Shown: positions 1 to 64,000 of the stretch, piece by piece | Layout: every line of letters begins with the position of its first letter | Position numbering within the stretch: the stretch's first letter is position 1 | NCBI GenBank assembly: GCA_903832055.1 | Contig: CAILAC010000016.1 | Coordinates: 434,001-498,000, forward strand | DNA length: 64,000 nt | From: an uncultured Acidobacteriota bacterium | GTDB taxonomy: Bacteria > Acidobacteriota > Terriglobia > Terriglobales > Acidobacteriaceae | Direction of reading: 5' to 3' | Program-made: the position numbers and the translations under genes | The notes under the pieces: generated by a model | What the model saw: only the letters and a program-made list of their open reading frames with translations | Databases searched by the model: none | What the model was told of the DNA's origin: nothing

Positions 1-987
1 AGCGGAATTGATAGCCCACTTGTCGTACCAAGCCAGCGTGGCAGACTTGCCAGAGATCGTCAGCGGCAGCCAGATATAAGAGGAAGTTGACAGATTATTT
101 GGAACCCAGCGGTCGCCCATATAGATGTAGCTGGTTCCTCCCGAGCCGGAGACCGGCAGCACATAGGTCGTCTGCGAGTTGAACGTGTTCGATCCGGCTG
201 GAGCAAAGTTGGCCAATGATGACCACGGACCCGCGAGCGAGACAGCCGTGGCGTATTGGTTATCGTTGGTATTCCAGCCCGAGAGATGCGAGCTGAAGAG
301 GAAATAGTATCCGCCGGAATGGATCAGGGCAGGAGCCTCCATGTCAGGGAGCAATGCAACTGCGCGGGTTACGCTGAGGTAGTCCGCTGAAAGGGCATCA
401 ATCCGGAGCCCGTTGACGCGATCTTCACTGAGCAGGTACGCGGAGCCATCAGAGTCCTGGAAAAGGCCGATGTCCCGGCTTTGAAAGCCAAGCGGCCTGA
501 AGCTCCCCACATAGCTGTAGTTCCCGCAGACCGTGGCGCTGGTGGCTACACCCACCTTGGCCTCCGCATAGGTGGGGTCGTCGATGTGCATGTACATGAC
601 GTACATGTGAGTCGTGGAGTTGTAGAGAATCTTGGGCCGCTCGACAACGCGGTTAGGCCCCAGGTCGCCAGATGCCTGCAGCGTAAGCGTGTTATTGACA
701 AAGGTCCAATGAGCAAGATCTGTCGAGCTGTAACAGGAATTGGCATAGAACGACCCGCCATTGGTCTTGTTTTCGCCAATCCAGTACCACGTGTTCCCCG
801 ACTGGATGATGCCGCCTCCGTGGGCCTGCAAGCTGGAACCACCCGCAGACCACGGCACACCGGGGATGATCACCGAAGAAGGCGTTGGGGGCGTGGGCCC
901 CGTGGCCGCTGCGCTTCCGCCACAGGCGCTCATGACAGCGAGTGCCAGCAAGACAATACCGGATTGGATGAGAGAACCAGTTCGCAT
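1..987 (-). CDS. GH43-type glycoside hydrolase, lipoprotein (3' end outside window)
   Basis: An open frame of 329 codons runs leftward from an ATG at 985-987 and leaves the window without a stop. The N-terminus is a lipoprotein signal: a short hydrophobic stretch ending VMSAC, with Cys22 as the likely lipidated residue, then a Ser/Ala/Pro linker. The rest matches the GH43 beta-propeller, closest to the subfamily containing exo-beta-1,3-galactanases: GGIIQSGNTWYWIGENK, ERPKILYN, a catalytic-Asp type motif SRDIGLFQDSDG, and MEAPALI followed by YYFLFSSHLSGW. Near the window edge, YIYMGDRWVPNN and IWLPL are typical of the same group. It probably removes galactosyl or arabinosyl residues from plant polysaccharide in the periplasm or at the cell surface. 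The family is fairly sure; the exact substrate is not. Confidence 0.8.
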   Translation of the reverse strand, partial: MRTGSLIQSGIVLLALAVMSACGGSAAATGPTPPTPSSVIIPGVPWSAGGSSLQAHGGGIIQSGNTWYWIGENKTNGGSFYANSCYSSTDLAHWTFVNNTLTLQASGDLGPNRVVERPKILYNSTTHMYVMYMHIDDPTYAEAKVGVATSATVCGNYSYVGSFRPLGFQSRDIGLFQDSDGSAYLLSEDRVNGLRIDALSADYLSVTRAVALLPDMEAPALIHSGGYYFLFSSHLSGWNTNDNQYATAVSLAGPWSSLANFAPAGSNTFNSQTTYVLPVSGSGGTSYIYMGDRWVPNNLSTSSYIWLPLTISGKSATLAWYDKWAINSA

Positions 988-1044
988 AGGTGTGCACAGC
1001 TACCGCTTCGGGCAACGACCAAAGATTACCACGAAGAAGTCAAC

Positions 1045-1071
1045 AAAAAGGCCGCCCGACCTGGGCGACCC
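1045..1071 (-). terminator. Rho-independent terminator of infC
   Basis: Read on the minus strand, GGTCGCCC pairs with GGGCGGCC (one G-T pair) around a five-base loop AGGTC and is followed at once by TTTTTGTT. It lies about 25 bases after the infC stop codon. Confidence 0.8.
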
Positions 1072-1096
1072 TTGAGTGATTCCATAAGCTGGCAGT

Positions 1097-1708
1097 TTAC
1101 TGCGGTTGGCTAACCGGCACCTTGGGCGCAGCGGCCTGCGGCGGCGGAGCGGCGGGCTTGGGCTTTGGCGCTTCCTGCTTCTTTGACGGGGCAACAATGG
1201 CGTGAAGAATAGTGCCTTCCATCCGCGGCATGAATTCAACCACACCTGCCTCGCCAATATCCTGGATCAGCCGGTTGATGATGGCGTAACCAAGCTCGCG
1301 GTGCGCCATCTGGCGGCCACGGAAGCGCAGACTCGCCTTGACCTTGTCGCCGTCGTTGAGGAAGCGAACGGCCTGATTCTTCTTGGTCTGGTAGTCGTGT
1401 TCGTCAACGGTGACAGAGAACTTGACTTCCTTGACGACGATAACCTTCTGCTTCTTGCGGGCAGCGCTTTCACTCTTGTCCTTCTCGTAGAGAAAGCGGC
1501 CGTAATCCTGAATGCGGCAGACCGGCGGGATGGCGTTGGGTGATACCTCAACCAGATCGAGGCCACGCTCGCGAGCAATCTTCAACGCCTCAAACGGCGG
1601 AAGAATGCCCATCTGCTCCCCATTTTCGTCAATGACGCGGATTTCGCGTGCGCGGATTCTTTCGTTGATGCGGATAAATGATTTAGCTGAACGCTTGTCG
1701 AGTGCGAT
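1097..1708 (-). CDS. infC: Translation initiation factor IF-3 (ATC start)
   Basis: IF-3 binds the 30S subunit, prevents premature 50S joining and proofreads initiator tRNA and start codon. The protein carries the N-domain (INERIRAREIRVID, then LDLVEVSPNAIPPVCRIQDYG) and the C-domain (VKEVKFSVTVDEHDYQTK, FLNDGDKVKASLRFRGR, EFMPRMEG). A Pro/Ala/Lys-rich tail of about 30 residues follows the C-domain. No ATG, GTG or TTG sits at the conserved beginning, but ATC at 1706-1708 is preceded by a strong GGAGGAG Shine-Dalgarno with normal spacing. This gives 203 residues. Rare AUU/AUC starts are known for infC and allow IF-3 to repress its own synthesis; Myxococcus infC uses AUC. The frame stays open upstream to an ATG at 1801, but that longer start lacks homology and a good ribosome site. 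rpmI and rplT, the usual neighbours, do not follow. Confidence 0.93.
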   Translation of the reverse strand: MALDKRSAKSFIRINERIRAREIRVIDENGEQMGILPPFEALKIARERGLDLVEVSPNAIPPVCRIQDYGRFLYEKDKSESAARKKQKVIVVKEVKFSVTVDEHDYQTKKNQAVRFLNDGDKVKASLRFRGRQMAHRELGYAIINRLIQDIGEAGVVEFMPRMEGTILHAIVAPSKKQEAPKPKPAAPPPQAAAPKVPVSQPQ

Positions 1709-1821
1709 GGTTCTCCTCCGTGTTGCAGCGGCGTCCTGTCTGAACGCAGGCTTGCGCTCCGAGTATACCATTGCTGCGATGCTGCCTGCTTGCGCCGGCA
1801 TGCGCGAATTGTCTCTCTGAA

Positions 1822-2256
1822 TCAGCGAATGGCAATCGTTGGGTCCATTTTGAGCACGGAGTCCAGAATGGTCGCAACTGAAATTTCAGCCAGTTCCCTG
1901 TCCATCGCCGCATCCGCCCGGGTATACACCCCCATCAGTACCCCGCGCACCCCCCGCCCTACTGGGCAATCCGGGTGAGGCGCGTTCCGATGCAGCTTTG
2001 CTCTTTCCCCCTCATTCACTGCCTGCCGCACCAGGTTCAACGTAATCCTGGCAGGCGCATGTGCCAGCTTCCATCCCCCGCCACCCGCAGACTTCGAACT
2101 CACCAGCCCGGCCCGGCGCAGTGTTGCCAGCAGTCTTCGAATGACCACCGCATTCGCACCAATGCTCAGCGCCAGATATTCCGACGTAAGCCGACCCTCC
2201 GGCTCCTCCGCAAGGAGACACAGAATATGCACCGCAAGTGAGAATCGCGCATTCAT
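1822..2256 (-). CDS. Rrf2-family transcriptional regulator (YwnA-like)
   Basis: A 144-residue protein with the Rrf2 winged helix at the N-terminus: MNARFSLAVHILCLLA, then LTSEYLALSIGANAVVIRRLLATLRRAGLVSSKSAG as recognition region and wing. Rrf2 members such as IscR and NsrR hold a cluster through three cysteines. Here only one cysteine (HPDCPVG) lies in the sensor half, as in the YwnA/HypR-like branch, so thiol-based or small-ligand sensing is more likely than an iron-sulfur cluster. It is divergent from an NAD(P)-binding oxidoreductase, an arrangement resembling the ywnA/ywnB pairing of Bacillus, which suggests it controls that gene and itself. The C-terminal region DRELAEISVATILD is typical of this branch. 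Confidence 0.85.
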   Translation of the reverse strand: MNARFSLAVHILCLLAEEPEGRLTSEYLALSIGANAVVIRRLLATLRRAGLVSSKSAGGGGWKLAHAPARITLNLVRQAVNEGERAKLHRNAPHPDCPVGRGVRGVLMGVYTRADAAMDRELAEISVATILDSVLKMDPTIAIR

Positions 2257-2313
2257 GACTATTCAAGAGATGCGGACTGATCCGCTTTCGAACCAGACTA
2301 AAGCATTTCAGAA

Positions 2314-2342
2314 CTATTCGTAACTTTTTTTGCGACGAATAG
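2314..2342. promoter_or_regulatory. Perfect inverted repeat, candidate Rrf2 operator
   Basis: CTATTCGT at 2314-2321 and ACGAATAG at 2335-2342 are exact reverse complements separated by 13 T-rich bases. The repeat lies in the only intergenic space between the divergent Rrf2 gene and its oxidoreductase partner. ACTATTC also recurs next to the regulator start (about 2257-2263). Operator function is inferred. Confidence 0.5.
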
Positions 2343-2395
2343 AGACGCGCGTCCATCTCTTCTGTATTGGCAAACTTTGCCTCGGAGAATTGAAC

Positions 2396-3025
2396 ATGCA
2401 CATCGCACTCTATGGAGCTACTGGCAATGCAGGCTCCCGCATCCTCACTGAATTGCTCAGCCGTGGCCACCAGGTGACCGCTGTCGTTCGCGATCCGGCC
2501 AAACTCGCAGCTCAACCCGGGCTCACCATCCTGCAAGGCAACGTCGCCTCTGCCGAAGACATCGCCGCGAATATCAAGGGAGCCGATGCCCTCGTGAGTG
2601 CCTATGCTCCTCCGGCCGAAAATACAGATGAGCTGCTGCCAGTGACGGAGCGTTTCATCGCAGCGGTCAAGCAGGCCGGCGTCGGGCGATTCATTCTGGT
2701 TGGCGGCGCAGGAAGCCTGGAAGTTGCCCCCGGAGTCACCCTCATCGCCAGCGGACATCTGCCGGCCGCGTGGCTGCCCATCGCCGTCTCCCACGCCAAG
2801 GCCCTCGACCTGCAAAAGGCCTCCGACATCAACTGGACCAACTTCAGCCCGTCCGCTTACTTTGAACCAGGCGTACGCACCGGCAAATTCCGTATCGCTG
2901 CCGACACGCTGATCGCAGACGAGCAGCACCAGAGCCGTATTTCCATGGAAGACTACGCCATCGCCCTGGTCGATGAACTGGAGTCGCCGAAGTTTGAGCG
3001 GGCTCGGTTCACCGCTGGCTACTGA
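2396..3025 (+). CDS. NAD(P)-binding SDR-like oxidoreductase (YwnB/NmrA-type)
   Basis: The protein starts MHIALYGATGNAGSRI, a Rossmann dinucleotide-binding GxxGxxG fold at the extreme N-terminus, followed by a second strand ending in VRDPAKL, typical of NADPH-preferring atypical SDRs. Later motifs FILVGGAGSL and ALDLQKASDINWTNFSP match the NAD(P)H-binding PF13460 group (about 209 residues, the usual length). The ATG at 2396 is chosen because it follows a GGAG site and begins exactly at the first beta-strand; the frame is open further upstream but without homology. The classic SDR Tyr-Lys pair is absent, as is usual in this group. Divergent from the Rrf2 regulator, so probably an inducible redox or electrophile-response enzyme. 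Confidence 0.85.
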   Translation: MHIALYGATGNAGSRILTELLSRGHQVTAVVRDPAKLAAQPGLTILQGNVASAEDIAANIKGADALVSAYAPPAENTDELLPVTERFIAAVKQAGVGRFILVGGAGSLEVAPGVTLIASGHLPAAWLPIAVSHAKALDLQKASDINWTNFSPSAYFEPGVRTGKFRIAADTLIADEQHQSRISMEDYAIALVDELESPKFERARFTAGY

Positions 3026-3042
3026 CTCTGCGCAACAAATCA

Positions 3043-3074
3043 GCGGGGAGGCCGCGTTCAGTCGGTCTCCCCGC
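3043..3074. terminator. Bidirectional hairpin between convergent genes
   Basis: GCGGGGAG pairs with CTCCCCGC, extended by CCG/CGG around a small internal mismatch. The hairpin lies between the stops of the oxidoreductase (plus) and the dienelactone hydrolase (minus). The T-runs on either side are weak. Confidence 0.5.
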
Positions 3075-3081
3075 TTCCTGT

Positions 3082-3903
3082 TTACAGCCCCTTGAGCAGC
3101 GTCGTCATCCGCTTGAATCCCTCATCGCGAGCCTTCTTGTTCTCCGGCGAGGCGTCCGGTGCCTCACCGGCGCGCATGAATCCGTGTCCTGCGCCGTCAT
3201 ACGTGACCGGCTCATACTTCTTACCGGCGGCCTTCATCGCCTCGGTCGTCGCTGGCACGGTCGCCCCGATGCGGGCGTCGTTGCCGGCATAGAAGCCATA
3301 AACGGGCGCATGGATATTCGCAATCGCCGCCGCATCCGGGCCAGGTCCGTAGAAAACAAAAGCCGCGCTCAGGTCTTTGCGATGCGTGGCAAATGCGAAT
3401 GAGTTGCCGCCACCCCAGCAAAATCCAGCCACCGCCAGCTTGCCGTTGGCTGCGGGCAACTTCTTGGCATAGTCTGCCGCCGCATCAAGATCGGCGGTCA
3501 CCCCCGCCGGGTCCAGCTTGAAGATCGCCTTCACGGTAGAATCCTGGTCAGGAAAATCGCTGCTTCCGCCGCCCTTCGGCCCGTAGGCTGACAGCAGGTC
3601 GGGCGCAACGGCAATGTACCCGGCAGCGGCGATCTCGTCCGCTTCAGACCGCATCCAGTCACTCAAACCAAAGATTTCATGGATCAGCAGCACCGCGGTT
3701 GCCTTCTCCTTGACCTCGGGATACACAACCCAGGCCTGCAAGGAGCGGTTGCCAACCTTGATCGTGACCCATTCGCGATGGCGCGGGGATTTCTCCAGGC
3801 TCTGCTTGGCCCAGTCCTGGGCGTGGAGCGGCATGGATGCAGAAGTGACAAGGGCAAGCAGCAAGGCGCCGCAGAGCGAGGGCAATGACCAGCGAATTCT
3901 CAT
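3082..3903 (-). CDS. Secreted dienelactone hydrolase family protein
   Basis: A 273-residue alpha/beta hydrolase. The ATG at 3903 begins a signal peptide (MRIRWSLPSLCGALLLALV, cleavage near MPLHAQ). Mature motifs are HEIFGL (oxyanion region), VAGFCWGGG with the cysteine nucleophile of the dienelactone hydrolase class, AGNDARIG carrying the acid, and GAGHGFM carrying the catalytic histidine. It is therefore probably an active periplasmic esterase or lactonase; the substrate cannot be read from sequence. It begins only 10 bases after the mtaB stop on the same strand, so the two are likely co-transcribed, although no functional tie is obvious. A second cytosolic-type paralogue is at 21369-22151. 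Confidence 0.85.
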   Translation of the reverse strand: MRIRWSLPSLCGALLLALVTSASMPLHAQDWAKQSLEKSPRHREWVTIKVGNRSLQAWVVYPEVKEKATAVLLIHEIFGLSDWMRSEADEIAAAGYIAVAPDLLSAYGPKGGGSSDFPDQDSTVKAIFKLDPAGVTADLDAAADYAKKLPAANGKLAVAGFCWGGGNSFAFATHRKDLSAAFVFYGPGPDAAAIANIHAPVYGFYAGNDARIGATVPATTEAMKAAGKKYEPVTYDGAGHGFMRAGEAPDASPENKKARDEGFKRMTTLLKGL

Positions 3904-3913
3904 GGCCGCGATT

Positions 3914-5335
3914 CTATTTGACCGGTGCGCGGTCGGCAACCGTTCGGACGAGGTTGTTTGATGCGGCGGCAAAACTTGTTGGCGAGTAGCCCAGCAGTGT
4001 GCCGCCTTCGTTGATTCCGTCAATGTGAATCTCAATCAACAAGTTGGCTGGCACGTTGCCCGCCACCTCCGCAGGCAGGAAGTTGTCAGTCAGCGCACTG
4101 CTCCGCCCCTGCGCGGCCAATGCAGGCGGCGTATGAAGAGTGATCGCAGGCAACGCCTCGCCGATGAAGCGGCGGCGAAAGCGCAATGATTTTTCTGCAA
4201 TGAGGGTGCGCAGCGCCGCCATGCGCTCGCTTACCGCCGCAGCCGGAACCGGCGATTGTCGGTGCAGCTCCCAGCCCGGCGTCCCTGGGCGAGGCGAAAA
4301 CGGGAAAAGATGCAGATAGGTAAAGGGCAGGCGGTCGATCAGCTCCCAGGTTTCGCGGAACTCGGCGTCGGTTTCGCCGGGGAAACCAACCATCACATCG
4401 GCGCCAATCGCCAGCGCCGGGCCGACGGCTTCAGCCAGCATTGCGACCTTTTGCTCGTAGTGCCACGGCCGGTAGCGCCGATGCATCCGGCGCAAGACCG
4501 CGTCTGAACCGGATTGCAGCGGCAGATGCGCATGCCGGGCAACGCGTGGTTCCCTGAAGAGTGCCACCAGATCCGCAGTCCAGTCCATCGGCTCAATTGA
4601 ACTGAGGCGGAGGCGCGGCAGCTCCGTTTCGCCCAGGATCTGCCTGAGCAAGCCGGCGAGTGACTGCTTTGTTGTGAATTCACGCCCCCACTGCCCGAGG
4701 TTGATCCCCGAGAGCACCAGCTCGTGACCGCCCGCAGCCACGAAACCCCGCACCTGCGCCAGCACTTTCTCCGCTGACAGGCTCCGCGAAGCCCCACGCG
4801 TGGTGGGAATAATGCAGAAAGTGCAGCGGTTGGCGCAGCCCTCCTGAATCTTCAGGTTGGGTCGGGTCTGCAGGCCCGGCAGCACCTGCGCATCCTCGAT
4901 ATACGAGTGGGCAAAGCTTTCATCGGCCCAGATGCCCGACCCGCCGGTGAGCAGGCTGGCCGTGGGCAGCAGCGTGGACTTCACCTCGTTCGCTGGAAGC
5001 ACAAGCCCCCGGATAATCTCCGGAGCCAGCCCCTTGTGGCTATTGCCGATAACCGCCGTTACACCCGGCAGCGCTGCAATCTCCTCAGGCGCGCGCTGCG
5101 CGTAGCAGCCCGTGACGACCACTTTTGCCGCCGGATTGAGACGCATCGTCTTGCGAACAAAAGCCCGCGCATCCCGGTCAGCCTCTGCGGTCACGCTGCA
5201 CGTATTCAGAACAACAACGCTGGCATCACCGACTGCCGCCTCGGTCATTCCCGCCGCATTGAGGCGCGCAGAGATCGCTTCCCCGTCGGCGCGGGCCGCC
5301 CGGCAGCCAAAGTTCTCAATGTAGTAGCTGGCCAT
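3914..5335 (-). CDS. mtaB: tRNA t6A37 methylthiotransferase MtaB
   Basis: A radical SAM methylthiotransferase that converts t6A37 to ms2t6A37 in tRNAs reading ANN codons. The N-terminal cluster domain has the three conserved cysteines in IENFGC, VLNTCSV and VTGCYAQ. The radical-SAM motif is EGCANRCTFCIIP (CxxxCxxC), followed by SGINLGQWG, LRLSSIEP, HLPLQSGSD and MVGFPGETD, and a TRAM-like C-terminus. LNTCSVTAEADRD and the short spacing favour MtaB over MiaB or RimO. The start is placed at ATG 5335, directly before ASYYIENFGC, with a purine-rich site upstream; ATG at 5359 is an alternative. Length is about 473 residues. Confidence 0.88.
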   Translation of the reverse strand: MASYYIENFGCRAARADGEAISARLNAAGMTEAAVGDASVVVLNTCSVTAEADRDARAFVRKTMRLNPAAKVVVTGCYAQRAPEEIAALPGVTAVIGNSHKGLAPEIIRGLVLPANEVKSTLLPTASLLTGGSGIWADESFAHSYIEDAQVLPGLQTRPNLKIQEGCANRCTFCIIPTTRGASRSLSAEKVLAQVRGFVAAGGHELVLSGINLGQWGREFTTKQSLAGLLRQILGETELPRLRLSSIEPMDWTADLVALFREPRVARHAHLPLQSGSDAVLRRMHRRYRPWHYEQKVAMLAEAVGPALAIGADVMVGFPGETDAEFRETWELIDRLPFTYLHLFPFSPRPGTPGWELHRQSPVPAAAVSERMAALRTLIAEKSLRFRRRFIGEALPAITLHTPPALAAQGRSSALTDNFLPAEVAGNVPANLLIEIHIDGINEGGTLLGYSPTSFAAASNNLVRTVADRAPVK

Positions 5336-5843
5336 CTCGCTCGCTCTCCCATTCAGCATAGCAATGGCTGCGTTTGACTCCGGCGCAATCGCTTCACCCA
5401 GCAGGACTCTCAGACTCCGTCGGCCCTCACTGCAACACCCCTCACATCGTTGAGGCGCTTGCGTAGAATTACGCACAAGTGGCGTAGACTCGGGGCAGGT
5501 TGGACCATCGCGTCACGCTTTCCACGCCACTTCCACCGCGAAAGGCCATCAACGTGCGCCGAAAAGATGGATAAAAACACACAAAATACGCCTGGTAACC
5601 ACCTCGTAAGCCTTTCATAAAAATGGCGTTAGCGCGATTTTTGCGCAAAATACCCCCCCCTTTGGGGTGGGAGCTGAACAAACTGTCCCAACATTTTTCA
5701 CTGACAGGTACGCTTTTTCAGTTCAAGCGATCGCCTCGGTACTTGGCGGCTTTAAAGCCATCCGAATCTCAATGAATCGTATACTGATGATTGCCGCTGA
5801 CTTTACCGTGCGGCAGTCTCACTCCTCTCTCACTGGACCTGGC
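5336..5843. other. Intergenic region between divergent mtaB and MFS gene
   Basis: About 500 bases without a convincing gene. It holds an A/T-rich stretch (about 5570-5650), a run of eight C at 5653-5660, and a good -10-like TATACT at 5780-5785, which would support starting the MFS gene downstream at 5844. The open frames here have no recognisable protein features. Confidence 0.5.
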
Positions 5844-7037
5844 ATGAAAGCGACCACCGCCGCGCAGTCTCCCATGCGGGAACTTGCGGCGCATATTCTT
5901 CCGTATGTCTTCTTCACCTTTGTCTGCTACCTCGCCATCGGCGTGCAGTTGGCGATTTTGCCCTCCTATGTGCATTTGAATCTTGGCTATAGCACCGTCC
6001 TCGCCGGGCTGATTATCAGCATTGAATACGTCGCGACAGTGCTCTCAAGACCGCGTGCCGGCTGGATGGTCGACCGACTCGGCGCCAAGCGCACGGTCGC
6101 CTACGGTCTCGCAACGGGCGGCGCCAGCGGCCTGCTCATGCTGGCTTCGGCGTTCTTTGTGCATCTTCCCTGGCTGTCGCTTACGCTCTTGGTGGTCGCC
6201 CGGCTGGTCATGGGAGCCAGCGAAAGCATGAGTTCAACCGGTGCTACCATCTGGGGCATCTGGAGTGTCGGCTCAGAACACACCGGCATCGTCATCAGTT
6301 GGAATGGCATCTGCACCTACGGGGCGCTTGCCATCGGCGCACCGCTCGGCGTCTTTCTGGAGCGCGTGCTGGGCTTCTGGTCCATCGGCGCAATGGTGGC
6401 TCTGCTCGGCTTCGCACCAATTTTCCTTGCCCTGCGGCTACCGCGCGCGGCGGTTGCCCATGGCGAAAAGCTGCCCTTTCACCACGTACTGCGGCGGGTG
6501 GCTCCCTACGGAATGGGCCTGGCGCTCGGCAGCGTTGGCTTTGGCGTCCTGGCAACTTTCATCACGCTCGACTTTGCCCATCGCCACTGGCAAGGCGCGG
6601 CCTTTGCGCTCACCATGTTTGGCGCGATGTTTGTCTGCGCCCGCCTGCTCTTTGCCCACGCGATCAGCCGCGCCGGAGGCTACACGGTGGCGACCGCCTG
6701 CTTTACATGCGAATGTGCGGGACTGCTGCTGCTCTGGCTCGGCACCACCGAACCACTCGCCTTTGCCGGAGCCGCCTTGACTGGCTTTGGATTTTCACTG
6801 GTCTTCCCGTCCCTCGGCGTCGAGGCAGTTCGGCACATCCAGCCACAGGACCGCGGGACCGCGCTTGGCGCATACGGCGTCTTCATGGATTTTGCGCTGA
6901 TGGTTGTCGGCCCCGGTGCAGGCGCAATCATTTCAGGCTTCGGCTATCCGCCGATTTACCTCTGCGCAGCCTGCTCCGTGCTCATTGCATTGGGGTTAAC
7001 GCGCTGGCTTGCTACCCAGGAAGCAAAAGCAGCTTAG
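5844..7037 (+). CDS. MFS transporter (YfcJ/YhhS-like)
   Basis: A 12-helix major facilitator of about 397 residues. The signature between helices 2 and 3 is RPRAGWMVDRLGAKRTV, a variant of GxxxDRxGR. The first helix is ILPYVFFTFVCYLAIGVQLAIL, and several helices are rich in Gly/Ala. Family knowledge: YfcJ/YhhS-type MFS proteins are poorly defined exporters (arabinose-like sugars, drugs). The open frame extends upstream to 5667, but the extra 59 residues are not membrane-like and would precede a -10-like box at 5780, so ATG 5844 is preferred; ATG 5874 is possible. It stands alone between oppositely oriented genes. Confidence 0.78.
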   Translation: MKATTAAQSPMRELAAHILPYVFFTFVCYLAIGVQLAILPSYVHLNLGYSTVLAGLIISIEYVATVLSRPRAGWMVDRLGAKRTVAYGLATGGASGLLMLASAFFVHLPWLSLTLLVVARLVMGASESMSSTGATIWGIWSVGSEHTGIVISWNGICTYGALAIGAPLGVFLERVLGFWSIGAMVALLGFAPIFLALRLPRAAVAHGEKLPFHHVLRRVAPYGMGLALGSVGFGVLATFITLDFAHRHWQGAAFALTMFGAMFVCARLLFAHAISRAGGYTVATACFTCECAGLLLLWLGTTEPLAFAGAALTGFGFSLVFPSLGVEAVRHIQPQDRGTALGAYGVFMDFALMVVGPGAGAIISGFGYPPIYLCAACSVLIALGLTRWLATQEAKAA

Positions 7038-7049
7038 CTCACACACGTT

Positions 7050-8039
7050 TTAACCCGGATACCAGACAATCCGCGGATCATCCGCCGCCCGCTCATACGC
7101 CCACGCCGCGTCGGTAAGCTTTTTCAAGTCATACCGAGGCCGCCAGCCCAGCAAAAACTTCGCCTTCGCATTATCCAGCCAGGTCGAGTGGTAAGGCGTC
7201 TTGATCGGGACCGAAGGGAGTCCGCGCGATTCAGAAAGGTACGCTGCAAGTTCTCCAAAATCGACCGGCTCATCCATGCAGATATTGAAGGTCTGCAGAT
7301 GTGCTTTGGGGTGGTCAATGGCGCAGAAAATCGCTGCAATCAGATCGTCCACATGCACAAAGTTGCGCTTCACCGGAACTCCCTGCGGATCGAGCATCAC
7401 TGGCACAGCGCCTGAACCCACATACTCATCGGCTTTCTCCACGCCGACCAGATCGCGCCAACGAGGACCGCCAAAGACATCTTCGCCAAACGAGAGCGTG
7501 TACCGGAAATCATCCTTTTCCATGATCCACGGCGCACGCAGGCAGCAGCCATTGAGGTTGTACTGGATGTAGTACTGCCCAAGAATCACCTCATCCAGCA
7601 CCTTGGAGAGCGCGTAACAACCCGCGTATGCCGTGTGCGGCTGCGTCTCCGTCACCGGAATTGGATGCGGGTAGACGAAGTGGCCAACGCTGTTGTCGCC
7701 GCCAATCAGGATGAATTGCTGAAAGCTGGGGCTCTGGCGGCAGGCTTCGAGTAGCCAGAAGATGCCCTTCACTGCCACATCCATCACAGACTCCGGCGTT
7801 TCCTTCGAGGTCGCCAGATGCAGCACATGCGTTACATCCGCAACCGCATCCGCCGCGACATGACGGTGTTCGAGCGAACCTTTGATCACCTCAAGCCTGT
7901 CATGCGGCTCCAGAATGCGGTTATGGCAAAGCGCCCGCACGGTGAATGCTTCAAACTTGGGATCGGCCAGAAACTGGTTGATAAACTGCCGACCAACTTT
8001 GCCGGTCGCGCCGGTGACAAGAATGCGCTTTGCGTTCAT
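7050..8039 (-). CDS. NAD-dependent epimerase/dehydratase family protein
   Basis: An extended SDR of 329 residues. The N-terminus MNAKRILVTGATGKVGRQF holds the TGxxGxxG nucleotide motif. A catalytic-type tyrosine and lysine appear in GCYALSKVLDE (YxxxK), and FVHVDDLIAAIF is the usual late motif. The ATG at 8039 is preferred because GGAAGAGG lies seven bases upstream. Related proteins act on nucleotide sugars or are annotated only generally, and the substrate is not readable here. It sits alone, its 3' end facing the MFS gene 12 bases away. Confidence 0.8.
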   Translation of the reverse strand: MNAKRILVTGATGKVGRQFINQFLADPKFEAFTVRALCHNRILEPHDRLEVIKGSLEHRHVAADAVADVTHVLHLATSKETPESVMDVAVKGIFWLLEACRQSPSFQQFILIGGDNSVGHFVYPHPIPVTETQPHTAYAGCYALSKVLDEVILGQYYIQYNLNGCCLRAPWIMEKDDFRYTLSFGEDVFGGPRWRDLVGVEKADEYVGSGAVPVMLDPQGVPVKRNFVHVDDLIAAIFCAIDHPKAHLQTFNICMDEPVDFGELAAYLSESRGLPSVPIKTPYHSTWLDNAKAKFLLGWRPRYDLKKLTDAAWAYERAADDPRIVWYPG

Positions 8040-8125
8040 ATATGCCTCTTCCGATTCGCCCCCCACATCCGGCCGGAGAACTGATTCTATCTGTCGGGGT
8101 TGACCAATCGTTTCAGCATCAAATC

Positions 8126-8160
8126 AAAAAGGCCATCCCACGCGGGATGGCCCTTTCTTC
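8126..8160 (-). terminator. Rho-independent terminator of rpsA
   Basis: GGCCATCCC and GGGATGGCC form a perfect nine-base stem around ACGC. On the minus strand it is followed by TTTTTGATTTG. It lies about 20 bases after the rpsA stop. Confidence 0.85.
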
Positions 8161-8178
8161 TACTGATTCAGCCCAAGC

Positions 8179-10458
8179 CTACCGCTTGAACTTGTCCCAG
8201 TTGACCAGATCGCCCAGAGTGGTCGTTGAACCGCTCTGCGATGACGAGGACGAAGAGCTGTGGCTGTGATCGCGGTCGCCGCGGTCACGGTCACGAGAGG
8301 GGGCCTTGTACTGCTCGACCTCCGCTCGGCTGGCTTCTTCACCAACGGCGCGGATGCTCAAGCCCACCTTCTTCTCTTCGACATTCATCTTGATGATCTT
8401 GAACTCGTGCTCCTGATCCTGTTCGAGGGTCAGGGCCTGGCCATGAGCATCAACGGCTTCGGATACGTGGCAGAGGCCTTCAACGCCCTCGGCAATCTCA
8501 ACAAACGCGCCAAACTGAGCGGTCCGCAGAACCTTGCCATGGACAACATCGCCAACGCGGTGCTGGGTAAAGAACGTCTCCCAGACATCGGGCTGCAACT
8601 GCTTGACGCCGAGTGAGAGGCGACGGTTTTCCGGCTCGACGCCGAGAACGACAGCCTTGACCTTTTCGCCCTTCTTCAGCACTTCAGAGGGGTGCTTGAC
8701 GCGCTTGGTCCAGCTCAGGTTCGAGACATGAACGAGGCCGTCGATGCCATCCTCGATTTCAATGAAGGCACCAAAGTCGGTGAGGTTGCGCACGCGACCC
8801 TCGACGATCTGCCCGGTGGGATAACGCTCAGAGAGGTTTTCCCAGGGGTTTTCGAGGAGCTGCTTCATACCGAGCGAGATGCGACGGTCAGAAGGATTGA
8901 CGCTGATGACAACCGTCTCGACTTCGTCGCCTGGCTTGACCAGCTTCGACGGATGCTTCATCCGCTTGGACCAGGTCATTTCCGAGACGTGCACGAGGCC
9001 TTCAATGCCTTGCTCGAGTTCGACAAACGCGCCGTAGTCAGTTACAGACAGGATGCGGCCCTGAACGCGCGCGCCTACCGGGTAACGCTCGACGGCATCG
9101 AGCCACGGATCAGGCGTAAGCTGCTTGAAGCCGAGCGAGACGCGCTGCTTATCCTTGTCAAACTTGAGCACCTTGACCTGGATTTCGTCGGAGACATTGA
9201 CCAGATCGCGGGGATGGGTGAGGCGACCCCAGCTCATATCGGTGATGTGAAGCAGACCGTCAATGCCGCCCAGATCAACAAACGCACCGTAGTCGGTGAG
9301 GTTCTTGACCGTGCCGGTAAGGATCGCGCCTTCTTCGAGGTGCTCGAGAGTGGTGGAACGCTTTGCGTTCTGCTCCTCCTCGAGAATCTCCTTGCGGCTG
9401 ACAACAACATTGCCGCGCTTCTTGTTGAGCTTGATAACGCGTACTTCGATCTGCGTTCCGAGGTAGCCGTCAAGATTGCGGACAGGGCGAACCTCAAGCT
9501 GCGAACCGGGCAGGAAGGCCTTGAGGCCGATATCGACCGTGAGACCACCCTTGACGCGGCTGACAACAGTTCCGATTACCGGAGTCTTGTCATTGGCCGC
9601 CTTTTCGATCACGTCCCACACGCGGAGGCGCTGTGCCTTGTCATAGCTGACAAGGTAGCCGCCTTCGGGCTCTTCGCGCTCGATGACCACTTCGATTACG
9701 TCGCCAGCCTTGAACTTCGGCTCACCGGTGTGATCCAGAACCTGGTCGATCGGGAGGAGACCTTCCGACTTGAGACCCACGTCAATAACTGCATGCTTGT
9801 CGGTCAGCTTGATGACCGTTCCCGAAACAATCGAGTCGCCATATGCTTCAACGGCTGCAGCTTCGGCAGCCTGCTCGCGCTCAAAGGCTTCGAGCTGGGC
9901 AGAGAAGTCTTCGCCACCGTCGAAGTCATGATCGTGCGACGGTGCCACATTGGCCACTACCGGCACGAGTGTCTTGCGCTCCTGCGGCTTCTGGTGAGCA
10001 ATGGGGCGGACGAAAGGAGCCTTGGCGACGGGTGCAGTGACAGCCGGAGCCGCAACCACAGGGGCAGCAGCAACGGGAGCCTCGACAGCAGGGGACTCTG
10101 CAACTACGACCTCGGGAACGACTTCAGGCTCGACCACTGCGGCAACAGGCTCAGCCTGCGCTTCGGCGATCTCCGGTGCTGAAACTTCGGGAACTGAAAC
10201 TTCGGGTGCTGCTTCAACCGCAACTTCGACTGGAGCAACTACCTCAGCCACAACTGCTTCCGGTTCAGCTGCTGCAATTACCTCTGCAACTGCCTCTTCC
10301 GTGGCTGCGACTTCGGGGGCCGATGTCTCAGAGACAAGGGGGTTAGACGTGGATTCGAGCGACGGCTCAGCTACGGCCGTTGCGGACTCAAGTTCAGGGG
10401 TTTCCAGTTGGGTGCTCAGGGGTGTGCTCTCGGTTTCAAGATTGAGGACGTCTGCCAT
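8179..10458 (-). CDS. rpsA: 30S ribosomal protein S1 with long N-terminal extension
   Basis: S1 brings structured mRNAs to the 30S subunit. The protein has 759 residues against about 557 in E. coli. Six S1 (OB-fold) repeats begin near residue 209; clear examples are TGTVKNLTDYGAFVDLGGIDGLLHITD (written as consecutive motifs TGTVKNLTDYGAFVDL and DGLLHITD), QGRILSVTDYGAFVEL, EGRVRNLTDFGAFIEI and HGKVLRTAQFGAFVEI. Residues 1-205 are a low-complexity Ala/Val/Glu/Pro region with many EAP/VPEV units, probably disordered and acidic. The C-terminus has an Arg/Asp run followed by a serine tract (HSHSSSSSSSQ). Translation starts at ATG 10458. It is transcribed alone. Confidence 0.93.
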   Translation of the reverse strand: MADVLNLETESTPLSTQLETPELESATAVAEPSLESTSNPLVSETSAPEVAATEEAVAEVIAAAEPEAVVAEVVAPVEVAVEAAPEVSVPEVSAPEIAEAQAEPVAAVVEPEVVPEVVVAESPAVEAPVAAAPVVAAPAVTAPVAKAPFVRPIAHQKPQERKTLVPVVANVAPSHDHDFDGGEDFSAQLEAFEREQAAEAAAVEAYGDSIVSGTVIKLTDKHAVIDVGLKSEGLLPIDQVLDHTGEPKFKAGDVIEVVIEREEPEGGYLVSYDKAQRLRVWDVIEKAANDKTPVIGTVVSRVKGGLTVDIGLKAFLPGSQLEVRPVRNLDGYLGTQIEVRVIKLNKKRGNVVVSRKEILEEEQNAKRSTTLEHLEEGAILTGTVKNLTDYGAFVDLGGIDGLLHITDMSWGRLTHPRDLVNVSDEIQVKVLKFDKDKQRVSLGFKQLTPDPWLDAVERYPVGARVQGRILSVTDYGAFVELEQGIEGLVHVSEMTWSKRMKHPSKLVKPGDEVETVVISVNPSDRRISLGMKQLLENPWENLSERYPTGQIVEGRVRNLTDFGAFIEIEDGIDGLVHVSNLSWTKRVKHPSEVLKKGEKVKAVVLGVEPENRRLSLGVKQLQPDVWETFFTQHRVGDVVHGKVLRTAQFGAFVEIAEGVEGLCHVSEAVDAHGQALTLEQDQEHEFKIIKMNVEEKKVGLSIRAVGEEASRAEVEQYKAPSRDRDRGDRDHSHSSSSSSSQSGSTTTLGDLVNWDKFKR

Positions 10459-10947
10459 GACTGCCAGCTCCGGGATTCCGGGTCCCGTGGACAGAAAACT
10501 TACTTCCCTGTCTCGGTGATCGCCTATGCCGCTGCTCGTGCTCAGGGCAGAGGTTTTGCGACCATCTCACGTTGTTCCCGATCCTGCTTGACTTTGATGC
10601 AACCGAGTCGATTGACGAAAACTGCGTTGAGCTGTTGGGCCCGAATCTGCGTCTATCTACTTTGAAGGCACCTGACAAGACACGGTCGGCCAGTGGGTGG
10701 CCGCACCCGTATGCTGGAATCCGCGCATAAGGGTACATGTGCAGTGTAGCAATGCGTTGTTACCCGCGTCAATCGAAGGAGATGGCGTTAGTGGGATTGC
10801 AACCATATATTCAAGTATCCTGCTCCAGTTATGGTGCAATTTAGAGATCTGATCTGGGCACGGTGCATGAAAATCAGTGCTCAATGCATCGAACTCGCCC
10901 AATAGCTTTTCTGATTTTCTGAGGCGACGGGCTCTATACTCGGCAGT
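10459..10947. other. Intergenic region between divergent rpsA and HIT gene
   Basis: Nearly 490 bases without a credible gene. It must hold the rpsA promoter and leader, but I cannot define them. The open frames here have no family features. At the right edge lies the TATACT box described for the HIT gene. Confidence 0.5.
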
Positions 10948-10948
10948 A
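10935..10948 (+). promoter_or_regulatory. -10 box placed for a leaderless HIT transcript
   Basis: TATACT at 10935-10940 matches the sigma-70 -10 consensus at five of six positions and ends seven bases before the A of the ATG. No Shine-Dalgarno is present between them. No good -35 is visible. Confidence 0.4.
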
Positions 10949-11517
10949 TGGACCACCTTTGGACGCCCTGGCGCTACCGGTACGTGACTTCTGCCGACAA
11001 GGCGAAGCGGTCAGGTGTTCCCGCAGCCCTGGATGGCTGGCCGGGGGATCTTGGCTGCGTCTTCTGCAATCTGCTTGCGGCCGTCGACCACGCAATTGCA
11101 AACGGCATGACGGCGGACGAAGCTGAAGCTGCGGCGGGGTTGGTGATTCGTGGGACGCATTGCTTCATCTGCCTCAACGCTTATCCATATACGTCTGGGC
11201 ACGTCATGGTCATCCCCTACGCACACGAGGCCAGCCTGGCTGCGCTGCCCGCCGAGACGACCCATGAAATGATGGACCTCGCCCAGAAAACTGAGCAGGT
11301 GATGCAGCAGTTGTACAAGCCGCAAGGGCTCAATTTTGGCATGAACCTGGGCGAAGCAGCGGGCGCTGGCGTGGCCGGCCATCTGCATCTGCATGCCTTG
11401 CCGCGATGGTCAGGCGATACCAGTTTCATGACCACCATCGCCGAAACCCGCGTGCTGCCTGAAGATCTCAACGAAACCTGGCGGCGCATGCGTGCCGGGT
11501 TTGCAGAGTTGATCTAG
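10948..11517 (+). CDS. HIT-family nucleotide hydrolase/phosphorylase
   Basis: A 189-residue histidine-triad protein. The triad is HLHLHALPRW, preceded by the FGMNLGEAAGAGVAGH lead-in typical of the Ap4A-phosphorylase-like (FHIT/Rv2613c-type) branch. The N-terminus MDHLWTPWRYRYV is also characteristic of that branch. Two CxxC-like pairs (CVFC and CFIC) suggest a bound metal. Expected role: cleavage or phosphorolysis of diadenosine polyphosphates or related nucleotides in the cytoplasm. It is convergent with rmuC, and the two stop codons share CTAG at 11514-11517. Confidence 0.88.
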   Translation: MDHLWTPWRYRYVTSADKAKRSGVPAALDGWPGDLGCVFCNLLAAVDHAIANGMTADEAEAAAGLVIRGTHCFICLNAYPYTSGHVMVIPYAHEASLAALPAETTHEMMDLAQKTEQVMQQLYKPQGLNFGMNLGEAAGAGVAGHLHLHALPRWSGDTSFMTTIAETRVLPEDLNETWRRMRAGFAELI

Positions 11518-13001
11518 ACTGCATGGTCTTCTTCGGCGCTTGCTGCAAGGGCGAGTTCGGCTTGCTCTGCGGCGTCAAGTCCTGAAGCATCAAGCAATTT
11601 GATTGGCAACTGCTTGCTGGTGCGAATGCCGGCCTTCTTGAGCATTTCAGTTTGGCGGATCAGGTTTCCTGACCCAGTACTGAGCTTGCCCATCGCGCCG
11701 TCGTAGCTCTTTCCGGCCTTGCGAAGTGACTCCCCGACATCCTCGAGATCGCTGACAAAACCAACGAATTTCTCATAAAGCTTTGTGCCGCGGTCGACAA
11801 TGTCAGCAACGCTGCGGGCCTGCTGTTCCTGCTGCCAGAGGTTGTCAACAATGCGGATGACAAAAAGCAGTGTCGTGGGACCGACCAGCAACACATTGCG
11901 CTCATAAGCCTCTCGCCACAGTTCGCCCCCCTCCTGCATCGCCAGCAAAAACGCCGGTTCAATCGGAATAAACATGACTACGAAGTCGGGCGACTCAAGG
12001 CCGGGAAGCTTGTGATAACTGCGACGCGAAAGACCGTCCAGATGAGCGCGAACGCTGACCAGATGCTGCTTGACTGCGCTCTTTCTTACATCATCGGCGG
12101 CTGCGTTGGCGTAGTCGGTGTAGGCGTTGAGCGATACTTTTGAATCGACGACGAGGTGCCGCCCGCCGGGCAGATTAATGATGACGTCTGTGCGGGAAGC
12201 CTTGCCGCGGGTTCCGTCTTCGTCGACGGTCGCTCCAAAACTCTCCTGAAAGCGGTACTGTTCACCCTCGCGCAAACCTGCCTTCTCAAGCAGGTCGCGC
12301 AAGATGAATTCGCCCCAATCGCCCTGAGTCTTGCTGGAGCCACGCAGAGCGGTCGTGAGGTTCTGAGCCTCGGTCGTGAGTTGCTGGTTCAGCTTTTCCA
12401 GCGACTCAAGCTTGCCGCGCAACTCGACCCGTCCTGCAAGAGAGTCTTTCTGCGCTTCCTCGACCTTGCCGCGAAAATCCTGAATCTGAACCCGCAGCGG
12501 ATTGAGCAACTGGTCGAGATTGGTCTTGTTCTGCTCGGTAAACTTCTTCGATTTGTCCTCGAGTATCTTGCCGGCTAGTGCCTCAAACTGGTGTGTCAGT
12601 TCAACGCGGGCCTCGGTCAACAATTTCAGCTTTTCCTGGCTTGCTTCGCGCTCGTTCTTGAGTTCAGCCTCAAGTTGGCTGATGCGCGCGCCTTGAATGC
12701 GCTCAAGATCGACCTTTGCCTGAAGTTCTGCTCGAAAGCTCTCGCGCTCCTGAGTTCGTTCCTGGGTGGCCTCTCGAATGGTGCGCTCTCGCTCAGCAGC
12801 AAGTGATTCAAAGCCGGCCCGCGCGGCGGACTGCGCTTGAGCATTCGTCAATTCAACACGCACGGCAACCAGTTCGGTTTCGAGTTGCTGATTGCGCAGC
12901 TCAAGCTGCGACTTCTCTGACTTGGCAGTTGTGGAGCGAAGCCAAAAACCAATGACAATTCCGGCAAAGGCAGCGAGCAGGGCGGCAATTAAAGTCTGCA
13001 T
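11514..13001 (-). CDS. rmuC: DNA recombination protein RmuC
   Basis: RmuC is a membrane-anchored, nuclease-fold protein that limits recombination at inverted repeats. The 495-residue product begins with one membrane helix (LIAALLAAFAGIVIGFWL). A long coiled coil to about residue 200 is rich in Glu/Gln/Arg. The conserved RmuC core follows: QGDWGEFILRDLLEKAGL, DVIINLPGGRHLVVDSKVSL, and FVVMFIPIEPAFLLAMQ. The ATG at 13001 is the natural start ahead of the helix. Its stop overlaps that of the convergent HIT gene. Confidence 0.92.
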   Translation of the reverse strand: MQTLIAALLAAFAGIVIGFWLRSTTAKSEKSQLELRNQQLETELVAVRVELTNAQAQSAARAGFESLAAERERTIREATQERTQERESFRAELQAKVDLERIQGARISQLEAELKNEREASQEKLKLLTEARVELTHQFEALAGKILEDKSKKFTEQNKTNLDQLLNPLRVQIQDFRGKVEEAQKDSLAGRVELRGKLESLEKLNQQLTTEAQNLTTALRGSSKTQGDWGEFILRDLLEKAGLREGEQYRFQESFGATVDEDGTRGKASRTDVIINLPGGRHLVVDSKVSLNAYTDYANAAADDVRKSAVKQHLVSVRAHLDGLSRRSYHKLPGLESPDFVVMFIPIEPAFLLAMQEGGELWREAYERNVLLVGPTTLLFVIRIVDNLWQQEQQARSVADIVDRGTKLYEKFVGFVSDLEDVGESLRKAGKSYDGAMGKLSTGSGNLIRQTEMLKKAGIRTSKQLPIKLLDASGLDAAEQAELALAASAEEDHAV

Positions 13002-13330
13002 GGGTGTGCGGGGTTCCCTCTTCGCCTAATGTACGCCTTTTGCCTGTGGGATTTGCAGAATCTTTGGCAGTTTTATCTGCCATGGTCAGGTTTCCAGAGC
13101 TCCGATCCGTCGCCATCTACGGGGGCGGCTTTACATGCCCAAGTGTGCCCCGATAGACTTGGAGATTCGGGGCTGCAGGTCTTGCGTTTCATCGCCAAGC
13201 TGCAGCAAAGTTCGCGGCGAAAGTACCGGCAAGTATGGTAGGCTGCGAATCGAACCTTCAGTCGCACCAGCGCAGCAGCATCTGAGATTGTGGTCCGCTT
13301 TTCATACAAATTTTGAGGAGAGATTGACAC
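13002..13330. other. Intergenic region upstream of acpP
   Basis: About 330 bases between divergent rmuC and acpP. It should contain the acpP-fabF promoter. I see no clear -35/-10 pair, hairpin or small gene; a GAGGAGAG ribosome site for acpP stands at its right end. Confidence 0.5.
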
Positions 13331-13573
13331 ATGGCAGTGGAAGAGAAAGTTAAACAGATTATCGTCGAGCAGCTTCAGGTCGACGAAGCCGAGGTGACCC
13401 CCAACGCCAGCTTCCAGGAAGACCTCGGCGCCGACTCGCTCGACGTAGTTGAGCTGGTCATGCAGTTTGAAGAGGCTTTTGACCTCGAGATTCCCGACGA
13501 AGACGCCGAGAAGATCAAGACCGTCAAGGATGCCGTGGAATATATCGAAAAGAACGCGAAGGCAGGCAAGTAA
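13331..13573 (+). CDS. acpP: Acyl carrier protein
   Basis: An 80-residue acidic protein that carries growing acyl chains on phosphopantetheine. The attachment site is the serine of [14 protein letters not shown], in the usual place near residue 37. Helices II and III ([20 protein letters not shown]) match the canonical ACP closely. A strong GAGGAGAG ribosome site precedes the ATG. fabF starts three bases after its stop, so the pair is translationally linked, a common arrangement in fatty-acid synthesis clusters. Confidence 0.96.
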
Positions 13574-13576
13574 CCT

Positions 13577-14824
13577 GTGAGGCGCCGCGTTGTCATAACG
13601 GGGCTCGGACTGATCTGCGGCGTGGGCAATACGACGCAGGAGATCTGGGGCCAACTGTTGGCTGGAGTCAGTGGTGTGGGACCGATTCAGTCCTTCGACG
13701 CCACCGGCTTTCCAGTCACCTTTGCTGCTGAAGTGAAAAACTTCGACCCGTTGCTCTTCGTTGACAAGAAGGAATCGCGCAAGATGGGCCGGTTTATTCA
13801 TTTGGCCATTGCCGCGACCCAGGAAGCCATGCTGCAATCGGGCCTCGTGATTACGCCGGAAATCGAAGAACGGGTAGGCGTTTTCATCGGCTCAGGTATA
13901 GGCGGCTTCGAGATTATTGAGCGCGAGCATCAGAACCTGATGCAGGGCGGCCCGCGCAAGATTTCTCCCTTCTTTATACCTGCCGCTATCGTCAACATGG
14001 CGGCTGGACAGGTGAGCATCCGCTACGGGGCTAAAGGACCTATTTCTGCGACGGCAACAGCCTGCGCTACCTCAGCCAACTCCATCGGCGACTCCTTCCG
14101 GATGATCCAGCATGGCGAGGCGGACGTGATGATCGCGGGCGGCTCTGAAGCGGCGGTCACGAGCTTAACCGTGGGCGGATTTGCCGCCATGCGTGCGCTC
14201 TCGACGCGCAATGACGACCCCCAAAAGGCCAGCAGGCCGTTTGACAAAGATCGGGACGGATTCGTACTCGGTGAAGGCGCGGGTATGGTCGTCATGGAAG
14301 AACTTGAATTCGCCCAGAGGCGCGGCGCGAAGATTCTCGCCGAAGTCATCGGCTACGGCATGAGCGCGGACGCATATCACATGACCGGCATCGCTCCCGA
14401 GGGCGCAGGGGCCCAGCGCAGCATGCGGGCAGCTTTACGCGACTCGGGCATTGCGCTTACCGACGTCGACTATGTGAATGCTCACGCCACGTCAACTCCC
14501 GCCGGAGACGGCAACGAATCACGGGCCATCGAACTGGTTTTTGGCGAGCACGCGACCAGCAAGAAGCTCAAAGTTTCGAGCACCAAATCGATGACCGGAC
14601 ACTTGCTCGGAGCCGCAGGCGGGCTTGAGGCAGGCATCGCCGCACTGACGCTGATTCATCAAAAGATTCCGCCGACGATCAACCTGGTTACACCGGGGGA
14701 AGATTGTGCGCTGGATTATGTTCCAAACGTGGCCATCGACGCCACAGTCAACGTCGCGCTCTCGAATTCGTTTGGCTTTGGCGGCATCAACGCTACGCTC
14801 ATCATGCGCCGCTGGACTGACTAG
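13577..14824 (+). CDS. fabF: Beta-ketoacyl-ACP synthase II
   Basis: A condensing enzyme elongating acyl-ACP with malonyl-ACP. The 415-residue protein has the thiolase-fold Cys-His-His triad: Cys163 in [13 protein letters not shown], histidine in [11 protein letters not shown], and histidine in [13 protein letters not shown]. The late loop [13 protein letters not shown] is also conserved. The start is GTG at 13577, immediately before [10 protein letters not shown], three bases after the acpP stop; no other start fits. Length and motifs match FabF of many bacteria. A terminator follows at 14847. Confidence 0.95.
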
Positions 14825-14846
14825 TCCGGAAATCTTTTTCAACGTT

Positions 14847-14880
14847 AAAGGGGTGCGGACTGATCAATCCGCGCCCCTTT
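14847..14880 (+). terminator. Terminator of acpP-fabF
   Basis: GGGGTGCGGA pairs with TCCGCGCCCC (one T-G pair), flanked by AAA and TTT. The T-run is short. It lies 22 bases past the fabF stop. Confidence 0.65.
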
Positions 14881-14899
14881 GCATATAGACGACGTTGTT

Positions 14900-15661
14900 T
14901 TAAGAGAAGGCCGCTGCCATTCCTACACTGAAAAGCGTCAGGATCGCCCACCAGCCAAAGACAGCGATGTAGCCTGAGCTTCGTTTGACGCCAGCGACAA
15001 TCGAGATGCCGATCGAGGCCAGAATCAGCGTCCAGATGGTGGTGACGTCGAGCGCGGTGGCCAGAGCCAGCAGCGCCTTGGGCGTCTCGGGCGAGAGATA
15101 GTATCCGATGTTCGTACCCGCCGGGTTGTTGAGGTTAAAGCTCTCCGGGGCTAATCCAACAAACAACGCAACGGTGCCCAATAGAAACTTGATCAGCCCG
15201 GGCAGCCCCGCCCACCAGACCACTGAAAATGCCTGCCAGAAGGTCGCCTTGCCGCCAAAACCAAAGTTGACAGTGCCCATCAAGACGCCTGCCATCACGG
15301 CGACAAAGATGAGCGCCACAACCGGCGAGGCAGCAAATATCCCCTGCGTGAGCATGGCCGCAAACTTCATGTTGGTGGCGCGCTGATCCGCAGGGAGCTT
15401 CTCCATCTGCTCAGCCTGCCTGGGGCTCATTTTGATGTTGTTTTCAGCTACCTGCTGCCAGGTGACCTTGGTTTGGATGCCAAAAAACAACGCATAGCCA
15501 AACAAGGCCGAGAGCACAAAAGGCAGCCACCAACTGGTGTTGCGCTTGATATCAGTAAAGGCTTTGGTTGGCTCAGTGATGGTGCAAATCAGCCGCTGCA
15601 GCTGACTTAAGCCCGGTGCTTCTGGCGGCGGCGGTACGGCGGTGTTCTCAAGATTACTCAT
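14900..15661 (-). CDS. Yip1-family integral membrane protein
   Basis: A 253-residue membrane protein with a Pro-rich cytoplasmic N-terminus, then the Yip1-domain opening ICTITEPTKAFTDIKRNTSWWLPFVLSALFG (PTKAF and W-W-P are the diagnostic pieces). About five hydrophobic helices follow, one ending in ASIGISIVAGVKRSSGYIAV. Bacterial Yip1 proteins are found in many acidobacteria but have no defined function. The stop TAA lies 20 bases past the fabF terminator in the opposite orientation. Confidence 0.75.
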   Translation of the reverse strand: MSNLENTAVPPPPEAPGLSQLQRLICTITEPTKAFTDIKRNTSWWLPFVLSALFGYALFFGIQTKVTWQQVAENNIKMSPRQAEQMEKLPADQRATNMKFAAMLTQGIFAASPVVALIFVAVMAGVLMGTVNFGFGGKATFWQAFSVVWWAGLPGLIKFLLGTVALFVGLAPESFNLNNPAGTNIGYYLSPETPKALLALATALDVTTIWTLILASIGISIVAGVKRSSGYIAVFGWWAILTLFSVGMAAAFS

Positions 15662-15771
15662 GCCAATTTGCCTTTCAAAACCTCAAGAGATGTTCTTGCC
15701 CGCGATTGTACCGCGAGGACATCGCGTCTCGTCAGGAAAAAACATTTCTGGATTTGAAAGCCGCAGAAACC

Positions 15772-16671
15772 TTAGCGTCCGTGGGCAGCCAGCATCGATG
15801 CAGAGGCAACGGGCCCCTGCTTTCCGGGGGCACCCGGAGTTGATTTAGGCACCGCGTAGCTCTTGTAAACCGAAATATGAAAGCAGGACTGGCGAAACTC
15901 TTCTTCAACATCGATTTTGCCTGCCTGCTCCTGGGGAATGAGCCAGGCGCGCAACCAACCGATTTCTCGCGCAGTCATTCCCGCCTTGGCCAGGTCGATG
16001 GTACCGCCGGTCAGGTGAGGAGAGGCAACATCCCCATCGGCTGCGGCGGCATTGCCATTGATGTGACGTAGTTGACGCTGATACGCAACGGTGCGCACAG
16101 CTGAGGTCACTTCAAGTGAACTGCCAGCAAAGGTGGCCGCATGCGCTTTTGCCAAATCGCTGAGAAATTTTGCGGTCCAGGGCCGGCAGTAGCGGCGGTT
16201 CTCGGGCAGGTCAGTATTCACGCGGAGGCTGGCGGAAGTAGGCACAGGAACGAGCGAACCATGAGCGATGCGGTCAGCCAGGTCGGCATCATCCTGAATC
16301 CGCTCCAGACCATCAGCCTCTGCCATTTCGTTCTGGTGCACCAGCGACTCATGCGAACCGCGCAGGGGCGGCGGCATGGAGAATCTAACCGGAATCATGA
16401 CGGCAGCAGGTGGCGCCGAACCGCCATGAACGCGACGGCGTTCCTTGGCAGCACGAATACGGGCATGGGCACGGACTGCTTCCTTCGACCCAGGCAGCAA
16501 CCTTACGGCGTGGGCCTTGGCACGATGTTTTGCGCTGGAGGTCGTGGCAGCTTTGGCATGAGCCGCAGCATGGCCGCGAACGCGCTGGTGCGCCCATGCC
16601 GCTGGTGGAGTCAGAGAAGCAAGAGCGAAGGCCAACAGGGCCAGCGAAGCTATCGAGGATGTCTTGCGCAT
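15772..16671 (-). CDS. Secreted DUF5715-like protein, M15-peptidase-like fold
   Basis: A 299-residue exported protein. ATG 16671 begins a signal peptide (MRKTSSIASLALLAFALASL, cleavage after AWAH or nearby). An Ala/Arg/His-rich segment to about residue 80 looks disordered and basic. The C-terminal half carries SPHLTGGTIDLA and CFHISVYKS, reminiscent of the zinc-ligand motifs (SxHxxGxAxD and xWH) of M15/VanY D,D-carboxypeptidases. This suggests a cell-wall peptidase or a degenerate relative. I associate this architecture with the acidobacterial DUF5715 group from memory, so that name is tentative. The open frame continues upstream to 16962 but overlaps the terminator region and is not used. 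Confidence 0.65.
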   Translation of the reverse strand: MRKTSSIASLALLAFALASLTPPAAWAHQRVRGHAAAHAKAATTSSAKHRAKAHAVRLLPGSKEAVRAHARIRAAKERRRVHGGSAPPAAVMIPVRFSMPPPLRGSHESLVHQNEMAEADGLERIQDDADLADRIAHGSLVPVPTSASLRVNTDLPENRRYCRPWTAKFLSDLAKAHAATFAGSSLEVTSAVRTVAYQRQLRHINGNAAAADGDVASPHLTGGTIDLAKAGMTAREIGWLRAWLIPQEQAGKIDVEEEFRQSCFHISVYKSYAVPKSTPGAPGKQGPVASASMLAAHGR

Positions 16672-16973
16672 ACTTGGGGGCGCGCGGAGAATGCTGAGCT
16701 CTTTCAGTATATCGTTTGCGGCAGCAACTCCTGAGTGGCAAGGGTGGTGCAGGAAGGTCTGATAACAAAGTGACAGACAAAAGGCTAGAGAGCTGGTCAC
16801 AGGGCTACTGAAACAGTAGCAAGGGCAATCGAAGCCGCAAGACAGCTGGAGCCTGATGCCCAGCCCTTCTATCTCCCAGGGTTGCAGGAGCGTCTTTGAA
16901 AGCTGCAATGAAAAGAGGTATCCCCTGAAGGGGATACCTCTTGCTGTTTCACCTGAGATCAAGGTCAGAGGGC
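16672..16973. other. Intergenic region with gyrA terminator
   Basis: About 300 bases between the DUF5715-like gene and the gyrA stop. Apart from the hairpin at 16914-16941 no feature is supported; the promoter of the DUF5715-like gene is presumably here. Confidence 0.4.
16911..16941 (-). terminator. Rho-independent terminator of gyrA
   Basis: A perfect twelve-base stem, AGAGGTATCCCC with GGGGATACCTCT, loops over four bases. On the minus strand TTTT follows it. It is 32 bases past the gyrA stop. Confidence 0.85.
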
Positions 16974-19796
16974 CTAAAGCAGCGTCCCCTGCTCCTCTTC
17001 CTTGAGGTCTTCCGGCGGAATGACTACGGCTGCCGCGACCTTGTCATCCGGCTCAAGGTTGAGCAGCTTGACGCCCTGAGTCGAACGGCCAGCGGCGCGG
17101 ATGGTCTTGGTGTCAATCCGAATCATCTTGCCGAACTGACTGATCACCATCAACTCTGAGGTCTCGTCTACCGGGAGAATATTCATCGTCTTGCCGACTT
17201 TCGGCGTCGCTTTCAGGTTGTTCACACCCTGGGCGCCGCGTGCGGTCAGCCGGTACTCGTCGATATCTGTGCGCTTGCCAAACCCGTTCTCCGTAATCGT
17301 GAGAATAAGGAATTTGCCAATGCCCAGCTTCTCGTCAAGAGCCTTGAGTGCCTTGTGGGCATCGTCCCAGGCTTTTTCGGCGACTTTTTCGGCATTTTTC
17401 AGGCGTTCATCGTCCGGCTTACCCTTGCGGCGGTCTTCACGGGCCTGCTGCAAAGCTTCGCGTGTGGTAGTAAGCCGCTTACGCAGGCTTTCGAGATCAG
17501 CGGTCAAACCAACCCGCGCAGCAAACTCGTCGCGATTGCGGTCGCGCGTCTCGTCAGACAGCGTGACAGCCACTCCTATCACTTCATCATTTTTCTTGAG
17601 AGAAATACCCTTGTTGCCAGCGGCATTGCGACCCATCGGACGCAATCCCTTGCCCGTTTCAGGGTCATGCTCTTCATTAAAGCGGATGGCCATACCCTCG
17701 CGGCTGGCCAGGAAGACCGTCTGCTTGCCGTCGGTAATCGCCGCTTCGATCAGGTCGTCGCTCTTTTCAATGGCGATAGCGATAATGCCTCGCGCCATCA
17801 CATTTGAAAAGTCCTTGAGCGGAGTCTTCTTTACAATGCCATTGCGCGTCGCAAAGAGGATGAATTTACCCTCTTCCTCAAGATTGCGCACCGGGAGAAT
17901 GGTGACTACCTTCTCGCCCGGTTGCAGGCTGAGCAGGCTGGCCATCGACTTGCCTTTGCCCGCGGCGCTCACGTCCGGCACCTCATAGACCTTGAGCCAG
18001 TAAACGCGGCCCGTGTTGGTAAAGCAAAGCAGATAAGCATGCGTCGAATCGATAATCAGCTGCGCGACAAAGTCCTCTTCGCGCGTTTTCATCCCGGTGC
18101 GGCCCGTGCCACCGCGGCGCTGCTGGCGGTAAATTGAAATTGGAGTCCGCTTCAGATAGCCCTGGTGGCTGACTGTGACCGCCACCTGCTCATCTGCGAT
18201 CAGGTCTTCCATCTGCAACTCGGCCGTCTCGTCGACAATCACCGTGCGGCGGGCGTCGCCGTAGCGGTCGCGTACGTCTTCAAGCTCCTTGACGATCACT
18301 TCGCGCAGCCGCACTTCGCTGGCAAGGATCAGCTCATACTCTGAAATCCGAACGCGAATCTCGCCGAGTTCCTTCAAAATTTCGTCAACCGAGAGTTGCG
18401 TCAGGCGATACAGTTGCAGTTCGAGAATCGCATCGATCTGGCGATAGGTCAGACCGCGCTCTTCGCCCGGCAACCTGTCCCGATCCAGATTGACGATGAT
18501 TTCAGTCCCCTTGCCCCAGACAAAGAGATTCTCCCTCGCCTCAGCGCGCGAAGCCGATCCGCGAATGATGCGGATGACGGTATCGAGATTGTCGAGGGCA
18601 ATCTTCAGCCCCTCCAACACATGCTCGCGTTCGCGAGCCTTGCGCAGCAGGTAAACCGTGCGACGACGAACCACTTCAATGCGATGATCGATAAAGCAGC
18701 GAATTGCCTCCGCAAGACCGAGTTCACGGGGCTGGCCGTTGACCACCGCGAGAAAGATCATCGAGAAGCTTTCCTGCATCTGCGTGAACTTGTACAGCTG
18801 GTTCAGCACAATTTCAGGCTGCGAGCCGCGCTTGAGTTCGATCACAATGCGCATGCCATCGCGGTCGCTCTCGTCGCGTACGTCGCTGATCTCGTCGATG
18901 ATCTTCTCGTTCACCAGTTCAGCAATCCGCTCGATGAGCTTGGACTTGTTTACCTGGTAAGGAATCTCGTTGACGATGATGGCTTGCTTTTCTTTCGTCA
19001 GCTGCTCGATCGCCACCTTGGCCCGCATCAGGAAGCGACCGCGGCCGTTCGCGTACGCACCGGGGATTCCGGACTTGCCAAAAATGAACCCACCGGTCGG
19101 AAAATCTGGCCCCTGCACATGCTTCAGCACTTCCAGCAGCCCAGCCCTGGGATCATTCACCAGTTCGATCGTGGCGTTGATGACCTCGGGGAGATTGTGC
19201 GGAGGAATGTTGGTGGCCATGCCGACTGCGATGCCATTGGAACCATTCACTATCAGCGTCGGAATCCGCGTCGGCAGCACCGAGGGCTCTGAGGTCGATT
19301 CGTCGTAGTTGGGGACGAAATCCACCGTCTCCATGTCGATATCGGCCAGCATCTCGCCCGCAATTCGCTGCAGGCGGCACTCTGTATAACGCATTGCCGC
19401 CGGCGAATCGCCATCGACCGAACCAAAATTGCCCTGTCCGTCAATCAGCGGATAGCGCAAAGAAAATGGCTGCGCCATGCGCACCATCGTGTCATAGATT
19501 GCCGTGTCGCCATGAGGATGGAACACACCCATTGTCTGGCCGACCACCTTGGCGCACTTGGTGTACTTCTTGTTGTACTCCAGGCCCATCTCGCTCATCG
19601 CAAAGAGTACCCGGCGATGCACCGGCTTCAGACCGTCCCGCACATCGGGCAGTGCGCGCCCGATGATGACCGACATGGAGTACGCCAGATACGACCGGCG
19701 CATCTCTTCTTCGATATTGATGGGGACAACATTGGAGCCGCCCTGGGGTGGGCCGCCTGCTTCGAGGGGGAGCTGCGGATTCTGATCGTCTGCCAT
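16974..19796 (-). CDS. gyrA: DNA gyrase subunit A
   Basis: GyrA forms the DNA breakage-reunion part of gyrase. Landmarks: [36 protein letters not shown] (the quinolone region), catalytic tyrosine in AAMRYTE (about residue 137), and the GyrA box QRRGGTG, which marks gyrase rather than topoisomerase IV. At the position of E. coli Ser83 there is Thr, while Asp87 is kept. The product has about 940 residues, longer than the usual 820-880, because roughly 80 Lys/Glu/Ala-rich residues are inserted in the C-terminal DNA-wrapping propeller (about 17313-17561). ATG 19796 is chosen; a GTG at 19808 would add four residues, and neither has a clear ribosome site. gyrB is not in the window. Confidence 0.95.
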
Positions 19797-19884
19797 AGGG
19801 GGATTCACAAGAGAACTGTCAGCAAACGAAGAGGCTTTGCGGGTACCGCTGGGTGCATGCCAGAGCTTCGCAGGCTATCCCACT

Positions 19885-19914
19885 ATTTTAACCGTTTCCG
19901 AGGGGTTTAAGCAA
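19885..19914 (-). promoter_or_regulatory. Possible gyrA promoter
   Basis: On the minus strand TTGCTT and TAAAAT are 18 bases apart, the second matching the -10 consensus at five of six positions. It lies about 90 bases before the gyrA start. Confidence 0.35.
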
Positions 19915-20080
19915 ACGAAGATGCCGCAAATAAACCCTTATTTTGCATCAACTTAGCAGGGGTCCAGGTTGACCTCGAATGTATCCCCACGAAGTTCCCT
20001 TGTAAGGCCTACTCCAAGCACGAGAATTCTCCCAGAATTGCAGGGAAAGTGACCAGCGCAACTCGCCATAGTCGTTCGCC

Positions 20081-21313
20081 CTACAAGAGCCCCGGCAAGC
20101 TCAGCAGGCAAAACACCGCCTGCAAGAGCACAACCGCGCCTCCTGAAGCCAGCGCCAGCCTGCCTCGCGGAGTCTCATACGCATCCGCAAACACACCGCC
20201 CACAAACGTGAGAAGAAACGGCAGTGCCCAAAGCAGCGGCGTTCCCGGCACACCAACCGTGATCAGCGTCAGCAGCAGCAACGTCACCAGCAGCGGAGCG
20301 GTGTTGCCAAAATAGAGCGTCTTCCGCAATCCCAGGTAAAGCAACAGCGCCGCCCCGGCAGACACCGTCATGCCCGCATTGCTCAGTGTCCAGAAAAAAT
20401 GCCGCGCCGGATCCAGCGAAAACCCAAGATGAGCCGCGTCTGACCGGAAAAGGTAGCTGAAAGCATCCGCCGAAAACCCATAGCAGGCAAACAGCAGCAC
20501 AAACGCGCCAATCGTCGCCGTCAGCAGTACCGGCAGCACCTGGCTGCGCCGCCCCTCGGCAATCCACAACATCATCACAAATCCAAGCGCCACCAGCACC
20601 GGCAGCGCGGCGATATGCGAGGCCGCCACCACCGCAAAGCTCACCGTCAACAGCACAATTCTGGGGCGCCACTTGTTCCTCGGCCCCTGCATCGCGTGTG
20701 CCACGCCAATGCACGTATAAAGCCCGCCAAAAAAACCCACCGCCGTCAAAATTTCAGGATTGGGCGCTACCGAAACCCGCAAGATAGCCGGTGAGAAACA
20801 GTAAAGCGCCAGTGCCGTGTACCCACCAAAGTTCCCAAACAGCCGCCGCGTCACCCACCATAGCGCCCCGCCCAGCACCACGCCCGCCAATATGAATGGC
20901 AACCGCAACAGCAGCAGCACGTGAGTCAATTGGTGACGGAGTTCCCAGGTCGACGCCGACGCATCCAGCGTCTGAATGACCTTGTCTTCCGGCTTGCGAA
21001 AGTTGTCCGCAAACCGCTCCAGCGCAATATTCAGCGTAAGTGGCAGCCCAGCAACACGATACGCCAGCACTCCGTCATGAATGTTCCCGCATGAAGTGAA
21101 GTAACCAGCCAGCGGCGAAGGTCGCTCCCACATTTCGCGGCCGCAGCGTGCGTACTGGTAGTCCTTCTCAGTGAGCGTCTGATGCGACGTCAGCCAGCCC
21201 GCCTGGGCCACAAACAGCAGCAACAACACCGCGGCAATGCGCTGCGGCATATTGAAGCGAAAGCGGCGAAGTGTCGCGAAACGGACAGGCATGCAGGAAG
21301 TCGATGGCTCCAT
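20081..21313 (-). CDS. Polytopic membrane protein, possibly GT-C glycosyltransferase-like
   Basis: A 410-residue protein with eight to ten predicted membrane helices (for example [41 protein letters not shown] and [14 protein letters not shown]). A loop after the first helix carries [15 protein letters not shown]. An acidic residue in that loop followed by a long periplasmic segment resembles GT39/ArnT-type lipid-linked sugar transferases, but no diagnostic motif is secure, so function stays open. The start could also be 21292 or 21250. It follows the dienelactone hydrolase gene on the same strand by 55 bases and may be co-transcribed with it. Confidence 0.6.
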
Positions 21314-21368
21314 TCCAGTCTACCGGAGCCAAACCGGCAGCCTCTTCCCCCGCCGCGCCCAGCGCGCA

Positions 21369-22151
21369 TCAGTTCCGCGTATTGGTACTCCCCGCCGGTC
21401 CGCTCAGGTCGCCCTGCCCCAGCTTGCGATGAAACAGGTCCAGCGCCAACCCCATGCACTGCCGCGCCAGCTCCGGATCGTACCTTGCGCCCTCATCGCG
21501 CAGAAACGCATGCGCCCCGTTCACCTCGTGCCAGGTAAACTGCGCGCCTACCTCATTCAGCCGCGCCAATACGGCCATCCGCCCTTCCAGGGGAATATGC
21601 GGGTCCTGCCGCCCCCATATCATCAGCAATTCCCCACGAATATCCGTCGCCCTGGCCAGCGAATCGTCCTGCATCCCCTTGCCCAGCCCACGCTTGTGAA
21701 TGTCGGTCGCATAGAAGCACACCGTCGCCCGCACATCCGCGTTCAGCGCCGCCCGGTACGCCAGATGCCCGCCAATACAGATACCCATCGCTCCCAGTTG
21801 CCCGGTGCAATCCGGCCGCGTAGCCAAATGATCAAGTACTGCTCGCGAATCGGCATCATAGCTGGCCAGTTCCTTGGTCGTCTTCAGCGCGTTGCCGCGC
21901 TCGGTCCCCGCCTGGTCATAGGGAAATACCTCGCCCGCCTTCTCAAATTCGTGATAAATCTCTGGCATCGCGACGACGTATCCGTGCCCCGCCAGCATCC
22001 GCGCCGTCCGGGCAATCGGCCCCGTCACCTGAAATATCTCCGAGAAAAACACAATCCCCGGATACCGCCCCGCCGCCGCCGGCCTCACAATATGCGTCCG
22101 CATCGGCCCCCACGGGGTCGTCAACTCCACCTGCTCCTCAACCACAATCAT
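21369..22151 (-). CDS. Dienelactone hydrolase family protein
   Basis: A 260-residue cytosolic alpha/beta hydrolase without signal peptide. SEIFQVTG is the early acidic motif, [12 protein letters not shown] holds the cysteine nucleophile, GRQDPHIP the aspartate and [11 protein letters not shown] the histidine. The ATG at 22151 is used because GGGAGAG lies just upstream; the frame extends 30 bases further without support. These enzymes open lactones from ring-cleavage pathways or act as general esterases. It is divergent from ruvB, 126 bases apart. Confidence 0.85.
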
Positions 22152-22277
22152 CGCGCTCTCCCTGCAAATCTCCGCTGCCACACCACTCTACCAGCCATCG
22201 GCGTATCCAAAACGCCAATCGGGGAATTTGGAACTGCAAGCCACCGCCACCCGCAACTTGATAGACTTGCCCGTAGC

Positions 22278-23315
22278 ATGGCCCCCAAACCAAACGCCGA
22301 TCCCGAACGACTCGTCTCCGCCGCCCGCGCCGGTGAAGAAGACAGCTTCGAACTCAAGCTCCGCCCCCGCTGGCTCGGCGAATTCATCGGCCAGTCCAAA
22401 GCCAAGGAGCAGCTCGCCATCGCCCTCGAAGCTGCCAAATCCCGCGGCGAAGCGCTTGACCACGTCCTGCTCTTCGGCCCCCCAGGCCTCGGCAAAACTA
22501 CCCTCGCCACCATCATCGCCAACGAAATGGACGTGGGCTTTCAGCAAACATCAGGCCCGGCGCTGCAGATTCAGGGAGATCTGACCGCGATCCTCACCAA
22601 TCTGCGCGAAAAACAGGTCCTCTTCCTCGACGAAATCCACCGCATCCAGGCCGTACTCGAAGAAAAACTCTACACCGCCCTCGAAGACTACAAACTCGAC
22701 ATCATCATCGGCCAGGGTCCCGCCGCGCGCACCCACGTCATGGAGATTCGACCCTTCACCTTCGTCGCCGCCACCACCCGCCCCGGCCTGCTCTCATCGC
22801 CGCTGCGCTCCCGCTTTGGCATCATGCTGCGCCTCGAGTTCTATACCGAGGAAGAACTCCGCGTCATCGTCGAGCGCTCCGCCGAAGTCATGCAGGTCCC
22901 CATTGACGCCGACGGCGCCGCTGAAATCGCACTCCGTTCCCGCGGCACACCGCGCATCGCCAACCGCCTCCTGCGCCGAGTCCGCGACTACGCCCAGGTC
23001 CGCGGCAACGGCGACATCGACCGCAAAACCGCCCACGCCGCCCTCACGATGCTCGAAGTGGACGCGCACGGCTTCGACGAAATCGACCGCCGCCTGCTCA
23101 TGACCATCATTCAGAAGTACGACGGCGGCCCCGTCGGCCTCGGCACCCTCGCCGCCATCCTCTCTGAAGACGAAGACGCCCTCGAAGAGGTCTACGAACC
23201 GTTCCTCATCCAGATCGGCTTCCTTGACCGCACCCCGCGCGGCCGCGTCGCAACTCGGCTCGCCTATGAACACTTCGGCCTGCCCCTGCCCCACAAGCAG
23301 ACACCACTCTTCTAA
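22278..23315 (+). CDS. ruvB: Holliday junction branch-migration helicase RuvB
   Basis: The hexameric AAA+ motor that drives RuvA-bound Holliday junctions. The 345-residue protein has Walker [12 protein letters not shown], Walker B LFLDEIHR, sensor [17 protein letters not shown] and the C-terminal winged helix ending [21 protein letters not shown]. The open frame runs back to 21237, but those 347 upstream codons are antisense to the dienelactone hydrolase; the real start is ATG 22278, the usual place relative to [12 protein letters not shown]. It has no obvious Shine-Dalgarno. ruvA and ruvC are not adjacent. A thioredoxin-fold gene follows after 26 bases. Confidence 0.95.
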
Positions 23316-23341
23316 TCGAAACCTCAGCTGGAGAAGCACAC

Positions 23342-23899
23342 ATGGCTCGCACTGAATCCACAATGCTGGAACTCGGCACCATCGCCCCCGATTTTGCATT
23401 GACTGACGTCGTTACCGGAAACATCGTCCACCGCGATGACTCCCGTGGTCGCAAAGCGCTCCTGGTCATGTTTATCTGTACCCACTGCCCTTACGTAAAG
23501 CACGTCGAAACAGCGCTAGCACAGCTGGGCTCCGATTATGCTCAAAAGCCGATCTCCATCATCGCCATCAGTAGCAATGACGCCGTCACTCATCCCGACG
23601 ACGGCCCCGTCGGACTCAGGCAGCAGGCACTCACCATGGACTTTCGGTTTCCCTACCTCTATGACGAAACCCAGCAAGTAGCCAGCGCATACCACGCCGC
23701 ATGCACCCCAGATTTCTTCCTCTTCGATGCGGATTTCCATCTCGTCTACCGTGGGCAGTTCGACTCGAGCCGCCCCGGCAGCGGCGTCCCCGTCACCGGC
23801 AAAGATCTGCGCGCCGCAATCGACGCTGTCCTCGAGGGCAAGTCAGTTCCAGCAGACCAGCACCCCAGCCTCGGCTGCAATATCAAATGGAAAGAATAA
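23342..23899 (+). CDS. Thioredoxin-fold (AhpC/TSA-like) protein
   Basis: A 185-residue protein with the peroxiredoxin-like opening LGTIAPDFALTDVVTG and a CxxC in ICTHCPYVKHVETALAQL. The CPYVKH context identifies the small group of thioredoxin-like proteins often annotated as thiol-disulfide isomerase or alkyl hydroperoxide reductase-like. No signal peptide is present, so it should act in the cytoplasm. The cis-Pro region is HAACTPDFFLFD. The ATG has a GGAGAAG site. It may be expressed with ruvB. Substrate unknown. Confidence 0.8.
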   Translation: MARTESTMLELGTIAPDFALTDVVTGNIVHRDDSRGRKALLVMFICTHCPYVKHVETALAQLGSDYAQKPISIIAISSNDAVTHPDDGPVGLRQQALTMDFRFPYLYDETQQVASAYHAACTPDFFLFDADFHLVYRGQFDSSRPGSGVPVTGKDLRAAIDAVLEGKSVPADQHPSLGCNIKWKE

Positions 23900-23914
23900 A
23901 CAGACGATAAATAA

Positions 23915-23954
23915 CCCACCCTGGCTGGACCACCATTGGTCCATCCAGGGTGGG
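23915..23954. terminator. Strong hairpin between convergent genes
   Basis: CCCACCCTGG and CCAGGGTGGG pair, continuing through TGGACCA/TGGTCCA after a single mismatch. It separates the thioredoxin-fold gene from galU. On the minus strand TTATTTAT follows, so it may serve galU; the plus side lacks a T-run. Confidence 0.6.
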
Positions 23955-23970
23955 CCTGTAAGTGATAAAA

Positions 23971-24846
23971 CTACAGCGTCAACCCCTTGAGATACTCACG
24001 GAACTTGCCGCCAAGATCTGCCCGGTTCAGCGCAAATTCGACAGTCGCCTGCAGCATCCCAAACTTGTCCCCGGCATCAAACCTCTTGCCCTCAAACGTA
24101 AATCCGTATACTTTCTCATGCTCCAGCAGTCCCAGGATTCCGTCTGTCAACTGCAGTTCGCCGCCTGCACCAAAACCCGTCTTCTCCAGTAACTCAAATA
24201 CCCGTGGCGTCAAAACATAGCGGCCAATAATTGCCTGCTTCGACGGAGCCACTTCAAACTTGGGCTTCTCCACCATGCCCGTGCACTCATAGATCCGTTC
24301 GTCACTCGGGTCCTGCGCGCCAGCCAACACGCCATAAGCACTGATCCCCGGCCCTTCAATCGTCATCGTAGCCAGCACTGACCCCTGCCGCTCGTCATAT
24401 ACATCCATCATCTGCTTCAGACAAGGCACCTTGGCATCAATCACATCGTCCGCGAGAATTACCGCAAAAGGTTCATCGCCAACCAGTTGCTTTGCACATA
24501 ACACAGCGTGTCCAAGACCGAGCGGCTCCTTCTGCCGGACATAGGAGATTCGCGCCAGAGAAGATATCTTGCGCTATATCTCCAGCAACTCCTTCTTGCC
24601 CTTCTTCTCCAGCGTTGCATCCAGTTCATAGCTGATGTCAAAGTGGTCTTCCATCGCGCCCTTGCCGCGCCCCGTTATGAAGATGATGTGCTCAATACCT
24701 GAAGCAATCGCCTCTTCTACGCCATATTGAATAATCGGCTTATCGACAAGCGGCAACATTTCTTTGGGGATTACCTTGGTTGCGGGGAGAAAGCGTGTGC
24801 CCAATCCGCCTGCGGGAAATACTGCTGTGCGTACCTTCTTGCTCAT
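23971..24846 (-). pseudogene. galU: UTP-glucose-1-phosphate uridylyltransferase, interrupted by in-frame TAG
   Basis: GalU makes UDP-glucose from UTP and glucose-1-phosphate. Both halves are complete and in the same frame. The 5' part (24846 to 24577) has the nucleotide-binding start [18 protein letters not shown] and [23 protein letters not shown] at 24574-24576, codon 91, follows KKELLEI. Reading through it, homology continues at once: RKISSLARISYVRQKEPLG, then LGHAVLCAKQLVGDEPFAV, VILADDVI, MVEKP, IIGRYVLTP, FDAGDKFG. No base is gained or lost, and total length (about 290 codons) is normal. The codon may be a real nonsense mutation, a sequencing error or a suppressed stop; other genes here end in TAG, so the code is not altered. 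Confidence 0.85.
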
Positions 24847-25008
24847 GCGTTGAATCCTTCCTGAAACACAGTTTTTGGATTACGAGGGGGGAACTCCCGA
24901 AAACACTTTGCAACAGTAAGTCAAAAAGATTGTACTGCATCAAGCACCCTGGTCGAGTCAATCTGAATGATAAGAAATTGATCGACCAGAGTGAGTGTAA
25001 ACATCAAG

Positions 25009-26763
25009 TTACAGTGTCGGAGAATCATCGCCCAGCATCGACTTGCGTACAATCTTGATAGGCGGAAAACCCTCGCTCAGAAACGCATCATGAAACTTCT
25101 GCAGTGAGAAGGCGGCACCTTCCTTCTTGCGAAGATCTTCGCGCAGTTTCAATATCTCCAGCTTGCCCAGTGTGTAGTAAAGATAAGTCGCATCTGAGGT
25201 TCCACGCTTGGTTTCCACCACTCCTGTTTCATGCGACTGGTATCCCTCATCGACAAAGAACTTCACCGCCTCGTCGTAGGTCATCTTCCCCGTATGCATC
25301 TTGATGCCGACAACGAACCGCGAATCCCGCAGCAACGCATCCTGCAATTGACCAAGCCTCAGGAACTTCGCTTCACGCTCCGTCTTAGCGCCCACGCCCG
25401 GCTGGCCATAGCCTTCATCCAGCATCATCTGCTCGCAGTAATGTGCCCAGCCCTCGGCATTTGAAGCTGCGCCCAGCAACTTCCTCACGCGACTCTTCGC
25501 ACTTGGCACCCAGAGGAACTGCACGTAGTGGCCGGGATAAGCTTCGTGCACCGCCGTGCTGATCACCGTGCCTACATTGAATGCATGCATGTAACCCTCA
25601 ATCTCCGCCGGAGTCATCGCAGCATCCGGCAAAGTTACATTGAAGTAGGCCTCAGTTGCGTGCGCCTCAAACGGCCCCGGCGTATCCATCGAAGCAAACG
25701 TCGTTGCGCGCATGAAGGGGGGCGTCTCTTCAAGAATCGGCCGCACCTCAGAGGGAATCGTGACAATGTTGTGCGCGCGAATGAAGTGAATCAGCCCGTC
25801 AAATGTATCGCGAAAACTCTGCAGCAGCTTGTCTGGCGCAGGATGATTCTGCCCCAGCAGATCAAGTACCACGCGAGGATCCTTTTCCGGTTCAAGCTCC
25901 TTCGCGATTCGATTGAATTCCGCCTTGTTCTTATGTAGATCGGCATATGCAATATCCAGCAACTTGTCGAGCGGCGTATCTACCATTTCATCGAATGCAA
26001 GCTTCTTGCTGTACGTGTTCGCCCCAAAGCGAAAGTCCCCTTTGGATCGCGGCAGCAAGTCCGCTTTCAACCACGCCTGATATTCGTTCAGAGACTTGAT
26101 AACCGCCGCATTGGTTGTCGCGAATTCTGCACTGAGCGCAGCATCCTTGACATCCGCAAAAGCGAGTGGCACATCATGCTCAAAGAAACTGACAATGCCC
26201 GGCAACTGCTCAATTGCGATTTCGGTATAAATCCGAGGAGGGTTCTTCAAGTTTGCACGTGCTTGATCGAGCGAGTTAGGCATCAGCTTCTCGCGCGCAA
26301 TCAGTGAGCGCAGGCGCTCTTCCGGTGAAGCAAATTTACGCTCCATGAGTGAAAAAGCCGCATTCGAAATCGCACCGGAATAGTTGTCGGGATTCTTTTC
26401 CCAGGGGCGTATTGTTTCGAGCGTCAGCAACGTGCTGTGGATACTCGAAAGCACCAATGCGCGGTCCCCTTGCGCCGCCTCATCCAGGTCATGTGCCGGA
26501 ATCTCCGAAATTCTTTTGTCGAACTTGTGCAACGCAACAATTTCAGCATCAATCGTGGCGCGAGAATTATCTTCGAGCCTGTTATCCCATTGGTGGTATC
26601 CAGCCAGCGTTCCCTGCGTCGGCTGAAACGCAAAAAATACGTCGTCAAAATATGCGTCAGAGGCTTGTAAAAAGGCCTTCTGTGCATCAGGCGATTTGGC
26701 TCGTGCGGCGAGTGGAAGCATAGCAGTAACTCCAAGAATGCAACACGCAATAGCTCTCTTCAT
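25009..26763 (-). CDS. Secreted DUF885 metallopeptidase-like protein
   Basis: A 584-residue exported protein with signal peptide MKRAIACCILGVTAMLPLAARA. It contains HEAYPGHYVQF, the HExxPGH motif of the DUF885 group (thermolysin-like helix), followed by the downstream glutamate in NAEGWAHYCEQMMLDEG. Arg/His-rich C-terminal motifs (RFVVGIKMHTGKMTYDEA) are typical. Members are probably zinc peptidases or carboxypeptidases, but few are characterised. ATG 26763 is preferred over a TTG at 26778, since the signal peptide begins there. It follows mfd by 25 bases on the same strand and is likely co-transcribed. Confidence 0.85.
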   Translation of the reverse strand: MKRAIACCILGVTAMLPLAARAKSPDAQKAFLQASDAYFDDVFFAFQPTQGTLAGYHQWDNRLEDNSRATIDAEIVALHKFDKRISEIPAHDLDEAAQGDRALVLSSIHSTLLTLETIRPWEKNPDNYSGAISNAAFSLMERKFASPEERLRSLIAREKLMPNSLDQARANLKNPPRIYTEIAIEQLPGIVSFFEHDVPLAFADVKDAALSAEFATTNAAVIKSLNEYQAWLKADLLPRSKGDFRFGANTYSKKLAFDEMVDTPLDKLLDIAYADLHKNKAEFNRIAKELEPEKDPRVVLDLLGQNHPAPDKLLQSFRDTFDGLIHFIRAHNIVTIPSEVRPILEETPPFMRATTFASMDTPGPFEAHATEAYFNVTLPDAAMTPAEIEGYMHAFNVGTVISTAVHEAYPGHYVQFLWVPSAKSRVRKLLGAASNAEGWAHYCEQMMLDEGYGQPGVGAKTEREAKFLRLGQLQDALLRDSRFVVGIKMHTGKMTYDEAVKFFVDEGYQSHETGVVETKRGTSDATYLYYTLGKLEILKLREDLRKKEGAAFSLQKFHDAFLSEGFPPIKIVRKSMLGDDSPTL

Positions 26764-26788
26764 TGGCTCTCTCTTCAATGGGGTTCAT

Positions 26789-29700
26789 TCAAGCTGGTAC
26801 CGGTTCAAGTTGGATTGCATCAAGCAGCGCCCGCGCCTCTGCCATCACCTTCATCGGATCACTCGGGCTCATTGCAGTCAAAGGATACTTCAGAATGCCC
26901 TGTGGCGTGAATTGCGCTCCCTTGCGCGCGTTCCTTGCAACCAACCGCATCAACCGCTCAGGGTCAACGGCAGCCTTCTCTGTGAATCGCACATGAAGCA
27001 GGTCGCGCTTGCGATCCAGTTGCGCCACGCCAACACTCTCACATGCAATGCGCAACCGTGCCGCCTCAAGCAAATGAACCGTATGCGCGGGCAGCGAACC
27101 GTATCGGTCTTCAAGCTCAGCCCGCACATCTGCAAGTACTTCATCTGTTCCGGCACCAGCAATCTTCTTGTACAGCCGCAGCCGTTGATTCTCTTCTGGC
27201 ACGTAGCTCTCTTCGATGCGCAGAGCTATACCCAGGTTGAGCTGTGTCGCGGCGCGCTCATCATCCTTCTCGCCCTTCAGTTCACGCACAGCCTGCTCCA
27301 ACATGGTCGTGTACATCTCAAAGCCCACTGCCTCGATATGCCCACTCTGTTGCCCGCCAAGCATATTACCCGCGCCGCGCAATTCCAGATCAAGCGCCGC
27401 TATCTTGAAGCCCGCACCAAGATCACTGAACTCCTTCAGAGCCGCAAGCCTGCGCCGCGCAATGTCGGTCAACTCCTGCTCCGGCGGTATCAACAGATAT
27501 GCATAAGCCCGCCGATTCGAGCGCCCCACACGCCCGCGCAACTGATATAACTCACTCAAACCATGCCTGTCAGCGCGATTGATCAGCATCGTATTCGCCA
27601 GCGAAATATCAAGTCCGTTTTCGATAATCGAAGTTGCCACCAGCACGTCATACTCGCCATGAATGAACGCCAGCATCACCTTCTCAAGCTCTGATTCACC
27701 CATCTGCCCATGACCAACAACCACCCGCGCCGCAGGCACTAACTCGTGAATCTTCGCTGCAATTTCATAGATACTCTCAACGCGGTTATGAACGAAATAA
27801 ACCTGCCCGCCACGCTCCATCTCCAACTCAATCGCCGACCGCACCAGCTTCTCGTCAAACTTTGCGACGACTGTCTGAATCGCCATGCGATCCTTCGGCG
27901 GCGTCTCAATCACGCTCATGTCGCGCAGTCCGATCAGGGACATATGCAGCGTCCGCGGTATCGGCGTCGCGCTCATCGCCAGCACATCAATCGCCCGCTT
28001 CATCTGCTTCAATCGCTCCTTGTGCTTCACCCCAAAGCGCTGCTCTTCATCCACAATCAGCAAGCCCAGGTCGAGAAACTTGATGTCCTGCGAGAGCAGC
28101 CGGTGCGTGCCGATGAGGATATCGACTTTCCCCGTCTCTGCCTTCTCAAGAATTGCCTTCTGCTCCTTCGCCGTGCGAAAGCGTGAAATCATTTCGACAT
28201 TGATCGGGAACTGCGCAAAGCGCTTCTTGAACGTCTCGTAATGCTGAAACGCAAGGATGGTTGTCGGCGTCAGCACCGCCACCTGCTTGCCATCCTGCAC
28301 CGCCTTGAAAGCAGCGCGCATGGCCACTTCCGTCTTGCCATAACCAACATCGCCGCAGAGCAGCCGATCCATCGGTCGCGTAGACTCCATGTCCCGCTTG
28401 ATGTCCGCAATTGCATTCAGCTGATCATCTGTTTCCGTATAGTCAAACGCCTCTTCAAACTCCAGCTGGAATTCATTATCAACATTGAATTGATGACCCT
28501 TCGCTGCCTGGCGTTCCGCGTATAACTTGAGCAACTCATCAGCCATATCCGCCATGGCCTTCTTCACTCGCGCGCGCGTCTTCGTCCACTGCTGTGAACC
28601 AAGCTTGTTCAGTACCGGCGCCGGCCCGGCATCTGTCGACCTGTATTTCTGAATCAAGTCAAGCCGCGTCAATGGCACATACAGCCGCGCCTGATCGGCA
28701 AATTCAAGAATCATGAATTCAACCGTCAACCCATCCTGCTCAATTTCCTTCAGGCCCATGTAGCGGCCAATGCCGTGCTCCACATGCACCACATAGTCGC
28801 CAATTGCAAGATCGCGAAAGTCAGATACAAACGCAGCCGTCTTGGATTTCCGCGGCTCCAGACGCGCCGTAACATCGGCCTCATCCGACATGTCATTCGC
28901 GCCAAATAATATAAACTTCTGCTCTGGACAACTAACACCTGCCGCGAGCTGCGCACGCACAATCACCGGTACGCGCATATCTCCGGCTAAGTGGCTCGTT
29001 TCGTCATAGAGATTCTCACTGCCCGCATGTTGTGTTCTGCTGCCCAGTCGGTACGGCAAGTGATACTCGCGCAGCACCGTGGCCAGCCGCTCCACCTCAG
29101 GCTGATTCGGTGCGGCCAGCAGAATACGCTGCTCCTGCGCAATTAGCGCACGTATCTGCTCGACAAACGCCGGAATCGAACCGTGAAATCGCAGCGTCGG
29201 CCGCGTCGCAAACTCAACCTCGCCAAGCGTGGTATCTTCATCGAGAATGTCAACCGCGCCCAGTTGATCCAGATCCAGCCCCGGAAACGAACCAAGCATT
29301 GCCTGCAATAACTCAGGCCTTATGTAAATGTCTTCCGGCTGAATCAGCGATCCAATCCCCGACCGATCGTGTCTCTGCTCTACCTTGTTCCACCAGCGGT
29401 CAATCTGGTTGCGCACCATCGCCGGCTCTTCAACGAACAGCGCGCACTTGGGCAGCAATTTGAGCAGGTGCGTATCGGCTCCAGCGACTGCGGCAAAAAA
29501 CTCCCACCCTGGAAAGATCGTTACTCCCTGCGCCGTCGCCAGGTCCGCAAACGAATCCTCTTCACCCTCTTCATCCGAGTCTTCAATCCGCTTCCGGCTC
29601 AGCCGCGCATGCACCGCAGCCAGCAGTTTCTCGTTCGCAGGAGTCTCAGTTAGCGGTAAGAGCAAAGCCTCATCCAGCGCCGAAGCTGACCGCTGTGTTT

Positions 29701-30361
29701 CAGGGTCAAACTTGCGCATCGACTCGATTTCGTCGCCAAAAAACTCCACTCGAATCGGCCGGTCCGCCTCCGGTGAATACACATCCAAAATGCCACCGCG
29801 CCGTGCAAATTGCCCCGGCATTTCAACCAGGTCCACTTGCACATAGCCGACAGCCCCAAGGTGGTCCATCAACATGCTGATATCTATCTCTTCACCGCGC
29901 TCCATCTTCAGCGCCAGGCCTGCATAGTAGCTGCGCGGAAACAACCGGAGAGCCAGCGATTCAACCGGAGCGATGATAATCGACGCATATCCGCTGACAA
30001 ACTTCCACAGCACCGCCGCACGCTGCTCCTGAATGTCCGGGTGTGGCGACAGATTTTCAAACGGAAGCACATCGTGCGCGGGCAGCCGCAATACGCGTTT
30101 CGGATCAATCGCGCCCGTCAGATCGCAACCGGCCCGCAACGCAAGTTGCAGCGCCTCCGCAGCCTTGTTATCCGGTACCACAACAATCACCGGCTCTTTT
30201 GCCGCGCGCGCAAAGAGGGGAATGTACAAAGCCCGAGCGGTCGCCGTCAATCCAGACACACGCCTGCGCCCCGTACCGAGGCTCAGATGCCTGCGTACGC
30301 GGTCAAAGGCGGGGGAGTGCTCCAGCTCCGCCAGGATTTCGCGGACAAACGGGAGGATCAT
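26789..30361 (-). CDS. mfd: Transcription-repair coupling factor
   Basis: Mfd displaces RNA polymerase stalled at DNA lesions and recruits UvrA. The 1190-residue protein shows the UvrB-like N-terminal module (to about 350), the RNA polymerase interaction domain (GDYVVHVEHGIGRYMGLKEI and LYVPLTRLDLIQKY), the RecG-like translocase with Walker A DRLLCGDVGYGKTEVAMRAA (read in two parts: LLCGDVGYGKTE), box II DEEQRFGVKHKERLK and SATPIPRTLHMSL, and the C-terminal TRCF domain. Length is normal. The ATG at 30361 is 116 bases from the divergent tdh start. Confidence 0.95.
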   Translation of the reverse strand: MILPFVREILAELEHSPAFDRVRRHLSLGTGRRRVSGLTATARALYIPLFARAAKEPVIVVVPDNKAAEALQLALRAGCDLTGAIDPKRVLRLPAHDVLPFENLSPHPDIQEQRAAVLWKFVSGYASIIIAPVESLALRLFPRSYYAGLALKMERGEEIDISMLMDHLGAVGYVQVDLVEMPGQFARRGGILDVYSPEADRPIRVEFFGDEIESMRKFDPETQRSASALDEALLLPLTETPANEKLLAAVHARLSRKRIEDSDEEGEEDSFADLATAQGVTIFPGWEFFAAVAGADTHLLKLLPKCALFVEEPAMVRNQIDRWWNKVEQRHDRSGIGSLIQPEDIYIRPELLQAMLGSFPGLDLDQLGAVDILDEDTTLGEVEFATRPTLRFHGSIPAFVEQIRALIAQEQRILLAAPNQPEVERLATVLREYHLPYRLGSRTQHAGSENLYDETSHLAGDMRVPVIVRAQLAAGVSCPEQKFILFGANDMSDEADVTARLEPRKSKTAAFVSDFRDLAIGDYVVHVEHGIGRYMGLKEIEQDGLTVEFMILEFADQARLYVPLTRLDLIQKYRSTDAGPAPVLNKLGSQQWTKTRARVKKAMADMADELLKLYAERQAAKGHQFNVDNEFQLEFEEAFDYTETDDQLNAIADIKRDMESTRPMDRLLCGDVGYGKTEVAMRAAFKAVQDGKQVAVLTPTTILAFQHYETFKKRFAQFPINVEMISRFRTAKEQKAILEKAETGKVDILIGTHRLLSQDIKFLDLGLLIVDEEQRFGVKHKERLKQMKRAIDVLAMSATPIPRTLHMSLIGLRDMSVIETPPKDRMAIQTVVAKFDEKLVRSAIELEMERGGQVYFVHNRVESIYEIAAKIHELVPAARVVVGHGQMGESELEKVMLAFIHGEYDVLVATSIIENGLDISLANTMLINRADRHGLSELYQLRGRVGRSNRRAYAYLLIPPEQELTDIARRRLAALKEFSDLGAGFKIAALDLELRGAGNMLGGQQSGHIEAVGFEMYTTMLEQAVRELKGEKDDERAATQLNLGIALRIEESYVPEENQRLRLYKKIAGAGTDEVLADVRAELEDRYGSLPAHTVHLLEAARLRIACESVGVAQLDRKRDLLHVRFTEKAAVDPERLMRLVARNARKGAQFTPQGILKYPLTAMSPSDPMKVMAEARALLDAIQLEPVPA

Positions 30362-30477
30362 TCTCCCTCAAGTCTAGCAGCCAATAGCGAAGACACAGTG
30401 AAAGTTGCATCAATCCGCCACACTCGACGCGGGTTTCCGCAATGGCATACAGTGAAGTGTTACGTGTGGAGGCGGGT

Positions 30478-31509
30478 ATGAAGGCATTGGTCAAAAGTCA
30501 GGCTGCGCGAGGCCTGTGGCTCGAAGACATTCCCAAACCAACCATCGGCATCAACGACGTGCTCATCCGCGTTCGTTACGCCGGTATCTGCGGCACAGAC
30601 GTGCACATCTTTCAGTGGGATGACTGGGCGCAGAAAACCATCAGAGTCCCCATGGCCATCGGTCACGAATTCGTCGGCGAGGTCGTCGAAGTCGGGTCCA
30701 ACGTCAATGATTTCTATCCCGGCGACATCGTCAGCGGCGAGGGCCACGTTGTCTGCGGCCGCTGTCGTAATTGCATGGCCGGCCGTCGTCATCTCTGCGC
30801 CAATACCCAAGGCGTCGGCGTCAATCGCGCCGGAGCCTTCGCCGAATACATCGCCCTCCCCATGACCAACATCTGGCGGCACCATCCCGGCATCGATCAC
30901 GAGGTCGCCGCCATCTTTGACCCTTTTGGCAACGCCGTCCACACCGCGCTTTCCTTCCCCGTACTCGGAGAAGATGTGCTCATCACCGGCGCTGGCCCCA
31001 TCGGCCTCATGGCCATCCCTGTCGTCCGCCACGCCGGCGCACGCCACGTCGTCGTCACTGACATGAATCCCTACCGCCTCGACTTAGCCCGCAAGATGGG
31101 CGCAACCGTCGCCGCCAGCCCCGCCGACACTTCGCTCGTCGAGATACAACAGCAGTTAGGCATGCTAGAGGGCTTTGACGTCGGCCTCGAAATGTCTGGT
31201 AGCCCCGCTGCACTCAAAGATATGATCGCAGGCATGTGCCACGGCGGCAAGATAGCCATCCTCGGCATCCCCGCCAAAGAAATGATGATGGACTGGCGTC
31301 AGGTTATCTTCAACATGATCACCATCAAAGGCATCTACGGGCGCGAAATGTACGATACCTGGTACAAGATGTCGGTCATGATTGAGTCCGGCCTCGACAT
31401 AACTCAAGTCATAACTCACCGCTACGCATTTGAAGACTTTCAATTGGGCTTCGACGCCATGATCTCCGGCCAGACCGGCAAGGTCGTCCTCGACCTGACC
31501 AATCTGTAA
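30478..31509 (+). CDS. tdh: L-threonine 3-dehydrogenase
   Basis: Oxidises threonine to 2-amino-3-ketobutyrate with NAD. A 343-residue zinc alcohol dehydrogenase-type protein: catalytic zinc ligands in [13 protein letters not shown] and GHEFVGEV, structural-zinc cysteines in [15 protein letters not shown], and the Rossmann motif [30 protein letters not shown] is specific to threonine dehydrogenases. ATG 30478 follows a clear GGAGG; an in-frame ATG at 30442 is less likely. The next gene, kbl, completes the pathway to glycine and acetyl-CoA. Confidence 0.93.
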
Positions 31510-31520
31510 CCAGAACGATT

Positions 31521-31553
31521 TGTCATGCTGAACGCAGTGAAGGACCTGCTTTT
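31521..31553 (+). repeat. Dispersed intergenic repeat, copy A
   Basis: Begins TGTCATGCTGAACGCAGTGA and continues through AGGACCTGCTTTT. Nearly the same as the copy at 37463-37496 and, in inverse orientation, at 52521-52555. It follows the tdh stop. Confidence 0.7.
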
Positions 31554-31576
31554 GCCCTTGCCTTTGCCTTTCTAGC

Positions 31577-31604
31577 TGTCATTCCTGAAGGGAATCTGCT
31601 GTTG
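31577..31604 (+). repeat. Dispersed intergenic repeat, copy B (shorter form)
   Basis: TGTCATTCCTGAAGGGAATC followed by TGCTGTTG. Repeated almost exactly at 46654-46683. It shares GTCATxCTGA and CTGC ends with copy A and lies just 23 bases from it. Confidence 0.65.
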
Positions 31605-31693
31605 TTTACAGCCAAAATCCGGGTACTCCACCATGAGTCTTTGCCTTTCACACTCCACACTTCACACTCACACTGTGTCCACCGGGGGCCATC

Positions 31694-32881
31694 ATGTACG
31701 GATCGTTCCAGCAACATCTCCAAACCCGTCTCGCCGAAATTGAATCCGCCGGCCTCACCAAACGCGAGCGCGTCATCTCCAGCCCGCAGCAGGCCGAAAT
31801 CACCGTCAACCAAGGCGCACCCGTCCTCAACCTCTGCGCCAATAACTACCTCGGCCTCGCCAACCATCCTGCCATCGTCGCCGCCGCCCACCAGGCCCTC
31901 GACCAATGGGGATACGGACTCGCCAGCGTCCGCTTCATCTGCGGAACACAGTCCATCCACAAGCAGCTTGAAGACCAGCTAAGCAGCTTCCTCGGCATGG
32001 AAGACACCATCCTCTACGGCTCCTGCTTCGACGCCAACGGAGGCCTCTTCGAAACGCTGCTAGGCCCAGAAGACGCCATCATCTCCGACGAACTCAACCA
32101 CGCCAGCATCATCGACGGCATCCGCCTCGCCAAGTCTGCAAAGTACCGCTACAAAAACTGCGACATGGCCGATCTTGAAGTTAAGTTGCAAGAAGCCAGC
32201 GGCGCACGACACCGGCTCATCGCCACCGACGGCGTCTTCTCCATGGATGGCTACATCGCCAATCTGAAAGCGATATGCGATCTGGCCGACAAGTACGACG
32301 CATTGGTCATGGTCGATGATTCCCACGCCGTCGGCTTCGTCGGCGAAAATGGCCGCGGCACCCCTGAGCACTGCGGAGTAGAAGGCCGCATCGACATCCT
32401 CACCGGCACCCTCGGCAAAGCCCTCGGCGGCGCCAGCGGCGGCTACACCAGCGGCCGCAAAGAGATCATCGAACTCCTCCGCCAACGCTCCCGCCCCTAT
32501 CTCTTTTCGAACTCAGTAGCCCCGCCGATCGTGGCGGCATCGCTCAAAGTCCTCGAACTCGTCAGCCAGTCTGAAGACTTACGCGAACATCTCCGCGACA
32601 ACACAGAATACTTCCGCAACGCCATGACCGAAGCCGGCTTCAATATCCTTCCCGGCGAGCATCCGATTGTCCCCGTCATGTTCGGAGACGCCTCCACCGC
32701 ATCGCGCATGGCAGAGTTACTACTCGCCAAAGGCGTCTACGTAGTAGCGTTCTCCTATCCAGTAGTCCCCATGGGCAAAGCCCGCATCCGCACCCAAATC
32801 TCCGCCGCCCACACCCGCGAAGAACTTGAGTTCGCAGTGAAGTGCTTCATCGAAGCCAAGGAGGAGCTAGAGGCGCACTAG
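31694..32881 (+). CDS. kbl: Glycine C-acetyltransferase (2-amino-3-ketobutyrate CoA ligase)
   Basis: Cleaves 2-amino-3-ketobutyrate with CoA to glycine and acetyl-CoA. A 395-residue alpha-oxoamine synthase with [33 protein letters not shown], and the PLP lysine in [16 protein letters not shown]. It lies downstream of tdh on the same strand, 184 bases apart, with two dispersed repeats between them, so an operon interrupted by repeats is likely. The product [10 protein letters not shown] start is the canonical one for Kbl. Confidence 0.94.
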
Positions 32882-32953
32882 CCAGCAGCCTTGTAGATAT
32901 AGGCCTACTTATCCACTTTCGACCGCACTGGTTTGCCGTCGCCGATATAAGCT

Positions 32954-33433
32954 ATGAACGTGATCACAAGCCTCAAAACTCTCGAAATCGCACGGAATCC
33001 AAGCCGCCGATATAGAATCGGCAATGTTTCTACGCTAGAAGACATCCCTGAAGTTCTGAAAGCATGCTCTGCTCACTTCATTCTTCTAATAGCTATAGAC
33101 GCTTCATCAATTGAGGATGAACGAATCAGCGTAATCGCCAAAACTCTTTTATCGCGAGGGCTCGCGGGGTTTTCAGTGTGGGGACCCGATTGCTCGAGAG
33201 TTCACGATCTGTTTGATCTGGAACGTGATCCAGACGAGAGCGATGAAACATTAGTAGTTACCACGTGGCACGAAAACGAGCCGATTTCTGAAGCCGTTTG
33301 CTATTTTGATCTAAACGCCTACCCTTCTTCTGACTTCGAGTCGGATTGCTCGGATTGGGTCACAATTGCTGTAGGCAGTGAGAGCTGGGAGGAAGAGATC
33401 AGCGCAGCCCTCACCAAGGGTTTTGATGATTAA
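32954..33433 (+). CDS. Unrecognised small acidic protein
   Basis: A 159-residue acidic protein. I do not recognise it securely. Its features are FILLIAIDASSIEDERISV, GFSVWGPDCSRVHDLFDLE, and a C-terminal VVTTWHENEPISEAV plus SESWEEEI. The WGPDCxRVHD motif is shared, as I recall, by a small uncharacterised family (DUF7684-like), but this is uncertain. No signal or membrane helix. GC is visibly lower (about 45-52 per cent in two hand-counted lines) than in neighbouring genes, and codon use is less biased, which hints at transfer. No Shine-Dalgarno is seen; TATAAG stands directly before the ATG. Confidence 0.6.
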   Translation: MNVITSLKTLEIARNPSRRYRIGNVSTLEDIPEVLKACSAHFILLIAIDASSIEDERISVIAKTLLSRGLAGFSVWGPDCSRVHDLFDLERDPDESDETLVVTTWHENEPISEAVCYFDLNAYPSSDFESDCSDWVTIAVGSESWEEEISAALTKGFDD

Positions 33434-33474
33434 AGAAAGATCAAACAGAGCAGTCGATGCCTTGAATCAAGAAA

Positions 33475-34935
33475 TCACTTCCCCAGCGCCTTAGTAAACG
33501 CATAGAAAAAGCCCAGCGACTTAGCATAAGAATCCACCGGCAGCCGCTCATCCTGCCCATGCGCGCGATCATCATCCCGCTCCAGCGCAATCGCCGAAAA
33601 TCCATAGCTCGGAATCCCCGCCTGTGCAAAATAGATCGAGTCGCTCGCCCCATTCTCCATCACCGGCGTCACCGGCGTTCCCGGCCAGATTGTGTTGACC
33701 AGCTCCGTCAGCGGCTCAAACACTTCCTTCAGCGGCGGCGGAGGCACAATCGCCTTCCGGTCCGGAGCCGTGTCGCTCACCTCCCCCGCATCCGACACAT
33801 ACTTCACCGTCAGCTGCGGATTCCCAAAAATCCCAATCAATTCCTTGCGAATCTGTTCCGGCGAATGCCCCGGAAAGATGCGGCAATTCACATTCGCCTG
33901 CGCCGTCTGCGCCAGTGCGTTGTTGGCATGCCCGGCCGCCAGCCGCGTCGCCACACAAGTCGTCCGAAAATTCGAATTGAACCCCGGCTCCGCCGAAAGC
34001 CGCGCAGCCGCTTCCATATCCGGCGGCGTCGCCAATATCTTCCGAATGTCCTCCGCAGTCTGCCCCTTTTCCTGCTTGCTCAGCGCCTCAAAGTATGCCC
34101 GCGTCACCCCGTTCAGCTCAAAAGGAAAGCTGTACGACTGCAGCTTGTTCAGCGCCGCCGTCAGCTCATAGATCGCGTTGTCGGGCCGCGGCCGCGAGCT
34201 GTGCCCACCCGGATTCGTCGCCGTCACCTGGTAGTCCGCATACACCTTCTCGGTCGCCTCCACGTCAGCCACGATCGGCTTGCCGTGCTCCAGCTCAATT
34301 CCGCCCGAGTCAGGATTGATCACGAACGCCGCGTCCACCAGCTCCCGGTGATTCTGGACCAGCCAGTCCGCTCCGTTATAAGACCCGCCTTCCTCGTCCG
34401 CCGTCAGCGCCAGCACCAGGTGCCTCGCCGGCTTGTACCCCTCACGATGAAGCCGCAGAAATGTCGCCACCAGCGCCGCATCAGAATCCTTCATGTCCTG
34501 CGTGCCCCGCCCGTAGTAGTACCCGTCCTTCTCCACAAATTTGAATGGGTCCGTATGCCAGTCCTTGGGCAGCGCCTCGACCACATCAATATGCCCCAGG
34601 AACAGCACTGGCTTCGCTGAACTGGTCCCCTTGATCCGCACCACCAGATTCTGCTTGTGCGGCGCAGGCCCCAGCAGGTGCACTTCGCTCGCCGCAAAGC
34701 CCGCATCCATAAACCGCTTCTGCATCGCCACGGCCGCATTGGTCACATTGCCCAGCGTCGTGTCCGTCGTGTTGATCTCGATCAGTTCCTTGAAAATCCC
34801 AATCGCCTCCGCGCGGTCCGCCGCGCTTGTCGGCGTAATCAGCGGCGCAACGGTCTGGCCACGAAGTAAAGGCGCGCAAAATCCAGAGGTAACGACGGCA
34901 GTAGCAACAAGTACTCTGAGGGCAGAATTTGACAT
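33475..34935 (-). CDS. Secreted M20-family metallopeptidase
   Basis: A 486-residue exported zinc hydrolase, signal peptide at MSNSALRVLVATAVVTSGFC. M20 metal ligands and catalytic residues: GHIDVVEALP, RGTQDMKDSDAA (bridging Asp), ALTADEEGGSYNG (Glu pair), NPDSGGIELE, and the C-terminal histidine in DDDRAHGQDERLP. A dimerisation domain occupies the middle (TNPGGHSSRPRPDNAIY). It probably cleaves dipeptides or N-acyl amino acids in the periplasm. ATG 34935 begins the signal peptide; an in-frame start at 34962 is weaker. Confidence 0.87.
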   Translation of the reverse strand: MSNSALRVLVATAVVTSGFCAPLLRGQTVAPLITPTSAADRAEAIGIFKELIEINTTDTTLGNVTNAAVAMQKRFMDAGFAASEVHLLGPAPHKQNLVVRIKGTSSAKPVLFLGHIDVVEALPKDWHTDPFKFVEKDGYYYGRGTQDMKDSDAALVATFLRLHREGYKPARHLVLALTADEEGGSYNGADWLVQNHRELVDAAFVINPDSGGIELEHGKPIVADVEATEKVYADYQVTATNPGGHSSRPRPDNAIYELTAALNKLQSYSFPFELNGVTRAYFEALSKQEKGQTAEDIRKILATPPDMEAAARLSAEPGFNSNFRTTCVATRLAAGHANNALAQTAQANVNCRIFPGHSPEQIRKELIGIFGNPQLTVKYVSDAGEVSDTAPDRKAIVPPPPLKEVFEPLTELVNTIWPGTPVTPVMENGASDSIYFAQAGIPSYGFSAIALERDDDRAHGQDERLPVDSYAKSLGFFYAFTKALGK

Positions 34936-35100
34936 GAACAGATTGTACTCGCCACCCACCACCCATCAGGTTCGCCCCCGGCAGTTGATTTAAGGAAACG
35001 GATTTACTCAAGGCGTTTTGACACGCTCAACCAAAGAATTGGGTTGCATCTTCCACCTGAAAACGCATATCTTTGCTCCGGCTTTTCCAAGGAGTTTTTT

Positions 35101-36066
35101 ATGCGCCCAAACCTTCCCCTCTCCGCTGCCCTTCTGGCCGCCACCCTGAGCCTCCTCCCGATTGCTGCCCAGGCTGCACCTCACGCACGGCCCAAAATCA
35201 CCGGCATCTCCCACCTCGCCGTCTACACCTCAGACCCCGCAGCCACCGACCACTACTACGCGCAGATCATCGGCGCAGCCAAGCAGCCCGACCCCGAAGA
35301 CCCCAAAGGCGTCCGCTACGCCGTCAGCGCCACCCAGTTTGTTGACGTCCTGCCGCTGCCCGCCAACGCCGGCGTCAGCTCAGTCAACCGCCTCGACCAT
35401 ACCGCGTGGAACACCGACAACGCCGAAGCCATGCGCCTTTACCTCGCCGACAAAGGCTGGAAGACCCCCGCCAAAGTCACCCGCAACTCCGACGGCAGCA
35501 AGAGCTTCCGCGTCCTCGACCCCGAGCAGAATGTCGTTGAATTCGTCCAACCCGCCGCCAACGCCAAGGCCCCTGAAGCCACCAAAGCCATCGGCCACCA
35601 CATCATCCATCTCGGCATCATGGTCCACTCCCGCGAGGCCGAAGACAAGTTCTACTCGGAGCTCCTCGGCTTCCGCCCCTACTGGTTTGGCGGCATGACC
35701 GAGACCAAGCTCGACTGGGTCTCGCAGCAGACCCCGGACAGCCACGACTGGCTCGAATACATGCTCACCAGCGGCACAGTCAACATGGGCACCGGCGCCG
35801 GCATACCCGCAGGCATGACCCAGCAATCCCTCGGCGTCCTCGACCACCTTTCCATCGGCGTCCCTTCCGTCCCCGAAGCCTACAAGAAGCTCGCCGCCGA
35901 GAACCGCTTGACCGGACGCACCGATAAGAGCGCCAAGATCGGCCGCGACGGCAAATACCAGTTCAACCTCTACGACCCCGACGGCATCCGCCTCGAACTC
36001 ATGGAGTTTCACGCCACCGAAAAGCCCTGCTGCTCGCCCTTCACCGCCGACGACCCGGCAGAATAG
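35101..36066 (+). CDS. Secreted VOC (glyoxalase-fold) protein, two domains
   Basis: A 321-residue exported protein. The ATG at 35101 starts a signal peptide (PLSAALLAATLSLLPIAAQA) and follows AAGGAG. Two vicinal-oxygen-chelate modules follow: the first from ITGISHLAVYTSDPAATDHYYAQIIG to VEFVQP (given as motifs ISHLAVYTSDP and NVVEFVQP), the second from IHLGIMVHSREAEDKFYSE to GIRLELMEFH. His and Glu ligands suited to metal binding are kept. Such proteins are dioxygenases, glyoxalases or isomerases; function not defined. The tail EKPCCSPF is Cys-rich. Confidence 0.8.
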   Translation: MRPNLPLSAALLAATLSLLPIAAQAAPHARPKITGISHLAVYTSDPAATDHYYAQIIGAAKQPDPEDPKGVRYAVSATQFVDVLPLPANAGVSSVNRLDHTAWNTDNAEAMRLYLADKGWKTPAKVTRNSDGSKSFRVLDPEQNVVEFVQPAANAKAPEATKAIGHHIIHLGIMVHSREAEDKFYSELLGFRPYWFGGMTETKLDWVSQQTPDSHDWLEYMLTSGTVNMGTGAGIPAGMTQQSLGVLDHLSIGVPSVPEAYKKLAAENRLTGRTDKSAKIGRDGKYQFNLYDPDGIRLELMEFHATEKPCCSPFTADDPAE

Positions 36067-36222
36067 GCAATTCCGGCCTCGTAAAGCCTTTTAATTTACC
36101 CAGATGGAAATGCCGTTATAAGATGACCCTCGTTGGTCTGGTCGCTGCTTCGATGCTCCGGATTTTCCATATCCGGGGCGTCGGAACAGCCGAAGAGCCA
36201 GACGCATCGGGAGGCACGTACC

Positions 36223-37446
36223 GTGCGCGTTGGATTGTTTACCAGGGAATACCCACCACAGGTCTACGGCGGCGCCGGAGTCCACGTTGAATACCTGAGC
36301 CGCGAGCTCGCCAAACTCATCGAAGTCGAGGTCCACCCCTGGGGTCCACAGCAATCCGACGCCGCCAACCTCCACGTCCGAGGCGCAGAACCCTGGTCTG
36401 AAATCTCTGACGGCACCACCGGCAAATTCAAAGGCGCACTCGAAGCCCTCAGCCTCAACCTCACCCAGGTCAAAGCGCTCGAAGGAGTCGATGTCGTCCA
36501 CACTCACACCTGGTACGTGTCGATGGCCGGCTACCTTGCCAAAAAGCTCTACGGCATCCCCTTCGTCCTCACCACCCACTCCCTCGAACCCCTCCGCGCC
36601 TGGAAGGCCGAGCAGCTCGGCACCGGCTATGCCATGAGTTCGTGGATGGAGAAAACCGCCATCCTCGACGCCGACGCCATCGTCGCCGTTTCGCAAGGCA
36701 CCCGCGCCGACATCCTCAAAGCCTACCCCGAGGTTGACCCCGCCCGCATCCACGTCATCTACAACGGCATCGACCTCGCCGAATACCAGAAAACCCCCAA
36801 CACCCAGGCGCTCACCGACTACGGCGTCGACCCTGCCGTGCCCTACATCCTCTTCGTCGGCCGCATCACCCGCCAAAAAGGCGTCACCCACCTCGTCGAC
36901 GCCATCCGCTACCTGCCCTCCGACACTCAAATCGTCCTCTGCGCCGGCGCACCCGACACCCCAGAAATCGCTGCCGAGCTCCGCCAAAAAGTTGACGAAG
37001 CCCGCCAGCACCACCCCCGCATCGTCTGGATTGAAAAAATGGTCACCAAGGCCGAGGCCATCCAGCTCTACTCCAACTGCCAGCTCTTCTGCTGCCCCTC
37101 CGTCTACGAGCCCTTTGGCATCATCAATCTCGAGGCCATGGCCTGCCGCGCCCCCGTCGTCGCCTCCGCTACCGGCGGCATCAAAGAGGTCGTCGTCGAG
37201 GGCGTAACCGGCCACCTTGTTCCGTTCGAACAAGACCCCGTCACCAGCTTCCCCAGCGACCCCGAGCAGTTCGCCAAGGACCTCGCCGCGCGACTCAACC
37301 AACTGCTCCTCGACCCCGAAAAATGCCGCCGCTTCGGCGACGCAGGCCGCCAGCGAGTCGAAGACATCTTCAGTTGGACCGCCATCGCCCGGCAGACCGT
37401 CCAACTCTACGAAACCCTCATCGCCGAATTCAAAGCCAGGCCCTGA
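36223..37446 (+). CDS. glgM: GT4 glycogen synthase / maltose-1-phosphate synthase (GlgM-type)
   Basis: A 407-residue GT4 glycosyltransferase. It begins VRVGLFTREYPPQVYGGAGVHVEYLS, the donor-site KxGG-like region of the actinobacterial GlgA/GlgM type, and has HTHTWYVSMAGYLAK, VGRITRQKGVTHL and the nucleotide-sugar motif PSVYEPFGIINLEAMA (ExFGxxxxE). In mycobacteria the enzyme transfers glucose from ADP-glucose to glucose-1-phosphate to make maltose-1-phosphate. The immediately following glgE supports that role. The start is GTG 36223 with GGGAGG eight bases upstream; the frame is open earlier but without homology. Could equally be annotated glgA. Confidence 0.85.
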   Translation: MRVGLFTREYPPQVYGGAGVHVEYLSRELAKLIEVEVHPWGPQQSDAANLHVRGAEPWSEISDGTTGKFKGALEALSLNLTQVKALEGVDVVHTHTWYVSMAGYLAKKLYGIPFVLTTHSLEPLRAWKAEQLGTGYAMSSWMEKTAILDADAIVAVSQGTRADILKAYPEVDPARIHVIYNGIDLAEYQKTPNTQALTDYGVDPAVPYILFVGRITRQKGVTHLVDAIRYLPSDTQIVLCAGAPDTPEIAAELRQKVDEARQHHPRIVWIEKMVTKAEAIQLYSNCQLFCCPSVYEPFGIINLEAMACRAPVVASATGGIKEVVVEGVTGHLVPFEQDPVTSFPSDPEQFAKDLAARLNQLLLDPEKCRRFGDAGRQRVEDIFSWTAIARQTVQLYETLIAEFKARP

Positions 37447-37462
37447 AGAGCACTAAAAGGGG

Positions 37463-37496
37463 TTGTCATCCTGAACGAAGTGAAGGACCTGCTTTT
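37463..37496 (+). repeat. Dispersed intergenic repeat, copy C
   Basis: TTGTCATCCTGAACGAAGTG continuing AAGGACCTGCTTTTCA. Close match to 31521-31553. It fills much of the 103-base gap between glgM and glgE. Confidence 0.7.
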
Positions 37497-37549
37497 CACA
37501 CTCACACTAGCCCAACAACCTCGGCAACCCAGACGGGAACGGAATCACC

Positions 37550-39559
37550 ATGACACTCACTAAACACGACGGACGCCAGCGCGTCGTCATTGAAGGCATC
37601 TCCCCAGAAGTCGACGGCGGCCGCTTCCCCGCCAAGCGCACCATCGGCGACCAGGTCCGCGTCGAGGCCGACATCTTCACCGACGGCCATGACTCCATCG
37701 CCGCTTCCCTGCTCGCCCACCGCGAGGGCTCCGACCAGTGGACCGAAATCCCCATGCACCCCCTCACCAACGACCGCTGGTACGCCGCCTTCCGCGTCAG
37801 CGAACTCGGCCGCTACGGCTTCAAAGTCCAGGGCTGGATTGACCACTTCGAAACCTGGCGTCGCGACCTGCTCAAGCGCATCAAGGCCGAGAGCGACGCC
37901 AACGTTGACTACCTCATCGGCGCAGACCTCATCGAGGCCGCAGCCGCCCGCGCCAAAAAAGCCAAAGCCGCCGCCGATGCAAAATGGCTCACCCAGCGCG
38001 CCGCTGAGCTGCGTTCCGGCAATCCGGTCGCAGCTCTCCGCACCCCCGCCACCGACTCCGTCCTCCACGAAATCGCCCTCCGCTACCCCGACAAGCGCTT
38101 CGCCACCCTCTCCGACCGCGAAACCTTCATCGTCGTCGACCCCGTTCACGCCCGCTTCAGCGCCTGGTATGAATTCTTCCCCCGCTCCGCCTCTTCGGAA
38201 ATCGGCAAGCACGGCACCTTCTCGGACTGCGAAAAGCGCCTTCCCTACGTCGCAGGCATGGGCTTTGACGTCGTCTACATGCCGCCCATCCACCCCATCG
38301 GCCGCAAATTCCGCAAAGGCCCCAACAACAATCCAGAATCAAAACCCGGCGACGAAGGCAGCCCCTGGGCCATCGGTTCCATTGAAGGCGGCCACAAATC
38401 CATCCTCCCCGCCCTCGGCACCCTCGAGGATTTCCGCAGCTTCGTCTCCGCCGCCAATGAGCACAACCTGCTCATCGCCATGGACATAGCCTTCCAGTCA
38501 GCCCCCGACCACCCCTACGTCGCTAAGCACGAAAACTGGTTCAAAAAACGACCCGACGGCACCATCCAATACGCCGAAAACCCGCCCAAGAAGTACCAGG
38601 ACATCTACCCCTTCGACTTTGAAAGCGATGACTGGGTCGGCATGTGGCAAGAGCTGAAGTCCGTCTTCCTCTACTGGGTCCAGCAGGGCGTCACCGTCTT
38701 CCGCGTCGACAATCCCCACACCAAGGCCTTCCCCTTCTGGGAGTGGGTCATCACCGAGGTCAAGCGCGATCACCCTGAAGTCCTCTTCTTCGCCGAAGCC
38801 TTCACCCGCCCGAAAATCATGTACCGCCTCGCCAAGCTCGGCTTCAGCCAGTCCTACACCTACTTTCCCTGGCGCAACGCCAAGGCTGAAATCACCACCT
38901 ATCTCACCGAGCTCGCCCAGACCCCGGTCCGCGAATTCTTCCGCCCCAACCAGTGGCCCAACACTCCTGACATCCTCACCGAGTTCCTCCAGATCGGTGG
39001 CCGCGCCGCCTTCGTCATCCGCCTGCTGCTCGCCTCCACCCTCGGGTCAAACTACGGCATCTACGGCCCCGCCTTTGAATTGCAAGAGCACCTCCCCGTC
39101 AAGCACGGCAGCGAAGAATACCTCAATTCAGAAAAATACGAAATCCGCTCCTGGAACCTCGACGATCCCAAAAGCCTCCGCCGCCTCATCACCCTCGTCA
39201 ACGGCATCCGCAAAGACAACGAAGCCCTGCAGACCGACTGGTCCCTCAAGTTCCACCCCACCGACAACGACCAGATCATCTGCTACAGCAAAGAGTCCGA
39301 GGACCGTACCAACCTCATCATCGTCGTCGTCAACCTCGACCCCCACCACACCCAGGCCGGTAACCTCAACCTGCCCCTCTACGAACTCCAAATCCCCGAA
39401 GACCGCGGCTTCGAGGCCGAAGACCTCCTCACCAGCGACCGCTTCCTCTGGCACGGCCCCCGCAACTTCGTCTCCCTCGACCCCAACCGCCTCTCCGGCC
39501 ACATCCTAAAAATCCACCGCAAAATGAAAGTAGAAACCGACTTCGAATACTTCCTGTAA
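37550..39559 (+). CDS. glgE: Alpha-1,4-glucan:maltose-1-phosphate maltosyltransferase
   Basis: GlgE (GH13_3) transfers maltosyl units from maltose-1-phosphate to the non-reducing end of alpha-1,4-glucan. The 669-residue protein has the family's N-terminal all-beta domain (VVIEGISPEVDGGRFPAKR), the S-domain helices, and the barrel motifs FDVVYMPPIHPIGRKFRKG, FRVDNPHTKAFPFWEW (catalytic Asp) and VLFFAEAFTRPKIMY (general acid Glu). NYGIYGPAFEL precedes the C-terminal domain. Directly downstream of glgM, giving both steps of the GlgM-GlgE route. treS and pep2, which often accompany glgE, are not here. Confidence 0.95.
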   Translation: MTLTKHDGRQRVVIEGISPEVDGGRFPAKRTIGDQVRVEADIFTDGHDSIAASLLAHREGSDQWTEIPMHPLTNDRWYAAFRVSELGRYGFKVQGWIDHFETWRRDLLKRIKAESDANVDYLIGADLIEAAAARAKKAKAAADAKWLTQRAAELRSGNPVAALRTPATDSVLHEIALRYPDKRFATLSDRETFIVVDPVHARFSAWYEFFPRSASSEIGKHGTFSDCEKRLPYVAGMGFDVVYMPPIHPIGRKFRKGPNNNPESKPGDEGSPWAIGSIEGGHKSILPALGTLEDFRSFVSAANEHNLLIAMDIAFQSAPDHPYVAKHENWFKKRPDGTIQYAENPPKKYQDIYPFDFESDDWVGMWQELKSVFLYWVQQGVTVFRVDNPHTKAFPFWEWVITEVKRDHPEVLFFAEAFTRPKIMYRLAKLGFSQSYTYFPWRNAKAEITTYLTELAQTPVREFFRPNQWPNTPDILTEFLQIGGRAAFVIRLLLASTLGSNYGIYGPAFELQEHLPVKHGSEEYLNSEKYEIRSWNLDDPKSLRRLITLVNGIRKDNEALQTDWSLKFHPTDNDQIICYSKESEDRTNLIIVVVNLDPHHTQAGNLNLPLYELQIPEDRGFEAEDLLTSDRFLWHGPRNFVSLDPNRLSGHILKIHRKMKVETDFEYFL

Positions 39560-39600
39560 AAGCAACTCCAATCAGCACCAAAGGCGCGACACGATCCCAG

Positions 39601-39619
39601 CCCGGCCAATCGGGCCGGG
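39601..39619. repeat. Palindromic hairpin after glgE
   Basis: CCCGGCC and GGCCGGG pair around AATCG, 42 bases past the glgE stop. There is no T-run on either strand, so it may protect the 3' end or be a repeat relic rather than terminate transcription. Confidence 0.4.
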
Positions 39620-39759
39620 AAATGTTCGCCAACTTAGACAGTTAAGGGCCAACCGCCCGCTCGATAGCGAAGCGCCCGATGGGACCCGCTGATTCTTGCT
39701 CGACAATAACCGCGTAGACAAGTAATAATGGCCAGCGGAAAACGTTTCCGGAGGCCGCC

Positions 39760-41823
39760 ATGCCCAACTTCCTCATCTCAAGACGCAACTTCGCCAAGCT
39801 CTCCACAGCCTCCGTCGCAGCCGTTCTCACTGACAACTTCGCCGCCAAGCTCGACGCCCAGCAGCCGCCCCACGAAATCACCAGCGCCTCCGTCCCCACC
39901 GACCCCATCGCCCCCGGCATCCAGGAGGGCACACTCCACGAGCCCGCCCCTTTTGCTGGTACCATCAATTTCCCGGCCAAATCCGCCCGCAAAAGTCTCC
40001 ACATCCAGGCACAGCCCTTCCCCCTCACCCAGGTCCGCCTCCTGCCCAGCGCCTTCAAAGACGCGGAAGTCGCCAACCTCCGCTACCTCCACGCCCTCAA
40101 CGCTGACCAGCTCCTGCACACCTTCCGCCTCACCGCCGGCCTGCCCTCCACCGCCCAACCCCTCGGCGGATGGGAAAAGCCCGATTGCGAACTCCGCGGC
40201 CACTTCGCCGGCGGCCACTATCTCTCTGGCCTCGCCCTCGCCTATGCCTCCACCGGCGATGCCGCGCTCAAGGCCAAGGCCGACTCCATGGTCGCCGTCC
40301 TCGCGGAATGCCAATCGCGTCTCGGCACCGGCTACCTCAGCGCCTTTCCACCTGAACTTTTTGACCGCCTCCGCGCCCGCAAAGAGGTCTGGGCACCCTT
40401 CTACACCCTCCACAAAATCATGGCCGGCCTGCTCGACGTCCACCAGCTCTGCGCCAATGCCCAGGCCCTCTCGGTCCTCAAAGGCATCGCCGACTGGACC
40501 GGAACCTGGACCGCCGCCCTCACTGAAGACCAGATGCAGATGGTCCTCGACACCGAGTACGGCGGCATGAACGATATCCTCTACCAACTCGCCGTTGTTA
40601 CCGGCGATGACAGCTACGCCGCTATCGGCGACCGCTTCACAAAGAAGCGCTTCTTCAATCCGCTCGCCCTGCAGCGCGATGAACTCGTCGGCCTGCACAC
40701 CAATACCCACATCCCCCAGGTCATCGGCGCAGCCCGACGCTATGAAATCACCCGCGACACCCGCTTCCGCGACGTCGCACAAACCTTCTGGCGTCAGATC
40801 GTCGAAACCCGCGCCTACGCAACCGGCGGCACAAGCAACAACGAGGGCTGGCTCGTCGGCCCGAACCGCCTGGCCAAAGAGATCACCCTCGGCACCTCCA
40901 CCAACGAGTGCTGCTGCGCCTACAACATGATGAAGCTGACCCGCGCCCTCTACACCTGGTCCGCCGACCCGCGCTTCTTCGACTACTACGAGCGCCTGCT
41001 CTACAACCACCGCCTCGGCACGATCGACACAATCGACACCTCAGCCGCAAAGTCCGGCATGACCCAGTACTACCTCGGCGTCGTTCCCGGCTCCTGGCGC
41101 ACCTTTGGCACCCCAACCGACAGCTTCTGGTGCTGCAACGGCACCGGCGTCGAAGAATACGCCAAGCTCAACGACAGCATCTACTTCCACAATGAAGACA
41201 GCCTCTTCATCAACCTTTTTATCCCCTCGACGCTCCATTGGGCAGAAAAAGGCCTCCGCCTCCGCCAGCAGACCCGCTTCCCCGAGCAGCCCAGCACAGA
41301 GTTCGTCTTTGAAGCGGCCCCCGCCTCTCCGCTCACCCTCAAACTGCGCATTCCGTCTTGGGTCGCAACTTCGCCAGTCGTGTCGATAAACGGCCATGCG
41401 ATCGAAGCCGCAGCCGCACCCGGCAGCTATCTCACCCTCCATCGGGCGTGGAAAGCCGGAGACACAGTCCGCCTCGAACTCCCCATGAAGCTCACCGCAG
41501 AAGCCATGTCCGACGACCCGGAGTTGCAGGCCATCTTCTACGGTCCAATCCTGCTCGCTGGCACATTCGGCAGCGAAGGCCTCCAGCCGGAGTCCATCGA
41601 AAACAAGATGGGCCCCGACCTGCGCAAGCACCCTTTCGAGGTGCCTGCGCTCAGGGTCAGCAGCGAAGAACCAGGTAGCTGGCTGCAGCCTGCTTCTGGC
41701 TCGCTCGTCTTCCACACCACCCACCAGCGTCAGCAGTTCACCCTGCAGCCATTCCACCAGGTCCGTGACCAGCGTTACACCGTCTACTGGCGCATCAACG
41801 CCAACCCGGAAATGTCCTCTTAA
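39760..41823 (+). CDS. GH127/GH146-type beta-L-arabinofuranosidase, Tat-exported
   Basis: A 687-residue secreted hydrolase of the former DUF1680 group. The N-terminus SRRNFAKLSTAS is a twin-arginine signal. Barrel motifs include GGWEKPDCELRGHFAGGHYLSG, ATGGTSNNEGW (the Glu region), TNECCCAYNMMKLTRAL and YYLGVVPGSWRTFGTPTDSFWCCNGTG (read as FWCCNGTG). The clustered cysteines fit the zinc-coordinated cysteine nucleophile of GH127/146 enzymes, which release L-arabinofuranose. A C-terminal beta-sandwich follows (PSWVATSPVVSINGH). Given the GH43-type and GH44 genes, a role in plant cell-wall use is likely. It stands alone downstream of glgE. Confidence 0.85.
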   Translation: MPNFLISRRNFAKLSTASVAAVLTDNFAAKLDAQQPPHEITSASVPTDPIAPGIQEGTLHEPAPFAGTINFPAKSARKSLHIQAQPFPLTQVRLLPSAFKDAEVANLRYLHALNADQLLHTFRLTAGLPSTAQPLGGWEKPDCELRGHFAGGHYLSGLALAYASTGDAALKAKADSMVAVLAECQSRLGTGYLSAFPPELFDRLRARKEVWAPFYTLHKIMAGLLDVHQLCANAQALSVLKGIADWTGTWTAALTEDQMQMVLDTEYGGMNDILYQLAVVTGDDSYAAIGDRFTKKRFFNPLALQRDELVGLHTNTHIPQVIGAARRYEITRDTRFRDVAQTFWRQIVETRAYATGGTSNNEGWLVGPNRLAKEITLGTSTNECCCAYNMMKLTRALYTWSADPRFFDYYERLLYNHRLGTIDTIDTSAAKSGMTQYYLGVVPGSWRTFGTPTDSFWCCNGTGVEEYAKLNDSIYFHNEDSLFINLFIPSTLHWAEKGLRLRQQTRFPEQPSTEFVFEAAPASPLTLKLRIPSWVATSPVVSINGHAIEAAAAPGSYLTLHRAWKAGDTVRLELPMKLTAEAMSDDPELQAIFYGPILLAGTFGSEGLQPESIENKMGPDLRKHPFEVPALRVSSEEPGSWLQPASGSLVFHTTHQRQQFTLQPFHQVRDQRYTVYWRINANPEMSS

Positions 41824-41839
41824 TCAAGGATGGAATGCC

Positions 41840-42364
41840 CTAGCACTTTTTATGAGGCTTCTTGACCATAATCTCAAACGGCAGCCAGTCCGATAGCCGC
41901 TTCGTATCCACTTCTGCATCCCCTGCCTGGGGGCTCAGCGACGATCTGGCAAGCGCTGCAGATGCGCTCACCTTTCCTTCAACGCAATAAGCTGCGAGAT
42001 AGTCTGCCATCGCTTTGCTCGTCCGGTCAAGATAATCCGCAGGTAGTGATCCCGTTTCCCCACGAACATCCGCCGGAGTCCCGATCATCCGATGTTGCAC
42101 AGGCTCTTTCCCTGCCCCACCCGGAACCGTAAACCGCATCACTAAAATCACGCGCGTTTCCAGCGAGTCAGGATTCGCAGTGAACTTGATTGCCGGAATT
42201 GAGACGGAAGCCGGATTCGGCGTGCCCGTCTTCGTGTCCAACGCAAGCCGGTATGGTAAACCCTTCCATTTCGGCTCAACCGGTATGCCGGAACCCTTGT
42301 TCGCCTGGCTGCCACACCCCACGAGAAGTGCCAATCCAAGCGCTAAAATCATCCCTTTTTTCAC
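41840..42364 (-). CDS. Putative lipoprotein, unrecognised
   Basis: A 174-residue protein beginning MKKGMILALGLALLVGCGSQ, a textbook lipoprotein signal with lipobox LVGC. The start is GTG at 42364, which has GAGGAG seven bases upstream. The mature part has no family I recognise; it ends in a basic Cys tail (VKKPHKKC) and has one internal Cys. ETRVILVMRFTVPG suggests a beta-rich fold. Convergent with the GH127 gene (16 bases apart). Confidence 0.7.
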   Translation of the reverse strand: MKKGMILALGLALLVGCGSQANKGSGIPVEPKWKGLPYRLALDTKTGTPNPASVSIPAIKFTANPDSLETRVILVMRFTVPGGAGKEPVQHRMIGTPADVRGETGSLPADYLDRTSKAMADYLAAYCVEGKVSASAALARSSLSPQAGDAEVDTKRLSDWLPFEIMVKKPHKKC

Positions 42365-42490
42365 GCGTTTCTCCTCTGTCTTTTGAGCTCCGCGCAAGAA
42401 TATCACATGGGTGTCTCTTTGCAATGTGACAGTTAAAGGCCCCCCGCTTTCCTCATCCGGAACCTCAAATCGGACCCTCGGAACACTGTG

Positions 42491-42886
42491 CTACGCCTCG
42501 TATTGCGTATCGCTCACATGCTCCATCCAGTCCACCGTCTTGCCGTTCAGCTTTTCCTGAATGGCTGTGTGGGTCATCGCCGTCGTCGGCGCAGCACCAT
42601 GCCAGTGCTTCTCTCCCGGCGCAAACCAGATCACGTCTCCCGGCCGTATCTCTTCAATCGGCCCACCCCACCGCTGCGCCCGCCCGCAGCCACTTACCAC
42701 CACCAGTGTCTGCCCCAGCGGATGTGTATGCCAGGCCGTCCGCGCCCCCGGCTCAAAGGTCACACTCGCCCCAACCACCCGCGCCGGATCAGTTGCGTCA
42801 AACAACATATCTACCCGCACAGTGCCCGTAAACCAATCCGCCGGACCCTTCATCGAAGCCTTCGTTCCAACTCGCGTAATTTCCAT
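42491..42886 (-). CDS. Cupin-domain protein
   Basis: A 131-residue single-domain cupin. Motif 1 is [20 protein letters not shown] and motif 2 is [19 protein letters not shown], together giving the His ligands for a metal. This is the manganese/hydroxynitrile-lyase-like small cupin group often called carboxymuconolactone decarboxylase-associated or (R)-mandelonitrile lyase-like. ATG 42886 has a perfect GGAGG. It lies downstream of the aldo/keto reductase (82-base gap, same strand), so the two are probably one transcript. Confidence 0.83.
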
Positions 42887-42968
42887 GTCTTCGCCTCCTC
42901 CAAAAAAGTCTCTCAACCACTACCCAAACCGCGCAGGCACCCGCACACAGCAAGCGCCCGCCTGTCCT

Positions 42969-43976
<1,008 letters not shown>

Positions 43977-44016
43977 TCAGGCGCATCCGCGCCCATTCCT
44001 TTTCCTATCGCTCAAC

Positions 44017-45354
44017 TTAGAAAAACAGCGTATAGCTCGTCGCAAATGTCACTGCGTCACTTACCCTCGGCGTGATCGCCGGTCCGTGAATATAACTCAG
44101 TCCCGCAGCTAAATAGTTACCCCGCCTTACATGCAGCGAATAGCTCCCCGTAAGCGAAGCCGAATTCCGCCAGACCGTCTTTCCCGCCGCTACCAGCGGG
44201 TCGGTGAAATACCTGCTGTGCCCCGTATACGACGAAACAAGAGAAACCATATCTGCCGGGCGCGAACGGAAAGGTGCCTCCTGATAAATCCGCGCCTCAA
44301 GATACCGGTCATACGGATCAAACCGCGAAGGCACCGTCATCGCCGACACCCCGGCGTACAACCCGTGTCCAGGCTGCAACCGGTCCGGCTGCCGCACTTG
44401 ATAATCAATCAGCGCATAGGCAACAAAGTTGCCCGGCTCGTTCTTGCCATTCGCATGATTCAGATACAAAGTATCGTTGTGAAAGTACCCCGCACGAAAC
44501 CATGCCTCATGCGCCGTCTCACTCGCCGCCCGCTTGTACCCCGCCTCACCCAGCACCAGCAACTTATCCCCCTTGGGATCAAAGCGAAATCCGGTGTGAT
44601 TCCGCGCCACCTCTGCCGGGCCACCCCCAGCATCCAGGCTCCGTTGCGCCGCCGCCTTCACATACGTATTCCCCGGGCCCCGAATCCGCACATTCACCGA
44701 TGGCACCGCCAGCGGAAAATAAGACGTCCCCACCTCATACGGCAGTACCGCGTAAACACCCTGCGCCCCCGAAGCTGTCGAGCCACCCACCATCAATCCC
44801 ACAAATTCCAAATCGTTGCTGATGTACCCCGCCTTCACCTCCACCCGGTCCTCGCCAAACGCCTTGTATAGATACAGATCCCATATCTGGATCGTCCGCG
44901 GCCCGGCCGGATTCCAACTCACCCAGTTCCAAAGCGCACTCCCATAAAACTGCGCATGCTTCAGGTGCAACTGCCGCAAATCTGCCGTCAAAATCAGGTG
45001 CTCAAGCGCTCCCTCAAACGAGCGCTCCCCCACATACACCTGGCTGTCCGCCTCGACCGGTGCCTGCAACACGTTCTGCGCATACTGCACCTGCTGGATC
45101 AGCCGCAACGCCACGCCCTTGCTTAAAAGTCCACGCCGATACGCTGAATTCACATCGATATTGCTGTCCGCAAACGCCGGCATCGCAGCGCCTGAACCAA
45201 TCAGGTTCAAATCCTCGATCGAACGCTCAGGGACCGCTGGCGCATCCGGCAGCTTCTCCACGCCCGCACTCTGCGCCTGCCCCAAACTACCCATTGCAAA
45301 AACAAAAAATGCGATCAGCCCCATCTTCTGTAAATGTCTGCTCGTACGTTTCAA
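44017..45354 (-). CDS. OprB-like carbohydrate porin
   Basis: A 445-residue exported outer-membrane protein with signal peptide MKRTSRHLQKMGLIAFFVFAMGSLGQAQ. The body alternates polar and aromatic residues as in a 16-strand barrel, and it ends in FATSYTLFF with a terminal aromatic residue, a signal for outer-membrane insertion. Regions such as FYGSALWNWVSWNPAGPRTIQIWDLYLYKAF and VEVKAGYISNDLEFVG (shown in part) match the OprB sugar porins. It probably lets mono- or disaccharides pass, fitting the polysaccharide hydrolases. Confidence 0.75.
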   Translation of the reverse strand: MKRTSRHLQKMGLIAFFVFAMGSLGQAQSAGVEKLPDAPAVPERSIEDLNLIGSGAAMPAFADSNIDVNSAYRRGLLSKGVALRLIQQVQYAQNVLQAPVEADSQVYVGERSFEGALEHLILTADLRQLHLKHAQFYGSALWNWVSWNPAGPRTIQIWDLYLYKAFGEDRVEVKAGYISNDLEFVGLMVGGSTASGAQGVYAVLPYEVGTSYFPLAVPSVNVRIRGPGNTYVKAAAQRSLDAGGGPAEVARNHTGFRFDPKGDKLLVLGEAGYKRAASETAHEAWFRAGYFHNDTLYLNHANGKNEPGNFVAYALIDYQVRQPDRLQPGHGLYAGVSAMTVPSRFDPYDRYLEARIYQEAPFRSRPADMVSLVSSYTGHSRYFTDPLVAAGKTVWRNSASLTGSYSLHVRRGNYLAAGLSYIHGPAITPRVSDAVTFATSYTLFF

Positions 45355-45550
45355 CGTGCTCTCCTGCAGTCCATGCCATTACTCCGGAAGCGACCGGAAC
45401 AGCACTCCTGCAAACTCATCCTACGAAGAATCAATCCCTGAGCGGTATCCAGTTCCTTCCGATTGATTGCCTATTCCTGTCGATTTCTGATTTTCTCCGT
45501 ACACAGTAAACTCATTCGGCATTACCCTTGAGTCAGAGGAACCATACCCG

Positions 45551-46501
45551 GTGCCCATCGCAGAACAACCCGCCGAAGTCGCAATCTCCCCACCAGAACT
45601 CACCCTCCTGCGCGCCCACCTCGCACGCAAAATCGCCGCGCACACCTCCGGCGAAGGCCCCGTCCCCACCGCTGTACCCGGTCTCCTCCTCTCCCGTCGA
45701 AGCCAAATCTCAGAGTGCTATTCCGCCGCCTACGAGCCAGAACTCGTCGTCTTCGCCCAGGGAGCGAAGCGCATCACCGTCGGCGGCACCACCCACCTCT
45801 GCGACAGCTCCAACTTCCTGCTCTCCTCCATCGATCTACCCGTCGTCAGCCAGATTACCCAGGCCTCGATCACAGAACCCTTCCTCTGCCTCGTCGTCAA
45901 GCTCGACATGCCCACCGTCCGCGAAATCCTCGTGCAGCAGGAGTTCCTCGCCACACCCGCCTCCTTCGGCGCGCGCGGCATGGCCGTCGGCACCACCCCT
46001 GTCGAAATGCTCTCCGCCTGCTCCCGCCTGCTCGACCTCCTCGACACCCCCCGCGACATCCCCTTCCTCGGCACCCTCATGCAGCGCGAAATCATCTATC
46101 GCCTCCTCCAAAGCCCCCTCGGCAAAAACCTGCGCGCCATCGCCACCCTCGGCGAACAAAGCAACCGCACCGCCCGCGCCGTCGCCTGGCTCAAGGCCAA
46201 CTACGACAAACCCCTCCGCGTCGAAGACCTCGCCTCCCTCGCCCAGATGGGCGTTTCCACCTTCCACCACCACTTCCGCTCCCTCACCGCCATGAGCCCC
46301 CTTCAATACCAGAAACGCCTCCGCCTTCACACCGCCCGCCTCCGCATCCTCTCCGCAGGCCTCGACGCCGCCAGCGCAGCCTTTGAAGTCGGCTACGAAA
46401 GCGCCAGCCAGTTCAACCGCGAATACAGCCGCTTCTTCGGCCAACCCCCCATCCGCGACCTCAAATCCCACCGCCTCACCGGCTCCCCCACCCTCGACTA
46501 A
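45551..46501 (+). CDS. AraC-family transcriptional regulator (AraC_N type)
   Basis: A 316-residue regulator. The N-terminal half (PGLLLSRRSQISECYSAAYEP) is the AraC_N module, a cupin-like ligand domain. The two C-terminal helix-turn-helix units lie in LRVEDLASLAQMGVSTFHHHFRSLTAMSPLQYQKRLRLHTARL (core LASLAQMGVSTFHHHFR) and DAASAAFEVGYESASQFNREYSRFFG. The start is GTG 45551 after AGAGGA. AraC_N-type regulators are often next to aldo/keto reductase and dehydrogenase genes, consistent with control of the nearby pair. Confidence 0.88.
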   Translation: MPIAEQPAEVAISPPELTLLRAHLARKIAAHTSGEGPVPTAVPGLLLSRRSQISECYSAAYEPELVVFAQGAKRITVGGTTHLCDSSNFLLSSIDLPVVSQITQASITEPFLCLVVKLDMPTVREILVQQEFLATPASFGARGMAVGTTPVEMLSACSRLLDLLDTPRDIPFLGTLMQREIIYRLLQSPLGKNLRAIATLGEQSNRTARAVAWLKANYDKPLRVEDLASLAQMGVSTFHHHFRSLTAMSPLQYQKRLRLHTARLRILSAGLDAASAAFEVGYESASQFNREYSRFFGQPPIRDLKSHRLTGSPTLD

Positions 46502-47345
46502 CCAATCAGAATCCCCATCAATCACCAGTTTTGAAGGGGCACGGCTTCAGCGCCTGCCACGCTTCTCGGGACAATGGCCGGGTGCCCCATGTCCCGCCTC
46601 TGGGACATGGGATTTCACAAATGTCAACCACCCCTTGCCCTAGCTTTTATGTCCGTCATTCCTGAAGGGAATCTGCTGTTGCCCTCGCCTTTCTGTCAGT
46701 CATTCCCAAATCAACGGGCCTGCCAGGCCCGCCCGGAGGGAACAGGGGCCTTCAGGCCCCTGAATAGCTCACCCCAAACAAACCCGGCTTCAGCCGCGGG
46801 CCGTCGCCCCCGTCAGGCAGGCCGGGGATTCATCCCCGGCACCAAAGGCCGGGTGCCCCATCCTTTCCGCGCAGCTTGCGGAAAGGTTGGGCGGAGGCAC
46901 CGCTACAGTTGCAACTTCGCATCCAACGGCTTTACCTTGAGTACCTGTTGGGTGCTCGGCCCAGGCGGAGAAAGGCTGACCGAATACGCAGCCACGGACG
47001 GCTGGCGCAGCCTGGACGATGTTCCGTCCAAATCTGAAAGCCAATTTGGAGGGCCTTCCCTTCCACGCTTCTTGTGTAAGTGTGCGTTGCTACAATTCCT
47101 GCCTTCCTCAAATCCCCTCAATCTCCCCCCATTTCGATGCCGATAATTTCCCCTTCAAGGCGCATAACCAACACTGCACCCGGAGTCCGCGCTTCATACG
47201 CACAGCAACAGCGCCCGCCAGATCGCAAATTGCGATAATTGCACCAGCCAAAAGGTACCCCCCTCCCCCCCTCCAATATTTTCAAGCCCTTCCGTTAATT
47301 AAGTGGTAAATACCCAGCCGCAGGCCGCGCTAAAATTAGAGAGCC
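46502..47345. repeat. Hairpin- and repeat-rich intergenic region
   Basis: 844 bases without a credible gene. It holds two copies of a unit beginning GGCCGGGTGCCCCAT, each followed by its own stem (46576-46612 and 46848-46890), a dispersed repeat (46654-46683), hairpins GGGCCTG/CAGGCCC near 46720, AGGGGCCT/AGGCCCCT near 46745, and a near-perfect palindrome at 46821-46840 (GCCGGGGAT/ATCCCCGGC). The only long open frame (46574-47146) is made of these repeats. Confidence 0.7.
46654..46683 (+). repeat. Dispersed intergenic repeat, copy D
   Basis: CGTCATTCCTGAAGGGAATC then TGCTGTTGCC; nearly identical with 31577-31604. A degenerate piece, GTCATTCCCAAATCAACG, follows near 46700. Confidence 0.65.
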
Positions 47346-48830
47346 ATGCCAACCGTCTCGCTGTCTCCTGAAGTCACCGCCAAGTACGAGGTCGTCATCG
47401 GCCTTGAAGTCCACGTGCAGCTGCTCACCACCACCAAAGCCTTCTGCGGCTGCGCGAATCACTACGGTTCGGCCCCTAATACCAACGTCTGCCCAGTCTG
47501 CCTAGGCCTGCCCGGAGCACTGCCCGTGCTCAATCGCCAGGCAGTCGAGTTCGCCTCCCTCACCGGGCTCGCGCTGAACTGCAAAATCCGCGAGCGGTCT
47601 GTCTTTGCCCGCAAAAACTACTTCTACCCTGATTCCCCCAAGGGCTATCAAATCTCCCAGTTCGACAAGCCCATCGCCGAGCACGGCTGGATTGACCTGC
47701 TCGACACCCCAACCTCCGACGGCTCTCCAAAACGCATCGGCGTTACCCGAGCCCACATGGAAGAAGATGCCGGCAAAAGCATCCACGATGGCTTCGCCGA
47801 CTCTGCTACGCGCACCTACGTTGACCTAAACCGCTGCGGCACCCCCCTGGTAGAAATCGTCTCAGAACCCGATATGCGCACCCCCGACGAGGCCTACGAA
47901 TACCTCACTCGCCTCAAGGAAATCCTTTTGTTTGCAGGCGTTTCCGACTGCAACATGGAAGAGGGTTCGCTGCGCTGCGACGCCAATGTGAGCATCATGC
48001 CACGCGGAGCAAAGCAGTTTGGCACCAAGGTTGAAGTCAAGAACGTCAACAGCTTCCGCTACGTCCGCGCTGCGCTCGAATACGAAATTGAGCGCCAGAT
48101 TGAAATCGTCGAAGCTGGCGGCATCATCAAGCAGGAGACGCGGCTGTGGAGCCAGCCCGAGGGCCGCACTTTTTCCATGCGGTCGAAAGAGCAGGCCCAC
48201 GACTACCGCTACTTCCCTGAACCGGATTTGCCACCGCTGGTGGTTTCTGAGGAATGGCTGGCAGAAATTGCCTCAACCATGCCGGAGCTGCCGGAGGCGC
48301 GGCGCAAGCGCATGATCGCCGAGTACGAACTGGCCGAGCAGGACGCGCAGACTCTTACGGCCACACGCGAATTTGCCGACCAGTTTGAAGAAGTGGCGCG
48401 CACGGCAAAGAGCCCGCGCCGGGTGGCCAACCTGCTGCTCTCAGAACTTGGGGGAAGGCTGAAGGCTGCCGGGATTGAGCTGGAGCATTCGCCGGTTTCG
48501 CTGCGGGGCATTGTGCAGGCTGCGGATTTGATGGAAGAGGGCAAGATCAGTTCCAAGCAGTTGAAGCAGCTTTTTGATATTTGCTTTGAAAAATCTGAGG
48601 ATTTTCCGACGGTTTATGAGCGGGAGAAGCCGCAGCAGATTTCTGACGCGGGGGCGATAGAAGCGCTGATCGATCAGGTAATTGAGGCGAATCCTGCACA
48701 GGTGGCGCAGTACCGTGGGGGGAAAAAGACGGTCGCGGCATTCTTTGTGGGGCAGGTGATGCGGGCTTCAAAGGGGCAGGCGAATCCGGCGCTTTTGAAT
48801 GAACTGGTGACGAAAAAGCTGGATGGATAG
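47346..48830 (+). CDS. gatB: Asp-tRNA(Asn)/Glu-tRNA(Gln) amidotransferase subunit B
   Basis: GatB is the kinase/tRNA-binding subunit of GatCAB, which amidates misacylated Glu-tRNA(Gln). The 494-residue protein has VIGLEVHVQL, a zinc site CGCANHYG...CPVCLGLPG, LNRCGTPLVEIVSEPD, GSLRCDANVS and EVKNVNSF, with the helical and YqeY-type tail (GQVMRASKGQANPALLNELV). Length is normal. The first two thirds use C-ending codons and the last third G-ending codons; the change comes near 48.1-48.3 kb and coincides with a reversal of strand composition. gatA and gatC are not adjacent. Confidence 0.95.
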   Translation: MPTVSLSPEVTAKYEVVIGLEVHVQLLTTTKAFCGCANHYGSAPNTNVCPVCLGLPGALPVLNRQAVEFASLTGLALNCKIRERSVFARKNYFYPDSPKGYQISQFDKPIAEHGWIDLLDTPTSDGSPKRIGVTRAHMEEDAGKSIHDGFADSATRTYVDLNRCGTPLVEIVSEPDMRTPDEAYEYLTRLKEILLFAGVSDCNMEEGSLRCDANVSIMPRGAKQFGTKVEVKNVNSFRYVRAALEYEIERQIEIVEAGGIIKQETRLWSQPEGRTFSMRSKEQAHDYRYFPEPDLPPLVVSEEWLAEIASTMPELPEARRKRMIAEYELAEQDAQTLTATREFADQFEEVARTAKSPRRVANLLLSELGGRLKAAGIELEHSPVSLRGIVQAADLMEEGKISSKQLKQLFDICFEKSEDFPTVYEREKPQQISDAGAIEALIDQVIEANPAQVAQYRGGKKTVAAFFVGQVMRASKGQANPALLNELVTKKLDG

Positions 48831-49070
48831 GGCTTTTGGGGGGCGCAGCCAAATTGTTACACGTGTAAGAATTTGCTGAATGGGACGGCTCTGGAAAAGT
48901 TTGTTCGAAGTGGTTTGGTTTGTGCGGGTTGCATTTGCAGATGATGAGGGGCATTTGTGCCTTGTACCAGCGAATGGGGATTTTGCACATTTTGCGGTTG
49001 TGGAACGCGGCTGAATTGCGCGCAAGGTGCGGATAGTCGCCAGGGATAGAACGGGCGCAGGATAGTAGTC

Positions 49071-50111
49071 ATGATGAACCCTGAAGCCGTAATCGACCGA
49101 ACGCAGGCGTGGGAGCAACTGCTGGCCCGTGATTCGGAAGCTGACTTTTTCTATGCTGTGACGACGACCGGCGTTTTTTGCCGGACTGATTGCGCGAGCC
49201 GACGACCCTTGCTTGAGAACACACGCTTCTTCAGGACTGCGACTGAAGCCAGGGCTGCGGGCTTTCGCGCCTGCCAGAGATGCAAGCCGGAATTGCCGCG
49301 TCCAGCTTCGGCGGTGGCCCGGATGTGCGCCTATCTTGAGAGCAGAGCGGACCGGCCGGTGCGGCTGGCGGAGCTGGGAAAGCTTGCCGGTATCAGCCCA
49401 TTTACGGCGCAGCGGGTTTTCAAACAGGCGATGGGCGTGAGCCCGGCGCAGTACCAGCGGGCGATGCGGGCGAGCGCCTTTCGCGACCAGCTGAGGGATG
49501 GAGAGACGACCGTGACGGAGGCGATTTACGAGGCTGGATATGGCTCGTCGAGCCGGGCTTACGAGCCGGCCCCTTTGGGGATGACGCCGGGACGATTTAT
49601 GGCGGGCGGGCGCGGGGAGACGATTGGGTTTGCGATTGCGCCGTCTGAAGGCATGGGCAACATTCTTGTGGCGGCGACGGAGAGGGGGATCTGCTGGGTT
49701 TCGCTGGGGGATTCAGAAGAAGAACTTGAAAGCGGGCTGCGCGCTGAATTTCCTGCGGCGACGATCAGGCCGGACGAGAAGCTGGGGGAGAGTGTTGCCC
49801 TGGTGCTGAAAACGGTGCAGGGGGGAGGCGGCGAGAATCGATTGCCGCTCGACCTGCGGGGGACGGCTTTTCAACTGCGGGTGTGGAGCGCATTGCAGCA
49901 GATTCCCCTGGGCGAGACGCGCAGCTACAGCCAGTTGGCCGCGGAGATGGGCAACCCGAAGGCGACGCGAGCGGTGGCGCGGGCCTGCGCGACGAATCGC
50001 GTGGCGGTGCTGGTGCCATGCCACAGGGTTGTGGGCGCGTCGGGATCGCTGACCGGCTACCGGTGGGGCGTGGAGCGGAAGCGGGAGCTGTTGGCTAAGG
50101 AACGCGTATGA
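49071..50111 (+). CDS. ada: Bifunctional Ada: methyl-DNA repair and transcription activator
   Basis: Ada repairs alkylphosphotriesters and O6-methylguanine and, once methylated, activates alkylation-response genes. All modules are here: the N-terminal zinc tetrad Cys37, Cys41, Cys68, Cys71 (FCRTDC and ACQRC), the AraC-like DNA-binding helices (LAELGKLAGISPFTAQRVFK and the YEAGYGSSSRAYE second unit), and the C-terminal methyltransferase with active-site LVPCHRVVGASG. Length 346 is normal (354 in E. coli). A second ATG at 49074 is possible. 240 bases without features precede it. No alk genes follow. Confidence 0.93.
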   Translation: MMNPEAVIDRTQAWEQLLARDSEADFFYAVTTTGVFCRTDCASRRPLLENTRFFRTATEARAAGFRACQRCKPELPRPASAVARMCAYLESRADRPVRLAELGKLAGISPFTAQRVFKQAMGVSPAQYQRAMRASAFRDQLRDGETTVTEAIYEAGYGSSSRAYEPAPLGMTPGRFMAGGRGETIGFAIAPSEGMGNILVAATERGICWVSLGDSEEELESGLRAEFPAATIRPDEKLGESVALVLKTVQGGGGENRLPLDLRGTAFQLRVWSALQQIPLGETRSYSQLAAEMGNPKATRAVARACATNRVAVLVPCHRVVGASGSLTGYRWGVERKRELLAKERV

Positions 50112-50509
50112 CGCTAGCTAGCGGAGCTGAACCGGAGATCGCGCGGCTCCTATTCGCGGATGTTTTTGGGGAGTGCTTCTGAGGAGGGCTTTTTTCGCTC
50201 AGGCTGCTCAATTTGATGGGTAAACCATGCAGCGTGAGAGCATTGGCATGGAGTCAACAGTCGAGAGATCAGGCTCCGGCCATATTCCTGGACACTGGCG
50301 GACATTGGACAAGTAATCGAAATCGGCGAAGGCCTCGGCGACGATGAACTCGTTGAGAACCGGCATTAGGGCCCAACGCGATGAACAAAGGAAAGCGACT
50401 TTCAACGTAGAATCCAAGATTAGATGCATGCTTGAGAGAGGCTATACAGACAGCCGATAGACGGATGTTGAGCTTTCCTATGGTTAACTGATTGGTGGGG
50501 AACAACATA
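50112..50509. other. Intergenic region before the ABC exporter genes
   Basis: About 400 bases. A 73-codon minus-strand frame (50208-50429) shows LNEFIVAEAFADFDYLSNV, which might be a remnant of a mobile-element gene, but it has no recognisable family and no ribosome site. No terminator or promoter can be named. Confidence 0.35.
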
Positions 50510-51241
50510 GTGATTGACTGCAGATCCGCGACGAAGAGCTATGCCTCTCGGCCTGTTCTCCGAGGCATCGACCTCGTTGTAGAACCTGGCATTTGTGCCC
50601 TATTAGGGGCTAACGGCGCCGGCAAGTCCACGCTGCTGCGGCTGCTCTCAGGATTAGAGGAGCCAGACAGCGGTTCCGTGTTCATCGGCGGCCTAGGCTT
50701 CCGTGACCATGGAGTTGAAATCCGGCGAAATTTGGGTGTGCTTCCCGAGGGGCTCGGGCTGTTCGAGTCTTTGACGGTCATCGAGAACCTGATGGCAATC
50801 GGACCTATTTATGGACTCACAAAGAGTGAAACAGCAGCTCGAGCAGCGGACCTGCTAGGACTGCTCGATCTTACGCCAGGACGCCACACCGTTGCACGCA
50901 GTTGTTCGTTCGGCATGAGGAAGAAGACCGCCTTGGCCATGGCCCTCCTGCACAATCCGAGGGTACTGCTGCTGGATGAGCCGTTTGAAGGTATTGATCC
51001 CGCATCGTCCGCAGTCGTTGAGATGCTGCTTAGCAAACTCGCGAGCGATGGCGCTACGATCTTGCTGACCTCTCATATTCTGTCGATCGTGCAGAAGATA
51101 GCCACCCGCGTAGTCATTCTTCACCAAGGTCGAGTTGAATCAGATTTCAACCCGTCCATGGCAGACGAAGGCGTTGAGGAGGTGTATTTCAGCATCGTTG
51201 GCGATCCACAGCCGGAGGTGCCGGATTGGCTCAGATCCTAG
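50510..51241 (+). CDS. ABC transporter ATP-binding protein
   Basis: A 243-residue ABC ATPase. Walker A LLGANGAGKSTLL, a Q-loop replaced by LGVLPEGLGLFESLTV (E in place of the usual Q), signature SFGMRKKTALAMAL rather than LSGGQ, Walker B VLLLDEPFEGIDP, and switch LTSHIL. The diverged signature resembles ABC-2-type exporters with a permissive consensus. The start is GTG 50510 behind GGTGGGG; TTG 50492 is possible. The permease gene overlaps its end by 16 bases. No substrate can be given. Confidence 0.85.
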   Translation: MIDCRSATKSYASRPVLRGIDLVVEPGICALLGANGAGKSTLLRLLSGLEEPDSGSVFIGGLGFRDHGVEIRRNLGVLPEGLGLFESLTVIENLMAIGPIYGLTKSETAARAADLLGLLDLTPGRHTVARSCSFGMRKKTALAMALLHNPRVLLLDEPFEGIDPASSAVVEMLLSKLASDGATILLTSHILSIVQKIATRVVILHQGRVESDFNPSMADEGVEEVYFSIVGDPQPEVPDWLRS

Positions 51242-52272
51242 CCCTTTTGTTCTTGCTGAAGAAACTGATGTTGAAGGAACTGAGCAGCTTTTCATCGGTG
51301 CGTTTCAACAACTTCCTGTTCTCCGTCCTTTTCATTATGTCCGCTGGTTTCGAAAGCGGGGCACCGAAAGCAGCATTTTGGAGTACGTTCTTCTTTCAAA
51401 TTGTCCTCCTTGCGCCTCTGCTTGTTACTTTTTCCATAGATACACAGCATAGGTTGCCCCCGGAGCGAGTCAGTACTTGGCCGCTGACACGTACACAAAG
51501 ACTCTTACTCAGTTCCGTAAGTTTCGCGTTGAATCCATCATTTATTGTGCTGTTTTTCGGCTATCTGTTCTGGATGGGCCTGGCTGCAGGTCTCTTTTTT
51601 GTTCTGTTGGCGCTAATCGTCCATGGGACGGTATACGCCGTCGGCCGTCTCCCGTTCGAGCTAAGGACACCTGCAGGTTTCAACATCTCAAGTACACCCC
51701 TGAAGGTCGGCGGAATCGCGCAAGAAATGTGGCAGGAGCTGCAGGGAACCCTGGACTTTTGGACAGCGCTGCTTATAGCGGTTTGCGGAACCCTTTATCG
51801 ATTGTTTGGGCGGGCACCAGAGCCCGAAGCTTTTCCGATACTTTCGTTATTTGTGGGTATTGCAATGAGCACGATTGCGCAACGCATGCTCTGTCTCGAT
51901 GAAGGCCGAGCACGACAGCGCTATCGTCTCCTACCGATAGCAGGTTGGAAGCTGCTCGTCACGCAGGACATGACTTTCCTGGTCCCACTCGCCGCCATGG
52001 TTTCACTCCTAAGTCTACGAACAGGCATTGCATTCGGCTTGGTCGCTATCGCAGTCGGACGATACCCGTCGCTGAGGCAGCGGGCGAACCAGCGCAGATG
52101 GCGTTTCGTTGGAGGAGATCCGCGTTTCGGAGTAGCACAGGTTCTCTTGGGTGGATTAGCCGGAATTGGAGCAGCAAGGATGGGACTCTGGGTCTTGGCC
52201 GTTGCCGTCGCCCTCTACCTGATCTCCGTATTCTGGGGCGAGTTACTCTGGAGACGCTCCTTGACTGCTTAG
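51226..52272 (+). CDS. ABC-2-like membrane protein (exporter permease)
   Basis: A 348-residue membrane protein with about eight to ten hydrophobic segments (for example FLFSVLFIMSAGF, FFFQIVLLAPLLVTFSI, LFFGYLFWMGLAAGLFFVLLALIVHG as two adjacent helices, and VLAVAVALYLISVFWGELLW). It starts at TTG 51226, inside the ATPase gene, with GGAGG six bases upstream, so translation is coupled. There is no conserved motif; its partner ATPase makes it the likely permease. RTQRLLLSSV and DEGRARQRYRLLPI loops are cytoplasmic. Function of the exporter unknown. Confidence 0.75.
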   Translation: MAQILALLFLLKKLMLKELSSFSSVRFNNFLFSVLFIMSAGFESGAPKAAFWSTFFFQIVLLAPLLVTFSIDTQHRLPPERVSTWPLTRTQRLLLSSVSFALNPSFIVLFFGYLFWMGLAAGLFFVLLALIVHGTVYAVGRLPFELRTPAGFNISSTPLKVGGIAQEMWQELQGTLDFWTALLIAVCGTLYRLFGRAPEPEAFPILSLFVGIAMSTIAQRMLCLDEGRARQRYRLLPIAGWKLLVTQDMTFLVPLAAMVSLLSLRTGIAFGLVAIAVGRYPSLRQRANQRRWRFVGGDPRFGVAQVLLGGLAGIGAARMGLWVLAVAVALYLISVFWGELLWRRSLTA

Positions 52273-52520
52273 TCGAAAAACGCGTCTCTTGTAGAGTTGC
52301 CGAAGCAGCGACGTCGGACAACAATAGGATTGGTAGGGGAAAGCCTGCCTCTGTTTATTCGAACCCGACGCGGTGGCCCCGGTCCCTCGCGGTTGGGGCC
52401 CGGGAGGCACGAAAGCTCAAATCGAAAAAGTATTACCTCCCGAATACGCGCTTTGCACAACCGACCTATCTGTACTGACGCACTATCGCCAACGCGCTTA
52501 TCGAACGTCAATCCCGTCTT

Positions 52521-52555
52521 AAATGCAGCTTCTTTGCTTTGCTCAGGATGACAAT
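52521..52555 (-). repeat. Dispersed intergenic repeat, copy E (inverse orientation)
   Basis: On the minus strand: CATTGTCATCCTGAGCAAAG then CAAAGAAGCTGCATTT. Matches 37463-37496 in pattern (GTCATCCTGA, then GAA and CTGC). Confidence 0.6.
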
Positions 52556-52595
52556 GTGTCATGCGAACTGGGCGGAATTTTTCCCTTGAACATGG

Positions 52596-52637
52596 AACGC
52601 CCTGCGTCTTTGAGAGAGGCGCAGGGCGTTTGGTTTT
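52596..52637 (+). terminator. Rho-independent-type terminator
   Basis: AACGCCCTGCG and CGCAGGGCGTT form a perfect eleven-base stem over a 13-base loop, followed on the plus strand by TGGTTTTTGG. It probably stops transcripts from the ABC operon and lies only 10 bases from the stop of the convergent SDR gene. Confidence 0.65.
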
Positions 52638-52647
52638 TGGGAAGCAA

Positions 52648-53400
52648 TTACATGCGGAAGCCGCCGGAGGCGTAGATGGTTTGTCCGGTGACCCAGCCTG
52701 CGTCGTCTGAGGCCAGGAACGCGGCCACAGTCGCCACATCTCTGGGCTGGCCTGCGCGGCCGAGCGGGGTGCCGGCGACGGTGTTGGTTTCAAAGTCGCT
52801 GCCGGCGATGCCTGCTGAATGCGTGCCTTCGGTGAGAACGAGGCCGGGATTGAGCGAGTTCACGCGAATGCCCCGGGCCCCGAGCTCCTTTGAAAGCGAG
52901 ACCGTGATTGAGTCCACGGCACCCTTGGTTGCGCTGTAAACCGAGCCCTGCGGAGCCGCCATCTGGCCAACCACCGAGCCAATGTTGATGATGCTGCCGC
53001 CGGTGGCGGGGAACTGAGACACAGCCGCCTGCGTCGTCAGCAATAGTCCCAAGACGTTTAGATTGAACTGCTTGTGGAAGTGGTCGGTGGTGATGGCCTC
53101 AAGCGGGGCAAACTCGTAGACGCCGGCGTTGTTGACGAGGATGTCGATCGGTCCTAATTCCTTGGCTACGGCGTTGACGAGGCCGGTGACGCTGGCGGGG
53201 TCAGCGACGTTGGCCTGAATGGCGATGGCTTTGCCGCCGGCGGCTTTGATGGCGTCGACCACCTTGTTTGCGCCTTCGGCGCTGGAGGCGTAGTTGACGG
53301 CTACGGCGGCTCCGTTTGCCGCGAGTTCGAGGGCGATAGCTGCTCCGATGCCTTTGCTTGCGCCGGTGACGAGGGCGACTTTTCCGTTGAGTTTGCTCAT
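52648..53400 (-). CDS. SDR-family oxidoreductase (FabG-like)
   Basis: A 250-residue classical SDR: TGASKGIGAAIA (cofactor), NNAGVYEF, catalytic Ser in IINIGSVVG, YSATKGAVD (YxxxK), and a Pro-Gly turn NPGLVLTEGTHSAG. The arginine/asparagine after the second strand (VNYASSAEG) favours NADPH. The family reduces many ketones, so the substrate is not fixed. AGGAG precedes the ATG. An inverted repeat at 53440-53463 marks its promoter region, and an ArsR-type regulator lies upstream on the same strand. Confidence 0.88.
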   Translation of the reverse strand: MSKLNGKVALVTGASKGIGAAIALELAANGAAVAVNYASSAEGANKVVDAIKAAGGKAIAIQANVADPASVTGLVNAVAKELGPIDILVNNAGVYEFAPLEAITTDHFHKQFNLNVLGLLLTTQAAVSQFPATGGSIINIGSVVGQMAAPQGSVYSATKGAVDSITVSLSKELGARGIRVNSLNPGLVLTEGTHSAGIAGSDFETNTVAGTPLGRAGQPRDVATVAAFLASDDAGWVTGQTIYASGGFRM

Positions 53401-53439
53401 GATGAATCTCCTTGTTTCTCAGTCGCGGCCGTTGGACCG

Positions 53440-53463
53440 TTCGACATTTCGATAACTGTCGAA
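53440..53463. promoter_or_regulatory. Inverted repeat upstream of SDR gene, candidate operator
   Basis: TTCGACA and TGTCGAA are exact reverse complements ten bases apart; a second TTCGA lies inside the spacer. It is 40 bases before the SDR start and about 75 bases after the ArsR-type gene, so ArsR control is plausible. Confidence 0.45.
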
Positions 53464-53538
53464 TTGATGTCGCTGAAGTTGCGAAGGATTCAAGGACGCG
53501 CAAAATAATTATCGAGACGAAGGATGGCTGGGACGGGG

Positions 53539-53850
53539 CTAGAGGCGGCCGAGGTCGGTGAGGAAGGCTTGCCAGATTTCGCGACGGAGGGTGAGGCGGG
53601 CGAATTTGCCTTCGCGGGTGATGTGGATGAGGCCGGCGGATTCGAGTTCTTTGAGGTGGTGGGAGAGGGTTGCGGCGGCGATGGGCATGCAGGCGCGCAG
53701 GTCGGTGCAGGCGGAGGATTGGTCGGTGTGGGAGAGCCGCTCGATGATTTCGAGGCGGCGGGGTTCGCCGAGGGCTTTGAGGATGGCCATGCGCTGGGTT
53801 GCTGAGAGGGTGAGGGCAGCGGTTAGTTCACTTTCGGATGGCAAGGGCAT
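53539..53850 (-). CDS. ArsR-family regulator
   Basis: A 103-residue winged-helix protein: ILKALGEPRRLEIIERLSH, a middle with two Cys (SSACTDLRACMPIAAATLSHHLKEL, core LRACMPIAAATLSHHLKEL), and wing GLIHITREGKFARLTLRRE. The Cys-x6-Cys pair is outside the usual ELCVCDL metal site, so metal sensing cannot be assumed. ATG 53850 is chosen where the homology starts; the frame extends upstream to 54171 but only as antisense-like sequence. It precedes the SDR gene by 138 bases in the same direction and probably regulates it. Confidence 0.82.
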   Translation of the reverse strand: MPLPSESELTAALTLSATQRMAILKALGEPRRLEIIERLSHTDQSSACTDLRACMPIAAATLSHHLKELESAGLIHITREGKFARLTLRREIWQAFLTDLGRL

Positions 53851-53998
53851 CTTCCTCGTTGCATTGATGTTACTGCATTGGAATGCGGGGTCGCGTGGGT
53901 GGTGGCGGCTATAACCGAGAGGTCGCCGGTACTGACAAGGACTGCGTCGGGCGGAGATGGGATTTGCTGAGTTGGGCGAGCAGGTGGGAATTTGAGTC

Positions 53999-54928
53999 TC
54001 AGGCTGGTTTCTCGGCGACGACGAGCAGGGTCTGGAAGTGGGGGGCTTCGGGTTCTTTGTGGACGACGGAGGTTTGGACTTCTCGGAAGCCGACGCGGTC
54101 GAGCATGGATTCGAGCTCGGTTTCGCTGAAGCCGAGCCACTCGTCGGCGTAGAGTTCGCGGGCCTCTTCAAAGCGGTGCTTCACCAGGTCGAGGACAACG
54201 ATGCGACCGCCGGGGCGGAGGATGCGCCGGGCCTGGTGTAGAGCGCGTTCAGGGTGCAAGGCGTGGTGCAGTGATTGGGAAAAGAAAACGATGTCGACGG
54301 CAGAGTCGTCGATGGGGAGCTCTTCCATGTCGCCGAGGCGGTAGTCGATGTTTGTGACTCCGTTGCGGAGGGCCTGTTCGCGGCCAACTTCAATCATTTT
54401 GGCTGAGGAGTCAACGGCGATAACTTTGGTTGCGCGCTGGGCGAGGAGGAGGGCGAATGCTCCTTCGCCGGCGCCCAGGTCAGCGATGACCATGGGGGGC
54501 ATGAGGCGGAGAAGCGCTTCGGCCATGCCCTTCCATGATTTGCCGGGGACATAGTCGCGACCGTGACGGCCTGCAACTGAGTCAAAGAAGCTGCGCATCT
54601 TATCCTGGCGTTTTTTGAGAACGAGCCGGACGGCGGCCTGATCTTGTGCGGTTTCGGGAATTTCGAGCTGCGCCTGGGCCAGCAACCGCTCGACGATTCC
54701 ATCTTGGGCGTCGATGGTGAGGGCATAGAAATTGCTTTTGCCGGTGCGGCGGTCTTCAACGAGGCCGGCCTGCTTGAGTTGGGAGAGGTGGGTGGAGATG
54801 GTGCTCTGGCCCATTCCGAGGATCTCCTGAAGTTCAGCGACGGAGAGTTCTTCTCCGCGCAGCAGCAGCAGGATGCGGAGGCGATTTGGATCGGCCACAA
54901 CGCGAAGGATTTTGATGATTGACGACAT
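53999..54928 (-). CDS. ArsR-type DNA-binding domain fused to SAM methyltransferase
   Basis: A 309-residue two-domain protein. Residues 1-90 are an ArsR helix-turn-helix (KILRVVADPNRLRILLLLRG, VAELQEILGMGQSTISTHLS, wing RRTGKSNFYALT) without metal-binding cysteines. From about residue 140 comes a class I SAM methyltransferase: VIADLGAGEGAFALLLAQ (motif I), VIAVDSSAKMIEVG, LPIDDSAVDIVFFSQSLHHA and RILRPGGRIVVLDL. It is divergent from ahcY with 56 bases between. The neighbour consumes S-adenosylhomocysteine, so the methyltransferase fold may serve as a SAM/SAH sensor for controlling the methionine cycle, or may be active. Known SahR regulators are ArsR-type; the fusion role is inferred. Confidence 0.85.
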   Translation of the reverse strand: MSSIIKILRVVADPNRLRILLLLRGEELSVAELQEILGMGQSTISTHLSQLKQAGLVEDRRTGKSNFYALTIDAQDGIVERLLAQAQLEIPETAQDQAAVRLVLKKRQDKMRSFFDSVAGRHGRDYVPGKSWKGMAEALLRLMPPMVIADLGAGEGAFALLLAQRATKVIAVDSSAKMIEVGREQALRNGVTNIDYRLGDMEELPIDDSAVDIVFFSQSLHHALHPERALHQARRILRPGGRIVVLDLVKHRFEEARELYADEWLGFSETELESMLDRVGFREVQTSVVHKEPEAPHFQTLLVVAEKPA

Positions 54929-54943
54929 AGGCAGAATCTGTTT

Positions 54944-54971
54944 ACATCAACATATCACGATGTGACGATAT
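54944..54971. promoter_or_regulatory. Inverted repeat between ArsR-methyltransferase gene and ahcY
   Basis: CATATC-AC-GATGTG (54951-54964) is a near-perfect palindrome (one mismatch), flanked by ATCAA on the left and ACGATAT on the right, so that ATATC/GATAT also pair. It sits in the shared 56-base promoter region. ArsR-type operators have this form. Confidence 0.45.
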
Positions 54972-54984
54972 AAGGAGAGTTTGC

Positions 54985-56415
<1,431 letters not shown>

Positions 56416-56430
56416 GCGGTTGCACGATCG

Positions 56431-56460
56431 AAAAGCCCCGGAGCGATCCGGGGCTTTTTT
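56431..56460. terminator. Bidirectional rho-independent terminator of ahcY and M56 gene
   Basis: AAAAGCCCCGG and CCGGGGCTTTT form an eleven-base stem with loop AGCGAT, followed by TTTTTT on the plus strand and by TTTT from the stem's own A-run on the minus strand. It separates convergent ahcY and the M56 peptidase gene. Confidence 0.85.
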
Positions 56461-56479
56461 GTGGGCGGGAAGCAGAGGC

Positions 56480-58585
56480 TTATTCAATGGGCTTGGCTTT
56501 GCCGTCTTTGAGGGCCTGGTCGAAGAGGGATTGGAGTTTGCGGTTGGCTTCCTCGGCGATGCGGCCCTGCTTTTCGCCGAGTTTGCCCATTTCTTCACCG
56601 AGGCGGCCCATTTCTTCGCCGATTTTGCCCTGTTGTTCGCCCATGAGCCCGGCCCGGTCGCCGATGGAGCCTTGAATTTCGCCGATGTGACCTTGAATTT
56701 CTCCGATTTTCTCCTGCAGTTCAGCGAGCTTTTCTTCGGAGAATTCCTTGCTCATTTTCTCTGCGAGTTTCTGGAATTTTTCGCTTTGCAGTTCAGCCAG
56801 TTCTGCGGTGAGCTTTTTCATTTTCTCGTCGAATTCAGGGCCGAGTTTGATGGAGTGTTGGATTTCTGGCTGGATTTCGGCCATGCGCTTGTTGAGGACG
56901 GATTGCTTGGCGTCGAGTTCGGCCTGGAGCTTTTGCAGGGATTCGGTGCCTTTGAAGTGGGCCTGGGCTTCTGCAAAGATTTTGGGGTCGGTGATGACGT
57001 AGGATTTGCCGTTGCGCTCGAACCAGATGAAGTCACCGTGGTACCGCTGACGCGCCTTTTCAAGAGCTTTGCTGTGCCGGCCGGACATGAAGACATTGTT
57101 GTTGTGGCCGCCATGGATGATGGCGTAGGACTGCGTATCAGAGTCATCGAAGGAGAATTGGAAGCCGTTGGCGAGCTGGGCGACATCGGCGTCGGGTGGC
57201 TCGGGGGCTTCGGGTGCCTCAGGCGCTTCGGGAGCTTCAAGAGCTTCAGGCGCGGACGGGGCGAGGGGCGCTTCGGGGGTGAGATTTCCTGTTACCTGAC
57301 CGGCAATCACTCCGGACACCTGGCCGGAGACTGGCCCGGTCGCTTCCGCTGATGCAGTTTTACCTGCGATTTTGGCTGCGGAGGGTTTTGGGTTTTGGGC
57401 GTTTGCGGCTTCGACGGCGGGCACGATGCGGATGCAGGCGACGGCGGCGATGAGTGCTGCGGGAACGATTACGGCGGCGACGAAGGCGTGTCGGCGGCCG
57501 GAGCGGAAGGCAGATTGGAGCGCGCGGGCGTTGAGGATGCGGTCGATGCGGCTGGAGAGATTGAGACGGCGGGCCATGGCTACTCCTGCAAGTGGTTGAA
57601 AGATTGATGTTTGCCGGGGAAGGGCTGCGAATTCGAGCAGCAGTTCGGCATAGGCGGCGGGGTTGGGGGCCTGTTCAAGGCCGGCGCGGTCGCTGAGTGC
57701 TTCGCCGAGCTCGGAGAGCTTGCGCTGGAGCCACCAGCCGAGGGGGCTGAACCAGAAGATAGCGGCGTGTACGGCGGCGGCGAGCTGGAGGTAAAAATCA
57801 CGCTGATGGACATGGGCTTGTTCGTGAGCGAGGACGATGCGCAACTTGGCGGAATCCCATGCGGTGTAGTTGGCGGGGAGGAGGATGGTGGAGCCGACGG
57901 TGACGGGAGTGGTCATGTCGCGGCTGATGCGGACGCTGGGGTAGTGAGACGGGTCAAGCTGAGCGGATATTGGGGCTGGTCTGGAACGGAGCCAGATGCG
58001 AAGTGCGATGGCCAGACCGAAGAGGGTACGCAGAAGAAGGGCAGCGAAGACGGCAAGATAGATGCCGAGAGCGATGTTGCCCAGTGACAGGGATGCGGGC
58101 ATACGCGCGAGTGCGCGGGCCATAAGGTGGAGTAGCTGGGCGGGGACCGTTTCGATGGGAATCGACTGGGCGTTGCCGGTTGAGGCGACCTTTGAACTGA
58201 TCGTCGAAGTGATTGCTTTTGGATTGTTGACGAGATGCGCGGTGATGGCTGGACGTGCCTGGCGCATGGGGATTGGGGCGGTTCCAGGCGCGGTGAGACT
58301 TGGGCTTTCGACTGACTGATTGATCTTCACCACTGAGGGTGGGGTTGCGGCGACGGGCCGATAAGCGGCAGCGGCGGCGCGGGGAAGCGGAATTCTGAGT
58401 GCCTGTGCCAGGGTGAGGACGGGCGTGTGCATGACGAGCGGCATGGCAGCGGCAGCGAGAAGCACAAGAGTCCACGCGACTTTTTGCGCGACTACTGCCT
58501 GCACGCGTAGAAGACGAATGGCGGTCCAGACGGCGAGCGCCATGAGAAGTGAACGAAATCCTGCTTCGAGAATCATTGCCAGCAT
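56480..58585 (-). CDS. M56-family (BlaR1/MecR1-like) membrane metalloprotease
   Basis: A 701-residue membrane protein. Helices lie near residues 10-55 and 168-195, and one near 360-385 (RHAFVAAVIVPAALIAAVACI). The zinc site HEQAH (254-258) with a following acidic DRAGLE fits M56 proteases that cleave their BlaI-type repressor. Instead of a penicillin-binding sensor, the C-terminal part has an Ala/Pro/Glu hinge (about 440-470), a small beta module (FQFSFDDSDTQSYAIIHGG), a helical Gln/Lys/Glu region, and eight seven-residue units of the type IGEIQGx (627-682). So the signal sensed is probably not beta-lactam. The ATG overlaps the BlaI stop by one base. Confidence 0.85.
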   Translation of the reverse strand: MLAMILEAGFRSLLMALAVWTAIRLLRVQAVVAQKVAWTLVLLAAAAMPLVMHTPVLTLAQALRIPLPRAAAAAYRPVAATPPSVVKINQSVESPSLTAPGTAPIPMRQARPAITAHLVNNPKAITSTISSKVASTGNAQSIPIETVPAQLLHLMARALARMPASLSLGNIALGIYLAVFAALLLRTLFGLAIALRIWLRSRPAPISAQLDPSHYPSVRISRDMTTPVTVGSTILLPANYTAWDSAKLRIVLAHEQAHVHQRDFYLQLAAAVHAAIFWFSPLGWWLQRKLSELGEALSDRAGLEQAPNPAAYAELLLEFAALPRQTSIFQPLAGVAMARRLNLSSRIDRILNARALQSAFRSGRRHAFVAAVIVPAALIAAVACIRIVPAVEAANAQNPKPSAAKIAGKTASAEATGPVSGQVSGVIAGQVTGNLTPEAPLAPSAPEALEAPEAPEAPEAPEPPDADVAQLANGFQFSFDDSDTQSYAIIHGGHNNNVFMSGRHSKALEKARQRYHGDFIWFERNGKSYVITDPKIFAEAQAHFKGTESLQKLQAELDAKQSVLNKRMAEIQPEIQHSIKLGPEFDEKMKKLTAELAELQSEKFQKLAEKMSKEFSEEKLAELQEKIGEIQGHIGEIQGSIGDRAGLMGEQQGKIGEEMGRLGEEMGKLGEKQGRIAEEANRKLQSLFDQALKDGKAKPIE

Positions 58586-59061
58586 CAGTTGCCTCCCTTC
58601 TCTTTTTCCGGACCGAGGTGGGTTCTCGAATTGGCGATACGCTCAGCGAGCCGCTGTAGTTCATCGCGGTCGAGGACGGAGGAATCGACCATGCCGACGA
58701 GCAGCTGTTCAACTGAGCCATCGCAGAACCAGTCGAGGATGCGCTTGACGGCGCGGCCTGCGACTTTTTGGGCGGGTTCGGCGGGGGAGTAGACGAAGGT
58801 CCTGTTTTCGAGAATGTGGGTGAGGTAACCCTTTTCTTCGAGGCGGCGGAGGACGGTGCGGACGGTGGAATCCTTGAGGGGTCGGTCCTGCCGGTCGAGT
58901 TCTTCGCGCACGCGCTCTGCGGTGAGGGTGCCGTGCTGCCAGAGGAGCTGGAGGACGCTGCGCTCGAGTTCGCCGAGCTCTGAGGGATCGTGATCGGCTG
59001 GTTCGAGCTGAGGATTGTCTGGGTCGAGTTCGATGTGACCTGCTGTAACGTTACTCATCAT
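58585..59061 (-). CDS. BlaI/MecI/CopY-family repressor
   Basis: A 158-residue repressor: LGELERSVLQLLWQHGTLTAERVREEL, LKDSTVRTVLRRLEEKGYL and an acidic N-terminal tail (residues 1-28) not found in short BlaI proteins. The C-terminal dimerisation half is SVEQLLVGMVDSSVLDRDEL. Its stop overlaps the M56 start (TGATG), the classic two-gene repressor-protease system. The start may be 59061 or 59058. A TAC-xGxCx-GTA element lies six bases upstream of the start, in the right place for autorepression. Confidence 0.88.
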   Translation of the reverse strand: MMSNVTAGHIELDPDNPQLEPADHDPSELGELERSVLQLLWQHGTLTAERVREELDRQDRPLKDSTVRTVLRRLEEKGYLTHILENRTFVYSPAEPAQKVAGRAVKRILDWFCDGSVEQLLVGMVDSSVLDRDELQRLAERIANSRTHLGPEKEKGGN

Positions 59062-59066
59062 AATGC

Positions 59067-59077
59067 TACAGACAGTA
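59067..59077. promoter_or_regulatory. Possible BlaI operator
   Basis: TACAGACAGTA, in which the outer TAC/GTA and inner G/C pair as a palindrome. BlaI/MecI boxes have the TACA/TGTA theme, so this is a partial match. Confidence 0.3.
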
Positions 59078-59189
59078 ACACACGAAAGGGGTGAGCATGC
59101 AAGAGATTTTTTAGGAAATATTTTGCAGTTGTTTCCGAGGGATAGCAGGGCCCGATTGCGACGAGGGGGCCCGCTCTCAGTTTTGGTGA

Positions 59190-61478
59190 CTATTTGGTGG
59201 GAACTACGAGGATGGTGATGGATGCCGCCGGGAAGGTGGTGGCGATACCGCCGACGGGCACAGACGAACTGGAGGGGAAGACGGGAAGATCGGGTTGGGC
59301 AAGGATTCCGGCGAGGTGGGCGTTGCTGTAAAGGAAGGCCTTTGCGGGGCCGGTCGCGATGAGGTTGGGAAGGAAGACTGTGCCGGGCAGGTCTCCGAAG
59401 GACTTGTTGATGACGACGATAGTGACTGCCTGGTCTGAGGTGCGCAGCGCGCCGTAGACGGCCAGCTGACTCTGGTCAGCGCTGGTTGAGGTCAGGGCTT
59501 GATCACCGAACTGACTGTTATTGCCGTCGTAGTTGCGGTACACCTGGAAGGCCACCAGGCCGGGAATCTGCTTGACTGGATCGGGTGTTCCCCACAGAGC
59601 GCCGAGGTCCAGGCCTTCGCGGCCAAAGATGCCGAGGATATCAGCCTGTGTGAGAGCGCCGTTGATGTGTTCCTGACCGCCCCAGTTGTATTCATCGATG
59701 GCAATTTTGGTGCCGGGATAGTTGTCGGCAACCCACTGCTTGAGCCTAGGAATGAGCTGGAGTCGATACGCGGGCGCTCCGGTGGTGATGTTTGGGTCAG
59801 TAATGTTGGGATCAGTGTAGGTGGGGTCCCAGAGGACTCGGGTCGAATTGAGACGAGCCTGCTGCAGGCTGGTATCGCCAGCGGGTGCGAATCCAGCGTT
59901 GGCGGCGGCGAAGTATCCGTGGACGTCGAGGTAATCGAGCAGGCGAATGTGGGTTAAGTCTTCATTCTTCTTGAACTGCTGCAAGTAGTACTCGATCATG
60001 GGCACGTTGCCGTGGGCGAGCCGGTCGACTGGGTTGCCGTTATAGCAGTAGCAGGGGCCGGAACTCCAACCGGATTCTGCGTCCTTTTTGGAATAGAAGT
60101 AGGCCGGCCACCAGTCGATGACGGGGCCGCTGACCTCGGCGGTCGGGTCTACGTCTTTGATTGCTTTGGCATAGGTGAGGCCTTTGGTGGTGACTTCGTC
60201 GTATGTGAAGGGGCCCTCGCCGGGAATCTGGCTCCCATGAACGTCTTTGTGGACGGCGTCCCACCAGGTGGGCTCGTTGTCGAGGTCGTAGATGGCCACG
60301 CCTCCCTTGGCAGCGGTGCCGAATTTGTTGACGAGGTATTTGATCCAACCTGTGGTGAAGGTCTCGTCAATCTTCATGCTGGTATCAGTTGGGTCGTTGA
60401 CCACTTGGTTGCCGTTGACGAGGATGCCGTTGCCGCAGTCGCCGTTGGGCGAGATTTGCTGCTGTGCTCCGTATTTGGCGAGGGAATAGCTGCAGCCGGC
60501 GACACCTTTGGTGGTCCAGCCGATGAGCGGGACGGTACCCAGAGTGGCGGTGCCGGTGGCATTGTTCATGGTGACTTGCTGATCAAAGGAGGCGGTGTTC
60601 AGCTCATTCTGATACCAGTAATCGGAGGCGCTGTTGTAGGCGTCGGCGAGGTAGTTGTAGCGGGTTGTGGCGTTACCACCCCACCTGTTGATGGGCAGGT
60701 TGACGGCTTTGGCCTCGGATTCGGGTATCTGGAAACCGTTCCAACCATAGATGTAGGGGTTGATGGGGTGGGTGATATTGCCGAGGTCTACGGACATGAC
60801 CAGGGGTGGGCCAGAAGGAGTGGGAGGCGGACTGAGGGTGACGACGGCACTGCCTGAAACGGCGGGGGTGTTGGTGCTGGTGGCGACAACGGTGACGGAG
60901 GCCGGCGCAGGAAAGGGCGATGTGTAGAGGCCATTGGCATCAATTGAGCCGGCGCTGAGCAAACTGCCGGAGGGCTTGACGACAGACCAAGTAACGGTGG
61001 AGTCGAAACTGCCGGTGCCTGCAACGGTGGCGGCAAACTGTTTGGTTGATCCAATGGTGACAGTGACCGACCCGGGGGTCACGTTGACAGATGTGACTGT
61101 TGGGCCGGTGTAGGTGGCAGCCACCGTTGCATTCGCGTTCATGTTGACCGTGCAGGTGACGGTTGCGGCGGTGGTGCACCCTGTCCATGACGAAAACTTG
61201 TCTTTTCCGGCGGAGGCGGGGGCGGTGAGAGTGACGGTCGTTGCGGCGTTATAGACCCGGGTGAAGCTGGTGCTGCCGTTGCCGGCGCTGTTGGCATCGG
61301 CGGGAGAAACGGTGATGGGCACGGACGAAGCGAGGATGGAGTTAACCGTGAGCGTGTAAGTGGTGGGCGGGGGCGGGGTTGAGGTGCCGCCACCGCCGCC
61401 GCAGCCTGCGGTGACGAGACTCAGGATGGTTAGCACTGCACAGGCTATCGACGGCTTCGTGATGCTACGAATGATCAA
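59190..61478 (-). CDS. GH44 glycoside hydrolase, lipoprotein with Ig-like domains
   Basis: A 762-residue exported enzyme. The start is TTG 61478 with GAGGAG six bases before it; the signal (IACAVLTILSLVTAGC) ends in a lipobox followed by a Gly run. Next come a divergent InlB-type repeat (YTLTVNSILASSVPITVSP), a bacterial Ig-like domain (VTSVNVTPGSVTVTIGSTKQ to DANGLYTSP) and the catalytic barrel: PINPYIYGWNGFQIPES, NRWGGNATTRYNY, IYDLDNEPTWWDAVH (acid Glu) and KIAIDEYNWGG (nucleophile Glu). GH44 enzymes are endo-beta-1,4-glucanases and xyloglucanases. A Ser/Pro linker and beta-rich tail end it. Suits degradation of plant hemicellulose at the cell surface. Confidence 0.88.
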   Translation of the reverse strand: MIIRSITKPSIACAVLTILSLVTAGCGGGGGTSTPPPPTTYTLTVNSILASSVPITVSPADANSAGNGSTSFTRVYNAATTVTLTAPASAGKDKFSSWTGCTTAATVTCTVNMNANATVAATYTGPTVTSVNVTPGSVTVTIGSTKQFAATVAGTGSFDSTVTWSVVKPSGSLLSAGSIDANGLYTSPFPAPASVTVVATSTNTPAVSGSAVVTLSPPPTPSGPPLVMSVDLGNITHPINPYIYGWNGFQIPESEAKAVNLPINRWGGNATTRYNYLADAYNSASDYWYQNELNTASFDQQVTMNNATGTATLGTVPLIGWTTKGVAGCSYSLAKYGAQQQISPNGDCGNGILVNGNQVVNDPTDTSMKIDETFTTGWIKYLVNKFGTAAKGGVAIYDLDNEPTWWDAVHKDVHGSQIPGEGPFTYDEVTTKGLTYAKAIKDVDPTAEVSGPVIDWWPAYFYSKKDAESGWSSGPCYCYNGNPVDRLAHGNVPMIEYYLQQFKKNEDLTHIRLLDYLDVHGYFAAANAGFAPAGDTSLQQARLNSTRVLWDPTYTDPNITDPNITTGAPAYRLQLIPRLKQWVADNYPGTKIAIDEYNWGGQEHINGALTQADILGIFGREGLDLGALWGTPDPVKQIPGLVAFQVYRNYDGNNSQFGDQALTSTSADQSQLAVYGALRTSDQAVTIVVINKSFGDLPGTVFLPNLIATGPAKAFLYSNAHLAGILAQPDLPVFPSSSSVPVGGIATTFPAASITILVVPTK

Positions 61479-61712
61479 GTGAATCTCCTCGCGACGTTTT
61501 GAATCCCAGCCATCAGGTAGTGCTGTGGCGCTTCGATCAATGCTTTGGTTGGAGCAATGACAACCAGAAAGGATCAAGTAGCGTCCAAGGATATCCAACC
61601 AGGGGCGTTATACGCCAGCGACAACCTGCCAAGCAGCTGAACTGACGACTTTACCCAGCTATTCACTGAGGGGCTAGAATTAGACAGGAGCATTTTTCCG
61701 GAGGACTTCCCT

Positions 61713-62078
61713 TTGCCACTCTATGAATACCGCTGCACAGCGTGCGGCTACAGTTTTGAAAAGATCCAGAGTTTCAAGGCGACGCCGGAGAGCGTCTGTC
61801 CCAAATGTCAGGGTGAATTGATTCGGCCAGTTACGGCACCGGCGCTTCGGTTTGAGGGGGCGGGCTGGTATGTGAATGACTATGCGGGAAAGAGCGCGGC
61901 CAAAACTGCTGAGACTTCAAACACTGCTGGAACCGCTGGCGCGGGTAAGACGGAGGCGAAAGGCGACTCGTCAACTGGCTCCTCTGACAATACCGCTGCT
62001 GCACCTGCGACAGCACCCAGTGCGCCGCCAGCTTCGTCTTCAGGTTCAGCGAGTGCGACTGGCACGTCGGCAAGCTAG
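61713..62078 (+). CDS. FmdB-type zinc ribbon protein
   Basis: A 121-residue protein. Residues 1-40 form the zinc ribbon MPLYEYRCTACGYSFEKIQS plus CPKCQGELIR (two CxxC). The rest is a low-complexity Ala/Ser/Thr tail, probably disordered. The start is TTG 61713 behind GGAGG, since the family always begins PLYEYRC. FmdB-like proteins are regulators or nucleic-acid-associated proteins of unclear role. Stands between the GH44 gene and pirin. Confidence 0.85.
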   Translation: MPLYEYRCTACGYSFEKIQSFKATPESVCPKCQGELIRPVTAPALRFEGAGWYVNDYAGKSAAKTAETSNTAGTAGAGKTEAKGDSSTGSSDNTAAAPATAPSAPPASSSGSASATGTSAS

Positions 62079-62193
62079 CTGCTACCGGGCGCATTGCACC
62101 CTTTTGGGAATTGAAATCATCTCTTGAGTGCATTCGGCTTTCGGCTGGCGAAGTTTTCTGCGCCAGAAGTGCTGAATGGATGAGGACAACAGA

Positions 62194-62895
62194 ATGATTT
62201 CAGTGAGGAAATCCCAGGAACGCGGCCACGCCAATCACGGCTGGCTCGATTCGAAATTCAGTTTTTCTTTTGCGGAGTACCACGACCCTGCGTTCATGGG
62301 TTTCCGCGCGCTGCGGGTGATCAACGAGGACGTAATCCAGGGCGGCGGTGGCTTTGGCACGCATGGGCATCGCGAGATGGAGATTGTCACCTACGTGCTG
62401 GAGGGCGGGATTGCCCATAAGGATTCGTTAGGGTCAGGCGGAGTAATTACGCCGGGTGAGTTGCAGCATATGTCCGCGGGCACGGGGATTCGACACTCGG
62501 AGTACAACGCTTCGGCGACGACCCAGGCGCATATGCTGCAGATCTGGCTGCTTCCCTCAAAGGCGGGCGTGACGCCGAGCTATAGCCAGCGGGCTTTTCC
62601 GATTGCCGAGGAGCACAACCTGCTGCATTTGCTGGCTTCGCCGGAGGGCCGGGACGGGTCTCTGGAGTGGGTGGCGGATGCCGATTTGTATGCGGCGCAA
62701 CTGGATGCTGGGACGAAGATTGAGCACGCTTTTGGTGGCCGGAAGTATGGCTGGGTGCAGGTGGCTCGGGGTGCCGCGGTGGTGAATGGCGAGCCGCTGA
62801 CACAGGGCGATGGAGTGGCGCTCTCGGAGGAGGCTGAAGTGTCGATTCTGGCGAGGAAGGACGGCGCTGAGGTGCTGTTTTTTGAGCTGGGGTGA
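62194..62895 (+). CDS. Pirin family protein
   Basis: A 233-residue bicupin. Pirin signature: SVRKSQERGHANHGWLDSKF, PAFMGFRALRVINEDVI, FGTHGHREMEIVTYVLEG (metal His and Glu), and LQHMSAGTGIRHSEYN. The second domain has lost most ligands. Bacterial pirins include quercetinase (YhaK/YhhW-type) and redox-sensing cofactors. ATG 62194 has GAGGACAA at proper distance; ATG 62176 also lies in frame. Confidence 0.88.
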   Translation: MISVRKSQERGHANHGWLDSKFSFSFAEYHDPAFMGFRALRVINEDVIQGGGGFGTHGHREMEIVTYVLEGGIAHKDSLGSGGVITPGELQHMSAGTGIRHSEYNASATTQAHMLQIWLLPSKAGVTPSYSQRAFPIAEEHNLLHLLASPEGRDGSLEWVADADLYAAQLDAGTKIEHAFGGRKYGWVQVARGAAVVNGEPLTQGDGVALSEEAEVSILARKDGAEVLFFELG

Positions 62896-62945
62896 TGCTG
62901 GCTTTCCAATCTCTGACACCAGGGGGTCGGACCCAGATGGCCAGA

Positions 62946-63248
62946 TTAACTGGCAAGAGCCTCAATTACGGCATCTGAATTCCGGGCAATCACGGTCAAA
63001 TAGGCACGGGCGGCGCGATCCGGACGGCGTCTTCCCTGTTCCCAATCTTGCAAGGCTCGGGGGTCGAGGGCGAACCGCTTGGCGAATTCGACCCGGCTGA
63101 GCCCTGTGGCGGCCCTTACGGAACGTACATCCACGTCAAGTGGCCGCGGAATTTGATGGGTTGCAGCGGGGGCAATTTGTGCCTGGGCGATCTCAGACGC
63201 CTCGCGCATGGACTCTATCAACTCTTCAGCAAGATTGATTCGCGTCAT
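62946..63248 (-). CDS. XRE-family antitoxin (NadS/HigA-like)
   Basis: A 100-residue protein with an N-terminal helical part (ELIESMREASEIAQ) for toxin binding and a C-terminal XRE helix-turn-helix (RSVRAATGLSRVEFAKRFAL, then ALQDWEQGRRRPD). This is the NadS-type partner of RelE-family toxins. AGAGGAG is upstream of the ATG. It starts 12 bases after the toxin's stop, with the toxin gene first, as in HigBA-type modules. A DNA-binding antitoxin normally represses its own operon. Confidence 0.87.
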   Translation of the reverse strand: MTRINLAEELIESMREASEIAQAQIAPAATHQIPRPLDVDVRSVRAATGLSRVEFAKRFALDPRALQDWEQGRRRPDRAARAYLTVIARNSDAVIEALAS

Positions 63249-63260
63249 GGTTTGCTCCTC

Positions 63261-63608
63261 TCAAGGCTTATGTTTGCCAGCCTTTGCTGCTGCTTTGATT
63301 GTGGAAGCGAAGGCTGCCACCTCTTGCTTTTGATTTGGAGTGAGATTGACTTGCTCGTTCTTTCCGTAGAGAAGGATTGCGTACAAAGGGCTTTCCTTGT
63401 CGTAGAAGTAGTAAATGACCCGCACACCACCGGATTTTCCCTTGCCTCTGGCCGCGAATCTCACTTTTCGAACACCGCCGGTGCCAGGAATTTCGTCGCC
63501 TGATTCTGGATTGACGGCGAGGTAGAAAAGCAACTCCTCACGTTCTTCCAGCGAGAGTAGTTTTTCTGCTCTGCGCGCAAAGACGCTGGTCTCAACGACC
63601 GTCAACAT
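63261..63608 (-). CDS. RelE/ParE-family toxin
   Basis: A 115-residue basic protein of the RelE fold: TSVFARRAEKLLSLEEREEL, AVNPESGDEIPGTGGVRKVRF, a basic core RGKGKSGGVRVIYYFYDKES and LLYGKNEQVNLTPNQKQ. Arg/Lys-rich strands and the late Tyr fit mRNA-cleaving RelE toxins that pair with NadS. The first helix begins at MLTVVET, so ATG 63608 is chosen; an in-frame ATG at 63638 is less likely. It is the first gene of the module. Confidence 0.85.
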   Translation of the reverse strand: MLTVVETSVFARRAEKLLSLEEREELLFYLAVNPESGDEIPGTGGVRKVRFAARGKGKSGGVRVIYYFYDKESPLYAILLYGKNEQVNLTPNQKQEVAAFASTIKAAAKAGKHKP

Positions 63609-63630
63609 GTGGACACTCACAATGGGATTG

Positions 63631-63645
63631 TGCGGCAATGCCGCA
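63631..63645. promoter_or_regulatory. Palindrome upstream of toxin-antitoxin pair, candidate operator
   Basis: TGCGGCA-A-TGCCGCA is a perfect 7-1-7 inverted repeat, 22 bases before the toxin start. Its location suits autoregulation by the XRE antitoxin. Confidence 0.5.
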
Positions 63646-63814
63646 ATGGTGTCAAATGATATTTTCGGAGCAGCTTTCGCGGTATCCTTAGAAGTTTTGA
63701 GCGAGGTCCTGCTTTGGTGGGGACGGATAGTTCACGAAAAGCAGCCGACCGGCGTGGCTAACTTGTTCGATACTAATTCTGAAAAATGCATAGGCAGTCG
63801 GACAAGCGAACGGT

Positions 63815-64000
63815 CTATTTGCTTTCGAGCAGGCTGAGCTGGACTTCGTTGGACTTTGGGTAGCGGGCGGGGAGGATTTCTTCGACATCGACCCATTGGG
63901 TGGGGTAGTTGCCGGTGTAGCAGGCGGTGCAATAGTTGTTACCCTGGATGCCGGTCTGGCCGATGGGTTGGGGATTTTGCCCGTCGTCACAGCACTGGAG
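63815..64000 (-). CDS. purF: Amidophosphoribosyltransferase, C-terminal end (partial)
   Basis: Sixty-one codons and a TAG stop on the minus strand, entering from the right edge. The sequence QGNNYCTACYTGNYPTQW is the diagnostic C-terminal part of PurF; the cysteine pair helps hold the iron-sulfur cluster in the Bacillus-type enzyme. The tail ends SLLESK. PurF makes phosphoribosylamine in the first step of purine synthesis. The 5' part lies beyond the window. Confidence 0.85.
   Translation of the reverse strand, partial: LQCCDDGQNPQPIGQTGIQGNNYCTACYTGNYPTQWVDVEEILPARYPKSNEVQLSLLESK

Follow-up and report, generated by a model that had tools for sequence, protein, structure and literature searches.

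The 64,000-nucleotide stretch of acidobacterial DNA analyzed here (hereafter, the window) contains a galU gene (UTP--glucose-1-phosphate uridylyltransferase) that is interrupted by an in-frame amber codon (Table 1). The plus strand of this segment is non-coding, and translation of the minus strand yields one GalU frame. When the TAG is read through, the protein scores 351.6 bits over positions 1-261 of the TIGR01099 profile and thus belongs to this family (cut-off 326.8); as terminated, both the first 90 residues (136.4 bits) and the remainder (201.2 bits) fall under the cut-off. The two halves cover adjoining ranges of the profile, and both also match the Pfam NTP_transferase family. The search of the read-through protein against solved structures identified 16 distinct sequences at E <= 1e-20, named UDP-glucose pyrophosphorylases, with 5vct and 5j49 as the best matches. 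In tblastn alignments, the proteins of two related genomes (G011 and G004) cross the TAG site unbroken, with identical residues at 14 of the 15 positions before and 15 of the 15 after it, indicating that there is no frameshift at this point. The initial annotation of this DNA, which reported a galU frame with a single in-frame TAG at 24574-24576 and no frameshift, is thus confirmed, with the gene on the minus strand and both halves matching TIGR01099.

Table 1. Features of the interrupted galU gene (window coordinates)
Feature	Coordinates	Strand	Basis or remarks
galU, UTP--glucose-1-phosphate uridylyltransferase	24846..23971	minus	876 bases, 291 codons + stop; TIGR01099
In-frame amber TAG, galU codon 91 of 291	24576..24574	minus	translation, alignment of relatives; Ser codon in the nearest relatives
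galU N-terminal 90 residues	24577..24846	minus	TIGR01099 1.3e-39, profile 1-85
galU C-terminal 200 residues, intact frame	23974..24573	minus	TIGR01099 2.1e-59, profile 88-261
galU terminal stop, likewise TAG	23971..23973	minus	translation

The upstream neighbor of galU, on the same strand, encodes a DUF885 protein, and the downstream, convergent neighbor encodes an AhpC/TSA-type protein; a promoter and terminator scan of the surroundings yielded 2 promoter-like sites (1.2 expected) and 0 terminator-like sites. Elsewhere in the window, the GC skew shifts near position 48000, from -0.28 (44-48 kb) to +0.14 (48-52 kb), and no exact DnaA box TTATNCACA is present in the whole window.

If the TAG terminates translation, the N-terminal 90 residues, including a segment of 17 residues that we take to be the nucleotide-binding motif, are expected to be the sole product, whereas the C-terminal 200 residues are expected to be untranslated. 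The first in-frame start past the TAG is a GTG at 24504 (codon 115; ORF 23971..24504), and a product initiated there would be devoid of the N-terminal motif. This GTG could be construed as the start of the second fragment of a split GalU, with translation restarting past the stop and the two separately made fragments then assembled. We find this scheme hardly credible: the GTG lies 24 codons past the stop, which would leave residues 92-114 in neither fragment, an AAGGAG sequence ends 21 bases upstream of it, a distance too great by the usual spacing, and the GalU matches of the relatives, among the matches listed, have no internal stop.

We further examined codon 91 in relatives, using 130 related loci (L005-L114 and L145-L164; some genes are held twice, e.g., as L035 and L146). 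All 130 loci matched GalU, and none contained a stop in the best match; together with the two coding halves in one frame, this indicates that the TAG is more than a chance occurrence. Among the 128 loci that cover codon 91, it encodes Ser in 79, Val in 31, Ala in 10, Thr in 5, Ile in 2, Cys in 1 and Gln in 0. The commonest form is the Ser codon TCG (53 of the 128), and CAG is not found at any of these loci. The five nearest rows of the alignment, which represent four distinct genes, have TCG in this position, and the sixth has TCC; the two nearest rows, taken as one gene, encode a protein that is 96.6% identical to the one analyzed here. Given that the nearest relatives carry TCG and none carries CAG, the change is a C-to-A transversion that converted TCG to TAG, and the earlier proposal of a C-to-T change from CAG is not supported. 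The GalU of JANYDG010000091.1 (MAG 336R_metabinner_50; L035), with the same 96.6% protein identity and an equal gene length (876 bases), comes from a 15.7-kb contig with 11 ORF matches spread across positions 10948-24846 of the window, and differs in having TCG (Ser) in place of TAG at codon 91.

The wider survey yielded the same picture. A match above the galU cut-off was detected in 54 of the 61 genomes surveyed at ranks from genus to class, and the galU described here is, among the matches listed, the only GalU-level match with an internal stop. At the family level, 143 of the 150 genomes have a GalU match at 1e-60 (139 above the cut-off), and an internal stop is present in 1 of the 147 listed matches, again the galU in question. 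A GalU match is found in 109 of the 110 good-quality genomes of the family, so that loss of this gene should be costly. Comparison with close relatives, proposed in the initial annotation as a check, therefore showed that no examined relative's GalU match carries the stop. Three genomes of the same genus that are 86-88% complete (G007, G010 and G014) have weak matches only, none at the GalU level, either from incompleteness or from loss. Elsewhere in the order, at least one weak NTP-transferase match (41 bits), which represents another gene (G040:C18:125235-125690), contains a TAG, and this match may simply extend beyond the end of the gene.

The pattern of changes along the gene bears on the age of the lesion. 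In the comparison with the nearest relative, G002, polarized with G004 and G011, 37 of the codon changes on the branch leading to the interrupted galU are synonymous (9 lie upstream and 28 downstream of the stop), and a single one, besides the stop, alters an amino acid; the G002 branch shows 31 synonymous and 4 amino-acid changes, and a further 32 synonymous and 4 amino-acid changes could be assigned to neither branch. The pairwise dN/dS against G002 is 0.023 for the whole gene, 0 before the stop and 0.033 after it. If the gene has evolved neutrally since the lesion, the age of the lesion is less than about 3-9% of its own branch, as estimated from raw counts with a Poisson bound. A long-standing pseudogene is rejected by the ratio of one amino-acid to 37 synonymous changes, with no second stop and no split match in galU. 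These counts are compatible with a recent mutation, with an error or with a gene that remains in use, and the lesion appears to be either very young or not real. Of the three options that had been raised previously, namely a recent lesion, an error or readthrough, the first two are supported, whereas readthrough finds no support in the analysis of decoding described below.

The genome that contains the window consists of 4,568,361 bases in 18 contigs and is 98.83% complete. The initial annotation had suggested a search for a second galU; in the TIGR01099 profile search of this genome, a single locus reached the galU cut-off, and the other NTP_transferase relatives are weaker. Altogether, six loci in the genome, galU among them, match NTP_transferase. 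Four of the five others were scanned and correspond to RmlA (503 bits, above its cut-off), GlgC (likewise above its own cut-off), and relatives of mannose-1-phosphate guanylyltransferase and MurU, both below their cut-offs; the fifth, at C2:236689, scores 31.5 bits and lies outside the scanned four. These loci, as weaker relatives, were rejected as candidates for a second galU. The eukaryotic-type UDPGP family (PF01704) has no match in this genome, but as the control genomes have no match either, this negative carries no weight. The genome also encodes two UDPG/GDP-mannose dehydrogenase-family proteins, suggesting that users of UDP-glucose may exist.

A changed genetic code had been considered unlikely, and this assessment holds: TAG terminates 62 of the 167 conserved genes in 464 kb of the contig and 15 of the 34 in the window, and RF1 (prfA) is present in the genome (520 bits, no internal stop). 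Among the 167 conserved genes, TAG is the commonest stop, followed by C in 27 of the 62 cases; if every TAG is taken as sense, the TAG-ended conserved genes lengthen by 0 to 518 residues. ARAGORN typed each of the 45 Rfam tRNA matches in this 98.83% complete genome (41 anticodons), and none has the CUA anticodon. A loose motif for an amber anticodon loop and T-loop gave 5 matches, compared with 37 in the reversed control, and ARAGORN called a tRNA at 0 of the 5; the suppressor tRNA(CUA) that had been suggested as a possibility was accordingly found neither among the 45 tRNA genes nor by the motif search. One candidate suppressor, L182, which resembles a tRNA in its T-loop, was rejected: no anticodon stem could be discerned, ARAGORN did not call it, and it matched no Rfam tRNA model. 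A tRNA-Sec match (50.2 bits, gathering score 47 bits) was likewise dismissed as a tRNA-Ser(TGA), according to ARAGORN, that is already among the 45. For PylS, the best score in the genome is 19.6 bits, against a cut-off of 178.15; in the control, 1 of the 14 genomes was above the cut-off. The genome contains two tRNA-Cys(GCA) genes that differ in sequence (C16:598114-598186 and C17:58738-58809). Within the reach of these tools, general recoding of TAG is excluded, whereas leakiness at a low level may occur. The interrupted galU shares with amber-recoded genes of the pyrrolysine and suppressor-tRNA systems an in-frame UAG within a conserved coding frame but differs from them in that RF1 is present, no CUA tRNA was found in the genome and no PylS scored above the cut-off, and also in that the UAG is not conserved (0 of the 128 related loci; 1 of the 147 listed family matches, the gene itself).

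These observations bear on the possibility that near-cognate tRNAs, or a suppressor that escaped detection, read through the amber codon to a useful extent, such that some full-length GalU is made. Both halves of galU are conserved, codon 91 is permissive (the six amino acids found in this position across the 128 related loci), and the base directly after the TAG is C, a weak termination context. Nevertheless, we consider such readthrough unlikely because the TAG is present in no examined relative, the searches for a CUA tRNA, PylS and amber motifs had the outcomes given above, with RF1 in place, and, with TAG being the commonest stop and often followed by C, efficient suppression would extend many proteins. 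In TAG reporters of Escherichia coli, mean readthrough is reported, in the available part of the study, to range from 0.01 to 0.80% depending on temperature and medium, with means of <=0.8% at 25 C and 0.02-0.03% at 37 C (PMC11126739). Acidobacteria are listed as a phylum among the bacteria with unusual allo-tRNAs in the accessible portion of a review (PMC7609411); tRNAs with 4-base-pair anticodon stems are described in another article, the available sections of which do not mention Acidobacteria (PMC13092985). A more elaborate scenario, in which an unrecognized suppressor or condition-dependent readthrough supplies a low level of GalU and thereby makes the synthesis of surface sugars switchable, seems very improbable.

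The remaining alternative is a sequence or assembly error, that is, one wrong base in the consensus, with galU intact in the organism, which we hold to be nearly as likely as a mutation. To assess the quality of the consensus, we compared 135 conserved ORFs of G011 and 136 of G004, none overlapping another, with 464 kb of the contig (out of the 4.57-Mb genome) and recorded any stop within a best match and any second match at E <= 1e-20, a design to which silent and missense errors are invisible. Matches with at least 50% identity were obtained for 94 ORFs in each case (40,402 residues for G011 and 41,522 for G004). The best match contains an internal stop in 5 genes in the comparison with G011 and in 3 with G004, galU being included in both sets, and, among the 94 conserved genes, galU alone has a stop that is flanked on either side by conserved sequence. 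The other internal stops in the 464 kb are located near the ends of matches, within 5' extensions that align poorly or at the natural C-terminus; further candidates for in-frame stops in the window and the contig appear to be shadow frames, over-extended 5' ends or, again, the natural C-terminal end. Split matches, as would result from frameshifts, were not listed for any of the 94 conserved genes in the 464 kb. Since neither another convincing stop nor a split match was seen, the consensus is not poor overall, which argues against an error, and a consensus of ample coverage rarely contains an error of this kind.

Several observations, however, favor an error: the lesion is a single substitution without decay, with purifying selection on both halves of the gene, galU is near-universal in the family, and a C-to-A (G-to-T) change is a known library oxidation artifact. 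The provenance of the genome has to be considered as well. The sole 16S match detected (C8:80-941) is cut at the end of a contig, with the main match covering 865 of the 1533 positions, and, given that the 16S search matched 9 of the 14 control genomes and missed 5, a complete second copy could have escaped it. The usual spacer tRNAs, tRNA-Ile(GAT) and tRNA-Ala(TGC), are absent from the tRNA set of the genome. The cut 16S gene and the absence of the spacer tRNAs may reflect a metagenome-type assembly, in which case a consensus error becomes more plausible and one would be less inclined to expect that the loss of a conserved gene is fixed.

Weighing these lines of evidence, we favor, with roughly even confidence, the explanation that this galU is an ordinary, single-copy Acidobacteriaceae gene that has lost its function through a very recent nonsense mutation. 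Under this explanation, a C-to-A change would have made the Ser codon TCG at codon 91 into TAG, translation would stop after 90 residues, and the resulting fragment would probably be inactive, since 201 of the 291 residues would be absent. The strain would then be unable to make UDP-glucose via GalU. Conceivably, such a mutant was kept through phage selection on surface sugars or through drift in one lineage. In Pseudomonas aeruginosa, according to the available part of the respective study, phage-resistant mutants have lost galU through either a one-base deletion or large deletions, and the one-base mutant has a truncated LPS core (PMC10714927). The small galU lesion of the phage-resistant mutant PAER6b is comparable to the one described here; as far as the same source reports, PAER6b differs in that its lesion is a one-base deletion that was selected in the laboratory and its phenotype, including slower growth, was tested (PMC10714927). 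In the present case, the lesion is a nonsense codon known from the genome sequence alone.

If the codon is an error, it is a caution against concluding from a single codon of a draft genome that a metabolic step is missing. A specialist would be surprised by neither outcome, real or error. A real mutation would add another natural loss, of an already known kind, of a near-universal sugar-nucleotide gene, and the strain would make it possible to test how an acidobacterium copes without the GalU route to UDP-glucose.
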